From the NCBI RefSeq assembly GCF_012911975.1, contig NZ_SMDQ01000037.1, positions 1-54,374 on the forward strand: a stretch of DNA of 54,374 nucleotides. Reading direction: 5' to 3'. The translations under genes were made by a program, and so were the position numbers. This stretch comes from Nodosilinea sp. P-1105. Lineage in GTDB: Bacteria; Cyanobacteriota; Cyanobacteriia; Phormidesmidales; Phormidesmidaceae. Shown one piece after another: positions 1 through 54,374 of the stretch. The notes beneath the pieces are model-generated. The model saw only the letters and a list, made by a program, of their open reading frames with translations. It did no database searches and was not told the DNA's origin. Numbering within the stretch: the first letter of the stretch is position 1; the number at the start of each line of letters is the position of its first letter.

Positions 1-76
1 TGGGTGGATGGGTGGATGGGTGGATGGGTGGATGGGTGGATGGGTGGATGGGTGGATGGGTGGATGGGTGGATGGG
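1..76. repeat. G-rich octamer tandem array
   Basis: About nine and a half copies of the 8-base unit TGGATGGG run from the window edge, so the true array may be longer. It is followed by a poly-G run near 81-88. A C-rich stretch with a similar 8-base period (CACCTCCC) lies at about 150-176, just past the end of recR. The G-triplet spacing could allow quadruplex formation. No coding pattern is convincing here. Confidence 0.9.
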
Positions 77-169
77 TAAAGGGGGGGGAGCCGCACCACA
101 CCTACACCCATCATCACCCAACCCTATCTCCCCCACTCTCCCCACCTCTTCACCTCCCCACCTCCCCAC

Positions 170-763
170 CTAATCCAAATCCCGCCGCCCCTCCAAAGCC
201 CGGGCTAAGGTCACCTCGTCGGCGTACTCTAGATCGCCCCCCATGGGTAGACCAAAGGCGATGCGGGTAACGCGGGTAAAGGGCTTGAGCAGCTGCCCGA
301 TATAAAGGGTGGTGGTGTCCCCTTCGATGCTAGGGCTAATCGCCATAATCACTTCTTGAATTCCTTCTTTGGAGACCCGGTGTACCAGCGGCCCAATGTT
401 GAGCTGTTCTGGGCCAATGCCATCCATCGGCGAAATTAGCCCCCCCAGCACGTGGTAGCGGCCCCGATATTCACGGGTTTTTTCAATGGCGATTACATCC
501 CGAGAGTCGGCTACAACACACAGCACTTGCTGGTCACGGCTAGGGGCACGACAGATGTCGCAGACAGGGTCGGCAGATAGATGAAAGCACACCGAGCACT
601 GCCCCACTTGGGCTTTCGCATCTAACAACGCCTGGGCCAGGGCCTGAACCTCAGACTGGGGGCGCTTCAATACATAAAGGGCCAGGCGTTGGGCCGACTT
701 GGGGCCAACGCCGGGTAGTCGCTGGAATTCTTCAATCAGCCGGGCCAAAGGACGGGTATAAAT
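170..763 (-). CDS. recR: Recombination mediator protein RecR
   Basis: RecR works with RecO/RecF to load RecA on gapped single-stranded DNA. The N-terminal helix-hairpin-helix ([14 protein letters not shown]), the four-cysteine zinc finger (CSVC...CDIC, about residues 60-75) and the following Toprim domain ([14 protein letters not shown]) are all visible. The family normally begins [13 protein letters not shown]. Here the equivalent codons read ATT-TAT-ACC-CGT, so the expected start is an ATT at 763. A Shine-Dalgarno GGAAGGAG (780-773) sits 9 bases upstream of it, while the next possible start, TTG at 748, lies 24 bases away. From ATT the protein has 197 residues, the usual length. Identity is certain; the ATT start is inference. 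Confidence 0.93.
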
Positions 764-834
764 GGACGCAGGCTCCTTCCACTGTTCTAAAGCCTATTGT
801 ATAGTGTTGCATCCTAGGCACCGCCTCGCCCAGG

Positions 835-2106
835 CTAGCTCAGGTTGTTGAGGTCATCGAGATCATCAAACAGCTGATTAGGGGGGGTATCCTCGTCCAC
901 AGCCTCATTCAGTAGGGCATCTAAATGATCAATATCGAACCCAGAGTCCTCTGGAACGGGGGAGGCTGGGGCTTCGGTGTTGGTATCGAAGTCGAGTAGT
1001 GCCCCGAAGTCATCACCACTTGGTTGAATCTCGGCTACATTTAGGGATGAGAGGGCCGATGACAGTTCTTCGGATAGTTCATCGGTAGGGGCTACCTCGG
1101 GGCTGGCCTGCTCAACCATGGCCAGTCGGGCCGCAAAGCTCTGCTCCATTTCCTGGGTGCGCTGAGTGAGTTCGATCTGGTAGTGCTCAATTTTCTCAGC
1201 CAACTGTTGCTCATACTGCGATCGCAGATCGGCTTCTATCTCTGCCCTGAGGGCGGCCCGGTCGGCTTCCCCTAATTCTGTCGATCCGGCCTCAGGCTGG
1301 GCTGCTTGTAACAGTTGCAGCCGGTTGGCGAAGTCTGCCTCTAGGGCCTGAGTCCGTTGCAGCATCTCGTCCTGGTGGTGTTCGATCGCCTCCGCCAGGC
1401 GCTGGTCATACTCTTGCCGTAGTTGGTCTTCCAAAAGCGCCACTGTTTCTGAGGATGCTGCTGTGGGCTGTTCTCGGGGAGACTGGCCAGGGGTAGCGGC
1501 GATCGCAGCGGTTTCTGAGATATCCATGGGGGTATCCATGGGCATTACTGATGGGGGAGTGGCCTGGGCCAACCGTTGCTCTAACTCATCTTGATAGTGC
1601 TCAATTACTTGGGCCAAGCGTTGGTCGTAGTCGGCCTGGGCCACCTCTCTTGCTTCCACCAATTTGGCTTGCAAGTGCTGTTCGTAGGCCTGCTGAATTT
1701 TGTGAGCCACCTCTTTCAGACGGCTTTCATACTGCTGACGAATGCGCTGCTCGATGGTGGACGCCATGTCGTTTCCCCCAGCTATACCGTCCCCTATACC
1801 CTGGGCTATCAAGCTCTGACGAGCCTGATAGGTGGACTCCATCTGGCTCAACTGAGTCTCGTACTGGCTCTGGTAGGCCTCCATTTTTTCCGCCAGCTGA
1901 GTTTCGTAGTCCTGCTGTAATTTCAAGGTGGCGGCTTGCAGACGGCTTTCATGTTCCTGTTCCAGCTCTTTTTCGCGACCTTGACTCTGCTTTAGGGCTG
2001 TCGTTAACCCGTTAATCCGTGCCTGACGTAGGTAAAACCCAATAATGACGCCAACCAGCAGACTAATTAACAATGCTGTAATAAAGCCCTGCATTGATGG
2101 AGTCAT
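835..2106 (-). CDS. Membrane-anchored coiled-coil protein with internal repeats
   Basis: A 423-residue protein with one N-terminal membrane helix (FITALLISLLVGVIIGFYL) followed by a long Gln/Glu/Arg-rich coiled coil and an acidic C-terminal tail (about the last 90 residues, rich in D, E and S). The coiled coil contains at least three related blocks around the signature YxQRLAxxIEHxQDE, so it grew by internal duplication. The ATG at 2106 has GGGAG upstream at suitable spacing; a longer version from 2163 has no such support. I do not recognise a named family; the topology suggests a scaffold or tether facing the cytoplasm. Transcribed toward recR, with only about 70 bases between them. Confidence 0.8.
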   Translation of the reverse strand: MTPSMQGFITALLISLLVGVIIGFYLRQARINGLTTALKQSQGREKELEQEHESRLQAATLKLQQDYETQLAEKMEAYQSQYETQLSQMESTYQARQSLIAQGIGDGIAGGNDMASTIEQRIRQQYESRLKEVAHKIQQAYEQHLQAKLVEAREVAQADYDQRLAQVIEHYQDELEQRLAQATPPSVMPMDTPMDISETAAIAATPGQSPREQPTAASSETVALLEDQLRQEYDQRLAEAIEHHQDEMLQRTQALEADFANRLQLLQAAQPEAGSTELGEADRAALRAEIEADLRSQYEQQLAEKIEHYQIELTQRTQEMEQSFAARLAMVEQASPEVAPTDELSEELSSALSSLNVAEIQPSGDDFGALLDFDTNTEAPASPVPEDSGFDIDHLDALLNEAVDEDTPPNQLFDDLDDLNNLS

Positions 2107-2359
2107 AGGGTATCTCCCAAAGAACAAAAAAGCGACCGTAGGCCCACTGAAAACCGTTAACAATAAGGGCAGTCAGTCTCTCAGTCAAGGCCATCTGTTG
2201 ACGATTAATGATATACGCTGCGTTTGGTTTAGAAACTCAATTTTTATTCAAACTATAGTGTTGGGTGCCTGGTACAGAGTGGCAGGGCACTGCAACAGAC
2301 CCAGGGCTTCCTTTACAATAAGCCCATACTGATTACAAAGGCATAGCCTGTTAGATTGC

Positions 2360-2959
2360 TTGATTACCCAACCCCAAGGTGTCCTTCGCCAGCAGGTGTT
2401 AACCTGGCTCAACTCGAATGTGCCGTCCCCGCGGGTGGCCCACAGTCTGCGGGTAGAGGCCATGGCAATTGAGCTGGCTCAGCACCATGGGCTTGACCGT
2501 GAACAAGCGGCCCAAGCGGGGCTGATGCATGATTTGGCGAAGTACTTTAAACCCGAAGCATTACTGGCTATGGCCCGAGGGGCGGGGCTGCCCATAGACC
2601 CTGTGGATGAAGCCAATCCCCACTTGCTCCATGCTGATATCAGTGCCCTAGTGGCGCGGCGGCAGTTTGGGGTAGACGATGCGGCAATTTTAGCCGCGAT
2701 CGCCAATCACACCCTGGGTCGCCCCGCTATGGATGACCTCAGTTGCATTGTGTTTCTGGCGGATTCCCTAGAACCAGGTCGGGGACAGACCCCGAAGCTG
2801 AACCATTTACGCCAACTCAGTGATCAAAATTTAGCGATTGCGGTTTATCACACCTGCGATCATACCCTGGCTGGTCTGATCGACAAAGGGCGGACCATTC
2901 ATCCCCGAGCGGTACTCACCCGTAACTGGTTTTTGGCCAGCAGCCGATCCACTAGCTGA
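2360..2959 (+). CDS. yqeK: YqeK-type HD-domain Ap4A hydrolase
   Basis: HD-superfamily phosphohydrolase of the YqeK family, which splits diadenosine tetraphosphate symmetrically. The metal ligands are visible: the first His in RVAHSLRV, the HD pair in AGLMHDLAKYF, the His-His area HLLHADI, and the distal D in FLADSLEPGR. Length (199 aa) is normal. It lies 63 bases before rsfS, the common cyanobacterial order yqeK-rsfS. The start is uncertain: the frame opens at a TTG with no strong Shine-Dalgarno, but the N-terminal sequence from there (LRQQVLTWLNSNVPSPRVAHSLRV) looks native. Confidence 0.87.
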   Translation: MITQPQGVLRQQVLTWLNSNVPSPRVAHSLRVEAMAIELAQHHGLDREQAAQAGLMHDLAKYFKPEALLAMARGAGLPIDPVDEANPHLLHADISALVARRQFGVDDAAILAAIANHTLGRPAMDDLSCIVFLADSLEPGRGQTPKLNHLRQLSDQNLAIAVYHTCDHTLAGLIDKGRTIHPRAVLTRNWFLASSRSTS

Positions 2960-3022
2960 TCCTAAGCACTACCCCACCCGAATACTTGCTTTCTTCATTG
3001 TTCTACGTCTTATAAATGCCCT

Positions 3023-3439
3023 ATGACCTATTCCGACCCCCTCTCAACTACTACACCAGCGACCGAATTCCCCAGCCCTGACAGCGATCCAGCCCTGGGT
3101 CTTGCCTTTGCGATCGCCGCAGCAGCTGAGGATCGCAAAGGGGCAGATATTGCAGTGTTGCAGGTGGGGGACGTCTCTTACCTGGCCGACTACTTTGTGG
3201 TAATTACAGGGTTTTCGGCAACCCAGGTGCGAGCGATCACCCGCTCCATCGAAGCCGCCCTTGACGATCACTGGAACCGCCGTCCTCTGCGAGTAGAAGG
3301 GCAATCCGAAGGCAACTGGGTGCTGATGGACTATGGGGAAGTGATCGCCCATGTCTTCATGCCCGAGGCCCGAGACTTTTACGACTTAGAAGCCTTTTGG
3401 GGGCACGCCCATCAAATTATGTATCCTCCGGCGGAGTAA
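3023..3439 (+). CDS. rsfS: Ribosomal silencing factor RsfS
   Basis: RsfS binds ribosomal protein L14 (uL14) and blocks joining of the 30S and 50S subunits under nutrient stress. The conserved run ADIAVLQVGDVSYLADYFV is followed by ATQVRAI, EGQSEGNWVLMDYGEVIAHVF and the C-terminal YDLEAFWG, all diagnostic. The 138-residue protein has a variable, proline/threonine-rich N-terminal extension of about 25 residues, as in other cyanobacteria. Downstream of yqeK and probably co-transcribed. Confidence 0.93.
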   Translation: MTYSDPLSTTTPATEFPSPDSDPALGLAFAIAAAAEDRKGADIAVLQVGDVSYLADYFVVITGFSATQVRAITRSIEAALDDHWNRRPLRVEGQSEGNWVLMDYGEVIAHVFMPEARDFYDLEAFWGHAHQIMYPPAE

Positions 3440-3494
3440 CATTCCTGAGAATAGTATTGCCTGGCAAAAATGTGCCCCCCGTTGCTGAGGGTGC

Positions 3495-3519
3495 CAGGTA
3501 TCAGGTGTCAGGTATCAGG
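3495..3519. repeat. Heptameric tandem repeat (CAGGTAT type)
   Basis: Three and a half heptamers (CAGGTAT, CAGGTGT, CAGGTAT, CAGG) between rsfS and the CGLD27 gene. One of several 7-base-period loci in this window, of the short tandemly repeated repetitive (STRR) kind known in cyanobacteria. Confidence 0.8.
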
Positions 3520-3643
3520 AATGGTGGACCGACGTATGCCTCAGAGTAATAGACCGTTCCCTGGGCTGTGATTCCTGGACTGCGATTCCTAATTAGGGGT
3601 AATTCGTTTAGGCTAGAGCTAGATTTGTCATCTATCGGTGGTC

Positions 3644-4132
3644 ATGGCCCAACGCTGCCCGGTGCCGGCTGAGCAACAGCCCCTAAACGAGTACCAAGAC
3701 ATCCGAGGCTCCTGGTTTTATAGCTGGGGTAGCCGCAATTTGAGTGGCTACCTAAAACCCTTAATCGTCTTGTGGGTAATTAGTTGGGGGATCTCTGGGC
3801 CGATGGCGGCCGCCAGTTTTGCCCCCACTAAAAACCCCCTACCTTTTGCCCTAAGCGCCGCTATGGGGGCGTTGGTTTTACCCTTGCTAGCCTTGGTTCA
3901 ACTCTATGTGGGCTGGGCCCATGTGGCCGGGCGACTGCGCCAGACTACGGTACCCTACGAAGAATCGGGCTGGTACGATGGCCAACTGTGGGTTAAGCCT
4001 GAAGACATTTCAAACCGCGATCGCCTGATCGTAGACTATCAGGTGCAGCCGGTCTTGCGGCGAATTCGTCGCACCATCGGTATCATAGCTGCCTTAGGGG
4101 CTCTAGGACTAATGGCCTGGCCGCTTCTCTAA
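3644..4132 (+). CDS. CGLD27/DUF1230 family membrane protein
   Basis: A 162-residue protein with hydrophobic stretches at about residues 37-60, 70-90 and near the C-terminus (IGIIAALGALGLMAWPLL). The motifs CPVPAEQQPLNEYQ, the W-rich SWFYSWGS and VPYEESGWYDGQLWVKP match the CGLD27 (DUF1230) family, conserved in green algae, plants and cyanobacteria. In Chlamydomonas the family is linked to photosynthesis and iron status; its exact role is unsettled. The ATG at 3644 begins the expected MAQRCPVP; a GTG six bases earlier is possible. Transcribed alone, ahead of the asparaginase gene. Confidence 0.82.
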   Translation: MAQRCPVPAEQQPLNEYQDIRGSWFYSWGSRNLSGYLKPLIVLWVISWGISGPMAAASFAPTKNPLPFALSAAMGALVLPLLALVQLYVGWAHVAGRLRQTTVPYEESGWYDGQLWVKPEDISNRDRLIVDYQVQPVLRRIRRTIGIIAALGALGLMAWPLL

Positions 4133-4173
4133 ACTATTTCACCACACCATATTCACCGTGACGAGCAGAAATC

Positions 4174-5136
4174 ATGACGAGTAGTAGGGTCAACCGCCAT
4201 CAAACTAAACATCTGGACGTTCAACTGCTACGGGAGGGGATCGTCGAATCTAGCCACCTGGCCCATGTGGTCGTCTGTGATGACCGTGGCCGCAACCTTT
4301 CAGTCGCGGGAAATCCTGAACTGGGTACCTTTATCCGCTCAGCCTTGAAACCCTTTCAGGCCCTAGCGGTGACCGCCGCGGGGGCCTTGGAGCGTTATGA
4401 CCTAGACGATAAAGATCTGGCGATTATGTGTGGCTCTCATCAGGGCAGTATTGAGCAGGTTCGTCAAGCATTTCATATTCTTTGGCAGGCCGATTTAGAT
4501 CCCACTGTCTTGCGCTGTCCGACTCCGGCGGGCAAAAAAAGCCCCCTAGAGCACAATTGTTCGGGTAAACATGCTGGCATGTTAGCCGTTTGTCAGCAAC
4601 GTAACTGGCCTTTGGAAAGCTACCTAGACCGTAACCATCCCGTCCAGAAACTCATTCTTTCCCGGATTGCCGAACTGCTTGGGATGCCGCCGGACGAGTT
4701 CATCATGGCCCACGATGACTGTGGCGCCCCCACCTACTTTATGCAACTGCGACAGATGGCGACCCTGTTTGCCATGCTCTCTTCTGGCAATAGCCTGGAT
4801 ATGGAACGAATCATTCGGGCGATGACCAGTCATCCCGATATGGTCGGTGGAGCAGGATCCTTTGATACCTACTTGATGGAACTGACCGATGGGGCACTGG
4901 TAAGCAAGTCTGGGGCCGAAGGGATCCAATGTATTGGCCGTGTGGGAGAAGGGTTGGGCCTAGCGATCAAGGTGGTGGACGGGGCAAAGCGAGCCAAGTA
5001 CGCCACCGCCATTTTCACCCTTAGACAAATGGGCTGGATTTTGCCCTCGGTGGCTGACACCCTAGCTGAAACCTACATGGAAATCGGTGACTTTAAGCGG
5101 CTCGATGTGGTGGGCGAGCTACCTCTGATGTATTAA
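4174..5136 (+). CDS. L-asparaginase II family protein
   Basis: A 320-residue member of the thermolabile L-asparaginase family (PF06089), distinct from the bacterial type I/II amidohydrolases. Conserved signatures in order: SALKPFQAL, MCGSHQG, NCSGKHAGMLAVC, AHDDCGAPTYF, HPDMVGGAGSFDT and SKSGAEGIQCIG. It should hydrolyse asparagine to aspartate and ammonia in the cytoplasm. It starts at ATG 4174, 41 bases after the CGLD27 gene. Substrate preference cannot be read from sequence alone. Confidence 0.88.
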   Translation: MTSSRVNRHQTKHLDVQLLREGIVESSHLAHVVVCDDRGRNLSVAGNPELGTFIRSALKPFQALAVTAAGALERYDLDDKDLAIMCGSHQGSIEQVRQAFHILWQADLDPTVLRCPTPAGKKSPLEHNCSGKHAGMLAVCQQRNWPLESYLDRNHPVQKLILSRIAELLGMPPDEFIMAHDDCGAPTYFMQLRQMATLFAMLSSGNSLDMERIIRAMTSHPDMVGGAGSFDTYLMELTDGALVSKSGAEGIQCIGRVGEGLGLAIKVVDGAKRAKYATAIFTLRQMGWILPSVADTLAETYMEIGDFKRLDVVGELPLMY

Positions 5137-5231
5137 CAGCAAGGGATGTAGGCTCTAGCCCAGGTTTTTTCAAAAATTAGAGGAAAAAGGTTGTTATTAG
5201 TGAACATTTATCGCTATACTAATAAAGCCGA

Positions 5232-5554
<323 letters not shown>

Positions 5555-5559
5555 AGTTA

Positions 5560-5598
5560 GGGTCTGATTCTTGTTAAGGAATCAGGCCCTTTCTATTT
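5560..5598 (+). terminator. Intrinsic terminator of tRNA-fMet
   Basis: Stem GGGTCTGATTC / GAATCAGGCCC (one G-U pair) with an 8-nt loop, followed by a T-rich tract. Six bases after the tRNA 3' end. Confidence 0.85.
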
Positions 5599-5682
5599 TT
5601 TTATCTACTAATGTGGCTGTGAAGACAACCGAAAATTTGTTTACACTTGAAGAAATATTAATCGAATAGTTCTTCCCCTTCT

Positions 5683-6330
5683 ATGCTGCTTCAGCCTGAG
5701 CAACGCACCAAACTCGACGATTCCAGCGATACATTTTTCTACGACGTGCCGCGTCTGGTTACCCATGTAGATGATGGCTTCATTCAGCGGCTGACAGACC
5801 TATACCGCCAGCGACTGGTACCGCAAGGGCACATTTTTGACATGATGAGCAGCTGGGTATCGCACTTACCGGAGGATGTGGGCTTTGCGTGGGTAGAAGG
5901 GCACGGGATGAATGCCGCAGAATTGGCCGAAAACCCTCGTCTTGATCACTACTTTGTTCGGAATTTAAACGAAAATCCTATTTTGCCCTTAGATGACCAA
6001 AGTTTTGATGCCGTCTTGAATGCGGTCTCTGTTCAATACCTGCAACAACCCGAGGCGGTGTTTAGCGAAATCTACCGCATACTTAAGCCGGGGGGGATCG
6101 CGATCGTTAGCTTTTCTAACCGGATGTTCTACCAAAAGGCGATCGCCGCCTGGCGTGATGCCACCGAACCCCAGCGGGTTGAGCTAGTAAAGCATTATTT
6201 TCGCTCGGTACCAGGATTTAGTCAGCCGGAGGTAATCGCCCAGTCGCCGACGATTCCGGCTATTTTACAGATGCTAGGTATGCCAGGGGGAGACCCGTTT
6301 TATGCGGTTGTTGCTAAACGGGTGGAGTAG
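5683..6330 (+). CDS. Class I SAM-dependent methyltransferase
   Basis: 215 residues. The second half has the methyltransferase-11 pattern: LPLDDQSFDAVLNAVSVQYLQQPEAVFSEIYRILKPGG followed by IVSFSNRMFY. The glycine-rich SAM motif I expected early is weak (the region FDMMSSWVSHLPEDVGFAWVEGHGMN), so the N-terminal part has drifted from the textbook motif, as in other cyanobacterial homologues of this type. Substrate unknown. It starts at ATG 5683, about 85 bases after the tRNA terminator, and stands alone. Confidence 0.78.
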   Translation: MLLQPEQRTKLDDSSDTFFYDVPRLVTHVDDGFIQRLTDLYRQRLVPQGHIFDMMSSWVSHLPEDVGFAWVEGHGMNAAELAENPRLDHYFVRNLNENPILPLDDQSFDAVLNAVSVQYLQQPEAVFSEIYRILKPGGIAIVSFSNRMFYQKAIAAWRDATEPQRVELVKHYFRSVPGFSQPEVIAQSPTIPAILQMLGMPGGDPFYAVVAKRVE

Positions 6331-6361
6331 ATGGCTAAGTCAGGGATGAGGATTTAGGCGG

Positions 6362-6400
6362 GTTTGCGGTTCACGGTTTGCGGTTTGCGGTTCACGGTTT
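6362..6400. repeat. Heptameric tandem repeat (GTTTGCG/GTTCACG)
   Basis: Five heptamers plus a half: GTTTGCG, GTTCACG, GTTTGCG, GTTTGCG, GTTCACG, GTTT. Intergenic, STRR type. Confidence 0.85.
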
Positions 6401-6444
6401 ACCTTAGACTATATCCCCAGCCTGGTTAAGGAGGGCGTTGAACG

Positions 6445-7374
6445 ATGGTGCCACTGGTTGCTGCCTTCAGGGCGATCGCTCCTGCTTATGTGCCCTTACT
6501 AGGCGCGCTATCTACCTTAGCGATCGCGATCACGCCGGGACAGACCCAGGTCTCGCCGCCTGATTGCCCAGACGCTCACTTTCTCTGGAAGGTAGAATCT
6601 CCCAACAATACGGTTTATCTACTGGGGTCAATCCACATGCTGGATGCATCGGCTTACCCCCTGCCAGACCCCATGGAGTCGGCCTTTGCAGCGGCAGAGG
6701 TGGTGGTGTTTGAGACCGATCTCAGCCCTGAGGCGATGATGGATGCGGCCCTAGACATGATGATGGTGGCTAGTGCTGAACCAGATGTCACCCTAGCGGA
6801 TAGCCTGGATGCCGAAACCTACCAACTGGCTGAGCAAAGAGCCGCTGATTTAGGATTTCCGATTGATCTATTTCAACCGTTTAAGCCCTGGTTTTTAGCC
6901 GTCAACCTGACGGTCATACACCTTATGTCTCTGGGGTTTACCCCTGAGCAGGGCATCGATCAGCATTTTTATAGTCGGGCAGAAGCGGCCGAGAAAGACA
7001 TCCTATTTTTAGAAACTCCGGCAGATCAACTTGGGCTGTTTGAGCAGTTGTCTGCCGAAGAACAGCAGCAATTTGTGCGCCAGAGTTTAGAGGAAATGGA
7101 CCTGTTAGAAGAATCGTTCGACCACCTGCGGCACATCTGGTCTACCGGTGATGTGGCAGCGATGGAGGCGTTTTTGTTAGCCAGCTTTGCTGACTATCCC
7201 CAGATGCAGCAGATTTTTCTCAGCGATCGCAACCGCACCTGGCTTCCCCAGATTGAATCTTTTCTAGAGACAGAGGAGGATCACTTGGTCGTAGTGGGGG
7301 CCTTGCACTTAGTAGGGCCTGACAATGTGTTGTTGCTGCTAGAGCAAGCCGGTCATCGGGCTGAGCAGCTTTAA
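6445..7374 (+). CDS. TraB/GumN family protein
   Basis: 309 residues. A hydrophobic N-terminus (about residues 1-33, ending IAITPGQTQ) looks like a signal peptide or anchor, then the TraB/GumN (PF01963) domain begins at FLWKVESPNNTVYLLGSIHML. The two GxxH motifs typical of this putative Tiki-like metalloprotease superfamily are present: GSIH near residue 60 and GALH near residue 290, and EQGIDQHF in the middle. Likely exported to the periplasm. A proteolytic role is inferred from Tiki relatives only. Confidence 0.82.
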   Translation: MVPLVAAFRAIAPAYVPLLGALSTLAIAITPGQTQVSPPDCPDAHFLWKVESPNNTVYLLGSIHMLDASAYPLPDPMESAFAAAEVVVFETDLSPEAMMDAALDMMMVASAEPDVTLADSLDAETYQLAEQRAADLGFPIDLFQPFKPWFLAVNLTVIHLMSLGFTPEQGIDQHFYSRAEAAEKDILFLETPADQLGLFEQLSAEEQQQFVRQSLEEMDLLEESFDHLRHIWSTGDVAAMEAFLLASFADYPQMQQIFLSDRNRTWLPQIESFLETEEDHLVVVGALHLVGPDNVLLLLEQAGHRAEQL

Positions 7375-7511
7375 CCTGCTGGCTGTGGCCTCGCCATCAG
7401 TGCTTCAATGCCCCAGACGCACTTATCCAGTGCACGGATTGACAGTACCCTGCCTTACCATAGGCATGGCATCTGTTTGTTTCACTCTGCTCAAGGTCTA
7501 ATCGTTACCTT

Positions 7512-8777
7512 ATGCTGCCTGCTCCCTTGCCCTACTCTAAACCAGCTTTAGGGGCTGCCCTCACCCTTACCCTGGCCCTGTCTGGCTGCGGTCAACCCAA
7601 TCAACCCGACATGGGCGATGGTTCCCAAGCCATGCCGGTGCAGGTCGAGGTCCTGCAGCCCGGCACCTTTGAAGACAGTTCAGATTTTGTCGGCTCCCTA
7701 GAGGCAGAACAACGAGTTGAGGTCAGGCCCGAGGTGGCCGGGCGAATTACCCGTATCTTTGTATCCTCAGGGGGGGCTGTGAGCCCTGGCCAGCCGATTG
7801 TGCAGCTCAGCCCTGACCAGGCCCAGGCCCAGGTGTCTGGGGCCCAAGCTGGAGCGCAAGCCGCTCGCTTTGGTCGAGATGCGGCCCAGGCCCAAGTAGA
7901 GGCGGCTCAGGCTCAGTTAGCTCGGGCCCAGGCAGATGTGGAGTTGGCGACCACAGAATTTAGTCGCACCGAACGTCTGGTGGGGGCTGGCGCCCTCAGT
8001 CGGCAAGACTTAGATAACGCCCGCAACCAGCTGGCGGTGGCCCAAACCAGCCAAACCCAGGCCCAAGACAATGTGCGAGCGGCTCAGGCTCAGTTGCAAC
8101 AGGCCACCGCCACCTTCGATCAGACCCAAGCCGAAGTTACTCGCAGCCAGGGAGACTTAGGGTTTACCCAGATCAGCGCCCCGATTGCGGGGCTGGTGGG
8201 AGATATTCCCCTGCGGGTGGGGGACTTTGTGGAGGTGGGCCAGGCGATTACCACCATTACCCAAAACCAGGCGCTGTTGCTGCGCATCCAGGTACCCACC
8301 ACCCGCTCTGACCAGTTACGCTTGGGCACACCCGTGGAATTGCTTGATGCTGAATCTGGCAACCCCTTGGCCACTGGCGGTGTGAGCGTGATTTCCCCAG
8401 AGGTAGATCCCGCTGGCCAGTCGATTTTGGTGAAAGCCCGCTTCCCCAATGACGCTGGAAATTTACGGGACGGGCAATTCGTGAGAGCCCGGATGATTTG
8501 GGATACAACGGCGGCCCTATTAATTCCCACCGTGGCGGTGTCCCGGTTGGCGGGGCAAAGTTTTGTATTTGTGGCCGCCGAACAAACCACCGACGACGGT
8601 CAGACCATGACTGTTGCTTCCCAACGCCCAGTCCAATTAGGGGCGATTCAAGCCGGTCGCTACCAGGTGATTGATGGGCTCCAGGCGGGGGATGAAATTG
8701 TGGTCAGCAACATTTTGCAACTGCAAGACGGTGTCCCCATTGTTCCTGAAACTGAGGATTCCGCGGCGGCCCTTTAG
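7512..8777 (+). CDS. RND efflux periplasmic adaptor subunit (lipoprotein)
   Basis: 421-residue membrane-fusion protein. The signal peptide ends in a lipobox (ALSGC, Cys near residue 26), so it is probably lipid-anchored. Domain order: barrel-sandwich half (VEVRPEVAGRI), an Ala/Gln-rich alpha-hairpin of about 110 residues with repeats such as AQAQVEAAQAQLARAQAD, the second half-motif (DLGFTQISAPIAGLVGDI), then the beta-barrel and membrane-proximal domains. It bridges the inner-membrane pump encoded next to an outer-membrane TolC-type channel not present in this window. The pump gene starts within 100 bases, so they form an operon. Confidence 0.9.
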   Translation: MLPAPLPYSKPALGAALTLTLALSGCGQPNQPDMGDGSQAMPVQVEVLQPGTFEDSSDFVGSLEAEQRVEVRPEVAGRITRIFVSSGGAVSPGQPIVQLSPDQAQAQVSGAQAGAQAARFGRDAAQAQVEAAQAQLARAQADVELATTEFSRTERLVGAGALSRQDLDNARNQLAVAQTSQTQAQDNVRAAQAQLQQATATFDQTQAEVTRSQGDLGFTQISAPIAGLVGDIPLRVGDFVEVGQAITTITQNQALLLRIQVPTTRSDQLRLGTPVELLDAESGNPLATGGVSVISPEVDPAGQSILVKARFPNDAGNLRDGQFVRARMIWDTTAALLIPTVAVSRLAGQSFVFVAAEQTTDDGQTMTVASQRPVQLGAIQAGRYQVIDGLQAGDEIVVSNILQLQDGVPIVPETEDSAAAL

Positions 8778-8864
8778 GGGCCTGACTGCGAGGTCGTTAG
8801 CTGGATGCGACGGCATACCATCTGTCAATCGTCTATTGCTATCCCTTTTTTTAACCCTGTTTCT

Positions 8865-11800
8865 ATGGCCCTGTTTTCCATTGCCGACCCATTTATTCGC
8901 CGTCCAGTGTTCACCACGGTGTGTACATTGCTGATTGTCTTGGGCGGATTGGTGGCTATTCCCCTACTGCCCATTGAGCAACTGCCAGAAATTGCGCCGC
9001 TACAGATTCAGGTGTCGGCCAACTACACTGGGGCCGATGCTGAAACGGTTGAAAGTACCGTGACAACGGTGCTAGAACGGGAAATTAATGGGGTGGAGGG
9101 GATGGACTATATCACCTCTAGCAGCACCAATACGGGCCAAAGCAGCATTAACGTGGTGTTCCGCCCAGGGCGTGACAAAGACATCGCCCAGGTGGATGTG
9201 CAAAATCGGGTGGCCCGGGCTGAGCCTCAACTCCCCCCTGAGGTCACCCAGCTGGGGGTGACGGTGAATGCCCAGTCCCCCAGTATTTTGCTGGTGTATC
9301 GGTTCTTTACCGATGACGATCGCTACGATGCCCTGTTTTTACACAACTACGCCGACCTGTTCATTCTTGACGAGATCCAGCAAATTCCAGGGGTGGGTAG
9401 TGCAGAAGTGTTTGGGGCAGGACGCTATGCCATGCGAATCTGGCTTGACCCAACCGCTCTGGCCCGCCAGCAAATGGTGCCCGAAGATGTGGTGGCGGCT
9501 CTGCAAGAGCAAAATGTGCAAATTGGTGGCGGGGCCGTTGGTGGACCCCCCACCCGCTCGGGGCAGGACTTTCAATTTACGGTACAGTTGCCGGGGCGGT
9601 TAGAAGAGGCGGCAGAATTCGAAGACCTGGTGGTCAAAGTAGGGGATGCGGGCAACCTGGTGCGGCTGGGGGAGGTGGGTCGGGCTGAACTGGGTGCCGA
9701 AGACTATAGCTTTGATGCCAAAACCCAGGGCAGGTTAGCAGCAGGGCTGCTGGTTTACCAGCTTCCTGATAGTAATGCGTTGGATGTGGCTCGGGCGGTG
9801 CGAGAACGGATGGCAGAGCTAGAGACTAGCTTTCCCCCCGGCTACCGGGCGGAGTTGGTGTTTGACACCACAGACTTTGTGGAGGTGTCTCTGCGGGAGG
9901 TGGTGGTCACGTTAATTCAGGCCATCTTACTGGTACTGCTGGTGCTGTTTCTGTTTTTGCAGGACTGGCGGTCAACGATTGTGCCCGCGATCGCCATTCC
10001 CGTCGCCCTGATCGGTGCCATGGCCTTCTTGCTGGCCTTTGGGTTTTCAATCAATACCCTCACCCTATTTGGCTGCATTTTGGCCTCAGGTCTGGTGGTC
10101 GACGACGCCATTGTGATTGTGGAGGCGATCGCCGCCAAAATTGACCAGGGCATGCGACCCCGCCTCGCCGCCCTCGACGCCATGCAGGAACTATCCGGGG
10201 CGGTGATCTCCACATCCCTGGTATTGATGGCGGTGTTTGTGCCGGTGGCCTTTTTTCCAGGCAGTACCGGCAGAATTTATCAACAGTTTGCCCTCACCAT
10301 CGCCTTCACAGTGCTGGTCTCCACGTTCAATGCCCTCAGCTTTTCACCAGCAATGTCGGCCCTGCTGCTGCGCCCCCGCGATCGCGATCGCCACCAGGGA
10401 CCCCTAGGTCGCTTTTTTGGCCGCTTTAACCAACTGCTGATCTGGACCGTCGAGCGTTACCGACGGTTGGTGCGATTACTGATTCGCTGGCGATATGGGG
10501 TGTTGGGGGTGTTTGTGGTGGGGGTCATGCTGACGGCGTTCATGACTCGGCTAGTCCCCACTGGCTTTGTGCCCGAAGAAGACCAGGGCTACTTTCTCGG
10601 CATTGTTCAGGCCCCTGACGGGGTCTCCCTTGACTACACCCAGCGGGTGATGGCTCAGGCCGACGAGCTGATTTCCGAGTTTCCTGAGGTGGTGAGCACC
10701 TTTATGATCGCCGGGTTTGGCTTTGATGGCCCTTCACCCAACCGGGGAATTTTCTTTGCCACCCTGGCCCCCTGGGCCGATCGTCCCGGCAGGGCCTCTT
10801 CTGCCATGGCATTGGTCCCCCAGGTGAATGGCTCCCTTAGCCAAATTGGCGAAGCTCTGGTGATCGCCTTTAATGCCCCACCCGTCCCCGGGTTTAGCCC
10901 CACCGGGGCCCTGGAAATGCAACTGCAAGACCGCAGTGGCAACCAGATGAGTATTGATGAATTTTTGAGTAATACCTATGAAATCATGGGCCTGGCCAAT
11001 CAGTCACCGGCTTCGGCCGGGGTATTTACCCAGTTCACGGCCAGTTCCCCCCAAATTCAGGTGAATATGAACCGCGATCGGCTGAAGGCGTTGGATGTAA
11101 ACACCGATCAAGCCTTGAGCACGATCAGTACTTATTTGGGGTCCCGCTATGTGAATGACTTCACTACTGGAGGCCGCAATTATCGGGTCTATGTGCAGGC
11201 GGACGATGGATTCCGCAACCAGCCATCCGATATCAACAACTTCTATATGCGCTCGAATGGCGGCACCATGGTGCCCCTGGGGGAGGTGGTCACCCTGGAA
11301 GAGGTGGTGGGTCCGGCAACCATCAACCACTTCAACCTGCTGCGATCGATCAAACTAGAGGGGCAGCCAGCCCCTGGGGCCAGTTCTGGTCAACTGATTG
11401 AGGCCATGACCGAGGCCCATGCCCAGGCCGCTCTACCGGTGGTGGCCCAAGCCTGGGAAGGGACCGCCCGGGAAGAAATTGCGGCGGGTGGCCTATCGGT
11501 GATTATCTTTGGCCTAGGAATTGTGGTCGTGTTTCTGGTGCTGGCCGCCCAGTATGAAAACTACATCGACCCGATCATCATTTTGCTGACGGTGCCTTTG
11601 GCGGTGTTAGGCGCTCTGGTCTTTTTGTTTTTGCGGGGCCTAGATCTCAACATCTACGCCCAGGTGGGGCTGGTGATGTTGATCGGCCTGGCCAGCAAGA
11701 ATGCCATTTTAATTGTGGAATTTGCCAACCAAGCTCGTAGTCAGGGACTGGGGCTGGTGCCTGCTGCGATCGCAGCGGCGGAGCAGCGGTTTCGACCAAT

Positions 11801-12110
11801 TATTATGACGGCGATTTCGTCTCTGGTGGGCTTTTTCCCACTGCTGATTGCCACCGGGGCGGGCAGTGCCAGCCGCTGGTCCGTGGGCTACACGGTATTT
11901 GGCGGGTTATTGGTGGCGACGGTGTTAAGCTTGTTGGTCGTACCGGTGCTCTACGTCATATTGAAAGGGGCCGCAGAACGGTTATTGGCTAAGGATGGGT
12001 CCGGTGGGGACTCGTCTGGGGGAGAAGGCAACCACAACGGCAGTCGTCCTGCGGGCATGGCCCTAGCCAACGAAGCCCCTGCTGATCCCAGTTCAGCGAC
12101 CAATGATTAG
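8865..12110 (+). CDS. RND efflux pump, AcrB/HAE1 family
   Basis: About 1081 residues from ATG 8865 (MALFSIADPFIRRPVFTTVC, the normal family start); an in-frame ATG at 8805 would add 20 residues and has a GAGG 12 bases upstream, so the start is not settled. Twelve membrane helices in two halves with large periplasmic loops are expected. The proton-relay aspartate pair in TM4 is intact (ASGLVVDDAIVIVEA), as is the second-half GLASKNAILIVEFA. It should pump hydrophobic compounds or drugs using the proton gradient; the substrate is unknown. The C-terminal tail is Gly/Ser/Asn-rich and looks disordered. Confidence 0.92.
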   Translation: MALFSIADPFIRRPVFTTVCTLLIVLGGLVAIPLLPIEQLPEIAPLQIQVSANYTGADAETVESTVTTVLEREINGVEGMDYITSSSTNTGQSSINVVFRPGRDKDIAQVDVQNRVARAEPQLPPEVTQLGVTVNAQSPSILLVYRFFTDDDRYDALFLHNYADLFILDEIQQIPGVGSAEVFGAGRYAMRIWLDPTALARQQMVPEDVVAALQEQNVQIGGGAVGGPPTRSGQDFQFTVQLPGRLEEAAEFEDLVVKVGDAGNLVRLGEVGRAELGAEDYSFDAKTQGRLAAGLLVYQLPDSNALDVARAVRERMAELETSFPPGYRAELVFDTTDFVEVSLREVVVTLIQAILLVLLVLFLFLQDWRSTIVPAIAIPVALIGAMAFLLAFGFSINTLTLFGCILASGLVVDDAIVIVEAIAAKIDQGMRPRLAALDAMQELSGAVISTSLVLMAVFVPVAFFPGSTGRIYQQFALTIAFTVLVSTFNALSFSPAMSALLLRPRDRDRHQGPLGRFFGRFNQLLIWTVERYRRLVRLLIRWRYGVLGVFVVGVMLTAFMTRLVPTGFVPEEDQGYFLGIVQAPDGVSLDYTQRVMAQADELISEFPEVVSTFMIAGFGFDGPSPNRGIFFATLAPWADRPGRASSAMALVPQVNGSLSQIGEALVIAFNAPPVPGFSPTGALEMQLQDRSGNQMSIDEFLSNTYEIMGLANQSPASAGVFTQFTASSPQIQVNMNRDRLKALDVNTDQALSTISTYLGSRYVNDFTTGGRNYRVYVQADDGFRNQPSDINNFYMRSNGGTMVPLGEVVTLEEVVGPATINHFNLLRSIKLEGQPAPGASSGQLIEAMTEAHAQAALPVVAQAWEGTAREEIAAGGLSVIIFGLGIVVVFLVLAAQYENYIDPIIILLTVPLAVLGALVFLFLRGLDLNIYAQVGLVMLIGLASKNAILIVEFANQARSQGLGLVPAAIAAAEQRFRPIIMTAISSLVGFFPLLIATGAGSASRWSVGYTVFGGLLVATVLSLLVVPVLYVILKGAAERLLAKDGSGGDSSGGEGNHNGSRPAGMALANEAPADPSSATND

Positions 12111-12187
12111 ACCACTTCCAGCGCCCTATCCATCCCAACCTTGGCAGTACTATCCGATCGCGATCGCATCAGTTAGGAGATTTTGAT

Positions 12188-12778
12188 ATGCACGGTGAAG
12201 AGGATCTAGTCACTCGACTAACCGCCATGGAAGCTAAGCTAGAAGCCTTTATCCAGCAAGGGCTAGCGGAACGCATTGCCCGCCTAGAGGATGCGCTGAC
12301 CTTGGTGACAGACATCGAACGCTACCAGCAGTTACAGCTCTACCTCAAAACCGGCAAGCTACTGGAAGCTGACGAAGAAACCGTGCGCGTGATTTTGCAG
12401 GAAGCCGGTACCTCGAATCGGGAAGACCTAACCCCCGATGCCGTGCGCCGGTTTCCCTGTAGTGTGTTGCGGGTGATTGATCGCCTGTGGGTGACCTACA
12501 CTGGCGGTCGGTTTGGCTTTAGTGTGCAACTCAACATCTACCAGAGGGTAGGGGGTACCCTAGAGTCCGCCATTGCCCAAGATACCCAGCGCCTACAGCA
12601 ACTGGGGGAACAGGTGGGCTGGCGCGCCGAGGGGGAGTGGAAAACCTTAGATCAAGCCCGCCATGACCTAAGTGACCCGGTCGGCTGCTACCCGGTCATC
12701 TGGTGGGATTCCCCCTATGGCACCAAGATGGTCAACTACTTTCTCGCCCGCCTGTTTACCTGTGAGCTGTTCCCTTGA
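12188..12778 (+). CDS. GUN4-domain protein
   Basis: 196 residues. After an N-terminal helical part (about 1-55) comes a GUN4 fold: YQQLQLYLKTGKLLEADEETVRVIL, then FPCSVLRVIDRLWVTYTGGRFGFSVQ and GCYPVIWWDSPYG. GUN4 itself binds porphyrins and stimulates Mg-chelatase; cyanobacteria also have several GUN4-domain paralogues of unknown role, and this could be the chelatase regulator or a paralogue. AGGAG sits 7 bases before ATG 12188. It follows the RND genes by 77 bases on the same strand. Confidence 0.85.
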   Translation: MHGEEDLVTRLTAMEAKLEAFIQQGLAERIARLEDALTLVTDIERYQQLQLYLKTGKLLEADEETVRVILQEAGTSNREDLTPDAVRRFPCSVLRVIDRLWVTYTGGRFGFSVQLNIYQRVGGTLESAIAQDTQRLQQLGEQVGWRAEGEWKTLDQARHDLSDPVGCYPVIWWDSPYGTKMVNYFLARLFTCELFP

Positions 12779-12814
12779 CGTTGCACTAGGTAAAGCAAGC
12801 AGGATGCAGCTTAC

Positions 12815-13225
12815 TTACGGGGAGGTACCATAGGAGGCCTTAATCTCTGATTGGTCCTGGGTCCAAACCACCTGACGTTCAGTGGGGACCTTGTAGCCCG
12901 TTTGCTCTTGCATAATCCGCCTAGACTGGGCCGGGTCAAAGTAGCGACTAAAGTCAGCTTTGAGTTCGGTGGTGGATGACTCCAGGGCTGTCACCTGGTC
13001 ATTCACCATTTGTAACTGCTGCGTCTGGGTCTGAAGGTAAGGAACCAGGCGCCCCAAAGCGCCGAGGGCCACCACCGCTAAAACACCATTCACTGCTAAC
13101 CGGGCACTGACTTCCATCAACGGGGTATGCTGGGCCAACCGCCGCCAGACAGATTGGGGGCGCTGGCGGCGTTGGCGCTTGGTTGAAGAGCGCGGCGTTG
13201 GCTTAGGTGGAGCCTCAGCATACAT
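12815..13225 (-). CDS. Single-pass membrane protein, basic N-terminus
   Basis: 136 residues. A Pro/Lys/Arg-rich cytoplasmic N-terminus (RSSTKRQRRQRPQ) precedes one membrane helix (LAVNGVLAVVALGALGRLVPYL), then a short coiled-coil segment (LQTQTQQLQMVNDQVTALESS) and a tail with WTQDQSEIKA. The size and topology resemble FtsL/DivIC-type proteins, but I see no family signature, so I leave it as a conserved-looking cyanobacterial membrane protein. ATG 13225 has AGGAG nine bases upstream; a TTG at 13231 is too close to the same site. Convergent with the GUN4 gene. Confidence 0.7.
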   Translation of the reverse strand: MYAEAPPKPTPRSSTKRQRRQRPQSVWRRLAQHTPLMEVSARLAVNGVLAVVALGALGRLVPYLQTQTQQLQMVNDQVTALESSTTELKADFSRYFDPAQSRRIMQEQTGYKVPTERQVVWTQDQSEIKASYGTSP

Positions 13226-13656
13226 GGGCAAATTCTCCTGGGAACCAAGTGACGATAATAATCAGACTGACAACTTATCTAAAGAGGGCTATGACCCCTT
13301 GATACTAGACCATAGTCAGTCGATCAGACCATGGCCTGATTAGGACTGTAGATCAAGCCTCTCAGGGCTATGCCAAGCGCGCCCTCATTATGCCTGAGAA
13401 CAGCGAAAATGAGATCGGTTGGACGGCTATTGATCTGCGATTTACAGCTCATATCTGGCCGCCATGGGCTGGGCAGATGGGGTCAGCCATTTTGCGGGTG
13501 AAAAATGAGCTGGTCTGTGCTGTAGCTGAACGCTGCCCCTTAGCTTGAGGCATAATAAGCACAGTGTCGCAGATCACCTGGATGCTTGTTCCTGACTGTA
13601 ATTTGCTGACTGGGTAGATATTACTTACATCTACTAGGTCTGGCACCCATAACTCC
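13226..13656. other. Gene-free stretch between divergent genes
   Basis: About 430 bases between the leftward membrane protein gene and the rightward metallophosphatase gene. It must hold both promoters. I see no tRNA, no convincing small frame with a ribosome site and no strong repeat. Confidence 0.5.
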
Positions 13657-14424
13657 ATGCCCCGACGTATTTTTATCGGTGATATTCACGGCCACTACGA
13701 TGGATTGATGCGGCTCTGGGAAATTTTAGCGCCCCAGTCCGATGATCAGATCTATTCGGTGGGCGATTTAATCGATCGAGGACCAAAAAGTGCCGATGTG
13801 GTCAGCTTTATTCGGACCCATGCCAGCGGTTGTGTACGGGGCAACCACGAGCAGCTGATCCTAGACGCCTTTGTGGATGGCAAAATTAACCCCCCCACCC
13901 TGCAGGGGTGGCTTTATAGTGGTGGGCAGGCCACCCTCAGTAGCTACCATGGCTCCTTATCCACCCTGGAAGATGATTTGGAGTGGATTAAGCAACTGCC
14001 TCTCTACATCGACCTAGGGGATCTGTGGCTGGTCCATGCTGGGGTTAACCCGATGCTGCCAGTGGTCGAACAAAGTAGCTACGAGATGTGCTGGATTCGT
14101 GAAACCTTTCACAGCAGCCTCACCCCTTTCTTTGCCGATAAGCTGATTATTACCGGCCACACCATTACCTTCACCTTCCCTGGGATTAGCCCCGGGCAAA
14201 TCGCTGCTGGGCGAGGTTGGCTGGATATTGATACCGGGGTTTACCATCCCCGCAGTGGCTGGTTAACGGCCCTAGATTGGGATAATCAGCTGGTGTATCA
14301 AGTGAACGTTTTTGAACCAATCGAGCGAATTCGTTCTTGCGATGATGCGATCGCAACACTAGACCCCACTCTAGTGAAAAAGCGCCCCCGGGGGATAGCG
14401 GGGCGCTCGTTAATGTATGAGTAG
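13657..14424 (+). CDS. Metallophosphoesterase, PPP-family serine/threonine phosphatase type
   Basis: 255 residues with the complete metallophosphatase signature: GDIHGHYD (residues 8-15), GDLIDRGPKS, RGNHEQL, and later histidines in LVHAGV and ITGHTITF. The spacing matches bacterial PrpA/PrpE-like PPP phosphatases that dephosphorylate phosphoserine, phosphothreonine or phosphotyrosine, though Ap4A hydrolases share the motif set. It starts at ATG 13657 and is followed with one base of gap by a 34-codon frame, suggesting coupling. A second, shorter relative is at 26962. Confidence 0.87.
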   Translation: MPRRIFIGDIHGHYDGLMRLWEILAPQSDDQIYSVGDLIDRGPKSADVVSFIRTHASGCVRGNHEQLILDAFVDGKINPPTLQGWLYSGGQATLSSYHGSLSTLEDDLEWIKQLPLYIDLGDLWLVHAGVNPMLPVVEQSSYEMCWIRETFHSSLTPFFADKLIITGHTITFTFPGISPGQIAAGRGWLDIDTGVYHPRSGWLTALDWDNQLVYQVNVFEPIERIRSCDDAIATLDPTLVKKRPRGIAGRSLMYE

Positions 14425-14425
14425 T

Positions 14426-14530
14426 ATGGAAACCACTAATTTAGATATCGTGCTGGGAATCGTCGCACTGCTAGTGCTCCTAGGAGGGATCGTTATGCTC
14501 TTGAGCGGGGTTCGGGATATGAACCGTTGA
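14426..14530 (+). CDS. 34-residue single-helix membrane peptide
   Basis: ATG at 14426 follows the phosphatase stop codon by one base, so translation could be coupled. It encodes METTNLDIV, a hydrophobic helix of about 20 residues (LGIVALLVLLGGIVMLLSG), then VRDMNR and a stop. The clean start, helix and positive end look like a real small membrane protein. It does not match PetL, PetM, PsaI, PsaM, PsbX or Psb30 by eye, and no Shine-Dalgarno is seen. It ends 18 bases before the convergent guaA stop. Confidence 0.5.
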   Translation: METTNLDIVLGIVALLVLLGGIVMLLSGVRDMNR

Positions 14531-14548
14531 CAGCATCCTTAGCCCAGG

Positions 14549-16162
<1,614 letters not shown>

Positions 16163-16273
16163 GGGTTGATCCTGCTTAGTATCTGGGGTTGGACAATGAA
16201 TAGGAGCCTAGAAAGGCTTAGTAGCGGACCGAGGTGATGGGCGGCCAAGGCGGCTGTATCACAACGCCTGGGT

Positions 16274-16309
16274 ATTTTTATTTATGGACTTTTGTAAAAA
16301 AATAAAAAT
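16274..16309. repeat. AT-rich inverted repeat upstream of guaA
   Basis: ATTTTTATTT and AAATAAAAAT, 16 bases apart, in the roughly 240-base space between guaA and the channel gene. It could be a terminator-like hairpin for the channel side or part of the guaA promoter; no further signal is clear. Confidence 0.45.
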
Positions 16310-16400
16310 GGTTATTCTCACCACCTTACCAAAACTTGCTCCGCTTGACAGTGTCGGGGGATCTGCTGATCTGCTCTTTAGCACCTAAGGCTTCATCTCC

Positions 16401-17219
16401 CTACTCCAAAGCGGCGCCACAGCGTTTGCAGAAGCGGGCATCATGATCGTGGCTGTCCCAGCCACAGCTGGGACAGGGGTGGTGGCGAACGTTGGTCACC
16501 TTGACCAGTTGTTGAATTAAGCGGCTAATCTGGGTGGGAATTAGGGCAATGCCGGTCAAAATCATCATCACCGTCAGCCCCCGGCCCGCTTCGGAAATGG
16601 GGGTGACATCGCCGTAGCCCACGGTGGTCATGGTTACCACCGCAAAATAGAGGGCATCCAGGAAGGTGGTAAAGCGCTCTGGGTTGTTGGGATGCTCGAC
16701 CTGAAAAATCAGGCCAGAGTAGATGAAAATGATCGCCCCCAGGGTAAATAGGATGCGAATCAAGATCAGGCTGTCGGTGCTGGTGACCTGCCCAAACCAA
16801 AGCCGGTCGTTGAAGACTCGCACCAGGCGCAGAATCCGCAGGGAGCGAAAGAAGCGCAAGAAACGAATGTCGAAGACACCGATCCAGGACGGCAAAATAG
16901 CCACCAAATCGAGCAGCCCATAGAGGCTAAGCACGTAGCGCCAGGGGTGCTCAGCGGCCCACAGCCGCAGGCCATACTCGATGGTAAAGGCCAGGACAAT
17001 CACCCAATCTATGCGGTTCAGCCAAAGATCTAAGGCCGGGGGAATCGGATAGGTTTTGAGCACAAAGATGGCGGCGGAGCCAAAGATCAGCAACACGATG
17101 GCGCCATTGAGTAACCGCCCCGGCAGGGTATCGGTAGTGTTGAGGTGACGGCGCAGGCGATCGCCCCTATGGAGTGTTTTTTGCCGGTCATCGGTGGGGG
17201 TGGTGTCAGCTCCTGTCAT
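16401..17219 (-). CDS. Voltage-gated-type potassium channel with C-terminal zinc ribbon
   Basis: 272 residues. Six membrane segments: S1 about residue 36-55, S2 (WVIVLAFTIEYGLRLW), S3 (LYGLLDLVAILPSWIG), an S4 with regularly spaced arginines (FLRFFRSLRILRLVRVF), S5, pore loop with the selectivity filter TTVGYGDV, and S6. The tail carries a zinc-ribbon pattern CPSC...CKRC. This is the KvAP/Kch layout, so a homotetrameric voltage-gated K+ channel is likely. The Zn ribbon is a small addition whose role is unknown. Confidence 0.88.
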   Translation of the reverse strand: MTGADTTPTDDRQKTLHRGDRLRRHLNTTDTLPGRLLNGAIVLLIFGSAAIFVLKTYPIPPALDLWLNRIDWVIVLAFTIEYGLRLWAAEHPWRYVLSLYGLLDLVAILPSWIGVFDIRFLRFFRSLRILRLVRVFNDRLWFGQVTSTDSLILIRILFTLGAIIFIYSGLIFQVEHPNNPERFTTFLDALYFAVVTMTTVGYGDVTPISEAGRGLTVMMILTGIALIPTQISRLIQQLVKVTNVRHHPCPSCGWDSHDHDARFCKRCGAALE

Positions 17220-17327
17220 CGGTTCTGGAGTTTGGCAATGGGTAACCTAAATATGTTAAATAGGTTCCGCTTGGTCAACCAACCCTACAGCTCTGCTTGC
17301 TGCTTACCAGGCAAAACATAATCAGCG

Positions 17328-17588
17328 CTAATTATAAATGTCTCGACGGTGACCAACTTGATCAATAGTGATGACTCGGATATCGTTATCAATCTCATAA
17401 ATAACTCGATAGTCACCTACGCGAAGCTTGTAAAATCCTGCCCAGTTGGCAGCAAGGGGAATAGGTTGAATATTTTCAAAGTTCTGGCCTAACCAGCTAA
17501 TCTTTTTGATGATGCGCTGACGAATATCCATTGCTAGTTTTTCTAGGTCTTCCACAGCTTGGGTCGTGTACTGAACCTGGTAACTCAT
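17328..17588 (-). CDS. RelE/ParE-family toxin
   Basis: 86 residues: MSYQVQYTTQAVEDLEKL, then ANWAGFYKLRVGDYRVIYEID and ITIDQVGHRRDIY, the standard RelE/ParE fold pattern with the C-terminal RxxxY. Family members cleave mRNA on the ribosome or poison gyrase; which applies cannot be told here. Its start overlaps the stop of the upstream gene by the tetranucleotide ATGA, typical of a toxin-antitoxin operon. Confidence 0.88.
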   Translation of the reverse strand: MSYQVQYTTQAVEDLEKLAMDIRQRIIKKISWLGQNFENIQPIPLAANWAGFYKLRVGDYRVIYEIDNDIRVITIDQVGHRRDIYN

Positions 17589-17806
17589 TGCTCATGCAAA
17601 TCTAGACGGGCTTCGACTTCTGCAAGGCTATGGACCACGAGTTGGCCCGTGGTACGCTGCTGGCGAATTTGGGTAAGTCGATCGCAGACATTTGGTCTAA
17701 GCGTTTTACCAATATCTGGATCAAGCAGGAGATCTTGCAGGGTGTCTTCCACAACTTCTTGGATCAGGGCTTTGAATTGGTCGATGGTGAGATCTTTGAC
17801 TTGCAT
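17585..17806 (-). CDS. Antitoxin partner of the RelE/ParE toxin
   Basis: 73 residues from ATG 17806 (MQVKDLTIDQFKALIQEVVEDTLQDLL), ending VVHSLAEVEARLDLHEQ. Small, acidic, helical and immediately upstream of the toxin with a 4-base overlap, so it is taken as the antitoxin. An in-frame extension to 17881 exists but its sequence (FSAERQLNLAKMCSK) does not look native. About 120 bases separate it from the divergent uvrB. Confidence 0.8.
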   Translation of the reverse strand: MQVKDLTIDQFKALIQEVVEDTLQDLLLDPDIGKTLRPNVCDRLTQIRQQRTTGQLVVHSLAEVEARLDLHEQ

Positions 17807-17926
17807 AAATGAAGGTGGTGAGGGCTTCGAGCACATCTTAGCCAGATTTAGCTGCCGCTCGGCGGAAAAAACAGGCATCATGAAGAAACGTAATGGTGTC
17901 TTTGTACCGATCCGGGGGAATCACCG

Positions 17927-19933
17927 ATGGGCGACTTTAACATTCAGGCTCCCTTTGAACCCACGGGTGACCAACCCAAGGCGATCGCGGGGTTAACCCA
18001 GTTCCTCAACGACCAGACCAAGTACCAGACCCTGCTGGGGGCAACGGGCACCGGCAAAACCCACACCATCGCTCGGGTGATCAACAACGTCGGCAGACCT
18101 ACCCTGGTGCTGGCCCACAACAAAACCCTAGCGGCCCAGCTCTGCAACGAGCTACGGGAGTTTTTCCCCGACAACGCCGTCGAGTATTTCATTAGCTATT
18201 ACGACTACTACCAGCCCGAGGCCTATATTCCCACCACCGATACCTACATCGCCAAAACCGCCTCGATCAACGACGAAATTGACATGCTGCGCCACTCCGC
18301 TACCCGCTCCCTGTTCGAGCGGCGGGATGTGATCGTGGTGGCCTCCATCAGCTGCATCTATGGCCTGGGGATTCCCTCGGAGTACCTGAAGGCTTCGATT
18401 CCCCTGAAGGTGGGCATGGAGGTCAACCAGCGCCAGGTGCTGCGAGACTTGGCCTCGATCCAGTACGAGCGCAACGACCTGGATTTGGGCCGGGGGCGGT
18501 TTCGGGTGAAGGGGGATGTGCTGGAGATTGGCCCCGCCTACGAAGACCGGGTGATTCGGGTGGAGTTCTTTGGGGACGAAATTGACGCCGTGCGCTATGT
18601 GGACCCGATCACCGGAGCCACCCTACAAAGTCTGGAGGGGCTGAGCATTTACCCCGCCAAGCACTTTGTCACCCCCGAAGACCGGGTGGAAGAAGCCTGC
18701 CAGGCGATCCAAGACGAGCTGAAGGAGCGGCTGGAGGATCTGGAAAAAGCAGGTAAATTACTGGAGGCCCAGCGCCTGGAACAGCGCACCCGCTATGACC
18801 TGGAGATGATCCGCGAGGTGGGCTACTGCAATGGGGTGGAAAACTACGCTCGCCACCTGGCCGGTCGTAAAGCCGGGTCGCCGCCGGAATGTTTGCTGGA
18901 CTATTTCCCTAAAGACTGGCTGCTGGTGATCGACGAATCCCACGTCACCATTCCCCAAATCCATGGCATGTACAACGGCGATCGCAGTCGCAAGATGGTG
19001 CTGATTGACCATGGCTTTCGCTTACCCAGCGCCGCCGATAACCGTCCCCTAAAGGCCGAAGAGTTCTGGGACAAGGTGAACCAGTGTGTGTTTGTGTCCG
19101 CCACCCCTGGCAACTGGGAGTTTGAGATCTCTGAAGGCAAGGTGGTCGAACAGATTATTCGGCCCACGGGGGTGCTCGACCCCGAGATTTTTGTGCGTCC
19201 CACCGAGGGGCAAATTGACGACCTGCTAGGGGAGGTGAAAGAGCGGGCCACCAAGCAGGAGCGGGTGCTGATTACCACCCTGACCAAACGCATGGCCGAG
19301 GACCTGACGGAATACCTGGATGAGCACGGCGTCCGGGTGCGCTACTTACACTCGGAAATCCACTCCATCGAGCGGATTGAAATTATCCAAGACCTGCGGG
19401 AGGGCCACTACGACGTGCTGGTGGGGGTCAACCTGCTGCGGGAAGGACTCGACCTGCCCGAGGTGTCCCTGGTGGCCATTCTGGACGCCGATAAAGAGGG
19501 GTTTCTGCGGGCCGAGCGATCGCTGATTCAGACCATTGGCCGGGCCGCTCGCCATGTGCGGGGGCAAGCGATTCTCTATGCCGACAACCTGACCGATAGC
19601 ATGGCTAAGGCCATCGACGAAACCGAGCGCCGCCGGGCCATCCAGCTCGCCTACAACGAAGAACATGGGATTACTCCCACCTCAATCATTCGCCGCAACA
19701 GCAACTCTATTCTTTCGTTCCTGGAGGTCTCGCGACGGCTCAGTGCCCACGAGCTAGAAGAGGCCTATGAACACAAGGAAGAACTGCCCCTGGAGGATAT
19801 TCCTGAACTGATTAGCCAAATTGAAAAACAAATGAAAGAAGCCGCCAAGAACCTGGAGTTTGAAGAAGCCGCTAAATGCCGCGATCGGATCAAAAATCTA
19901 CGGGATCAGCTCCTTGGCAAACGCACAGCTTAA
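17927..19933 (+). CDS. uvrB: Excinuclease ABC subunit B
   Basis: 668 residues. The helicase-like damage-verification subunit of nucleotide excision repair. Walker A GATGTGKT (about residues 39-46), the beta-hairpin [12 protein letters not shown], helicase motif II DESH, motif [17 protein letters not shown], and the C-terminal UVR domain ([28 protein letters not shown]) that contacts UvrC are all intact. Starts at ATG 17927 ([20 protein letters not shown]), the usual family start. Confidence 0.97.
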
Positions 19934-20083
19934 TTGATATGAGGTTCAGCTAGCATGGGTTCTATACCAAGTCCAGCTCGAGATCTGGAATTTTCCTACA
20001 GGCAGAACTCCAGGTCTGAATTGGATCTGGTTTAGATATGTCAAAACACTACTGTATCGGGTCATTAGCTAGGAGATTAGTTC

Positions 20084-20320
20084 ATGGAATCAACCGCAGC
20101 CACCACTAATACCCAACTCGTTGACTCCCTGATTCAGGTGATTTTGTCTCTTTCAAGCACCGAGCAAGCGCTGCTCCTGGATAAGCTACTAGGTGAAATT
20201 CCTTACCCCTCCACCAGCGAAATGATGCATCTTGCTGAGCAAGGGGGCAGTTTCTCATTTTGGCAAGAAGAGCCAGAGATCTACACTTTAGATGATGGAG
20301 AATTCATTTTTAGCGGCTAA
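20084..20320 (+). CDS. Small acidic hypothetical protein
   Basis: 78 residues: LVDSLIQVILSLSSTEQALLLDKLLGEIP then FSFWQEEPEIYTLDDGEFIF. AGGAG precedes the ATG by nine bases. The N-terminal half resembles the DNA-binding or dimerising part of many cyanobacterial orphan antitoxin-like proteins, but no toxin follows; the next gene is cpcT, 52 bases downstream. I do not recognise a firm family. Confidence 0.65.
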   Translation: MESTAATTNTQLVDSLIQVILSLSSTEQALLLDKLLGEIPYPSTSEMMHLAEQGGSFSFWQEEPEIYTLDDGEFIFSG

Positions 20321-20372
20321 GCTGCCGTCACCCGGTAGACTAGGGTTAGTTTTGTATCATTCCACTCCATCC

Positions 20373-20963
20373 ATGACCCACGCCACCGACGTTCATACCC
20401 TGGCCCGCTGGATGGCGGCAGACTTCAGCAACCAGCAGCAGGCCTTCGATAACCCACCCCTGTTTGCCCACATTCGGGTATGCATGCGCCCCCTGCCCCC
20501 TGACATTCTCGGTGGTACCGGTTTCTACATCGAGCAAGCCTACGACTTTCAGCTCCAGCAGCCCTATCGCGCCCGTGGCATGAAGCTCAGTGCCCAGGGG
20601 GATCACATCTTGATTGAGAATTACATGATTAAGGAGGGGGAAAGCTTCTACGGTGCCTCCCGCGATTTGGATCAGCTGGGCAAGTTCACCCCAGACCACT
20701 TCGACAAAACCCCCGGCTGCAACCTGATTGTCCATTGGACCGGCCATAGCTTTAAAGGAGCCGTGGAGCCGGGTAACGCCTGCATGGTCACCCGCAAGGG
20801 CAAGCTCACCTACCTCGATAGCGAATTTGAGATCGACGGTGACCGATTTATGAGCTGGGACCGAGGCCGCGATCCAGACACCCACGAGCACCTTTGGGGG
20901 TCGTTAGCGGGGCCGTTTGAGTTTACGCGCAAGGCCAGCTTCGCCGACGAGGTCGCAGGGTAA
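20373..20963 (+). CDS. cpcT: Phycobiliprotein lyase, CpcT/CpeT family
   Basis: 196 residues. CpcT attaches phycocyanobilin to Cys-153 of the phycocyanin beta subunit. The sequence follows the family closely: LARWMAADFSNQQQAF, HIRVCMRPLP, YIEQAYDFQL, YRARGMKLS, FYGASRD, NLIVHWTGHSFKGAVEPG and TYLDSEFEIDG...SWDRGRDPDT...WGSLAGPFEF. ATG 20373 starts the normal N-terminus MTHATDVHTLARWM; the frame upstream overlaps the preceding gene and is not native. It shows that the organism builds phycobilisomes. Confidence 0.92.
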   Translation: MTHATDVHTLARWMAADFSNQQQAFDNPPLFAHIRVCMRPLPPDILGGTGFYIEQAYDFQLQQPYRARGMKLSAQGDHILIENYMIKEGESFYGASRDLDQLGKFTPDHFDKTPGCNLIVHWTGHSFKGAVEPGNACMVTRKGKLTYLDSEFEIDGDRFMSWDRGRDPDTHEHLWGSLAGPFEFTRKASFADEVAG

Positions 20964-20969
20964 ACCGTA

Positions 20970-21011
20970 GGGGCAGACCTAAGTGTCTGCCCAGACCGGA
21001 GTGTCTGCCCC
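20970..21011. repeat. Short repeat with alternative hairpins
   Basis: GGGGCAGAC (20970-20978) can pair with either of two copies of GTCTGCCC (20985-20992 and 21003-21010), so two mutually exclusive stems are possible. It lies seven bases after the cpcT stop and before leuS. No U tract follows, so it looks like a dispersed REP-type element rather than a classical terminator. Confidence 0.7.
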
Positions 21012-21095
21012 TCCCCAAATCCTTGCAACTGCACGCCCACTCATCGCTATCATGGTGTACAGTCCACACCAGTGCAGCAGTAGGAGTTAGGGTAC

Positions 21096-24000
21096 GTGGC
21101 GTCTAACTATAGCCCCGCAGACATCGAGAAAAAATGGCAACAGGTTTGGGCTGAACAAGGGCTAGACCAGGCCGTGGAAAATGCAGACCAGCCGAAGTTT
21201 TATGCCCTGTCGATGTTCCCCTACCCCTCCGGGAACCTGCACATGGGCCATGTGCGTAACTACACCATTACCGACGTGATTGCCCGGGTGCGGCGAATGC
21301 AGGGCTACCGGGTGTTGCACCCCATGGGCTGGGATGCCTTTGGCTTACCGGCGGAGAACGCCGCCATTGATCGGGGGATTCACCCTGCGAAGTGGACCTA
21401 CGAAAACATTGACCAAATGCGATCGCAGCTACAAGAGCTCGGTCTGTCCTACGATTGGGACCGAGAGGTGGCCACCTGTGCCCCCGACTATTACCGCTGG
21501 ACCCAGTGGATCTTTATCCAAATGCTGGAGATGGGGCTGGCTTACCAAAAAGAAGCCGCCGTCAACTGGGACCCCATCGACCAAACCGTACTGGCCAACG
21601 AACAGGTGGATAGTGAGGGACGTTCCTGGCGATCGGGAGCCCTGGTGGAGAAAAAACTGCTGCGCCAGTGGTTTTTAAAAATTACAGACTACGCCGAAGA
21701 ACTGCTGCAGGATCTGGATAAACTGCCGGGCTGGCCCGAGCGGGTGCGAACCATGCAGGCCAACTGGATTGGTAAGTCCACTGGTGCTCAGGTGGTGTTT
21801 ACCACCGAAGCGGGGGATGACCTGCCGGTGTTTACCACCCGCCCCGATACCCTCTGGGGGGCTACCTTCATGGTGCTATCCCCAGAGCATCCCCTGGTGG
21901 AAAAACTTACCTCCCCCGATCGCGTGGCCACCGTCGACGACTACCGCAAGGAAGCCGCCGCTAAAAGCGACATCGACCGCACCGCTGAGGATCGAGAGAA
22001 AACCGGGGTATGGACCGGAAGCTATGCTGTGAACCCGGTGAATGGGGCCAAAATTCCCATCTGGATTGCCGACTATGTGCTGATGGGCTACGGCACCGGG
22101 GCAATTATGGCAGTGCCCGCCCATGACCAGCGGGACTTTGAATTTGCCCGCAAGTTTGACCTACCGGTGACGGTGGTGGTGCAGCCAGAGGGAGAAACCC
22201 TGGCGGGCGATACCCTGACAGCGGCCTGGCCCGGTGAGGGGGTGATGGTTAATTCAGGTCCCCTGGATGGGGTTCCCGCTGGCAAAGGGGACGGGCAGAG
22301 CGTGGCGGCGGCCATTCAGTGGCTGGAAGCCAATGGCAAGGGCCACGGGGAAGCCAACTACCGTCTGCGGGACTGGCTAATTTCCCGTCAGCGCTATTGG
22401 GGGGTACCGATTCCGGTGGTGCACTGCGACGAGTGCGGCATTGTGCCGGTGCCCGATGACCAGCTGCCGGTCACCCTGCCGGAAGATGTGGAATTTTCGG
22501 GGCGGGGGGCGTCCCCCCTGGCCCAGCTAGAGCATTGGGTGAATGTGCCCTGCCCCACCTGTGGTCGCCCGGCCCGGCGGGAAACCGACACCATGGACAC
22601 GTTTATTGATTCCTCCTGGTACTTTCTGCGCTACGCCGATGCCCAAAACCCAGACCAGGTCTTTGACCCGGCTAAGGCCAATGACTGGATGCCGGTGGAT
22701 CAGTATGTGGGGGGGATTGAGCACGCGATTCTGCACCTGCTGTATTCCCGGTTTATTACCAAGGTGCTGCGCGATCGCGGCCTGCTGACCTGTGATGAAC
22801 CCTTCCAGCGGCTGCTGACCCAGGGCATGGTGCAAAATGTCACCTACAAAAACCCCAAGACCGGCAAGTATGTGGTGATAGACGCGATCGCCGATCCCCA
22901 AAACCCCGTAGACCCCGAGACCGGCGATGCCCTCCAGGTGTTCTACGAAAAAATGTCCAAGTCCAAGTACAACGGCGTGGACCCCAAAGCGGTGTTGGCC
23001 AAGTACGGTGCCGACACCGCCCGCATGTTCATTCTGTTTAAGGCCCCCCCGGAAAAGGATCTGGAGTGGGATGATGCCGATGTGGAAGGGCAGTTTCGCT
23101 TTTTGAATCGAGTTTGGCGATTGGTGACGGACTTTGTTGAGCGTCGATTAGTTGAGTTTCCTCTACGTCAAGCCTTGAGCCTTGATAATCGTAAGTATGG
23201 GTTGAAGAAAGAGATTCTAGCCCCTACGCTGGAAGACCCCAATGACCTATTGTGCCTTTTGATTCCAGTTCTAGATCTGGATTTGCTATGCATTAGGCAA
23301 GTCTTTCAGACGTGTGAAGAGTTAAATGCTGAAAAGATCGGCATAATGCTTCGTAGAACCCAAAGCTTCTCTGACGAGCTACTAGAGTCTCATTCTGATG
23401 ATGATATTCAAAAGGGAGTTACTTGTAGGAATTTGTTGGCTTTGCCTTATATCTTCCGTGAAGAAGGTGAAGCAGCGTGGGGAGATACTGTGGATAAGCA
23501 GCATATTCTCTTCTCTGATGATCTCCAACCCGAAGGTCTATTAAGTAAGCTTCAAGACTGTGAACCTCAGCGTAAACGAGTCGATGATGAAGTTCAGTTC
23601 CAAGCTGGTATGGATGTTTTAGACACTCTGTGCTCTATTTTCGGTATGGGGCCGCAACAAATGGCCTCTGGAGAAACGAAGACAGAAAAAACCCTGCGCC
23701 GGGCCATCCACACCGCCATCCAGGCTATCACCGAAGACATCGATGGCGACTACCAGTTCAATACCGCCGTATCGGAACTGATGAAGCTGAGTAACGCCCT
23801 GAATGACGCCGACTGCCAGAACTCCCCAGTCTACAGCGAAGGCATTCGCACCCTGGTGATGCTGCTGGCTCCCTTTGCCCCTCATATCGCCGATGAACTC
23901 TGGCACCAACTCGGCCATTCAGACTCGGTACACCGGGCCCCCTGGCCGGTGTTTGACCCCAGTGCCCTGGTGGCCGATGAAATCACTCTGGTGATTCAAA

Positions 24001-24170
24001 TCATGGGCAAAACCCGGGGCACCCTGGAAGTGCCCGCCGACTCGGACAAAGCCGCCCTGGAACAATATGCCCGGGAATCGGACATTGCCAAAAAGTACAT
24101 TGACGGCAAAGTGATTAAAAAGGTGATTGTGGTGCCGGGCAAGCTGGTGAATTTTGTGCTTGCCAAGTAA
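21096..24170 (+). CDS. leuS: Leucyl-tRNA synthetase with a large linker insertion
   Basis: 1024 residues, against roughly 850-870 in most cyanobacteria. Class I synthetase that charges tRNA-Leu. HIGH-type motif [15 protein letters not shown] (about 38-52), the CP1 editing domain ([23 protein letters not shown], then [18 protein letters not shown]), zinc-binding cysteines (CDECGI, CPTCGRP), KMSKS motif ([13 protein letters not shown]) and the C-terminal anticodon-binding region ([15 protein letters not shown]) are intact. Between LVTDFV (to about 681) and [11 protein letters not shown] (from about 865) lies an in-frame insert of about 180 residues. GTG start at 21096 with a GGAG eight bases upstream. 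Confidence 0.95.
23139..23681 (+). other. In-frame insert in leuS (about 180 codons)
   Basis: Sits between the catalytic core and the anticodon-binding domain, where relatives have a linker of perhaps 15 residues. Base composition changes: four 60-base lines inside (23161, 23341, 23401, 23461) have 37-47% G+C by my count, two lines of flanking leuS (22561, 23881) have 60-62%. The protein segment is acidic and helical in look, with two Leu-rich stretches ([17 protein letters not shown]) broken by Asp and several Cys. I recognise no domain in it. The frame is open throughout, so it is presumably translated. Confidence 0.85.
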
Positions 24171-24203
24171 CCCTCACTTCTAGCCATGGCCAGCTTTCCC
24201 CTC

Positions 24204-24233
24204 GGGGTACCCACTAGGGTGCCCCATTTTTTT
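24204..24233 (+). terminator. Intrinsic terminator of leuS
   Basis: GGGGTACCC, loop ACTA, GGGTGCCCC (one G-U pair), then ATTTTTTT. 33 bases after the leuS stop. Confidence 0.85.
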
Positions 24234-24260
24234 GGACTTAAGCATCTCTTAGCCCAGGCA

Positions 24261-24318
24261 TAACTCAACCTTCCCAGCTTGATAACCTAACCTTCCTGCT
24301 TCCATAATCTGCTCCCCC
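24261..24318 (+). promoter_or_regulatory. 22-bp-spaced direct repeats upstream of phoX
   Basis: TAACTCAACCTTCC (24261) and TAACCTAACCTTCC (24283) match at 12 of 14 positions exactly 22 bases apart; a weaker third copy TAATCTGCTCCCCC starts at 24305, again 22 bases on. Two helical turns between copies suggest a regulator bound on one DNA face. Cyanobacterial Pho boxes are tandem 8-mers of type PyTTAAPyPyT on an 11-base period; these copies do not fit the consensus strictly, but position and period make a PhoB/SphR site plausible. Confidence 0.4.
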
Positions 24319-24416
24319 TAGCATGGGAGCGGATTTCATCTGCCCAGGGCAAAGCCGGGCCATTCCTTGGCGTGGCCCTTTTTCCAGCCCTGGGTACCCA
24401 GAGAGGAGACTAAACT

Positions 24417-26519
24417 ATGACCAATCAGCGCGATCGCCGATCAAAGTATGTCCGCATTTTACAGGGGGCCTTACCAGCTGACCAACTAGAGCACGGGGAT
24501 GAGCCCCAGTGTAACCGCTCGACCAACCCCACCTTTGAATCCATCGTTAACCGCCGGTTGCAGCGGCGTCAGGTGCTCAAAGGCAGCCTGGCCCTGGCTG
24601 TGACCTCCATGTTCACTGGCCCCGCCATCAACGCCCTGCGTACCCAATCGGCGGCAGCGGCCACCCCCATGCTGGGGTTCACTCCCATCCCCGTCAGCGA
24701 GGCCGACACCATTGAGGTGCCTGCGGGTTACACCGCCCGTACCCTCACCCCCTGGGGCGAACCCATTAGCGGTCGTATGCCCGCCTACAGCCTAGATAAC
24801 AGCGGCGCTGATCAAGGGGTGCAGGTGGGTATGCACCACGATGGCATGCACTTCTACCCGATCGAAGGCCGGGATCCCTACGAAGGCAGCTCCCGTGATG
24901 GCCTGCTAGTGATGAACCACGAGTACATTGAACCTCGCTACATGCACCGGGTGGCCATCGGTCAGGCCCTGGATGCCGGCAATGTGCCGATGCAGGCGGA
25001 CGGCAGCCGTGTCAGTGATCAGGTGCTGAAGGAACTGAATGCCCACGGCGTCTCTGTGGTGCGCATTCGCCAGCAAAACGACGGCACCTGGGAAGTACAG
25101 CGGGATGGCCGCAACCGCCGCATCACCGGCCTTACCCCCATGGAGATCAGCGGTCCGGTGCGGGGCAGCGACCTGGTGAAAACCAAATACAGCCCCAACG
25201 GCACCAGCACCCGAGGCACCCTGAATAACTGTGCCCACGGCGTTACCCCCTGGAACACCTACCTCACCTGCGAAGAAAACTGGGCCCGCTACTTCGTCAA
25301 TACGGATCAGATGCCTGACAGCAACCAGGGAGATCCAACCTCAAATCAGCCCAGGGAACACAAGCGCTATGGGGTAGCCACCGATGTCGGTCGCTATGGC
25401 TGGGAGCTGGCCGACAACGGCGCTGACGAGTATGTGCGCTTTGACGCCTCGACTAAGGCCAGCAGTCCCACCGGCGATTACCGCAACGAACCCAACACTT
25501 TTGGCTGGGTGGTCGAAATTGACCCGTTCCGCCCCAACAGCACCCCGGTTAAGCGCACCGCCCTGGGCCGCTTTGCCCACGAAGGTGTCGTGTTCCAAAC
25601 CCCGGTGGAAGGGCAGCCCATCGTCTGCTACTCCGGTGATGATGCCCGGTTTGAATACATCTATAAGTATGTGTCGAACCAACCCTACCGCCGGGCCACC
25701 GCCAACGGGTCCCTGCTGGATGATGGCACCCTGTATGTGGCCAAATTTAATGACGATGGCAGCGGTGAATGGATCGCCCTGAACTACGGGCAAAATGGCC
25801 TGACCGCCGCCAATGGCTTTGCCAACCAGGCTGAGGTGCTGGTCAACACCCGGGCCGCCGCCGATTTTGTCGGGGCCACCAAGATGGATCGACCTGAGTG
25901 GGGGGCTGTGGATCCGGGCAACGGCCAGGTGTACTTTACCCTGACCAACAATACCCGCCGCACCGCTGAGCAGGTGGATGCCGTGAACCCTCGCCCTGAC
26001 AACCGCTGGGGTCAAATCGTCCGCTGGAGCGAAGCGGGCAACAACCCTACAGCCACCAGTTTCCAATGGGATCTGTTTGTGCTGGCGGGTCCTGAAAATG
26101 ACAGTGAGAAGCTGTCTGGGGAATCCCTGAACGATAACAGCATCTTTGCCGCCCCCGATGGTCTGTGGTTTGACGCTAGCCGTCGTCTGTGGATTCAGAC
26201 CGACATCAGCGAAAGCGTGATGAACACCGGCGATTTTGCCCAGTTTGGTAACAACCAAATGCTGGGGGCCAACCCAGAAACCGGGGAAATCCGCCGCTTT
26301 TTGACCGGCCCTATTGGCCAGGAGATTACTGGGGTGGTCACCACCCCCGATCAACGCACCATGTTCATCAATGTGCAACACCCTGGCGCTACGGTGAGTG
26401 CCGATGAATTTGCCGCTGGTCAAATTAACTCTCGCTGGCCTGACAACAACCCAAGCATCTATCCCCGCTCGGCGACGGTGGTAATCACCAAAAACGACGG
26501 TGGTGTCATCGGTAGCTAG
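24417..26519 (+). CDS. phoX: PhoX-type alkaline phosphatase (DUF839)
   Basis: 700 residues. A twin-arginine style N-terminus (RRLQRRQVLKGSLALAVTSM, about 43-62) indicates Tat export. The mature part has the PhoX/DUF839 features: GMHFYPIEG, LVMNHEYIEP, NNCAHGVTPWNTYLTCEENW, GWVVEIDPF, RFAHEGVVF, YSGDDARFEYIYKYVS, ATKMDRPEWGAVDPGNGQVYFTLTNN and the C-terminal SRWPDNNPSIYPRSATVVI. PhoX is a calcium- and iron-dependent phosphomonoesterase used for phosphate scavenging outside the cytoplasm. Preceded by direct repeats and followed by a strong terminator, so monocistronic. A diverged fragment of a second copy is at 31684. Confidence 0.93.
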   Translation: MTNQRDRRSKYVRILQGALPADQLEHGDEPQCNRSTNPTFESIVNRRLQRRQVLKGSLALAVTSMFTGPAINALRTQSAAAATPMLGFTPIPVSEADTIEVPAGYTARTLTPWGEPISGRMPAYSLDNSGADQGVQVGMHHDGMHFYPIEGRDPYEGSSRDGLLVMNHEYIEPRYMHRVAIGQALDAGNVPMQADGSRVSDQVLKELNAHGVSVVRIRQQNDGTWEVQRDGRNRRITGLTPMEISGPVRGSDLVKTKYSPNGTSTRGTLNNCAHGVTPWNTYLTCEENWARYFVNTDQMPDSNQGDPTSNQPREHKRYGVATDVGRYGWELADNGADEYVRFDASTKASSPTGDYRNEPNTFGWVVEIDPFRPNSTPVKRTALGRFAHEGVVFQTPVEGQPIVCYSGDDARFEYIYKYVSNQPYRRATANGSLLDDGTLYVAKFNDDGSGEWIALNYGQNGLTAANGFANQAEVLVNTRAAADFVGATKMDRPEWGAVDPGNGQVYFTLTNNTRRTAEQVDAVNPRPDNRWGQIVRWSEAGNNPTATSFQWDLFVLAGPENDSEKLSGESLNDNSIFAAPDGLWFDASRRLWIQTDISESVMNTGDFAQFGNNQMLGANPETGEIRRFLTGPIGQEITGVVTTPDQRTMFINVQHPGATVSADEFAAGQINSRWPDNNPSIYPRSATVVITKNDGGVIGS

Positions 26520-26551
26520 GCGTTGCTGAATCATCTTGCTTTTGACGTCTA

Positions 26552-26588
26552 AAGCCTTTGCCGAGGTAATCTCGGCAAAGGCTTTTTT
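26552..26588 (+). terminator. Intrinsic terminator of phoX
   Basis: Perfect 14-bp stem AAGCCTTTGCCGAG / CTCGGCAAAGGCTT with a 5-base loop, running into a T tract. Confidence 0.93.
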
Positions 26589-26685
26589 AGGGTGATTTCA
26601 TTAACCTAAGCTTGAGCAAACCTTAAACTCCAACTATATGGCTACATAGGATAATAAAGATAAAGCTTGTTAGAGGTAGGCATTT

Positions 26686-26835
26686 ATGTCTAATAGTAGA
26701 AAACAAGAGGCTATGCATTTCCCCAGAAAGATAGGGACTACAGTATTAAATTTTGAAGAGTGGGCGACAGAAGTCAAGCAACAGATGCTCGCGTCTTTGC
26801 AAAAAAAGCGTCCTAATGGAGAAGAGAGTATCTAA
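26686..26835 (+). CDS. 49-residue basic hypothetical protein
   Basis: ATG 26686 with AGAGGTAGG upstream. The frame reads MSNSRKQEAMHFPRKIGTT, then FEEWATEVKQQMLASLQKKRPNGEESI and a stop. It is hydrophilic, with a likely C-terminal helix. A+T-rich compared with its neighbours. No family recognised; it could be a small regulator or toxin-antitoxin-like protein, but nothing partners it. Confidence 0.5.
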   Translation: MSNSRKQEAMHFPRKIGTTVLNFEEWATEVKQQMLASLQKKRPNGEESI

Positions 26836-26961
26836 ACCAAATTAAAAGTTGGTAGTTTTTGGCCCACAGGGTGAATGCCATCTATCACTGGGAGCATATT
26901 CTCCAGAAGTCGCCTGAGCCACCAATCCTATGAAGGAATAGGAGTTTTGAGGTTAACCCCT

Positions 26962-27651
26962 ATGCGTCTTTTGGTCATTGGTGATATTCATGGCTGTGCT
27001 ACCGCCCTTGAGGTTCTACTGAAGGTTGTCGATTTGAAAGCAGGTGACAAGGTTATTAGTCTTGGTGACTACATCAATAAGGGGCCTGAAAGTAACCTTG
27101 TTTTAGATCACTTAATTCAACTCTTTGATCAGGGGATTTTACTTCCTCTAAGGGGCAATCACGAGCTGAAGTTAGTGGCAGCCAGAGAAAAGGGCCAAAC
27201 CCAAACCAGCGCAGAAACCTTAGTAGATTGTCACACCCTGGCCTCCTATGGCAGGCCGGGGCAGGCCGGGTGTCTTGCAGACATTCCTGAATCCCACTGG
27301 CGGTTTGTAACGCACCACTGTCTAAACTGGGTAGAAACAGCAGGACACATTTTCGTCCATGCCACTCTTGTGGCTGATAAGCCTTTGATCGAGCAAACAG
27401 AGAGGGCTTTGTTTTTTGATAAATTTAACCACCCCTTGCCGCATATGTCGGGTAAGACCTTCATTTGTGGTCATACGCCCCAAAGAGATGGGAATCCTCT
27501 GAATTTAGGCCATGCCATCTGCTTAGATACAGCAGCTTGCGCAGGACAGTGGCTTACCTGCCTAGATGTGTTCAGCGGTCGGGTTTGGCAAGCTAACCAG
27601 CAGCGAGAGGTACGAACATCTTGGATACAGGACCACCTAAAACGATGTTAA
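26962..27651 (+). CDS. Metallophosphoesterase (PPP/Ap4A-hydrolase type)
   Basis: 229 residues from ATG 26962 (MRLLVIGDIHGCATALEVLL), with GAGG ten bases upstream. The metallophosphatase motifs GDIHG, GDYINKGPES, RGNHELK, FVHATL and CGHTPQRDG are intact. The second motif has GDYINKGP where most have GDYIDRGP. Likely a protein or nucleotide phosphatase acting in the cytoplasm. It is a distant relative of the gene at 13657. In-frame sequence back to 26875 exists but does not resemble the family. Confidence 0.83.
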   Translation: MRLLVIGDIHGCATALEVLLKVVDLKAGDKVISLGDYINKGPESNLVLDHLIQLFDQGILLPLRGNHELKLVAAREKGQTQTSAETLVDCHTLASYGRPGQAGCLADIPESHWRFVTHHCLNWVETAGHIFVHATLVADKPLIEQTERALFFDKFNHPLPHMSGKTFICGHTPQRDGNPLNLGHAICLDTAACAGQWLTCLDVFSGRVWQANQQREVRTSWIQDHLKRC

Positions 27652-27857
27652 CAAGTAGAAGATCGGCTCAGAACTGGTGGTAGGCCAGTCCTAAATTTGT
27701 AGGTCAGATGGCACGATAGCAAAGTCTAGTACGCTTACCCTTTTTGATTTATCCGGCATTTCACTACAACCGACGAGAGCCCTAACTTTAGCCTTGACGC
27801 TTATCAATTTGCTACGTTATGTCTAATCTTAGTGAAATGTTATGAAGACAAAACATC

Positions 27858-28850
27858 ATGAAGATTGAGTCAGTAGATCCTTCGATTGCTCTGGGAGAGT
27901 TTGCTCGCCAGATTATCAATCAAAACTTCCAGAAAATTGTCGGTCAAGAACAAGCCGTTTTGATGGATCAAGATCCTGAGCCCCTGCATCAAATGCGGGT
28001 TGGGATGCGACGGCTGAGGACGGCCTTGACTATCTTTGAAACCGCAATTGTGCCCTCTAAAGGAATGACCCGTCAATCTATTGGTAAAGTGGCTAAAACC
28101 CTGGGGGAGACACGAGACCTCGATGTCTTGGAAGAAGCACTGGTAAAACGCTATAAACCCTTGCTTCAGAAACCAGAACGGGCCACGTTCAAAGCTGTGT
28201 TGAAACACTTACATGATCAACGCGATCGCAGTTTTCATCGCCTAGAAAAAACCCTCCAGGGCGATCGCTACCCAAACTTTAAGCGAGCTTGCCAGAGCTG
28301 GCTAGAGCAACCGACATATACCTTGATGGGACATCTGCCCACGCTGCCGATGGTGCCCGATTTACTACTACCCTTGGTTAGCCAACTGTTTCTGCATCCT
28401 GGCTGGCTGGTTGGGACCACCATTCAAGCAAACGTAGCAATCCCCATTTCCTTAGATAATCAGACAGAACTCACCCGGCAACTTCAGGACTTAGGGGAAA
28501 TTCTCCACGACTTGCGTAAGCAAATCAAAGCCGTCCGCTACCAGGCCGAGTTCTTCTCAGGTTTTTACCCAGACATATTTCATCAAAGAACCGAAGAACT
28601 CAAAACCATGCAGGATGTTTTGGGCAGCCTGCAAGATAACGTGGTGATGCATGCGTTTTTTGACACTGCACTCACCTCGCCTCTTTCTGTAGCGTTGCCG
28701 TCAGTTGCCAGCTATCTCCAACAGGAGCAGACTGACTTTTGGCAGACCTGGCAACCCTTTCAAAGGCAGTACCTCTCGGCTCACTTTCGCCAGGAATGGC
28801 GATCGCTGCTGAGCACTCCTCTAGAAGACGCCAATTGTCCTAGCCCATAG
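27858..28850 (+). CDS. CHAD-domain protein
   Basis: 330 residues made of one CHAD (conserved histidine alpha-helical) domain. Conserved parts: EPLHQMRVGMRRLRTALTIF (about 35-55), LGETRDLDVLEEAL, LHDLRKQIKAVRYQAEFF and MQDVLGSLQDNVVM, with the basic and His residues that bind polyphosphate in characterised CHAD proteins. In many bacteria CHAD follows a CYTH (triphosphatase) domain; none is here. The next gene, a pyruvate-kinase-like protein, starts 35 bases downstream on the same strand. Confidence 0.88.
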   Translation: MKIESVDPSIALGEFARQIINQNFQKIVGQEQAVLMDQDPEPLHQMRVGMRRLRTALTIFETAIVPSKGMTRQSIGKVAKTLGETRDLDVLEEALVKRYKPLLQKPERATFKAVLKHLHDQRDRSFHRLEKTLQGDRYPNFKRACQSWLEQPTYTLMGHLPTLPMVPDLLLPLVSQLFLHPGWLVGTTIQANVAIPISLDNQTELTRQLQDLGEILHDLRKQIKAVRYQAEFFSGFYPDIFHQRTEELKTMQDVLGSLQDNVVMHAFFDTALTSPLSVALPSVASYLQQEQTDFWQTWQPFQRQYLSAHFRQEWRSLLSTPLEDANCPSP

Positions 28851-28885
28851 CTAGATTTCCCAGAATCGGTAGTAGGAGGTCTGAT

Positions 28886-30445
28886 ATGGTCAATTCAAAT
28901 CTAAACTCCAATGCTGAACCCCATACTCTATCCAGCCCCAGTGACCTGCTAGATACCCTCCGGTCCTTGCGAGAAACCGTTAATCAAGATGGGCTGGATA
29001 TGTTCAACCAGTGGCGATCGCACATCCACCGTCGCGAGTTTTTACCCAGTGCTTTGAACTTGGCCCATTACCTGGTTCTGCGAAGACACGACCTGCGTTC
29101 CTTGCAGACCGCGCTAATGCCCTGGGGGCTTTCCTCCCTAGGGCGGATTGAAGCCCGAGTTATGCCCAACCTGGACGCCGTCATTGCCACTCTGAGCCAG
29201 CTATGTGGTCACTATAACCTTAAACTTCAGCACCCTCCCTTAGGGGCCTTTTTCGAGGGACAACACCTGCTGCTGCAACATACGGAAGAATTGTTTGGCC
29301 AAACCCAACCCCATCGCCGGGTCAAAATCATGGTTACCTTGCCGCCCGAAGCCGCCAGTAACTATCAACTGGTCAAAGCCATGGTGCAGCGGGGGGCCAA
29401 CTGTGCTCGGATTAACTGTGCCCATGACAGCTTGACAGCATGGGGGCAAATGATTGCCCACGTTCATCAGGCAGAGGCAGAAACTGGCAACCGCTGCACC
29501 ATCATGATGGATCTAGGGGGACCAAAAATTCGTACTGGGCCTGTGCGAACTCCCTCGGACAAAAAGCGTCTGTTTCGCGGAGACACTTTTGTGCTGTCTC
29601 GTTGCACCCCAGAAGCTATGTCCCAGCCAGAAACCCTACCAGCCTCTTCCCATCCACTGCAAACCTGCTGTAGCGTACCTGAGGTTTTAGACCTGCTAGA
29701 GGTAGGTGCCCCTATCTATATTGACGATGGCAAGCTGCGCACCACCGTTATTGATACTCATTACCCAGATGTCCAGGGACGTCCAGGACTGCTGCTTCAA
29801 GTCACCCATGCTCGGCCCAAAGGGGTAAAGCTGCGGCCCGAAAAAGGTCTAAATTTTCCGCATACGGTTTTGCCCCTAGCCCCACTCACGAATAAAGACC
29901 TGCAAGACTTAGACTTCGTCGTCACACAGGCCGATATCATCGGCTACTCGTTTGTGCAGCTCCCTGCGGATATTGAGTTATTGCAGCAGGCTATTGCTCA
30001 ACGCTTGGGTAATGGCCCTAAGCCCCCTGCCATTGTCGCCAAAATAGAAACTGCCGTGGCTGTCACTAACCTGCCAGAGTTAATTATCCATGCGGCTGGC
30101 AAGCAGCCCTTTGGGGTGATGATTGCCCGAGGCGATTTAGCGGTAGAAATTGGTTACCAGCGGCTAGCTGAAATCCAGGAAGAAATACTGTGGCTCTGTG
30201 AATCGGCCCATGTGCCGGTGATTTGGGCGACCCAAGTCCTGGAAAGCCTGGTGAAAGAAGGTGCCCCTTCCCGGGGGGAGATGACCGACGCTGCGATGGC
30301 TGAGCGGGCAGAATGTGTCATGCTCAATAAAGGCCCGTTTATTGTGGAAGCGATTACCATTCTGGATGATGTGCTTACCCGTATGGAAGCCCACCAACTG
30401 AAAAAAACATCCCAACTCCGCGCCCTGAGCGCTTGGGCAGAATGA
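28886..30445 (+). CDS. Pyruvate-kinase-like protein lacking the C-terminal domain
   Basis: 519 residues. About 130 residues of helical N-terminal extension (LRRHDLRSLQTAL...GLSSLGRIEARVMPNLDAV) precede a pyruvate kinase barrel: KIMVTLP, ARINCAHDS (for the usual RxNFSHG), MDLGGPKIRTGPV, IYIDDGKL, IGYSFVQLPADIE, AKIETAVAV (catalytic Lys), ARGDLAVEIG and ATQVLESLVKEGAPSRGEMTDA. The sequence stops about 35 residues after this, so the regulatory C-terminal domain is absent. Main catalytic residues appear kept, but it is not the standard glycolytic enzyme. AGGAGG lies six bases before ATG 28886; operon with the CHAD gene. Confidence 0.82.
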   Translation: MVNSNLNSNAEPHTLSSPSDLLDTLRSLRETVNQDGLDMFNQWRSHIHRREFLPSALNLAHYLVLRRHDLRSLQTALMPWGLSSLGRIEARVMPNLDAVIATLSQLCGHYNLKLQHPPLGAFFEGQHLLLQHTEELFGQTQPHRRVKIMVTLPPEAASNYQLVKAMVQRGANCARINCAHDSLTAWGQMIAHVHQAEAETGNRCTIMMDLGGPKIRTGPVRTPSDKKRLFRGDTFVLSRCTPEAMSQPETLPASSHPLQTCCSVPEVLDLLEVGAPIYIDDGKLRTTVIDTHYPDVQGRPGLLLQVTHARPKGVKLRPEKGLNFPHTVLPLAPLTNKDLQDLDFVVTQADIIGYSFVQLPADIELLQQAIAQRLGNGPKPPAIVAKIETAVAVTNLPELIIHAAGKQPFGVMIARGDLAVEIGYQRLAEIQEEILWLCESAHVPVIWATQVLESLVKEGAPSRGEMTDAAMAERAECVMLNKGPFIVEAITILDDVLTRMEAHQLKKTSQLRALSAWAE

Positions 30446-30519
30446 ATGGGCCACACTGAGATTCTCTGGGGTGCCAGTTCTAGCTTTCTAGCTAAAGCCC
30501 CGGGTGCCGGGCAATTGAA

Positions 30520-30783
30520 TTAAGTAGAGGTCTTACCCCTCCGCTCCACAAACTTTAGGGCTTCAGCATAGTGCAGGCGCATTTGGGGTACCCCTTTCAC
30601 CACCAAAATCCAACCACCCTGCTGACTTACCAATTGCCAGTCTGCCATGGACAAACTGGACTGAATGCAGTGCTCCCCACTGTCGGCAACCTGACAAACT
30701 AATCCATATCGAGTCGCCTGCTTCAGCAACTGCTGGGAAACAGAGCCAGTCATGTCGTCAGCAATCGTTGTTGCCATCACCAC
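30520..30783 (-). CDS. Conserved-looking small hypothetical protein
   Basis: 87 residues if started at GTG 30783, which has GAGGAG nine bases upstream; ATG 30777 is two codons in, and the frame stays open to ATG 30867. Sequence: MATTIADDMTGSVSQQLLKQ, GLVCQVADSGEHCIQSSLSMADWQLV, GWILVVKGVPQMRL, ending KFVERRGKTST. It looks like a compact alpha/beta protein. No family recognised. Convergent with the pyruvate-kinase-like gene. Confidence 0.6.
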   Translation of the reverse strand: MVMATTIADDMTGSVSQQLLKQATRYGLVCQVADSGEHCIQSSLSMADWQLVSQQGGWILVVKGVPQMRLHYAEALKFVERRGKTST

Positions 30784-30971
30784 CTGTTTAGTCTCCTCGT
30801 TGGCTGGATCGACCGGGCCGTAGCCTACACCGGTCATTGTCTTTGCAGCACCTGGGGGATGCTCCATGGGAAGATATTGTATATATCAATACACCTTGAT
30901 GTAAACCAGTCCAGAGGGGTCAAACAGGCGGATTTAAGCTTTCCTTCATGATTTTGGCCCTGGCCGCCAAT

Positions 30972-31553
30972 CTACCAACTTCTACCACTCTCCTGCACCG
31001 TACTGCTGGCCAGCACTCCGGGCCAATTTTGGCTACCTTTGGCAATGTTTCCTGGAATATCCCTTTGCCACTGGCGCTGTACCCCAGGGCTATAGTTCAG
31101 GTAGAGTTTGCCATCTACAATCCGCCAAGCTTCTGGGTCAATCGAAGCCAGATAGCCGTTGCTGACGGCTAGGGCGCAATAGCCGCCATACTGAGGGGCG
31201 TAGGCTTCAGGGTTGGCGGTAAACTGAGCCAGGTTGTCGGCGTTGCTGAACCGCCAGGTGGCCCCATTCCACTGGTACTCGTAGTCAGCCACCCCTCTGA
31301 CGGCTTTGCCTTCCGTGAAGTAAGCCACGGGATCGGCGCCACGCAGGGCGACATCGTCAAAGCTATATACGCCAGGCTGCTGAGCGGTGCTGTCAGCTTT
31401 AGCCGCCGCACAGGGATCAGCCGCCGCACAAGGATCAACGGCCTGGATCTGCTCATCCACCCCAGACTCAACCGTCGCACTTGGACTACAGGCGATCGCA
31501 GTTAGGCCAATCAGCGATGCCATAGCCATGACTCCCCAATCATTCACTCGCAT
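30972..31553 (-). CDS. YHS-domain lipoprotein
   Basis: 193 residues from ATG 31553, which has GAGG six bases upstream. Lipoprotein signal (LIGLTAIACSPS, lipobox Cys near residue 22), then a direct repeat DPCAAADPCAAAK, then a YHS domain: VALRGADPVAYFTEGKAVRG, YQWNGATWRFSNADNLAQFTANPEAYAPQYGGYCALAVSNG. Such domains occur in putative metal-handling proteins; the DPCAA pair adds two cysteines that might bind metal. Probably outside the cytoplasm. Confidence 0.85.
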   Translation of the reverse strand: MRVNDWGVMAMASLIGLTAIACSPSATVESGVDEQIQAVDPCAAADPCAAAKADSTAQQPGVYSFDDVALRGADPVAYFTEGKAVRGVADYEYQWNGATWRFSNADNLAQFTANPEAYAPQYGGYCALAVSNGYLASIDPEAWRIVDGKLYLNYSPGVQRQWQRDIPGNIAKGSQNWPGVLASSTVQESGRSW

Positions 31554-31588
31554 AATTAACCTCGATGTCTTTTCTAAACCGTTGGGCA

Positions 31589-31638
31589 AAACACGGGACA
31601 GGGGGCAGGTATCAGTCTGGTTATTGCCTCCCGTGTTT
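31589..31638. repeat. Perfect 10-bp inverted repeat upstream of the YHS gene
   Basis: AAACACGGGA (31589-31598) and TCCCGTGTTT (31629-31638) with a 30-base loop, 36-85 bases upstream of the YHS start. Could be a leader hairpin or operator. Confidence 0.55.
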
Positions 31639-31683
31639 AGCCTGTCACGCCCAGCTGAGAGCGACCTGAGCGGCGGTTGACAG

Positions 31684-31826
31684 TTCCCTGACCAACAACA
31701 CCCGCCGCACCGCTGAGCAGGTGGACGCCGTGACCCCTCGCCCTGACAACCGTTGGGGTCAAATCGTCCGCTGGAGTGAGGCGGGCAACAACCCTACAGC
31801 CACCAGTTTCCAATCGGATTTATTTG
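31684..31826 (+). pseudogene. Fragment of a second phoX gene
   Basis: About 140 bases closely match phoX 25937-26077 at the nucleotide level; I see roughly ten differences, most at third codon positions. The matching frame encodes LTNNTRRTAEQVDAVTPRPDN and continues to NPTATSFQ before running into unrelated sequence (TTTATTTGATTT). It has no start, no remaining domain and ends abruptly on both sides. It is the leftover of a duplicated or imported phoX that diverged under coding constraint before being lost. Confidence 0.85.
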
Positions 31827-31925
31827 ATTTATTCCTTTTGCCCAGAGCCTAGGCCCAGGAGAAAGCGCCAGCCTAACTGTGGTCAGGTTGGTGACAGTTA
31901 ACTGGCTGAAGGATTTGAAACCGAT

Positions 31926-31983
31926 ACGGAGAGGGAGGGATTCGAACCCTCGGTGCCTTTCGGCACACCCGATGTCAAGTCGG
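31926..31983 (-). pseudogene. Partial tRNA-Ser(UGA), 3' portion
   Basis: Matches the intact tRNA-Ser(UGA) at 36995-37079 from the anticodon arm to the 3' end, including the whole variable arm. The T stem reads GAGGG/CCCTC where the intact gene has GTGGG/CCCAC, a compensatory pair of changes, and the anticodon loop is CTTGACA. The 5' half is replaced by unrelated sequence. Similarity reaches a few bases beyond the 3' end (ATACGGAG). This is the pattern of an attachment site duplicated by integration into a tRNA gene, with the copy brought by the element. Confidence 0.85.
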
Positions 31984-32037
31984 ATGAGCTTAGCCTTGAA
32001 ATCATTGTATATCAATGGTTTTAGAGGTCGTAAATTT

Positions 32038-32241
32038 TTATTGAGCCAGTTTTGAGCCGGTTTTGCCTTTATCCCCGTTGGTTTCGAAGATAGGTTTACT
32101 TGATTCAACGGTAAATGAGCACTTAAGGGCTATAGCTACTGCTGGCTTGAACTCACAACTACAAAGATATGGTTGAAGCAGTACCCGATTCTCGCCTTGC
32201 TGCTGAAAGGCCTCTAGAGCAAGTAGAAAACAACTGACCAT
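32038..32241 (-). CDS. Small hypothetical protein beside the tRNA relic
   Basis: 67 residues: MVSCFLLALEAFQQQGENRVLL, CSCEFKPAVAIALKCSF, SSKPIFETNGDKGKTGSKLAQ. ATG 32241 has AGGAG nine bases upstream. It ends about 55 bases from the partial tRNA-Ser. Four cysteines and a basic tail; no family recognised. The position next to a putative attachment site is where an integrase end or an excision-control gene would be expected, but the sequence does not show either. Confidence 0.5.
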   Translation of the reverse strand: MVSCFLLALEAFQQQGENRVLLQPYLCSCEFKPAVAIALKCSFTVESSKPIFETNGDKGKTGSKLAQ

Positions 32242-32248
32242 AAAACAA

Positions 32249-32303
32249 AGCTCCTACTTTTCCTTGCGATCGTCACCGATTCACCTTGAGAAGAGTAGGA
32301 GCT
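32249..32303 (-). promoter_or_regulatory. Inverted repeat covering a ribosome binding site
   Basis: On the minus strand AGCTCCTACT (32303-32294) can pair perfectly with AGTAGGAGCT (32258-32249), and the second arm contains the AGGAG used by the 67-residue gene starting at 32241. The loop is about 35 nt. Folding would hide the ribosome site, so it may be a translational switch or a binding site. Confidence 0.45.
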
Positions 32304-32357
32304 GTAGCGCTGTTCTTTAGTGATTCTTGCTTATGCTCCAAGCAATGCTAAGCATAA

Positions 32358-32612
32358 TCACTCGATGATCACATATCGGGTTAAGACCCTCATCACCTCA
32401 TTAACCTTACCTGTCGGGACAGGTTTACTCCATTCGCGCACCTCTGCAAAGCCAACCCGGTACAGTTCATGGATCACTCGTTCTATGGCGAAGGCGGAAC
32501 CCGTGAGAGTAAGCAAGACCTTTTCTCTACCAGGTTCGGCAATGGGTTCGATAGCGATCGCGGCCTGGGTATCAATGCTGGACAGAGGTGAAGTCAGAAA
32601 AGCTTGAGGCAT
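32358..32612 (-). CDS. Small hypothetical protein, divergent partner of the XRE gene
   Basis: 84 residues from ATG 32612 with AAGGA nine bases upstream (an upstream in-frame start at 32639 lacks one). Sequence blocks: IDTQAAIAIEPIAEPGREKVLLTLTGSAFAIERVIHELYRVGFAEVREWSKPVP and MRVLTRYVIIE, giving a compact alpha/beta look. Similar small proteins occur in several cyanobacteria in my memory, without a function. The gene is transcribed away from the XRE regulator and shares its 120-base control region. Confidence 0.7.
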   Translation of the reverse strand: MPQAFLTSPLSSIDTQAAIAIEPIAEPGREKVLLTLTGSAFAIERVIHELYRVGFAEVREWSKPVPTGKVNEVMRVLTRYVIIE

Positions 32613-32640
32613 AACTAGAGTCCTTACAGCGTGAACCAAA

Positions 32641-32697
32641 AGGTATACGCATGAATATAGTTATCCATTAGGTATTCGTCAACTACTAGGCATACGT
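32641..32697. promoter_or_regulatory. Three AGGYATWCGY repeats in a divergent control region
   Basis: AGGTATACGC (32641), AGGTATTCGT (32670) and AGGCATACGT (32688) lie in the space between the divergent small gene and the XRE gene. Starts are 29 and 18 bases apart. Such iterated short sites next to a helix-turn-helix gene are typical operators for autoregulation. Confidence 0.55.
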
Positions 32698-32732
32698 TTA
32701 CTGGGCGCTGAACCTCTGACACCATTAGGTTT

Positions 32733-32975
32733 ATGGGTAAAGCAGGTCAGGTGCTCAAGCACGTTCTAGAGAAATACGGCGTTAGCCAATACAGCCTTGC
32801 GAAGTCGCTAGGGGTAGAGCGCACTAACGTCTATCGCTGGGTACATGAGCTGAGAGACCCCACGGCAGAAACTCTGTTAGACATCGTAAAAGCCCTTAAA
32901 ATCTTGAATAAGCAGGCCGCTGAAGAGTTTGCTCGGTTGTACTTAGGTGATGTGCTCACTGACGAGGACTCTTAG
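32733..32975 (+). CDS. XRE-family helix-turn-helix regulator
   Basis: 80 residues: LKHVLEKYGVSQYSLAKSLGVERTNVYRWVHELRDPTAETLLDIVKAL covers the five-helix Cro/CI-type domain, with the recognition helix around ERTNVYRWV. A short C-terminal helix (KQAAEEFARLYLGDVL) may dimerise. No further domain, as in phage- or plasmid-type repressors. Likely binds the repeats just upstream and controls itself and the divergent gene. Confidence 0.87.
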   Translation: MGKAGQVLKHVLEKYGVSQYSLAKSLGVERTNVYRWVHELRDPTAETLLDIVKALKILNKQAAEEFARLYLGDVLTDEDS

Positions 32976-33027
32976 CCGCTTTGCCCTATCGACCGAATGC
33001 CTATCCATAAGATTTAGCCCTAGCCCT

Positions 33028-33325
33028 ATGGTCAGTGTTATTCCCGCCAGTCACGTCTCTCTTGCCCTGCTCGAAGCGCGCTATGGCCTGCGGGAAGCCA
33101 CCCAACCAGACTTTTTTTCAGAATGGACCCAGGGGCTAGGGGACCTGACCGAACTGGAAAAACAGTATCTGGATCGGGTTAAAACCCATTTCAAACGCCT
33201 CTTGAAAAGCCCGCCGCTGCTAGAAAACAGCGTCAAAGGTCAATCCGGGGAACGACCTCTATGAAGTGCTGAAGATTATGCAGCGTATCGGCCAGGTGGT
33301 CGCAACCGAACCCCAGCACGACTAG
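33028..33325 (+). pseudogene. Internally deleted nuclease-like gene
   Basis: The first 70 codons (MVSVIPASHVSLALLEARYGL to LLKSPPLLENSVK) match the N-terminus of a cyanobacterial restriction-endonuclease-like hypothetical family of about 200 residues. After about 33240 the frame shifts by one and reads NPGNDLYEVLKIMQRIGQVV to a stop at 33325, which matches the family's usual C-terminal end. So roughly the middle 100 codons, the part with the nuclease-like core, have been deleted. Family recognition is from memory, so moderately sure. Confidence 0.65.
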
Positions 33326-33344
33326 TGTTCAGTCAATTCTGAAT

Positions 33345-33377
33345 TTGTAGGTTGGGTGGCGCGCCAGCAGAACCCAA
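33345..33377. repeat. Dispersed short repeat with inverted ends
   Basis: GTAGGTTGGGTGGCGCGCCAGCAGAACCCAAC-like sequence: TTGGGT and ACCCAA form the stem. This is a common cyanobacterial intergenic repeat type. Confidence 0.6.
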
Positions 33378-33456
33378 CAGCAACAAGCCTTTCAGAAGGC
33401 TACTATCGTATCCTTATACGTTGAGACCTCAGACAAGGGGCGGTACAGCCTGAAAC

Positions 33457-36165
33457 TTATAATCCCGATCGCTGGGCGTATTCTGCCTGCTGCTGAATCA
33501 GCTTCGCCACCAGCCCCGTCCAACCAGTTTGGTGACTGGCCCCCAGCCCGGCGCCGTTGTCGCCGTGAAAATATTCATAGAACAACACATAGTCGCGCCA
33601 GTGAGGATCGGTTTGAAACACCTCGGTGCCGCCGTAGACGGGGCGGTGGTCAGTGCCATCGCGCTCAAAAATGGCCATGAGCCGTCGCGATAGCTCGCTG
33701 GCTACCTGCCACAGCGTGAGCCACTGCCCCGATCCGGTGGGGCACTCCACCCGATAGCTGTCGCCCAAATAGTGGTGAAACTTTTGTAGGGATTCGATCA
33801 GCAGATAGTTCACCGGAAACCAGATGGGCCCACGCCAGTTAGAGTTACCGCCAAATAGACCGCTGCTAGATTCGGCGGGTTCATAGTCCACCCGGTATTC
33901 CTGGCCGTCGACAGTAAAGGTATAGGGCTGCTGGGCATGGTACTTGGACAGGGCACGAATGCCATAAGGGCTGAGAAATTCCGTCTCGTCCAGTAGTTTC
34001 TCTAGAATCCGGCAGAGCTTATCCTGGGGTTTGGCGTGGTCCACAGTGGCGTAGCAGAGGGCCAACAGTCGCCGGGCTCCCACCCCTTCGGTTTCCATGC
34101 AAGCCACATTGCGCTTCAGGTTGGGCCGATGTTGAATAAACCACTTCAGACGCTCCGCAAAGTTGGGCAGCCGCGCCAGCAAGTCGGGCTCAATGGTCAT
34201 CGCCGCAAACAGGGGAATCAGCCCCACCATGGAGCGAATTTTCATCCGCACCGGTTCGCCATGGGGCAAGTGCAACACATCGTAGAAAAAGCCGTCGTCG
34301 CCGTCCCACAGTCCGGTATCACCGTCGCCAATGTGGTTCATGGCATCGGCAATGTAGATAAAGTGCTCAAAAAACTTGGTGGCCATGTCTTCGTAGACCG
34401 GGTTTTCACGGGCTAGCTCCAGGGCCATCTGCAGCATGTTCAGGCAATACATGGCCATCCAGCTGGTGCTGTCGGACTGGTCTAAGTGCCCACCTGTGGG
34501 TAGCTGGGCGCTGCGGTCAAACACGCCAATGTTGTCGAGGCCCAAAAAGCCTCCTTCAAAAATGTTTTTGCCGTCCACATCTTTGCGGTTCACCCACCAG
34601 GTAAAGTTAAGCAGCAGCTTTTGAAACACCCGCTCTAGAAAGGTTCTGTCACCCTTTCCCGTCTGTTTTTGCTCGATTTTGTAGACCCGCCAGGTAGCCC
34701 AGGCATGTACCGGCGGATTGACATCGCCAAAAGCCCATTCATAGGCGGGGATTTGCCCGTTGGGGTGCATGTACCACTCCCGAGTCATGATATCGAGTTG
34801 GTGCTTGGCAAACGCTGGGTCTACCATCGCCAGGGGAATGCAGTGAAAGGCCAGATCCCAGGCGGCAAACCAGGGGTATTCCCAGGTGTCGGGCATGGAG
34901 ATGATTTCGGCGGCATCGAGGTGGTGCCACTGAGCATTACGGCCCCGCTGGCGGACGGGCGGTGGTGGCAGGTTCGGGTCGCCCCGCAGCCAGTCCTGTA
35001 CGGGGTAGCGGTAGACCTGCTTGCTCCAGAGCATGCCCGCCAGGGCCTGGCGCTGAATCGCCCGCTGATCAGGGGTGAGATCAAAGGGAGTGAGGGCGGC
35101 GTAGAAGTCGTCGGCTTCCTGCTGCCGGGCTTGTAGGTGGGCATCAAAGTCAGGGCCAAAGGGCTGCTCCAGCGGGTCAGCATAGGTCAGCCGCAACCTT
35201 AGGGTCTGGCGTTCCCCCGGCCCCAGCACCAGCGAGTAGTGGGGCGAGGCTTTGGTGCCAATGCCCTCACCGTTGACGGCCTCGGTCTGCCCATGGATCA
35301 CCCGGTTGTGAATGCCGTCTTTGACGTAGGGCGAGGGGTTGTTGGCCCCAAACAGCGCCCTGGCGTTGGTGTCGTTATCAGTGAAATAGAGGGGCAGCGG
35401 TCCCCCCGCCATGGCGCTGCCCTCGGCGTAAAACCAGTAGTGGCCCAGCTCGGGGTGGATGGCTTCCACCACCGCCCCACCCCAGACGCCATCGACTGTG
35501 CCCTGGCGTAGCTTGGGCTTTTCGCCGCCATCGCCCCAGGCCCAGGTGTTGCGAAACCAGAGGGTGGGCAGCAGGTGTAGGGGGGCAGGTTCTGGCCCTC
35601 GGTTGATCACCTCAATCTGAATCAGAATATCTTCGGGGGCGGCTTTGGCGTACTCCACGAACACATCAAAGTAGCGATTGTCGGCAAACACGCCGGTATC
35701 AAGCAGTTCATACTCCAAATCGCGGCGTCCCCGCCGTTGGTTTTCCCTCACCAGCTCAGCGTAGGGGTACTCGGCCTGGGGATATTTGTAGAGAAACTTG
35801 AGGTAGCTGTGGGTGGGGGTGCTATCCAGGTAAAAGTAGTATTCCTTCACGTCTTCGCCGTGGTTGCCCTGGTTGCCCGTCAGGCCAAACAGCCGCTCTT
35901 TCAGCACCGGATCGTTGCCGTTCCACAGGGCCAGGGCGAAGCACAGTAATTGCTGGTGATCGCAGATGCCGCCCAGGCCGTCTTCGCCCCAGCGGTAGGC
36001 ACGACTATGGGATTGCTGGTGGGAGAAATAATCCCAGGCTTCCCCCGTGGCGCTATAGTCTTCGCGCACGGTGCCCCACTGGCGATCGCTGAGGTATGGC
36101 CCCCACTTTTGCCAGGGGGTATCGGGGTTTTGGGCCGCTTGCAGGCGCTGGTGTTCTGGGGTCAT
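33457..36165 (-). CDS. GH63-type glucosidase/glycosidase
   Basis: 902 residues from ATG 36165 ([38 protein letters not shown]). It has the (alpha/alpha)6 glycosidase layout of GH63/MGH1-related proteins: [13 protein letters not shown], an N-terminal beta-rich domain, [82 protein letters not shown] and [13 protein letters not shown] near the end. Acidic catalytic residues probably lie in AAWDLAFHC and YEWAF. It may hydrolyse alpha-glucosides or compatible-solute glycosides; the substrate is not readable. It follows a small membrane protein gene by 4 bases. Confidence 0.87.
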
Positions 36166-36169
36166 AGGG

Positions 36170-36535
36170 TCAGCTCGTGAAATACGTCCACACATCAATA
36201 ATGTCAAAGGCTAACGATACCGTTGTTAACCCAGACCAGAGGATCAGATAGCCCTGAAATAGACCGCTGGCGTTGGGAATGGCCAGCAACACAACGATCA
36301 GCAGGGGCACCCAGAGGCTGTGGCCTAAGCCTAAGATTTTGGTAAATCCAAATTGGGCATAGAGGGCCATCATCCCCAGGGCAGAGATTATAAAGATGGC
36401 CAAAATAGCCTTAGCTACTGGTTCAACCCAAAAAGTGACACTGACCAGGTTGACCACCATCAAGGTGCTTACCCAAATCGGTATCCAGCGGGGTTGTTGA
36501 AACAAGTCTGCGAAAAAATCAAGGGGATTTTTCAT
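36170..36535 (-). CDS. Small multi-pass membrane protein
   Basis: 121 residues from ATG 36535 ([22 protein letters not shown]). Four membrane helices: [53 protein letters not shown] and [21 protein letters not shown]. The open frame extends to 36694 but the extra part is not membrane-like. The stop is 4 bases from the glycosidase start, so the two are one operon. No family recognised with confidence. Confidence 0.72.
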
Positions 36536-36994
36536 GGTGCATATTGGTTTAAATGTCGTGCTCTCCTTCCAATCTGAAATCGGGGGCTGAGGTCGAGGCT
36601 GGGGTATTACCAAAGGACAGCCCTTCACTGGAGTAGCTGGTGCCAAAGTTTCCAGCCAATTTGACCACCTGGTGCAGAGCAGAACGCAAATCATTCTCCT
36701 GGAGTGAAGGAGGAATTAGGCCCCAGCAATAGCCCTACAGTACCCGCAGCGAGCAGACAATAAGTTGGTTTCATGGCTAAGTTGGCTCAGCAGACATCAG
36801 CCCTGGCGCGCACCTCTGGGGGCATGGGTCTCTGGGACCTAATGGCAACCTTAATCCCCTTGCCTGAGAGCAGCCTGAAGCAGACATAAGAAAACAGGCG
36901 AAGCCCAGTGATGTTGATGTGAACGTGGCGATGGAGCGATCGCTGACCTATGTGTTGGCCAGCCCTGAGTTTGAAGCCAATGTTGAAGCTAATA
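36536..36994. other. Stretch with broken or tiny frames
   Basis: On the minus strand a 27-codon frame (MKPTYCLLAAGTVGLLLGP..., from about 36774) looks like a cut signal peptide. A different frame then reads LRSALHQVVKLAGNFGTSYSSEG to GEHDI and stops just before the membrane gene, with an AGGAG near a TTG. Together they could be a frameshifted small exported protein gene. Nothing else is evident up to the tRNA. Confidence 0.35.
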
Positions 36995-37079
36995 CGGAGA
37001 GGGTGGGATTCGAACCCACGGTGCCTTTCGGCACACCCGATTTCAAGTCGGGCGCATTCGACCACTCTGCCACCTCTCC
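36995..37079 (-). tRNA. tRNA-Ser(UGA)
   Basis: 85 nt without encoded CCA. Acceptor GGAGAGG/CCTCTCC with G73, anticodon stem CCCGA/TCGGG around loop CTTGAAA (anticodon TGA), long class II variable arm TGTGCCGAAAGGCACC-like and T stem GTGGG/CCCAC. Its 3' portion is duplicated at 31926-31983. Confidence 0.96.
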
Positions 37080-37498
37080 AAGGTGTGCAATAGTTGCCCT
37101 TCTGTTATATCACCCATCCCCAGCGGTTACCTAGTAATCTGTGGCATCCGTTAGCCAGCCATTCCTGAGACCTGAGACCTGAAACCTGAGACCTAAAACC
37201 TGACACCCTCAGCAACAGTAGCCCCGTTCCTACCAGGCCGCACTACTCATCTGTCGCCTTCGTCGGCAGCGATCGCCTTCACCGGGCATCTGGCCAGATA
37301 CAAGGGGTTACCCAGGGACAACTTGCCAGGGTGTGCCAGACAATTCACAGGCACAAAGGGGTCTACTACATCTCCCCACCCCAGGCACAATACTTCACAA
37401 TCATTACAGATGCTTTGCGTCAGGAGCCACAGCACTGTCGATTTGCCAGTCTACAGGTGTTCAAGAGTCAATGAAGTGTCGGCGTTCCCTTGGAAGTT
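37080..37498. other. Gene-free stretch between tRNA-Ser and sigG
   Basis: Contains the promoter side of the tRNA, a heptameric repeat, and the presumed sigG promoter. No other gene is supported. Confidence 0.5.
37164..37205. repeat. Heptameric tandem repeat (CCTGAGA type)
   Basis: Six units: CCTGAGA, CCTGAGA, CCTGAAA, CCTGAGA, CCTAAAA, CCTGACA. The same class as the other 7-base arrays in the window. Confidence 0.88.
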
Positions 37499-38152
37499 AT
37501 GAGTCAATCCATGTTTTCCACCTGGGCAATTTCTTTGGGGGCTGCAGAGTCCCCGGTTAGCCCCGATCAGCTCAGCAATACCGAACTAGTCGCTCTATGT
37601 CAGCAGCGCTTGCGGCCAGAGCGAGCCATGTTTGCGGAATTATTGCGCCGTTACCAAAGCCATGTAGACAAGTTGCTGTACCACCTCGCCCCTGACTGGC
37701 CAGACCGGGCTGATTTAGCCCAAGAAGTGTGGATTCGGGTATACCGCAACATGCGCCGTTTGAACGATCCGGCCAAATTCAAGGGCTGGTTGGGGCGCAT
37801 TACCACCAACCTGTTTTACGACGAGCTGCGGCGACGGAAGCGGAACCGGGCACCGTTGTCCTTGGATGCGCCGCTTAACCTTGAAGATGGCTCCATTGAC
37901 TGGGATGTACCGGCCCCGGATCCTGGCCCTGTGGATGCGATGATGACCCAGGAATTTTACGATCATCTGCGCCAGGCGATCGCGGATTTACCCGACGTCT
38001 TTCGCACCACCATAGTTTTGCGAGAGATTCAAGGGCTGTCCTATGAAGAAATTGCTGACATTACCGGCGTTTCGTTGGGCACTGTTAAGTCCCGAATCGC
38101 TAGGGCCAGACAGCGCTTACAGAGCGACTTACAACCCTATCTAGGGGGGTGA
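37499..38152 (+). CDS. sigG: ECF RNA polymerase sigma factor SigG
   Basis: 217 residues from ATG 37499 (a TTG three codons earlier is possible). Region 2: MFAELLRRYQSHVDKLLYHL...DLAQEVWIRVYRNMRRL and FKGWLGRITTNLFYDELRRRKR. Region 4: LPDVFRTTIVLREIQGLSYEEIADITGVSLGTVKSRIARARQRLQ. Cyanobacterial group 3 (ECF) factors of this type are called SigG. The downstream gene at 38393 is a likely membrane anti-sigma partner, as in other ECF loci. Confidence 0.9.
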   Translation: MSQSMFSTWAISLGAAESPVSPDQLSNTELVALCQQRLRPERAMFAELLRRYQSHVDKLLYHLAPDWPDRADLAQEVWIRVYRNMRRLNDPAKFKGWLGRITTNLFYDELRRRKRNRAPLSLDAPLNLEDGSIDWDVPAPDPGPVDAMMTQEFYDHLRQAIADLPDVFRTTIVLREIQGLSYEEIADITGVSLGTVKSRIARARQRLQSDLQPYLGG

Positions 38153-38392
38153 GGACCAAGGAACCAACTAGGCTAGGGCGACGATGCCAGCCTTAAAGTC
38201 AGGTGAATCATCCAAGGTAGGTATTACCGATTTTGGAGATTGGGTTTATGATCAGGAGCGACAGTAGAATTACTGGGGTTCTTTCCGGCTGCGATCGCTT
38301 GGGTTAACTCAAAAAATCGGGCTTTAGAGAACCTAATCACCTATTTCGTCGTCTTTGTCCTCTAGGTTGCTTATTTAGGTGTTGTTGTCGGT

Positions 38393-38983
38393 ATGTCTAC
38401 CTCTCCTTACACGCCTAGCTCGATTCATCACCGCTCCAGTGGGGGTGCTGTTCAAGCTTCCGAGTTCGCTGCTATCCCTACCAGCTGTTACCAAGAATTC
38501 GATGCTATGAAGCGCGATCGCTTTGAGTTACTCAGTGCCTACCTAGATGGGGAGGTGACCCCAGACGAGCGTCAACTGGTCTTAGGTTGGCTGCGGGATG
38601 ATCCTGACGTGCGGTGCCTATATAACCGCCTCATCACCCTGCGGCAGGGGTTGCGGGACGATGCTCAGATTGACAACTGCGATGTGGATGTCACCCTGTC
38701 AGGGGTGTTTCGCAGTTTGAACCACCGCTTCCAGCTGATTAGTATGGCCAGCGTCGGAGTGGTGGTGATTGGGGCTTTGAATCTGCTGTCGGGTAGCTTC
38801 AGCTCCTCAGGGCTTGGCTCTAGCAACCTCCTGTGGCGCTGGGTTCTGGCACCAGAATCCGAATCCCTCAGTATTGCCATAGACCAACCGGCATTCCCCA
38901 TCCCTGATGCCTCAGCGGCCATTCCCGCCGATGGAATTTCCATCCAGGACAAGGGCGGCTTGCCCGTGGACTCTGACCTGTAG
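38393..38983 (+). CDS. Anti-sigma-factor-like membrane protein
   Basis: 196 residues. The N-terminal cytoplasmic part has the RseA/anti-sigma pattern KRDRFELLSAYLDGEVTPDERQLVLGWLRDDPDVRCLYNRL (about 39-80). There is no HxxxCxxC zinc motif, so it is the zinc-free type. One membrane helix follows (LISMASVGVVVIGALNLLSG), then a Ser/Pro-rich outside tail. It probably holds SigG inactive until a signal outside triggers release. It lies 240 bases after sigG on the same strand, a larger gap than usual for such pairs. Confidence 0.82.
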   Translation: MSTSPYTPSSIHHRSSGGAVQASEFAAIPTSCYQEFDAMKRDRFELLSAYLDGEVTPDERQLVLGWLRDDPDVRCLYNRLITLRQGLRDDAQIDNCDVDVTLSGVFRSLNHRFQLISMASVGVVVIGALNLLSGSFSSSGLGSSNLLWRWVLAPESESLSIAIDQPAFPIPDASAAIPADGISIQDKGGLPVDSDL

Positions 38984-39002
38984 GTTAGTGTTCAGTTCCC
39001 AC

Positions 39003-39191
39003 GGAGGGGTGCCCGCAGGGCGGGGTAGTCTCCTCCTCCTGGGAGGGGTGCCCGTTCGCGTTCGCGAAGCGTTCCGAGGAAAACCGTTCCGCAGGAAAGA
39101 GCGGGGTGGTCCCCTCCTGGGAGGGGTGCCCGGAGGGCGGGGTGGGTTCTTCGGGCTTGCTTGACCCACCCTTACCCCTCCAAAGGAGGGG
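39003..39191. repeat. Three copies of a G-rich repeat, one split by a nested insert
   Basis: The unit GGAGGGGTGCCCG-NAGG-GCGGGGTGG occurs at 39003-39028 and at about 39119-39145. The middle copy starts at 39041 but is interrupted after CCCG (39054) by about 46 bases and resumes at 39101. The insert carries TTCGCGAA and two copies of CGTTCCG-NRGGAA. A hairpin CCCCTCC AAA GGAGGGG closes the cluster near 39175-39191 and may serve as terminator for the anti-sigma gene. Confidence 0.75.
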
Positions 39192-39271
39192 ATTTCGGAC
39201 TTTGATGCCACCAAATCTCTACATCTGCCCACCCTAAATTCAAGACTTGACGCTGCACTGGCCTTGGCAGA

Positions 39272-39490
39272 TCAAAACTTTTCCAGCTGATCCAGCCTCA
39301 GCCAGATGTTTGGTGTGGGCACCACACCAAACTTCACCAAGGCATAGTCTTCGTTCGTCTCCACAATTTCCCCCTGGGTTTCAAATAAATAGGGGGGAAA
39401 TCGAGTATCACTGGCTTTGGCTTCTAGGCTATTTTCCAGCTTTTCCTTCACTGCCCGGACTAGGTCACCACGCTTAAGAGTATCTGCCAT
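39272..39490 (-). CDS. ndhO: NAD(P)H-quinone oxidoreductase subunit O
   Basis: 72 residues: [44 protein letters not shown], then [22 protein letters not shown], matching NdhO, a small peripheral subunit of the cyanobacterial and chloroplast NDH-1 complex that serves cyclic electron flow and respiration. ATG 39490 is preceded by AAAGG. The frame is open to 39550, but that part is not native. Confidence 0.95.
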
Positions 39491-39601
39491 AAACCTTTTT
39501 ACGTTGAATGCAGTACAACAACACGAAAGACAGTCACGGAGCTGTCCCACGGCCTACTAAATTGTACGGCCTATTGACCTGATCTAGGGCGGGGACAGCA
39601 G

Positions 39602-40450
39602 TTATCGCTGGCAATGGGGACAGTAGTGGGCTGATCGACCGGCCAGCTTCAGCCGCTGAATCGGCTGCCCACAGATCCGACAGGGCTGGCCTTTGCGATC
39701 GTACACCCAGGCGACACCGCCGTAGTTGCCGTTGACCCCATAGACATCACGGTAGTCGCTAAAGGTAGTGCCCCCGGACTCGATGCTGGTGGTTAGTACC
39801 TTCAGAATGGCACTGTGCAGGTGCTGGAGTCGTGGCAGACTGATTTTGCTGCATAGGGTGGTTGGGCGTAGACCACTCAGGAAGAGGGCTTCGTCGGCAT
39901 AGATGTTGCCAAGGCCTGCCACCAGAGCCTGATCTAACAGAGCATTTTTGATCGGGCGCTGCCGCCCCCGCAACCGCTGCCGTAGGTACGCGGCTGAAAA
40001 GGTTGCATCAAAGGGCTCTGGCCCCAGCCGCTGTAGCCCCGTGATGATGATGTCGGGGGCTGTGCCTGGGGGCACCCACCACAGACGACCAAAGGTGCGT
40101 TGATCAACAAAGCGCAGCTCGTGGCGATCCTGAAACCAAAGCCGCACCCGGCAGTGGCTTTCTACAGGGCGATCGGGAGTCACCCACAGGAGTTGTCCGG
40201 TCATGCGCAAGTGGACCCCCAGGTATCCCCCCGGTTGTCCCTTGGAATCGCGCAGCTCGCCCAACAAATACTTACCTCGACGCCGCCAGGTTCCCAGGGT
40301 AAGACCTGTAAGACCAGCCAAAAAAGCCTGATCAGATTCGGGATAGGCCACCGATCGCGCTAGTTGGACAGATCCCCCTGTAATCGGGCGATCGAGACTA
40401 ACTCGATTGAGGCCCCGCCGAACGGTTTCAACTTCCGGTAGCTCTGGCAC
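39602..40450 (-). CDS. mutM: Formamidopyrimidine-DNA glycosylase
   Basis: 282 residues. Removes 8-oxoguanine and formamidopyrimidines. The mature N-terminal proline nucleophile with Glu (MPELPEVETVRRGL), the conserved Lys in RRGKYLL, the NIYADEALF helix and the C-terminal zinc finger (CRIC...CPHC) are intact. Length is normal. It is transcribed toward ndhO with about 110 bases between. Confidence 0.97.
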   Translation of the reverse strand: MPELPEVETVRRGLNRVSLDRPITGGSVQLARSVAYPESDQAFLAGLTGLTLGTWRRRGKYLLGELRDSKGQPGGYLGVHLRMTGQLLWVTPDRPVESHCRVRLWFQDRHELRFVDQRTFGRLWWVPPGTAPDIIITGLQRLGPEPFDATFSAAYLRQRLRGRQRPIKNALLDQALVAGLGNIYADEALFLSGLRPTTLCSKISLPRLQHLHSAILKVLTTSIESGGTTFSDYRDVYGVNGNYGGVAWVYDRKGQPCRICGQPIQRLKLAGRSAHYCPHCQR

Positions 40451-40560
40451 TGGTTTGCTCGCTGGTTCTTGCCGATAGTTCCCTTACTATAGGTGGTTTA
40501 TCGGTAGCACAGCCCACTGTTATTGGCCAAAGACCCCTTCCGTTAGGTCACTTTGACAGG

Positions 40561-40820
40561 GATGGCCAAAAACCCCTACCTCTACCCTTCATCAGCCGCT
40601 CTCCCGAGCGGTCTACTTGATACACATAAGTTGCTCTAGACTCCATTCCCTCGCTTCGGCCCCCTTTTCTGGTATGCCCGTAGGGCTATAATCCCCCAAT
40701 TCTGGGGGACTTTGAGTTTCGGTCCCCCCGAAATCGGGGGGCTAGGGGGGCCAAAGTTGGTAATTCGGAGCTGTTCACACGATATGTGTACTTAGTAGCC
40801 CGAGCGAGAGGATGGCCAAA
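40561..40820. mobile_element. MITE-like palindromic element
   Basis: A stretch of about 240 bases is flanked by the direct repeat GATGGCCAAA (40561-40570 and 40811-40820). Inside are three hairpins: CCGCTC/GAGCGG (40596-40611), CCCCC-AATTCT-GGGGG (40693-40708) and CCCCCC-GAAATC-GGGGGG (40724-40741). The outer parts are imperfect inverted repeats (CTTGATACACATA against TATGTGTACTTAG). No coding frame. Suggests a small non-autonomous element or a repetitive extragenic cluster. Confidence 0.5.
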
Positions 40821-40878
40821 TTAGGGGAAAAGCTAGGGGTGGTGTGATAGTTAACCCGCTTGACAATGCCTTAGGGCA

Positions 40879-41085
40879 CTACTTTTTTCCTTTAGGGGCC
40901 GCAACCTCTTCGAGCTCGGCCAGGGCAAAGTTGTTGGTGTTAATGCCAGAGTAGTTAACTTTTTCAAAGCGAACCACCGCTGGGTACTTGATACCACTCT
41001 GGTCGATGGTGGCGACAGTGCCCACATCCCGATACCAGTAGGACTCTTTGCGGAGAATCCGAACTTTAGAACCACGTTGAACCAT
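40879..41085 (-). CDS. psaE: Photosystem I reaction centre subunit IV (PsaE)
   Basis: 68 residues: [55 protein letters not shown], the SH3-like stromal subunit that helps ferredoxin dock and supports cyclic flow. Length and start are standard. The gene stands alone, as usual in cyanobacteria. Confidence 0.98.
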
Positions 41086-41501
41086 GAATAATGCCCTCTT
41101 GAAAATTATTTTATTGATGGCAGTAGACCAAGCATTAACCTAAAGCCCTGCCACCGGCAGAAACCTTGGCTGTAAGCCTGGTTCAGGTTGACTTCCATGA
41201 TGTACAGATTACTACGACTCCTTCAGTCTCATGGCCTTGACGGTTTTAAGTTTTGTTGCAAAAAGGGGGCTCCATAAGGCTTACAGCCGCTGGGCTGGTC
41301 GCCATGACTTCATATAAGTTTTGTATCAAAGGCGATCGCCTCAGAGCTGTTGCCATAGCCCAAAACCCCGGCTAGAAAGGGCTTTGGACTATGGTCGCCG
41401 CCTCATTTGGGACGAATCAGCGGGACAACGTGGTTAATCTTGGCCACCCTTGGGCACATTACAGCTAACAGTGAAAACAGTCTTTCAGAGCTGGTCAGCC
41501 C
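41086..41501. other. Long control region between psaE and the PAP-type operon
   Basis: About 415 bases between divergent genes. It contains an inverted pair GCTGTAAGCC (41169-41178) and GGCTTACAGC (41278-41287), and two A+T-rich blocks each containing AAGTTTTGT (near 41248 and 41316). No further gene seen. The size suggests long leaders or complex light control of psaE. Confidence 0.5.
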
Positions 41502-42185
41502 ATGGTCACAACCACAGACATTGCCCACCAAGGGCATCTGAAGTTTCCTAAAAAGCACAATCACTATGCCCTCAAGGATTTCTTTCAGTTCAATACCGAG
41601 TTCGGTACCATCACCGACTGGAATGATACCCGTAACGTGTTGACCAGCGAGGACTTTATCATTGGGTTGCTGGAAGGATTGCAGGAAGAGGTGGGCGATG
41701 CCTCAGCCGCCATCATGTACACGGTGGGGTTGGAATGGGGCAAGTTTGACTCCCTGCTGTTTGAAACCTGGTTTGAGCGGGAATTTTCCATGAGCCCCCG
41801 CCGAGCAAATTTAATGTTTCTGCTAGAAACCTGGTGGTGGCCCTATATTTCCCAAGGCTGGGGCCGCTGGGAAGTGGATATGAGCGATCGCAAGCAGGGA
41901 TTTATGTTTATCAACCTGTTTGACTCGGCAGTGGCCCGTACCCTGGGGGATGTGGGCAAGCCAGTGTGCCATCTTTACGCTGGCCTATTTGCTGGATTTT
42001 TTACCGAGATGGTGCGCAAGCAGCTGAGCTGCATTGAAATTCAGTGTTATTCCATGGGGGAAACCTACTGCAAATTCCTGCTGGGGGGTCGAGAGCGAAT
42101 TGATGCCGCAGCATTTTGGATGAATGAAGGGGCTAATGCCCGGGATATCGAGAAGCGCCTACGAGCTGGGGAGGGTGCCGCATGA
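41502..42185 (+). CDS. V4R-domain protein, Slr0144-like (PAP operon)
   Basis: 227 residues. The V4R (4-vinyl reductase) domain fills the C-terminal half, with HLYAGLFAGFFTEMVRKQLSCIEIQCYSMGETYCKFLLGG carrying the Cys/Glu/Cys pattern that can bind small molecules or metal. The N-terminal part (KFPKKHNHYALKDFFQFN) follows Slr0144, first gene of the Synechocystis photosystem II assembly operon slr0144-slr0152. The next gene overlaps by 4 bases (ATGA). Role in photosystem II assembly is inferred from order and family. Confidence 0.85.
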   Translation: MVTTTDIAHQGHLKFPKKHNHYALKDFFQFNTEFGTITDWNDTRNVLTSEDFIIGLLEGLQEEVGDASAAIMYTVGLEWGKFDSLLFETWFEREFSMSPRRANLMFLLETWWWPYISQGWGRWEVDMSDRKQGFMFINLFDSAVARTLGDVGKPVCHLYAGLFAGFFTEMVRKQLSCIEIQCYSMGETYCKFLLGGRERIDAAAFWMNEGANARDIEKRLRAGEGAA

Positions 42186-42523
42186 CCTCTGTCACCATCA
42201 ACGCTTTCAATCATGGCTCTGGCCCTGGCATTAGGCCCACGGCGCAGCCACTCTGGCTGCGGGAGACTGTCCAAACCTTTTTTGCCGGGGTGGCCTGGTC
42301 GGGGGCGGCCAGTCCATCTCATCGGCCAAGGACGACAGACCAAACTTCGTCAGAGGCAACCCTGGCCATGACGGTGGACGCTTTCTTTGGGACGGTTCCG
42401 TGGGATGGCCAGCCGGAAATTGGGGTGCCGATTGCGCCATTAGCCGCACCCTCCGCCCAGGCCATCCCCGCCCCAGAAGAGGACGATTTAACCCTAGATG
42501 GATTTTCGGATCTGTTTGGCTAG
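42182..42523 (+). CDS. Low-complexity protein with repeated FF-W-G motifs (Slr0145 position)
   Basis: 113 residues, mostly disordered with Pro/Ala-rich linkers. Three related short motifs recur: VQTFFAGVAWSGAA (about 30-43), VDAFFGTVPWDGQP (about 65-78) and a C-terminal LTLDGFSDLFG. They look like tandem linear binding motifs that could dock a partner several times. The start overlaps the upstream V4R gene, so translation is coupled. Position matches slr0145 in the Synechocystis operon. Confidence 0.75.
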   Translation: MTSVTINAFNHGSGPGIRPTAQPLWLRETVQTFFAGVAWSGAASPSHRPRTTDQTSSEATLAMTVDAFFGTVPWDGQPEIGVPIAPLAAPSAQAIPAPEEDDLTLDGFSDLFG

Positions 42524-42616
42524 TCCCCTCTGGTCATAATCGCCCCTAATGGTCAGAGCCCACCCAATCACAGACTATTCGCTGGACACGCTGAGATTGA
42601 TATTGAGGATGTCACC

Positions 42617-43096
42617 ATGACCTTGAAGCTAGACGCTCTATTTGATGCCCCTGGTAAGCCCTATTTGGATACTGATGATTTAAGTATCCTAAGCCAGTAC
42701 ATCAGCTCTATTCCCGACCGCACTGCGGTGTATCGCATCTTGCGGGATCAGGAAGTGGCGATTATGCAGCCCATTGCTGACGCCCTACAGCAGGTGTCTA
42801 GCCAGCCGGAAAGGGTGGTGGAACGGAGTGTGCGCAATGGGCTGATGGTGCTGCGGTATGTGGCCATGGGCATGCTGCTCGATGACCCCACCTATCTGGC
42901 CAGTCGGCTACAGGGCTGGATGGCTGAAATCGCCCAAGCCTATGACACCCAAAGCTTGGACCAGCAGCTATTTCAACTGCTCCAGCAACAGTTGGCCAAA
43001 GTGTTGACTCCAGCCCAGTGCCGCTTGCTGCAGCCAGGGCTCGAGGCCGCCCAGGCGCTGATGCAGGCAGATCAGACAGTGGCGCCCTCCCGTTAG
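42617..43096 (+). CDS. Phycobilisome-fold protein without bilin cysteine (Slr0146 position)
   Basis: 159 all-helical residues. The run LSILSQYISSIPDRTAVYRILRDQEVAIMQPIADAL followed by VERSVRNGLMVLRYVAMGMLLDDPTYLASRLQGWMAEIAQAY mirrors the allophycocyanin pattern ([20 protein letters not shown]). The chromophore Cys position is Ser here, and the first Asp is replaced. So the fold is probably that of phycobiliproteins but no bilin is attached. Third gene of the PAP-type operon; fold assignment is by eye. Confidence 0.7.
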   Translation: MTLKLDALFDAPGKPYLDTDDLSILSQYISSIPDRTAVYRILRDQEVAIMQPIADALQQVSSQPERVVERSVRNGLMVLRYVAMGMLLDDPTYLASRLQGWMAEIAQAYDTQSLDQQLFQLLQQQLAKVLTPAQCRLLQPGLEAAQALMQADQTVAPSR

Positions 43097-43185
43097 GGGT
43101 CGCTGCCCGCTTTGACTCAATCTTTTGGGGCGTTGCCCCCTGTGCCTTCCCCTTGTCCATCCCCCCTATAGAAGGGAGCTCGATT

Positions 43186-43848
43186 ATGGTATCTGTTGCA
43201 GATCTGCTGATTGATGGCCGGTTGCCCGGTAATTACTTTGCCCACGACCTGTATGTGCGTGGGTCGACGGAACTGGGACTGCTGGAAAATCGCCGGGGCG
43301 ATCGCCTGCTGGCAATTCCTGACCCCCTGTTGCAAGCGATTTATAGTGGCCTAGAGAAAGAAACTGGCCAAGCCTCTAAGCTAGTGCTGTATAACTGTGG
43401 CCGCTGGTGGGGCAAAAACTTTTATGCTCGCTTTTGCGAAGAGCTGGCTGACTATTACAATCAGCCCTTGGCGAGTTTAGCCATGGTGGAGTTTTTACAG
43501 TCTTTGCAGCAGTGTTGGAAAACCCATGGCTGGGGCCAGATTACCCTGGATGTCACCTACCGTGACCATGGCTTTATTGGGGTGGCCATCTGGCACTCGC
43601 CGTTTACTGGGGTGGCCCCCAGCAGTCAAACCCCCTCTGGGGACCTAGAGCGGGGCATTCTAGAGATTTTCTTTAGCCAACTCACAGGTCGTGAGTTGCA
43701 CTGCGTTCAAACTAGCTGTACGACCACAGGGGATGACTGTAATCGGTTTATTTTGGGTTTGAAGCCACGTTTGCAGACGGTGGATAGCCTGGTGGCTGAT
43801 GGCCAATCTCACCAGAGCATCATGCAAGCCCTGACCCAACAGGGATGA
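43186..43848 (+). CDS. V4R-domain protein, Slr0147-like (PAP operon)
   Basis: 220 residues from ATG 43186, preceded by GGGAG. The C-terminal V4R part contains LERGILEIFFSQLTGRELHCVQTSCTTTGDDCNRFILG with three cysteines; the N-terminal MVSVADLLIDGRLPGNYFAHDLYVRG is typical of this family. Second V4R protein of the operon. The frame stays open back to 43018 inside the previous gene, but that part is shadow. The kinase gene starts 4 bases after its stop. Confidence 0.85.
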   Translation: MVSVADLLIDGRLPGNYFAHDLYVRGSTELGLLENRRGDRLLAIPDPLLQAIYSGLEKETGQASKLVLYNCGRWWGKNFYARFCEELADYYNQPLASLAMVEFLQSLQQCWKTHGWGQITLDVTYRDHGFIGVAIWHSPFTGVAPSSQTPSGDLERGILEIFFSQLTGRELHCVQTSCTTTGDDCNRFILGLKPRLQTVDSLVADGQSHQSIMQALTQQG

Positions 43849-43852
43849 GGAT

Positions 43853-45658
43853 GTGGCCTCCTTAACTCGGCAGATTAGGCGTTCTCACTACCGGTTACTG
43901 GGGTTGGTGGGGCATGGGCAGTTTGGCCGGGTCTATTGCGCCGCCCATCGCACCACCGGGGAACTGGTGGCGATTAAAGATCTGCATAAAGACCGGTTCC
44001 CCACCCACAAGTTTCTGCGAGAACTGCGGTTTTTGCTCAGTCTAGAGCACCCGAATATTGTCACCTGCCATGCCCTAGAGCATTCTGATAATGGTCGGCA
44101 ATTGGTCTTGGACTATTGCGAAGGGGGTACCCTGCGATCGCTGATGGAAAGCGATACCCCCTTATCTTTAGCGGAAATTATCGGGTTTGTGGCGGATATT
44201 CTAGGGGCTTTAGATCAGGCCCACCACCACGGCATTGTCCACTGCGATATCAAGCCCGAAAATATCCTGCTACAGCTGACCCCTGGCGGGTGGGTGACTC
44301 GCATCTCTGATTTTGGTATCGCCCGCCTAAGCCAAGAGGCCAAAGCAGCAGACATCGGCCAGACAGGGTCCCCCGCCTATATGGCCCCAGAGCGGTTTTA
44401 TAATCAGCACCCTGCCGCTTCAGACCTCTACGCTGTGGGAGTGATTCTGTATGAGTTGCTGGTGGGTCACCGCCCGTTTTCAGGTACCCCCATGGAGCTG
44501 ATGGTGGCCCACCTGAATCAACGCCCCGCCCTGCCTAGCAGCGTGCCGGAACCCATGCAGCGGATTGTTCTCAAAGCGCTGCAAAAACTATTGCCCAAAC
44601 GATTCAAGACAGCCCGAGAGATGCAGCGTGAGCTGTGGCAGGTCAGTCAGCAATTGCGCCAGGGGACCTTAGAAAACACCCCCTTCCCGCCGCGATCGCT
44701 ACCGCCGACGGTGATGGCTCCCCCCATGCCCCCTGTGGCCATGCCCCATCCGGTCACCGTGATGGGGATGGTGGCGCTAGATCAGCACACCCAGCTGTTA
44801 ATCGCCTGTGATCAACATCATGTTTGGTTTTACCACTGGCCCCAGGGGGAAACCCATGTGCCAGGCCCCACCCAGGGATTTACCCTGCCCCATCCGATAC
44901 GTCGGTTTATACCGCTGCCCCAGGGGGGCATGCTGGTCACCGACAGTTCTTTGCATCTACTGTCGATGGCCCATGGTCTTGGTCGGGTCACCGAAAGCCC
45001 AGATACGACTGTAGCGGCAGCGGTGGCCCCCAGTGGTCGGTGGTTTGCCACTTACCCAAGCCAGTCTGGGGATGAGCCTGGGACTTTGCTGATCCACCGA
45101 TTAACCATGGCCATGGGGCAGCCGGTTACGGTTGGAGCTCCCCGTTCAGTGACCTTACCAGGGCAAGTCGGTATCTTTGTGGACCTGCTGGCATTAGACG
45201 ATCGCCATGGCATGGTAGTGATGCGCCAAGGGCGGAGCACCCAGATCCATATCATCAGCCGTCGAGGCACCTATTTGGGGTCCGAAGGGGTGCAGGTGCC
45301 CTGCGATCGACTGATTGCCACGGCCCGCCCCTACCGCTACCTAGCCCTTGAGGTTGATCAACCCCAGTCGGTGTTGGTGCTGGATGTCAAGCCCTTTAGA
45401 ATGGTTCGTTACCGGGTGCCCATTCAGCCCCAGTGGGTGTTTGAAACGGCGGTGGGCTATGGTCTGCTGAGTTCAGAGGGGGAATTTTGCCTGCTCAATG
45501 ACGAGGGGCAGATCCTCAATCGTCTGAGTGGACTGCCTTGCCCTACGGCCATGGTGCCGATGTCACCGACCCAGTATTTATGGAGCCTCTCCACCGATCA
45601 GGGGAGTCAGTTATGTACCTTTGATTTGGCCAAGATGGACTTGGACTTGCTGTTTTGA
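43853..45658 (+). CDS. spkG: Serine/threonine protein kinase, SpkG-like
   Basis: 601 residues. Hanks-type kinase domain at about 12-270: GHGQFGRVY, AIKDL, HPNIV, IVHCDIKPENILL (HCD instead of HRD), SDFGIARL, GSPAYMAPE and DLYAVGVILYELLVG. The HCD variant replaces the arginine that normally needs activation-loop phosphorylation. The remaining about 320 residues are beta-rich and could form a propeller sensor; no membrane helix is apparent. GTG start at 43853, 4 bases after the V4R gene. In Synechocystis the last gene of the PAP operon is spkG (slr0152). Confidence 0.83.
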   Translation: MASLTRQIRRSHYRLLGLVGHGQFGRVYCAAHRTTGELVAIKDLHKDRFPTHKFLRELRFLLSLEHPNIVTCHALEHSDNGRQLVLDYCEGGTLRSLMESDTPLSLAEIIGFVADILGALDQAHHHGIVHCDIKPENILLQLTPGGWVTRISDFGIARLSQEAKAADIGQTGSPAYMAPERFYNQHPAASDLYAVGVILYELLVGHRPFSGTPMELMVAHLNQRPALPSSVPEPMQRIVLKALQKLLPKRFKTAREMQRELWQVSQQLRQGTLENTPFPPRSLPPTVMAPPMPPVAMPHPVTVMGMVALDQHTQLLIACDQHHVWFYHWPQGETHVPGPTQGFTLPHPIRRFIPLPQGGMLVTDSSLHLLSMAHGLGRVTESPDTTVAAAVAPSGRWFATYPSQSGDEPGTLLIHRLTMAMGQPVTVGAPRSVTLPGQVGIFVDLLALDDRHGMVVMRQGRSTQIHIISRRGTYLGSEGVQVPCDRLIATARPYRYLALEVDQPQSVLVLDVKPFRMVRYRVPIQPQWVFETAVGYGLLSSEGEFCLLNDEGQILNRLSGLPCPTAMVPMSPTQYLWSLSTDQGSQLCTFDLAKMDLDLLF

Positions 45659-45765
45659 TTCAGACGTCTACCAACCGCCCCTAGACCCCACCAGGGAGGC
45701 CAAGGCTTTTGGGTGGCATCGTTTATGATGAAAGCTGACAATCCTTAGAATCAATGCAAACGTCT

Positions 45766-46014
45766 ATGGCCAAGCCGAAGCACACCCAAGCACATCTGTC
45801 CCGCACTGTACCCAAAGACGAATCAGAATTTTTCAAAAAACGTGAACGGGACTCCATGGAATACTACATGGGGGCCAAGCTGCTAGAGGTGGGGGTTAAC
45901 CCCAAGAACACCATCTACCGCTGGACGTCAGAGATTAAAGGCACCAAAGAAGTGATTACCGTCAGCGCCTATTGGGGCGAGTCGCGGCAAAAAATTGAGG
46001 CGGAAGAGTCATAG
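45766..46014 (+). CDS. Small basic hypothetical protein
   Basis: 82 residues from ATG 45766 (MAKPKHTQAHLSRTVPKDESEFFKKRERDSMEYYMGAKLLEVGVNP), or 86 from ATG 45754. Followed by IYRWTSEIKGTKEVITVSAYWGES. It looks like a compact conserved cyanobacterial protein; no function recognised. Independent of the kinase operon (95-base gap) and convergent with rsmB. Confidence 0.72.
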   Translation: MAKPKHTQAHLSRTVPKDESEFFKKRERDSMEYYMGAKLLEVGVNPKNTIYRWTSEIKGTKEVITVSAYWGESRQKIEAEES

Positions 46015-46039
46015 TCAGACGTTGAAGGCGTCTCCCTCC

Positions 46040-47404
46040 TTACCGCCGTGCTAACTTGGCAATGAAAAAGCCATCTTGATGATGCCGGTGGGGCCAAAGC
46101 TGGAGTCCCTGCTCAGTCATAGAGGCCAACCCAAACGGCAGTTCTAGGGCCAGGGGCTGTATAGCCCAGTCGGAGTGATGCTCAAGGAAGTGCTGAATCA
46201 CCCCTGCATTTTCATCGGGATGCAGGGTACAGGTGGCATAGACCAGATGGCCGTCTGGTTTTGTGCAGCGGGCTCCCTCTGTGAGTAAAGCTAGCTGTAG
46301 GGTAACCAAAGAGGCGATCGCCGCTGGGTGCTGCCGCCAACGGGCATCGGCGTGGCGATGTAGGGTCCCTAGCCCAGAACAGGGGGCATCCACCAGTACC
46401 CGGTCCGCTTGGTGATGGAATTGGGGAAGTTCAGTGCTGTCTCCCAAATGGGTGTGCAGCGTGGTCAACCCTAACCGCTGGCTATTAAGGGTCACTTTGC
46501 GCAGGCGAGAGGCGGTGCGATCGCAGGCCCACACCAGCCCCGTCTCCCCCATCAGTTCCGCTAGATGGGTGGCTTTACCCCCAGGGGCCGCACACATATC
46601 CAGCACCCGGTGTCCGGGTTCGGGGTCCACCACATGCCCCACCAGTTGGGCACTGGCATCCTGTACCGTCCACCACCCTTGGTGGTACCCCGGCAAGCTG
46701 GTCAAGGCCCCTGGAGGTTGGCTTAGCCGCAGTCCCCAAGGCAGCCCCCGCAGACGTTGGGCCGGGATACCCGCCGCCGCCAATGCCCCGAGCACGGTGT
46801 CTACGGTGGTGCGGCTTGGGTTGACGCGCAAGTCGATGGCAGGCACCTGGTTAAACCATTCACAGAGCTGCTCAGCTTCGTCTAAACCCAATTGATCGAC
46901 CCACAGGGCGACTAACCAGTCGGGGTAGCTGTGGCGTACCCCCAGGGCAGTGATAGCATGATTGGGCAGCACCAGGGGATCAGCTCCGGCGGCGGTGGCT
47001 CGATCGTACTGACGCAGGAGACCGTTAACCACCCCTGATAACTTACCCAGACCGTTGGCTTTAGCTAAATCAACGCTAGTGTTGACCGCTGCCGCCGGGG
47101 GCACCGCCTGCAAGTACCGCAGTTGGTATAGGCCAAGGTGCAACACCAACCGCAGTACCGGCGGCTGTTTCTCTGCGGGTTTGGTACCCAGTTGAGTGAT
47201 CAGCCCATCTAGGGTGCGCTGCCGTCGTACGCTACCGTACACCAACGCTGTGACAAAGGCCCGATCTTGAGCCGATAACTCTGGTTGCTTTCCCAAGGCC
47301 CGATGGAGAGCGACATCGGTATAGGCCCCTGCTTGCACCTGTAGTAGGGCATTGAGCGCCACCTGGCGGGCCTGGGTTGGCGGTGAGTCGATCAGATCAG
47401 GCAT
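46040..47404 (-). CDS. rsmB: 16S rRNA m5C967 methyltransferase
   Basis: 454 residues. N-terminal NusB-like RNA-binding domain (ARQVALNALLQVQAGAYTDVALHRAL...RAFVTALVYGSVRRQRTLDGLI), then the SAM domain: VLDMCAAPGGKATHLAELM, ACDRTASRL, VDAPCSGLGTLHRHADARWR and the catalytic VYATCTLHPDENAGVI with both family cysteines. Methylates C967 (E. coli numbering) of 16S rRNA. Normal length. Confidence 0.95.
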   Translation of the reverse strand: MPDLIDSPPTQARQVALNALLQVQAGAYTDVALHRALGKQPELSAQDRAFVTALVYGSVRRQRTLDGLITQLGTKPAEKQPPVLRLVLHLGLYQLRYLQAVPPAAAVNTSVDLAKANGLGKLSGVVNGLLRQYDRATAAGADPLVLPNHAITALGVRHSYPDWLVALWVDQLGLDEAEQLCEWFNQVPAIDLRVNPSRTTVDTVLGALAAAGIPAQRLRGLPWGLRLSQPPGALTSLPGYHQGWWTVQDASAQLVGHVVDPEPGHRVLDMCAAPGGKATHLAELMGETGLVWACDRTASRLRKVTLNSQRLGLTTLHTHLGDSTELPQFHHQADRVLVDAPCSGLGTLHRHADARWRQHPAAIASLVTLQLALLTEGARCTKPDGHLVYATCTLHPDENAGVIQHFLEHHSDWAIQPLALELPFGLASMTEQGLQLWPHRHHQDGFFIAKLARR

Positions 47405-47477
47405 GGGGGTAGATAGCAGTGGAACAGAGGCGATAGGACTAGTACTTGACCAAGTTGATTTTGATCGCCTTTAACGG

Positions 47478-47568
47478 TTCAGGGCTCGGGGTAAACGGTT
47501 GAAGGCAGACCGTATACCTCACAGCTTTTACCTTGCACCGTGTACCTTACACCGTGTAACTACCAAGC
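47478..47568. repeat. Degenerate 7/14-base repeats
   Basis: ACCGTGTACCTTAC-like 14-mers (two heptamers) recur near 47536-47568, with looser heptamers (AACGGTT) before. Lies between rsmB and the petN operon end. Confidence 0.6.
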
Positions 47569-47590
47569 CACTCTCAACCATAATCAACGT

Positions 47591-47773
47591 CTAGCGCTTA
47601 CCCCCCGATTTGGCCTTAGCCGCTTTAGTGGCGTCTTGGTCACGCTTGCGGCGGCGACGATCGCGCCAGTCAGCCGCCGTAAGATAAATCACGCCACCGG
47701 TAACCACCACCATTAGCACTAGGGCCAACGTGGCAAGAATGCTAAATGCCTGGGATTGCATTGTGGCTTCCAT
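47591..47773 (-). CDS. Small single-pass membrane protein behind petN
   Basis: 60 residues from ATG 47773, or 56 from ATG 47761, which has GGAAG five bases upstream. One membrane helix (FSILATLALVLMVVVTGGVIYL) is followed by TAADWRDRRRRKRDQDATKAAKAKSGGKR, a strongly basic tail. Only 24 or 36 bases separate it from the petN stop on the same strand, so the two are probably one transcript. I recall similar small cyanobacterial proteins, but no function. Confidence 0.72.
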   Translation of the reverse strand: MEATMQSQAFSILATLALVLMVVVTGGVIYLTAADWRDRRRRKRDQDATKAAKAKSGGKR

Positions 47774-47797
47774 AACAGAACCAAAAACCAAACGTTT

Positions 47798-47887
47798 CTA
47801 AAACCCGTTACGGCCCCAAACCACCATCGATAACGAAAAGGTGAACACCACCAGTAGTGAAACCCAGCCCAGCGTCAAGATATCCAT
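47798..47887 (-). CDS. petN: Cytochrome b6f complex subunit PetN
   Basis: 29 residues: [20 protein letters not shown] then MVVWGRNGF, a near-exact match to PetN, the essential small single-helix subunit of the cytochrome b6f complex. The usual sequence has FTWS where this has FTFS. It is too short to be picked by length-based gene calls. Transcribed leftward, with the small basic membrane protein next. Confidence 0.96.
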
Positions 47888-47983
47888 AAGTCCAGTTCAG
47901 TAAACGTACGACAACACAGCTATTTTTATCATACGGTAAAGGCTACCGTTCAACCCCTGTTAACCATCACCGTCACCGACATC

Positions 47984-48460
47984 ATGCAAAACTGGTATTT
48001 CCCTGGGGATCCCGATCGGGTGGAATCGCTCAAAGCCGCTAGTTTAACTGGCGCGATCGCTGGTCTGGTGGGGGCGGTGATACTGCTGGCCCATCGAGGT
48101 GTCTCCCTCGGTTGGGTGGCCGCTTTGGGTTCAGTGACTGGCGGCTTCAGTGGCGGCACCTTTTGGGTCAGTGTGGCTATTGCCACTGTCTCGGGTAGTT
48201 TGTTTGGGGTCACCTATCGCTACGCCGTCCGCCAAGACCATAATCTGCAAATTCAAGCGGGGGTGATCTTGGCCTTTAGTGTGGTGCGTGGTCTGGCCTT
48301 GGTAAATGTGGCGGCCGCCCTGGAGTTGTCTGGCTGGCCGTTTCTGGCGGCTGGGTTAGAAAGTCTGCTGCTGTTCGCCCTGTCCGGGGGTGCTTTGGAG
48401 TGGGCGATGGGGCGGAAATGGGTTGGTCGGGTCAAGGGGGGACGGAGTTTTGAATGTTGA
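47984..48460 (+). CDS. Gly/Ala-rich multi-pass membrane protein
   Basis: 158 residues, mostly membrane: SLTGAIAGLVGAVILLA, GWVAALGSVTGGFSGGTFWVSVAIATVSGSLFGV, AGVILAFSVVRGLALVNVAAAL, FLAAGLESLLLFALSGGALEW. Three to four helices with many small residues. Divergent from petN with about 95 bases between the starts. No family recognised with certainty. The stop codon and last residues (FEC) fall inside a TGAATGT heptamer array, so that repeat now defines its C-terminus. Confidence 0.75.
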   Translation: MQNWYFPGDPDRVESLKAASLTGAIAGLVGAVILLAHRGVSLGWVAALGSVTGGFSGGTFWVSVAIATVSGSLFGVTYRYAVRQDHNLQIQAGVILAFSVVRGLALVNVAAALELSGWPFLAAGLESLLLFALSGGALEWAMGRKWVGRVKGGRSFEC

Positions 48461-48478
48461 ATGTTGAATGTTGAATTC
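48451..48478. repeat. Heptameric tandem repeat (TGAATGT)
   Basis: TGAATGT three times and a variant TGAATTC. It overlaps the end of the membrane protein gene, whose TGA stop is provided by the second unit. Confidence 0.88.
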
Positions 48479-48608
48479 GTAGCGTGGGTTTGGCGGGTAG
48501 GGGTGACGGGGTGGGGTGAATTCGGGTATCCACCCTCCCCATAGTGCCCCTAGGCCACACAACTAGCTACAATCAGATATACAGCAGTGAAAAAAGTAGC
48601 TTTCCCCC

Positions 48609-49214
48609 ATGATCCCAACCGTTATTGAACAATCCGGCCGTGGTGAGCGCGCATTTGATATTTATTCTCGCCTGTTGCGGGAGCGGATTATTTTTCTGGG
48701 TCAGGAAGTGACCTCCGATTCCGCTAACCTGATTGTGGCCCAGATGCTGTTTCTAGAAGCTGAGGATCCTGAAAAAGATATTTACCTGTACATCAACTCC
48801 CCTGGGGGGTCGGTGACGGCAGGTCTCGGCATTTACGACACCATGAATCACATTCGGCCCCAGGTGTGCACCATTTGTGTAGGGTTGGCGGCAAGCATGG
48901 GAGCGTTCCTGCTGGCGGCAGGCGAACAGGGTAAGCGGATGAGCCTGCCCAATTCCCGCATCATGATTCACCAACCCCTGGGAGGGGCTCAAGGGCAAGC
49001 GACAGATATTGAAATTCAAGCCAAGGAAATCCTGTATTTAAAGCAGCGGCTGAACGAAGCTCTGGCTAAAAATACTGGTAAATCCCTGGACAAGATTGCC
49101 GAAGATACTGAGCGAGACTTCTTTATGAGTCCTCAAGAGGCAGTGGATTACGGATTGATTGATCAGGTGATTGATCGGACCTCAGTGGGCAGCCGCCCCA
49201 TGGCCGTAATGTAA
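48609..49214 (+). CDS. clpP: ATP-dependent Clp protease proteolytic subunit
   Basis: 201 residues. The serine protease triad is present: Ser in [11 protein letters not shown], His in IMIHQPLGG, Asp in [41 protein letters not shown] is the usual start. Cyanobacteria have several ClpP and a catalytically dead ClpR; the intact triad marks this as a ClpP. It is alone on its strand, so not the clpP-clpR operon type. Confidence 0.95.
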
Positions 49215-49316
49215 GTCCAGTTTGGCGGGGCCAGGGAGTCGATGGGCCTGGTCTGGCCCGAAACAGGTTACAGGCGAATAGGCGAAACGATCTAGCGATG
49301 ACTTGTTAGGCCACCC

Positions 49317-50069
49317 CTAAGGATGACTTGGGGATGGCTGTGCTTCTAGGTAAAGCAAAAACTCAAGCAGTTCTTCGTCAGTAAGGTCATGGCGCGATCG
49401 CTTACCGTAGGTTTTTTCCAAAAATTCGCGGCCTTGGTTAACGTCCCAGCCTAACCGCTGCAGTTCTACATCGGTCTGGGCAATAATATCGGAGAGATCC
49501 ACGGGCGCAGCGGCCTCGATCGGCAAGCTCGGTATTGGCGGCGGGGTCTGGTCTGTCGCAGGCTGCTCTGGGGGGGCTAGGTCTGGGGCTGGTAAAGGAC
49601 TGATTTGGGCCGCAGGGGGCGTTGCCAGGGTCAGTGGGGTTGGCGATCGCGGCGACTCCTCTAGAGCAGAGACAGCTGCATTGGGTATAGCGGTGACGGA
49701 TGGTGTCACTGGGGAGGCAGTTGTGGTTGGAGGGGGTGTTTGTTCATGGCCTAGGGGCGTTTCTGTGTGCAGCGAGGAATGGTGGGACTGGGGCTCTAGG
49801 ACAGATGGCACCGAGTCTGAAGCCAGAGGTTCAGCCCCATCTTGGACAGACAGACCCGAGCGCTCTAAGGCTCGGATACAGGCTTGGTCTTCTGCGGTTT
49901 CTACCGTTTTATGGGCCGCGAGTCCAGTACCCAGGGTGTGGCCATCAATCATAACGACTACCCGGACCAGGTACTGCTCATGGTGGATGGTCAATAGCTC
50001 CGAGACTAGGCTACCCGTTGGGTGTTGCTGCCTAAATGCGGTCAAAAGTGAGCTCAGCACGCTGGACAA
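49317..50069 (-). CDS. dsRBD-like protein with proline-rich linker
   Basis: 250 residues in three parts. The N-terminal about 70 residues (QYLVRVVVMIDGHTLGTGLAAHKTVETAEDQACIRALERSGL) follow a double-stranded-RNA-binding pattern of strands, GxG and a final helix. Residues about 75-185 are Pro/Thr-rich and disordered. The C-terminal part (IIAQTDVELQRLGWDVNQGREFLEKTYGKRSRHDLTDEELLEFLLYLE) is a helical module I associate with the tail of Rad52-like cyanobacterial proteins. A nucleic-acid role is likely, but unproven. Confidence 0.7.
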   Translation of the reverse strand: MSSVLSSLLTAFRQQHPTGSLVSELLTIHHEQYLVRVVVMIDGHTLGTGLAAHKTVETAEDQACIRALERSGLSVQDGAEPLASDSVPSVLEPQSHHSSLHTETPLGHEQTPPPTTTASPVTPSVTAIPNAAVSALEESPRSPTPLTLATPPAAQISPLPAPDLAPPEQPATDQTPPPIPSLPIEAAAPVDLSDIIAQTDVELQRLGWDVNQGREFLEKTYGKRSRHDLTDEELLEFLLYLEAQPSPSHP

Positions 50070-50235
50070 GACTCCGCCTAGGGAAAGTATTTTGATCTAT
50101 TCTTCCGATCTATTCTAAAGAAGCAGGGCACGTTAGACTGAAGCCTACCCTAGGAAAACTTACCTGCCCCTGTTTCCGAGCTCAATAGCCTAGAGCGGGA
50201 TACTTTTTTGATGGAATACGCTAAAGCTGAACCGA

Positions 50236-51063
50236 ATGCTAGATCGACTGCTTGATATCTCGACTAACTTTGGGGTTGACACCCTGCTGCTGTTGCCAGT
50301 GCTGATTATCCTGGAGGCAGTTTTGTCGGCTGACAATGCCATTGCCCTAGCCGCCATTGCCCAAGGGCTAGAGGACGAGAAAATTCAGCGGCGAGCATTG
50401 AATTTCGGCTTGATGCTGGCCTTTGGGTTACGGGTAGGATTGATTTTAACTGCAGGCTGGGTGCTACGGTTTTGGCAGTTTGAGGTGATGGGGGCAGCTT
50501 ACTTGCTGTGGTTGGTGTTTAAGCACTTTACATCGGAAACAGACGATGAGTCTCACCACCATGGCCCCCGGTTTAATACCATCCTGCAGGCCATCCCCGT
50601 AATTGCATTTACAGATCTAGCCTTTTCGTTGGACAGCGTCACCACGGCGTTGGCCCTGTCTAAGGATGTGGTCGTCATTTTGATGGGGGGGACAATTGGC
50701 ATTATTACCCTGCGGTTTATGGCCGGGTTATTTATTCGTTGGCTAGATGAATTTGAGCACTTAGAGGATGCTGGTTTTATCACCGTCGCTTTTGTGGGCA
50801 TTCGTCTACTGGTGCGCGTGATTGATCCGAGTTTGGTACCGCCGGAATGGGTGATGGTGGCGATGGTGGCGGTCGTGTTTGCCTGGGGGTTTTCTAAGCG
50901 CACCGAAGCGGATGATGAGGCTCTAGAGGAAAAGAATCAATCCTCCGGTCATCGGTTGAACGGAAATGGCAAAGCGCCCATTTTGGCGGATGACGTGGCC
51001 TACACAGAGGACACTACCCTGGCCGGAGATGACACAGAAGTGAATGTGGCTGAACCCTCTTAG
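50236..51063 (+). CDS. TerC-family membrane protein
   Basis: 275 residues. Seven or so helices with the TerC signatures: EAVLSADNAIALAAIA (acidic Asp-Asn in the membrane), IPVIAFTDLAFSLDSVTTALALS and FVGIRLLVRVIDPS. TerC proteins export manganese or other metals in bacteria, and the chloroplast/cyanobacterial relatives are tied to thylakoid assembly. The last about 50 residues are a soluble acidic tail. ATG 50236 fits the family start (MLDRLLDISTNFGVDTLLLL). Confidence 0.88.
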   Translation: MLDRLLDISTNFGVDTLLLLPVLIILEAVLSADNAIALAAIAQGLEDEKIQRRALNFGLMLAFGLRVGLILTAGWVLRFWQFEVMGAAYLLWLVFKHFTSETDDESHHHGPRFNTILQAIPVIAFTDLAFSLDSVTTALALSKDVVVILMGGTIGIITLRFMAGLFIRWLDEFEHLEDAGFITVAFVGIRLLVRVIDPSLVPPEWVMVAMVAVVFAWGFSKRTEADDEALEEKNQSSGHRLNGNGKAPILADDVAYTEDTTLAGDDTEVNVAEPS

Positions 51064-51094
51064 CGCGTTCTCAAGCTTCAACAGTGACACTACG

Positions 51095-51955
51095 TCACCG
51101 AGGCTCGTACTCGGGAGATGTGCACCAATCGCTCCAGCCACCGACATAAAGTTGGCCCATGGGCTTACCGGCCAGAGTCTGAGCCAGCAGGTTGACGCAG
51201 GCGGTAACCCCTGAACCACAGTAGACCATGACCGATTGGGCGGCGTCTAACCCAGCCCAATGCTGAGCCAAGTCGGTTGGGGACCGCATCCACCCGCCAG
51301 GGCTTGACACATCTTGCCAAAAGTAATTAGTGGCCCCAGGGATATGACCTGCCACTGGATCAATTGGCTCCACGTCACCCCGGTAGCGTTCTGGCGATCG
51401 CGAATCGATCAGTAAGATCCCTGGGCTGTCTTTTCTATGGCTGACACCATGGCGATCGACCACCATCGCTGGCTTGGGACAAGGTACGAATTGTCCTGTC
51501 TTTGGCCGAGGTCCGTCCTGACTGACCGGGTATCCGGCCTGTACCCAGCCCTGCCAGCCGCCGTCCAGTACTGCAACTCGATCGTGACCAAGGTACTTCA
51601 GCAACCACCAGAGGCGAGCCGCAAAGGCAAAGCGTGAGTCGTCATAGGCCACTACCCAGGTGGGGGCGACATCGGCATCGCCCTGGGCGGCAGACGTCAC
51701 CCCCATGGCGGTTAGCCGCTGGCTGAAACGCTGGATATCGGGTAGGGGATGACGCCCCCCGTGGGGTTGGGCTGGATTGGAGAGGTCTTGGTTCAGGTCT
51801 AAGTAGTAGGCTCCAGGAATATGGGCCGTTTGATAGTGTTGACGCCCCTGGCTGGGGTTTGCCAGGGCAAAGCGACAGTCGGCTACGACCACCCGTTTGT
51901 CGTCCAGATGGGCCGCCAGCCAGGCGGGAGATACCAGGTTCATGGGATAGGTCAT
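51095..51955 (-). CDS. Thiosulfate/3-mercaptopyruvate sulfurtransferase
   Basis: 286 residues with two rhodanese domains. N-terminal: LVSPAWLAAHLDDKRVVVADCRFAL...HIPGAYYLDLNQDL. C-terminal: LLIDSRSPERYRGDVEPIDPVAGHIPGATNYFW with the active-site loop VYCGSGVTAC (catalytic Cys). The CGSGVTA loop suggests a mercaptopyruvate-type enzyme. Convergent with terC and 32 bases away. Confidence 0.9.
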   Translation of the reverse strand: MTYPMNLVSPAWLAAHLDDKRVVVADCRFALANPSQGRQHYQTAHIPGAYYLDLNQDLSNPAQPHGGRHPLPDIQRFSQRLTAMGVTSAAQGDADVAPTWVVAYDDSRFAFAARLWWLLKYLGHDRVAVLDGGWQGWVQAGYPVSQDGPRPKTGQFVPCPKPAMVVDRHGVSHRKDSPGILLIDSRSPERYRGDVEPIDPVAGHIPGATNYFWQDVSSPGGWMRSPTDLAQHWAGLDAAQSVMVYCGSGVTACVNLLAQTLAGKPMGQLYVGGWSDWCTSPEYEPR

Positions 51956-52009
51956 AGGCTATGCTGCAGAAAAGCGACAGTGCTAACTTTAGAACGCCGA
52001 CATACAAAA

Positions 52010-52082
52010 GGTGTGCGGTGCATGGCTTACGATAAACGGTACACGGCTTGCCTTAAACCGCTTACCATGAACCGTGAACCCT
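52010..52082. repeat. Degenerate heptameric repeat (GAACCGT type)
   Basis: Loose 7-base periodicity (AAACGGT, ACACGGC, AAACCGC, GAACCGT, GAACCCT) between the sulfurtransferase and dnaK, related to the array at 6362 in reverse complement. Confidence 0.6.
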
Positions 52083-52133
52083 AAGCCACATCTCCCGTCA
52101 TTATTTCTTTGACTGAGCACTAGTGCCCAGCCA

Positions 52134-52166
52134 AAAAAAGGCGGATGGTACTAACCATCCGCCTTT
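52134..52166 (-). terminator. Intrinsic terminator of dnaK
   Basis: On the minus strand AAAGGCGGATGG, loop TTAGTA, CCATCCGCC, then TTTTTTT. Perfect 12-bp stem, 44 bases after the dnaK stop. Confidence 0.93.
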
Positions 52167-52209
52167 CTATCTTGCTAGCCGGAGCAAGGTCGAGGGCTAA
52201 GCTCTAAAA

Positions 52210-54120
52210 CTACTTGGACTCAGGTTCAGAGAACTCAGCATCAATCACATCGTCCTCACCACCAGTGCTACCACTGTCGGCGGCAGCGTCAGGACCTGGG
52301 GCTTCAGCCCCCTCGCCACCGGCTTGCTGGTACAGGTTAGTGCTGATACTGTACAGGGTTTGCTGGAGTTCGCTAGTGAGTGACTTGATGGTGTCAAAGT
52401 CTTCTGCGGCGATCGCATCTTTCAGCGACTGGATTTGCCCTTCAGCTTTTTCCTTCTCGGCAGCAGGCACTTTATCACCCATGTCAGCCAGCTGTTTTTC
52501 CGCCTGGTAGGTGAGCGAGTCCGCCTGGTTCTTCACGTCAATGCGTTCGCGCCGCTCTTTGTCAGCCGCAGAGTTGGCTTCGGCATCCTTAACCATCCGG
52601 TCGACTTCAGACTCATCCAGGGTCGAGGCCCCAGAAATGGTAATGGTCTGCTCTTTACCAGTGCCCTTATCTTTAGCGGTGACATTGAGAATGCCGTTGG
52701 CATCGATGTCAAAAATCACCTCGATTTGGGGCACACCGCGCGGAGCCGGAGGGATACCAGACAGCTGGAAGGTGCCCAGACTCTTGTTGTCGCTGGCCAT
52801 TTCCCGCTCACCCTGGAGCACTTTGATCTCCACGTTGGTCTGGCCATCTTGGGCGGTGGAGAAGACCTCAGACTTTTTGGTGGGAATGGTGGTATTCCGG
52901 GGAATTAGTTTGGTCATCACCCCGCCCAGGGTTTCCACCCCTAAAGATAGGGGAGTAACATCTAACAGCAGAATGTCTTTGACTTCCCCAGCCAGTACGC
53001 CCCCCTGGATAGCGGCACCAATGGCCACCACTTCGTCAGGGTTCACGGTTTCGTTGGGGTCTTTATCCAGGGTACGCTTCACCACATCCTTAATCGCCGG
53101 AATCCGGGTGGAACCACCCACCAACACCACCTCGTCGATGGCGCTCTTGGCGACTTTGGCATCCTTCAGGGCCTGCTCCACAGGAATGCGGCAGCGATCG
53201 ATTAGATCAGCGCACAGTTCCTCAAATTTGGCCCGGGTCAGGGTCATCTCCAGGTGCTTGGGACCATCTTGGGTGGCGGTAATAAAAGGCAGGTTGATTT
53301 CTGCTTGGGTGACGCTAGAGAGCTCAATTTTGGCTTTCTCCGCTGCTTCGGTGAGCCGCTGCAGGGCCTGCTTATCCTTCCGCAGGTCAATGCCTTCTAG
53401 TTTCTGGAACTCCGCCGCTAGAAAGTCAACGATCTTTTTGTCAAAATCGTCGCCGCCCAGGTGGGTATCCCCAGAGGTGGCCAACACTTCAAACACACCG
53501 TCGCCCACTTCCAGGATGGAAACGTCGAAAGTCCCCCCCCCTAGGTCAAATACCAGGATGGTTTCGTTGCTCTTGCGATCGAGGCCATAGGCCAACGAAG
53601 CGGCGGTAGGCTCGTTGATGATCCGCAACACTTCTAGACCAGCAATTTTACCGGCGTCCTTGGTGGCTTGCCGCTGGGAGTCGTTGAAGTAGGCGGGTAC
53701 AGTAATCACCGCCTGGGTGACCTTTTCGCCTAAATATTTACCGGCATCATCGGCTAGCTTACGCAGCACTTGGGCTGAAATTTCCTCTGGGGCGAATTGC
53801 TGACCCGCCTGGGGGCAGTCAATTTTGACATTGTTGCCAACGTTAACAACTTTGTAAGCCACCTCTGTCGATTCAGTTTTGACTTCGTCAAAGCGGCGAC
53901 CAATGAAGCGCTTAACAGAATAAAAGGTGTTATCGGGGTTCATTACCGCCTGGCGCTTGGCAATTTGCCCCACCAGGCGATCGCCATTTTTGGCATAGGC
54001 GACAACCGATGGCGTAGTCCGAAAGCCTTCAGCGTTAGCAATAACGGTGGGTTTCCCCCCTTCCATAACGGCGACCACCGAGTTGGTGGTCCCTAGGTCG
54101 ATTCCTACTACTTTTCCCAT
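52210..54120 (-). CDS. dnaK: Molecular chaperone DnaK (Hsp70)
   Basis: 636 residues. ATPase domain motifs [69 protein letters not shown]; linker [17 protein letters not shown]; substrate domain; and the C-terminal EDDVIDAEF typical of DnaK2-type proteins. Cyanobacteria carry several dnaK copies; this has the canonical, DnaJ-interacting end. No CIRCE element (TTAGCACTC-N9-GAGTGCTAA) precedes it, so HrcA control is not apparent. Confidence 0.97.
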
Positions 54121-54374
54121 ACTTTTTTTGCTCCGGCTTGACAGCTATATCTATAGTGCTGGCAAAGCCTGATTCTCTGAAGGGGGGGATACCGAACCGT
54201 TCGAGGCGGTGTTTGCGGCGGGATGGGAGGTGGGGGGATGGGGGGATGGGGGGATGGGGGGGTTTTGGATTTTGGATTTTGAATTTTGAATTGAAACCGT
54301 AGATACTGTGTTGGCCTTGGGGTGTCAAGGGGTCGCTGCCGCTGATTTAGGTGGCAGCAACTTAGACGGGTCGT
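54121..54374. promoter_or_regulatory. dnaK upstream region with repeats
   Basis: The first about 50 bases before the dnaK start (toward higher coordinates) are A+T-richer (TATAGATATAG on the minus strand) and may hold the -10 region. Further out are an octamer array of type ATGGGGGG (about 54231-54262) and a heptamer array TTTTGGA/TTTTGAA (54263-54290). Confidence 0.5.

Follow-up and report, generated by a model that had tools for sequence, protein, structure and literature searches.

The leucyl-tRNA synthetase (LeuRS) gene of Nodosilinea sp. P-1105 carries a low-G+C coding segment in place of the linker that precedes the anticodon-binding helices, and profile comparisons indicate that this segment is homologous to the N-terminal domains of NERD+UvrD-type helicases. 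The history that we consider probable, with considerable reserve, is a single capture of the NERD domain of a cyanobacterial NERD-UvrD helicase into leuS, followed by loss of catalysis and spread by recombination, with the module now a tolerated passenger or a docking surface. The window analysed is a contig of 54,374 nucleotides (NZ_SMDQ01000037.1). Copies of the insert are compared from P-1105 (G000, the genome of the window), Nodosilinea sp. LEGE 07088 (G015) and G075, a genome of another genus in the same family. The features concerned are as follows.

21096..24170, + strand: leuS, leucyl-tRNA synthetase, 1024 aa, GTG start; open reading frame without an internal stop, matching TIGR00396 at 1174 bits.
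23103..23135, + strand: 11 conserved leuS codons with low-GC synonymous choices directly before the insert, from the GC3 of 20-codon windows; a possible, weakly indicated recombination edge.
23139..23681, + strand: insert taking the place of the ordinary leuS linker, delimited by composition and linker comparison.
23148..23576, + strand: putative degenerate NERD-like (PD-(D/E)XK-type) domain within the insert; the helicase profile aligns over 23388-23576, the first part is placed via the G075 copy and the fold is of low confidence.
23289..23297, + strand: Cys-Ile-Arg where most helicase domains have Glu-x-Lys (putative lost catalytic motif), placed by aligning G075 with the helicase profile and the window with G075; alignment-dependent by two residues.

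An earlier note on this sequence had described a large in-frame insert of foreign composition before the anticodon-binding domain of LeuRS, and both descriptions hold. The gene runs through 1024 codons with no stop, and the insert has 44.0% G+C and a GC3 of 39%, versus 59.2% and 71% for leuS upstream of it; 180-base windows within the insert lie mostly at 40-45% G+C. All three copies are low in G+C (42-44%, GC3 36-39%), with a GC3 of 71-80% in the upstream leuS. The distribution of stop codons marks the segment as coding: there is none in the leuS frame of any of the three copies, against 10-25 in the other two forward frames (11 and 25 in the copy of the window).

With the same anchors on either side, linker length is 202 aa in P-1105 and 209 aa in LEGE 07088; of 28 other loci measured, all without the insert, 25 have linkers of 33-60 aa. 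The remaining three loci lack an anchor and have linkers of 28-31 aa with different anchors, for which the insert-free range is 19-46 aa. The native linker has been replaced and not merely interrupted, so that the net foreign part is about 165 codons. In addition, GC3 is already low in about 11 conserved leuS codons ahead of the insert. In the 20-codon windows overlying 23103..23135, GC3 is 0.4-0.5, versus 0.70-0.87 in the insert-free genome G013, and codons 666-680 of the leuS of the window have their best match (0.91) in a row outside the genus (codon numbers in the GC3-window and mosaic comparisons count the open frame; the LeuRS residue is the codon number minus 4). As a recombination edge at the window this stretch of about 11 codons is a weak hint.

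The insert lies between a conserved helix and the helix EKTLRRAIH, at a site equivalent by alignment to approximately residues 698-717 of Thermus thermophilus LeuRS (1h3n). The Pfam Anticodon_1 match begins just after the insert site, at 865 in the LeuRS of the window and at 703 of the scanned stretch in G013. Both the editing and the anticodon domains are present according to Pfam, and the enzyme is predicted to be active. A single LeuRS is found in the draft P-1105 genome at E ≤ 1e-20; since no other LeuRS is found in the cell, tRNA must be charged by the enzyme that carries the module.

That draft genome consists of 195 contigs and has an estimated contamination of 3.71%, features that could lend some weight to an assembly or annotation artefact, or to chance low-GC drift of an ordinary linker. 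However, a homologous insert occupies the same place in G075 and in LEGE 07088, an independently assembled genome with a copy about 60% identical to that of the window, which speaks against the assembly or frame error that the earlier note had raised as a doubt. The frame is open in all three copies and the profile matches described below are far above those of shuffled sequences. We regard the probability of an artefact or of drift as negligible.

No Pfam, NCBIfam or PADLOC model matches the copy of the insert in the window, and a search by sequence of the PDB returned nothing for the insert profile and nothing for a helicase. Searched over 388 genomes sampled from the class, a profile built from the three inserts gave 24 weak matches outside LeuRS, with E from 2e-7 to 8e-3. 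Of these, 21 carry one domain type with an (E/K)PDIL signature, followed in most by E-x-K (L068 and L069 are unrelated and the domain of L052 was missed in extraction). The (E/K)PDIL domains are mostly N-terminal in longer proteins with a GxGKT motif. Two such proteins scanned in full, L049 and L050, have matches to UvrD_C_2 and STM2767-helicase, none of which reaches its curated cut-off. They are the two of three proteins scanned that match the PADLOC system 'NERD+UvrD'; the third, L059, lacks a helicase part and is not matched by PADLOC. L059 (L059:1192-2703, + strand, in G044) is a 503-aa protein with the same NERD-like N-terminal domain, a middle part that looks hydrophobic on visual inspection, and a C-terminal region in which DUF559 matches weakly, below the cut-off.

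A second profile was made from 18 of the 21 domains (L063, L067 and L071 left out), with the inserts excluded. Searched over the 63 genomes of the family, it recovered the inserts of G075 (E 1.6e-9, 42.9 bits), P-1105 (1.8e-6, 29.8 bits) and LEGE 07088 (1.9e-6, 29.8 bits), together with eight places outside the LeuRS inserts; shuffled inserts reached at most 8.5 bits (4476 of 6000 shuffles scored). Alignment of the inserts with the helicase domains by hhalign gave 97.5% (E 5e-12, 59 columns). The reverse search is not fully independent, since its 18 domains were first found with the insert profile, and homology of the inserts to NERD-type domains is supported by the shuffle control and by a link to Pfam NERD. 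This link arises because the 18-domain profile matches the helicase of P-1105 itself at 4.3e-9, and Pfam NERD (PF08378) matches the same helicase at 4.2e-13; PF08378 has no direct match in the inserts or in four helicase-type proteins scanned. The P-1105 protein (L095:930-2786, contig C33) is a NERD-UvrD helicase with the motif PDF..EVK and is only distantly related to the LeuRS insert. The earlier note could name no domain in the insert; this remains true of direct Pfam and NCBIfam matches in the copy of the window, but not of its affinity with NERD-type nuclease domains. With the helicase profile only residues 86-148 of 186 of that copy align, and the G075 copy aligns over profile positions 29-186. 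The helicase N-terminal domains have a G+C content of 0.32-0.46 in 16 of 18.

Several other matches were rejected. Five weak PDB rows for the helicase N-domain profile look unrelated (E ≥ 0.033), PHROGs rows (E 0.4 and 0.11) were taken as chance, and so were YcaO-type matches in the G075 copy (E 0.12 and 0.026), which lie far below their cut-offs.

The position of the E-x-K motif is occupied by Cys-Ile-Arg in P-1105 and LEGE 07088 and by Asn-Ile-Lys in G075. A gap-free alignment instead places Arg-x-Val, Arg-x-Val and Lys-x-Val, respectively, at this position, and neither alignment gives E-x-K. The position of the catalytic aspartate is occupied by Leu, Val and Glu in P-1105, LEGE 07088 and G075, respectively, and the stretch following the E-x-K motif is shortened in the inserts relative to the helicase domains. 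Given the absence of D..E-x-K, the insert would be a NERD derivative and not a recognisable active nuclease, and the loss of E-x-K suggests that no cleavage is to be expected from it. The D..E-x-K motif is intact in 11 of the 18 helicase domains. The other seven have a degenerate D..E.K as well, so the active site may have started to decay before the domain was captured. The loss of E-x-K in those seven NERD-like N-terminal domains (L049, L053, L054, L059, L060, L062 and L064) suggests that nuclease activity has been lost repeatedly in this NERD-helicase family.

An AlphaFold2 (AF2) model of the insert calculated from two sequences has a mean pLDDT of 54.6, with block means of 52-87 over residues 51-140; a further model, with the LEGE 07088 copy as its lead sequence, had a mean pLDDT of 41.8 and was too poor to search. 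The top rows of VIA-align for the first model are Cdn1, Can2, Bax1, VC1899 and Shedu (Z 5.8-4.6), with unrelated rows from Z 4.2 down; none reaches a Z of 8, and values under 8 may reflect a common arrangement. We take at least eight of the top nine rows, including these five, to be PD-(D/E)XK nucleases. Foldseek gave no significant match with the insert model (all E ≥ 0.18). The low-confidence fold therefore leans towards PD-(D/E)XK nucleases, as the sequence does, without carrying the case. In comparison with NERD-UvrD helicases (PF08378; PADLOC PDLC01087 'NERD+UvrD'), the likeness consists of the sequence homology of the three inserts, their low G+C content and the lean of the fold model. 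They differ in that the insert sits in LeuRS, lacks E-x-K, has a shortened post-motif stretch and has no direct Pfam NERD match.

CAAD is a membrane-anchoring CURT1-type domain that ties synthetases to thylakoids. Inserts of this domain are described in cyanobacterial aminoacyl-tRNA synthetases (PMC4893482). The LeuRS insert is unlike them in having no CAAD/CURT1 homology; Pfam searches with E up to 10 gave no CAAD match in any of the three copies, in agreement with the earlier note, which had set CAAD aside. By a Kyte-Doolittle hydropathy scan, the most hydrophobic 19-residue window scores 1.91 in P-1105 and 1.96 in LEGE 07088, values that are not low, although two Asp and one Arg residue lie within each of these windows, and 0.78 in G075.

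A search of 57 genomes (P-1105 and its relatives) with the insert gave one strong match outside P-1105, that of LEGE 07088 (61%, E 1.7e-63), in leuS and at the same place; nine other rows had E ≥ 0.07. A two-row profile searched over the 63 genomes of the family added G075, again in leuS (E 2.8e-20). The insert is thus present in three of 63 family genomes, each time in leuS at the same site, and most close relatives do not have it, the comparison that the earlier note had proposed. The order-level search took in the same 63 genomes, and the three-row profile found no further leuS insert in the 388-genome class sample. Absence cannot be claimed for every genome, since G004 has no leuS match at all and a few leuS genes are fragmentary.

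Outside these samples, a tblastn comparison with plasmids and phages gave no match at E ≤ 1, and a search of a contig-level genome database returned one relative, LEGE 07088. In IMG/VR, 548 stretches matched a pattern, none of which encodes a relative of the insert, and a helicase query gave no pattern match. A donor search of a second class sample from another centre, a largely overlapping draw, gave matches at 1e-5 in two of 387 genomes, one of them a LeuRS insert. The same search in two families was empty (f15, 0/42 at 1e-6; f24, 0/36), an outcome that alone is not proof of absence, and the class and family searches found no insert-bearing donor leuS. Among titles and the beginnings of abstracts, no report of a LeuRS insert was found, nor was one found for 'NERD domain' together with 'tRNA synthetase'.

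In a LeuRS tree calculated without the insert columns, P-1105 groups with G013, its closest LeuRS relative, which lacks the insert (support 100/99), LEGE 07088 with G008 (94/91) and G075 with G032 (91/73). The hosts of the inserts are not monophyletic and three changes of insert state are needed. In a NERD-domain tree of 28 rows (18 helicase domains, three inserts and seven reverse-search matches, with L104 and the LeuRS rows set aside), the three inserts are monophyletic (100/99), and the branch leading to them is long (2.62). Their clade lies inside a group of class-wide helicases (90/99, at a fork not starred), apart from the NERD helicase of the host genome. The P-1105 and LEGE 07088 inserts are 60% identical, versus 84% for the LeuRS flanks.

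Identity along leuS is locally low near two of the inserts. Directly after the insert of G075, codons 869-943 have at best 0.64-0.78 identity to any row, with a GC3 of 0.20-0.27 in the first 30 codons, and from codon 959 on identity is again 0.84-0.91. The best matches of this tract elsewhere are at 77-83%, in several families and in two genomes of one genus of the same family (83%). A distant low-GC donor is not established for it, since the most similar leuS loci have 0.36-0.53 G+C and two of them are in the same family at 83%. The G075 genome is 61% complete, and its leuS has other low-identity windows at codons 511-540 (0.76) and 591-620 (0.74). These identities mark a foreign leuS tract directly downstream of the G075 insert.

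In LEGE 07088, codons 591-635, about 35 codons upstream of the insert, have 0.60-0.71 identity to genus mates and 0.73-0.84 outside the genus; the best matches of this tract are other genera at 78%, with no other member of the genus at E 1e-12. No 30-codon window falls below 0.75 in 21 of 24 rows of the genus, the exceptions being LEGE 07088 with four, L036 with five (lowest 0.71) and L024 with one. The tract shows the LEGE 07088 leuS to be a mosaic. Codons 651-680, which separate this foreign tract from the insert, again resemble the genus (0.91-0.96), so the tract and the insert need not have arrived together.

The three copies could instead be vertical relics of a NERD-derived module that leuS already carried in the ancestor shared by the family and that was lost on many later occasions. 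The monophyly of the copies would fit such a history, losses from a linker are easy, the three changes on the tree may be one gain and two losses, and the LEGE 07088 codons beside the insert are genus-like. However, a GC3 of 36-39% would have to persist while that of the upstream leuS is 71-80%, and G013, the well supported sister of P-1105, is without the insert. The divergence of the P-1105 and LEGE 07088 inserts relative to their flanks and the foreign tract adjoining the G075 copy also weigh against vertical descent, which we consider unlikely. Trees, composition and tracts together favour transfer of an insert-bearing leuS segment by recombination.

The pattern of spread reads as intein-like, but without splicing or homing. 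As with inteins and homing-endonuclease elements, the insert occurs patchily at one site of a conserved gene and its phylogeny is unlike that of its hosts, and the foreign host-gene tract beside the G075 copy resembles co-conversion. The insert nevertheless lacks a splicing domain (no Hint match in Pfam or NCBIfam for any of the three copies), an intact nuclease motif and an exact insertion between two host residues, the native linker being replaced and not split between two conserved residues. Its homology is to NERD-type helicase domains instead. An intein or other self-removing element is accordingly a very improbable explanation.

From these comparisons we infer a single capture, the kind of donor, the recombination route, the fold, the lack of cleavage and the role of the module as follows. 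A cyanobacterial NERD-UvrD helicase would have supplied the insert from its N-terminal NERD-type (PD-(D/E)XK) domain, in a single in-frame capture by a leuS gene. The capture would have taken place in the surface linker of that gene, and the recipient was probably a cyanobacterium of lower G+C content. The captured domain would then have lost its catalytic residues, and the insert-bearing leuS segment would have entered at least three lineages by homologous recombination across the conserved leuS flanks. The module most likely forms a lobe of its own that does not cut and that may be a tolerated passenger or a docking surface. Among the origins offered by the earlier note, a captured gene piece gains support from the helicase NERD-domain homology; the recurrence of the insert in two other species had been missed.

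The dN/dS ratio of the insert between P-1105 and LEGE 07088 is 0.26 by NG86 (bootstrap 0.15-0.41) and 0.37 by YN00, versus 0.094 for the LeuRS flanks of the pair. The insert thus appears to be constrained, but less than the enzyme, and part of the constraint may date from donor lineages. A functional accessory domain under selection, in which a dead NERD lobe links LeuRS to another process by binding either nucleic acid or a protein partner, is possible but doubtful; it is compatible with the capture favoured here and is an alternative only to a passenger. The NG86 ratio and the open frame kept in three copies are consistent with such a domain, the seven of 18 helicase N-terminal domains without an intact D..E.K suggest that a noncatalytic role may be common, and CAAD is a precedent in the same enzymes (PMC4893482). 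On the other hand, the purifying signal may stem from donor lineages, the YN00 ratio is higher, constraint is weaker than in the flanks, the insert is rare (3/63) and has no known motif, and its net charge of -8 to -14 argues against simple nucleic-acid binding. A tolerated passenger is slightly ahead of a selected docking module. A more speculative thought, and a long shot, is that the synthetase serves as the vehicle of a non-splicing, non-homing piece of a dead defence helicase, spread purely by leuS allele exchange, which couples LeuRS to nucleic-acid or phage-defence state via the NERD fold.

Insertions of domains into essential translation enzymes are usually old by the time they are observed. 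In this case three copies still reveal the family of origin, the site of insertion, the degeneration of the active site and indications of lateral spread. The insert is a second example, unrelated to CAAD, of a foreign module in cyanobacterial synthetases. As an accessory domain inserted in a synthetase it is real, can be assigned to a family and has a transfer history that is legible in part.

Two observations concern other leuS genes. The insert-free linkers contain a small in-frame inverted repeat in 17 of 28 cases (for example L016, L026, L031, L035 and L040). Its form is GGGCGAAC..GTTCGCCC, the arms measuring 7-12 bases, and L026 has two copies; it resembles a REP-type element. The arms vary by species yet stay complementary (GGGCGCAC/GTGCGCCC, GGGCAAAC/GTTTGCCC and GGGCAAAT/ATTTGCCC). 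The idea that the insert grew out of such palindromes was dropped, the pattern being absent from the window (one mismatch allowed) and from the P-1105 genome (exact). In G016 (C348:4840-7400), leuS is split into three parts, of which the first and second overlap but differ in frame; one TAG lies within the first match, and this may reflect a sequencing error or a broken gene.
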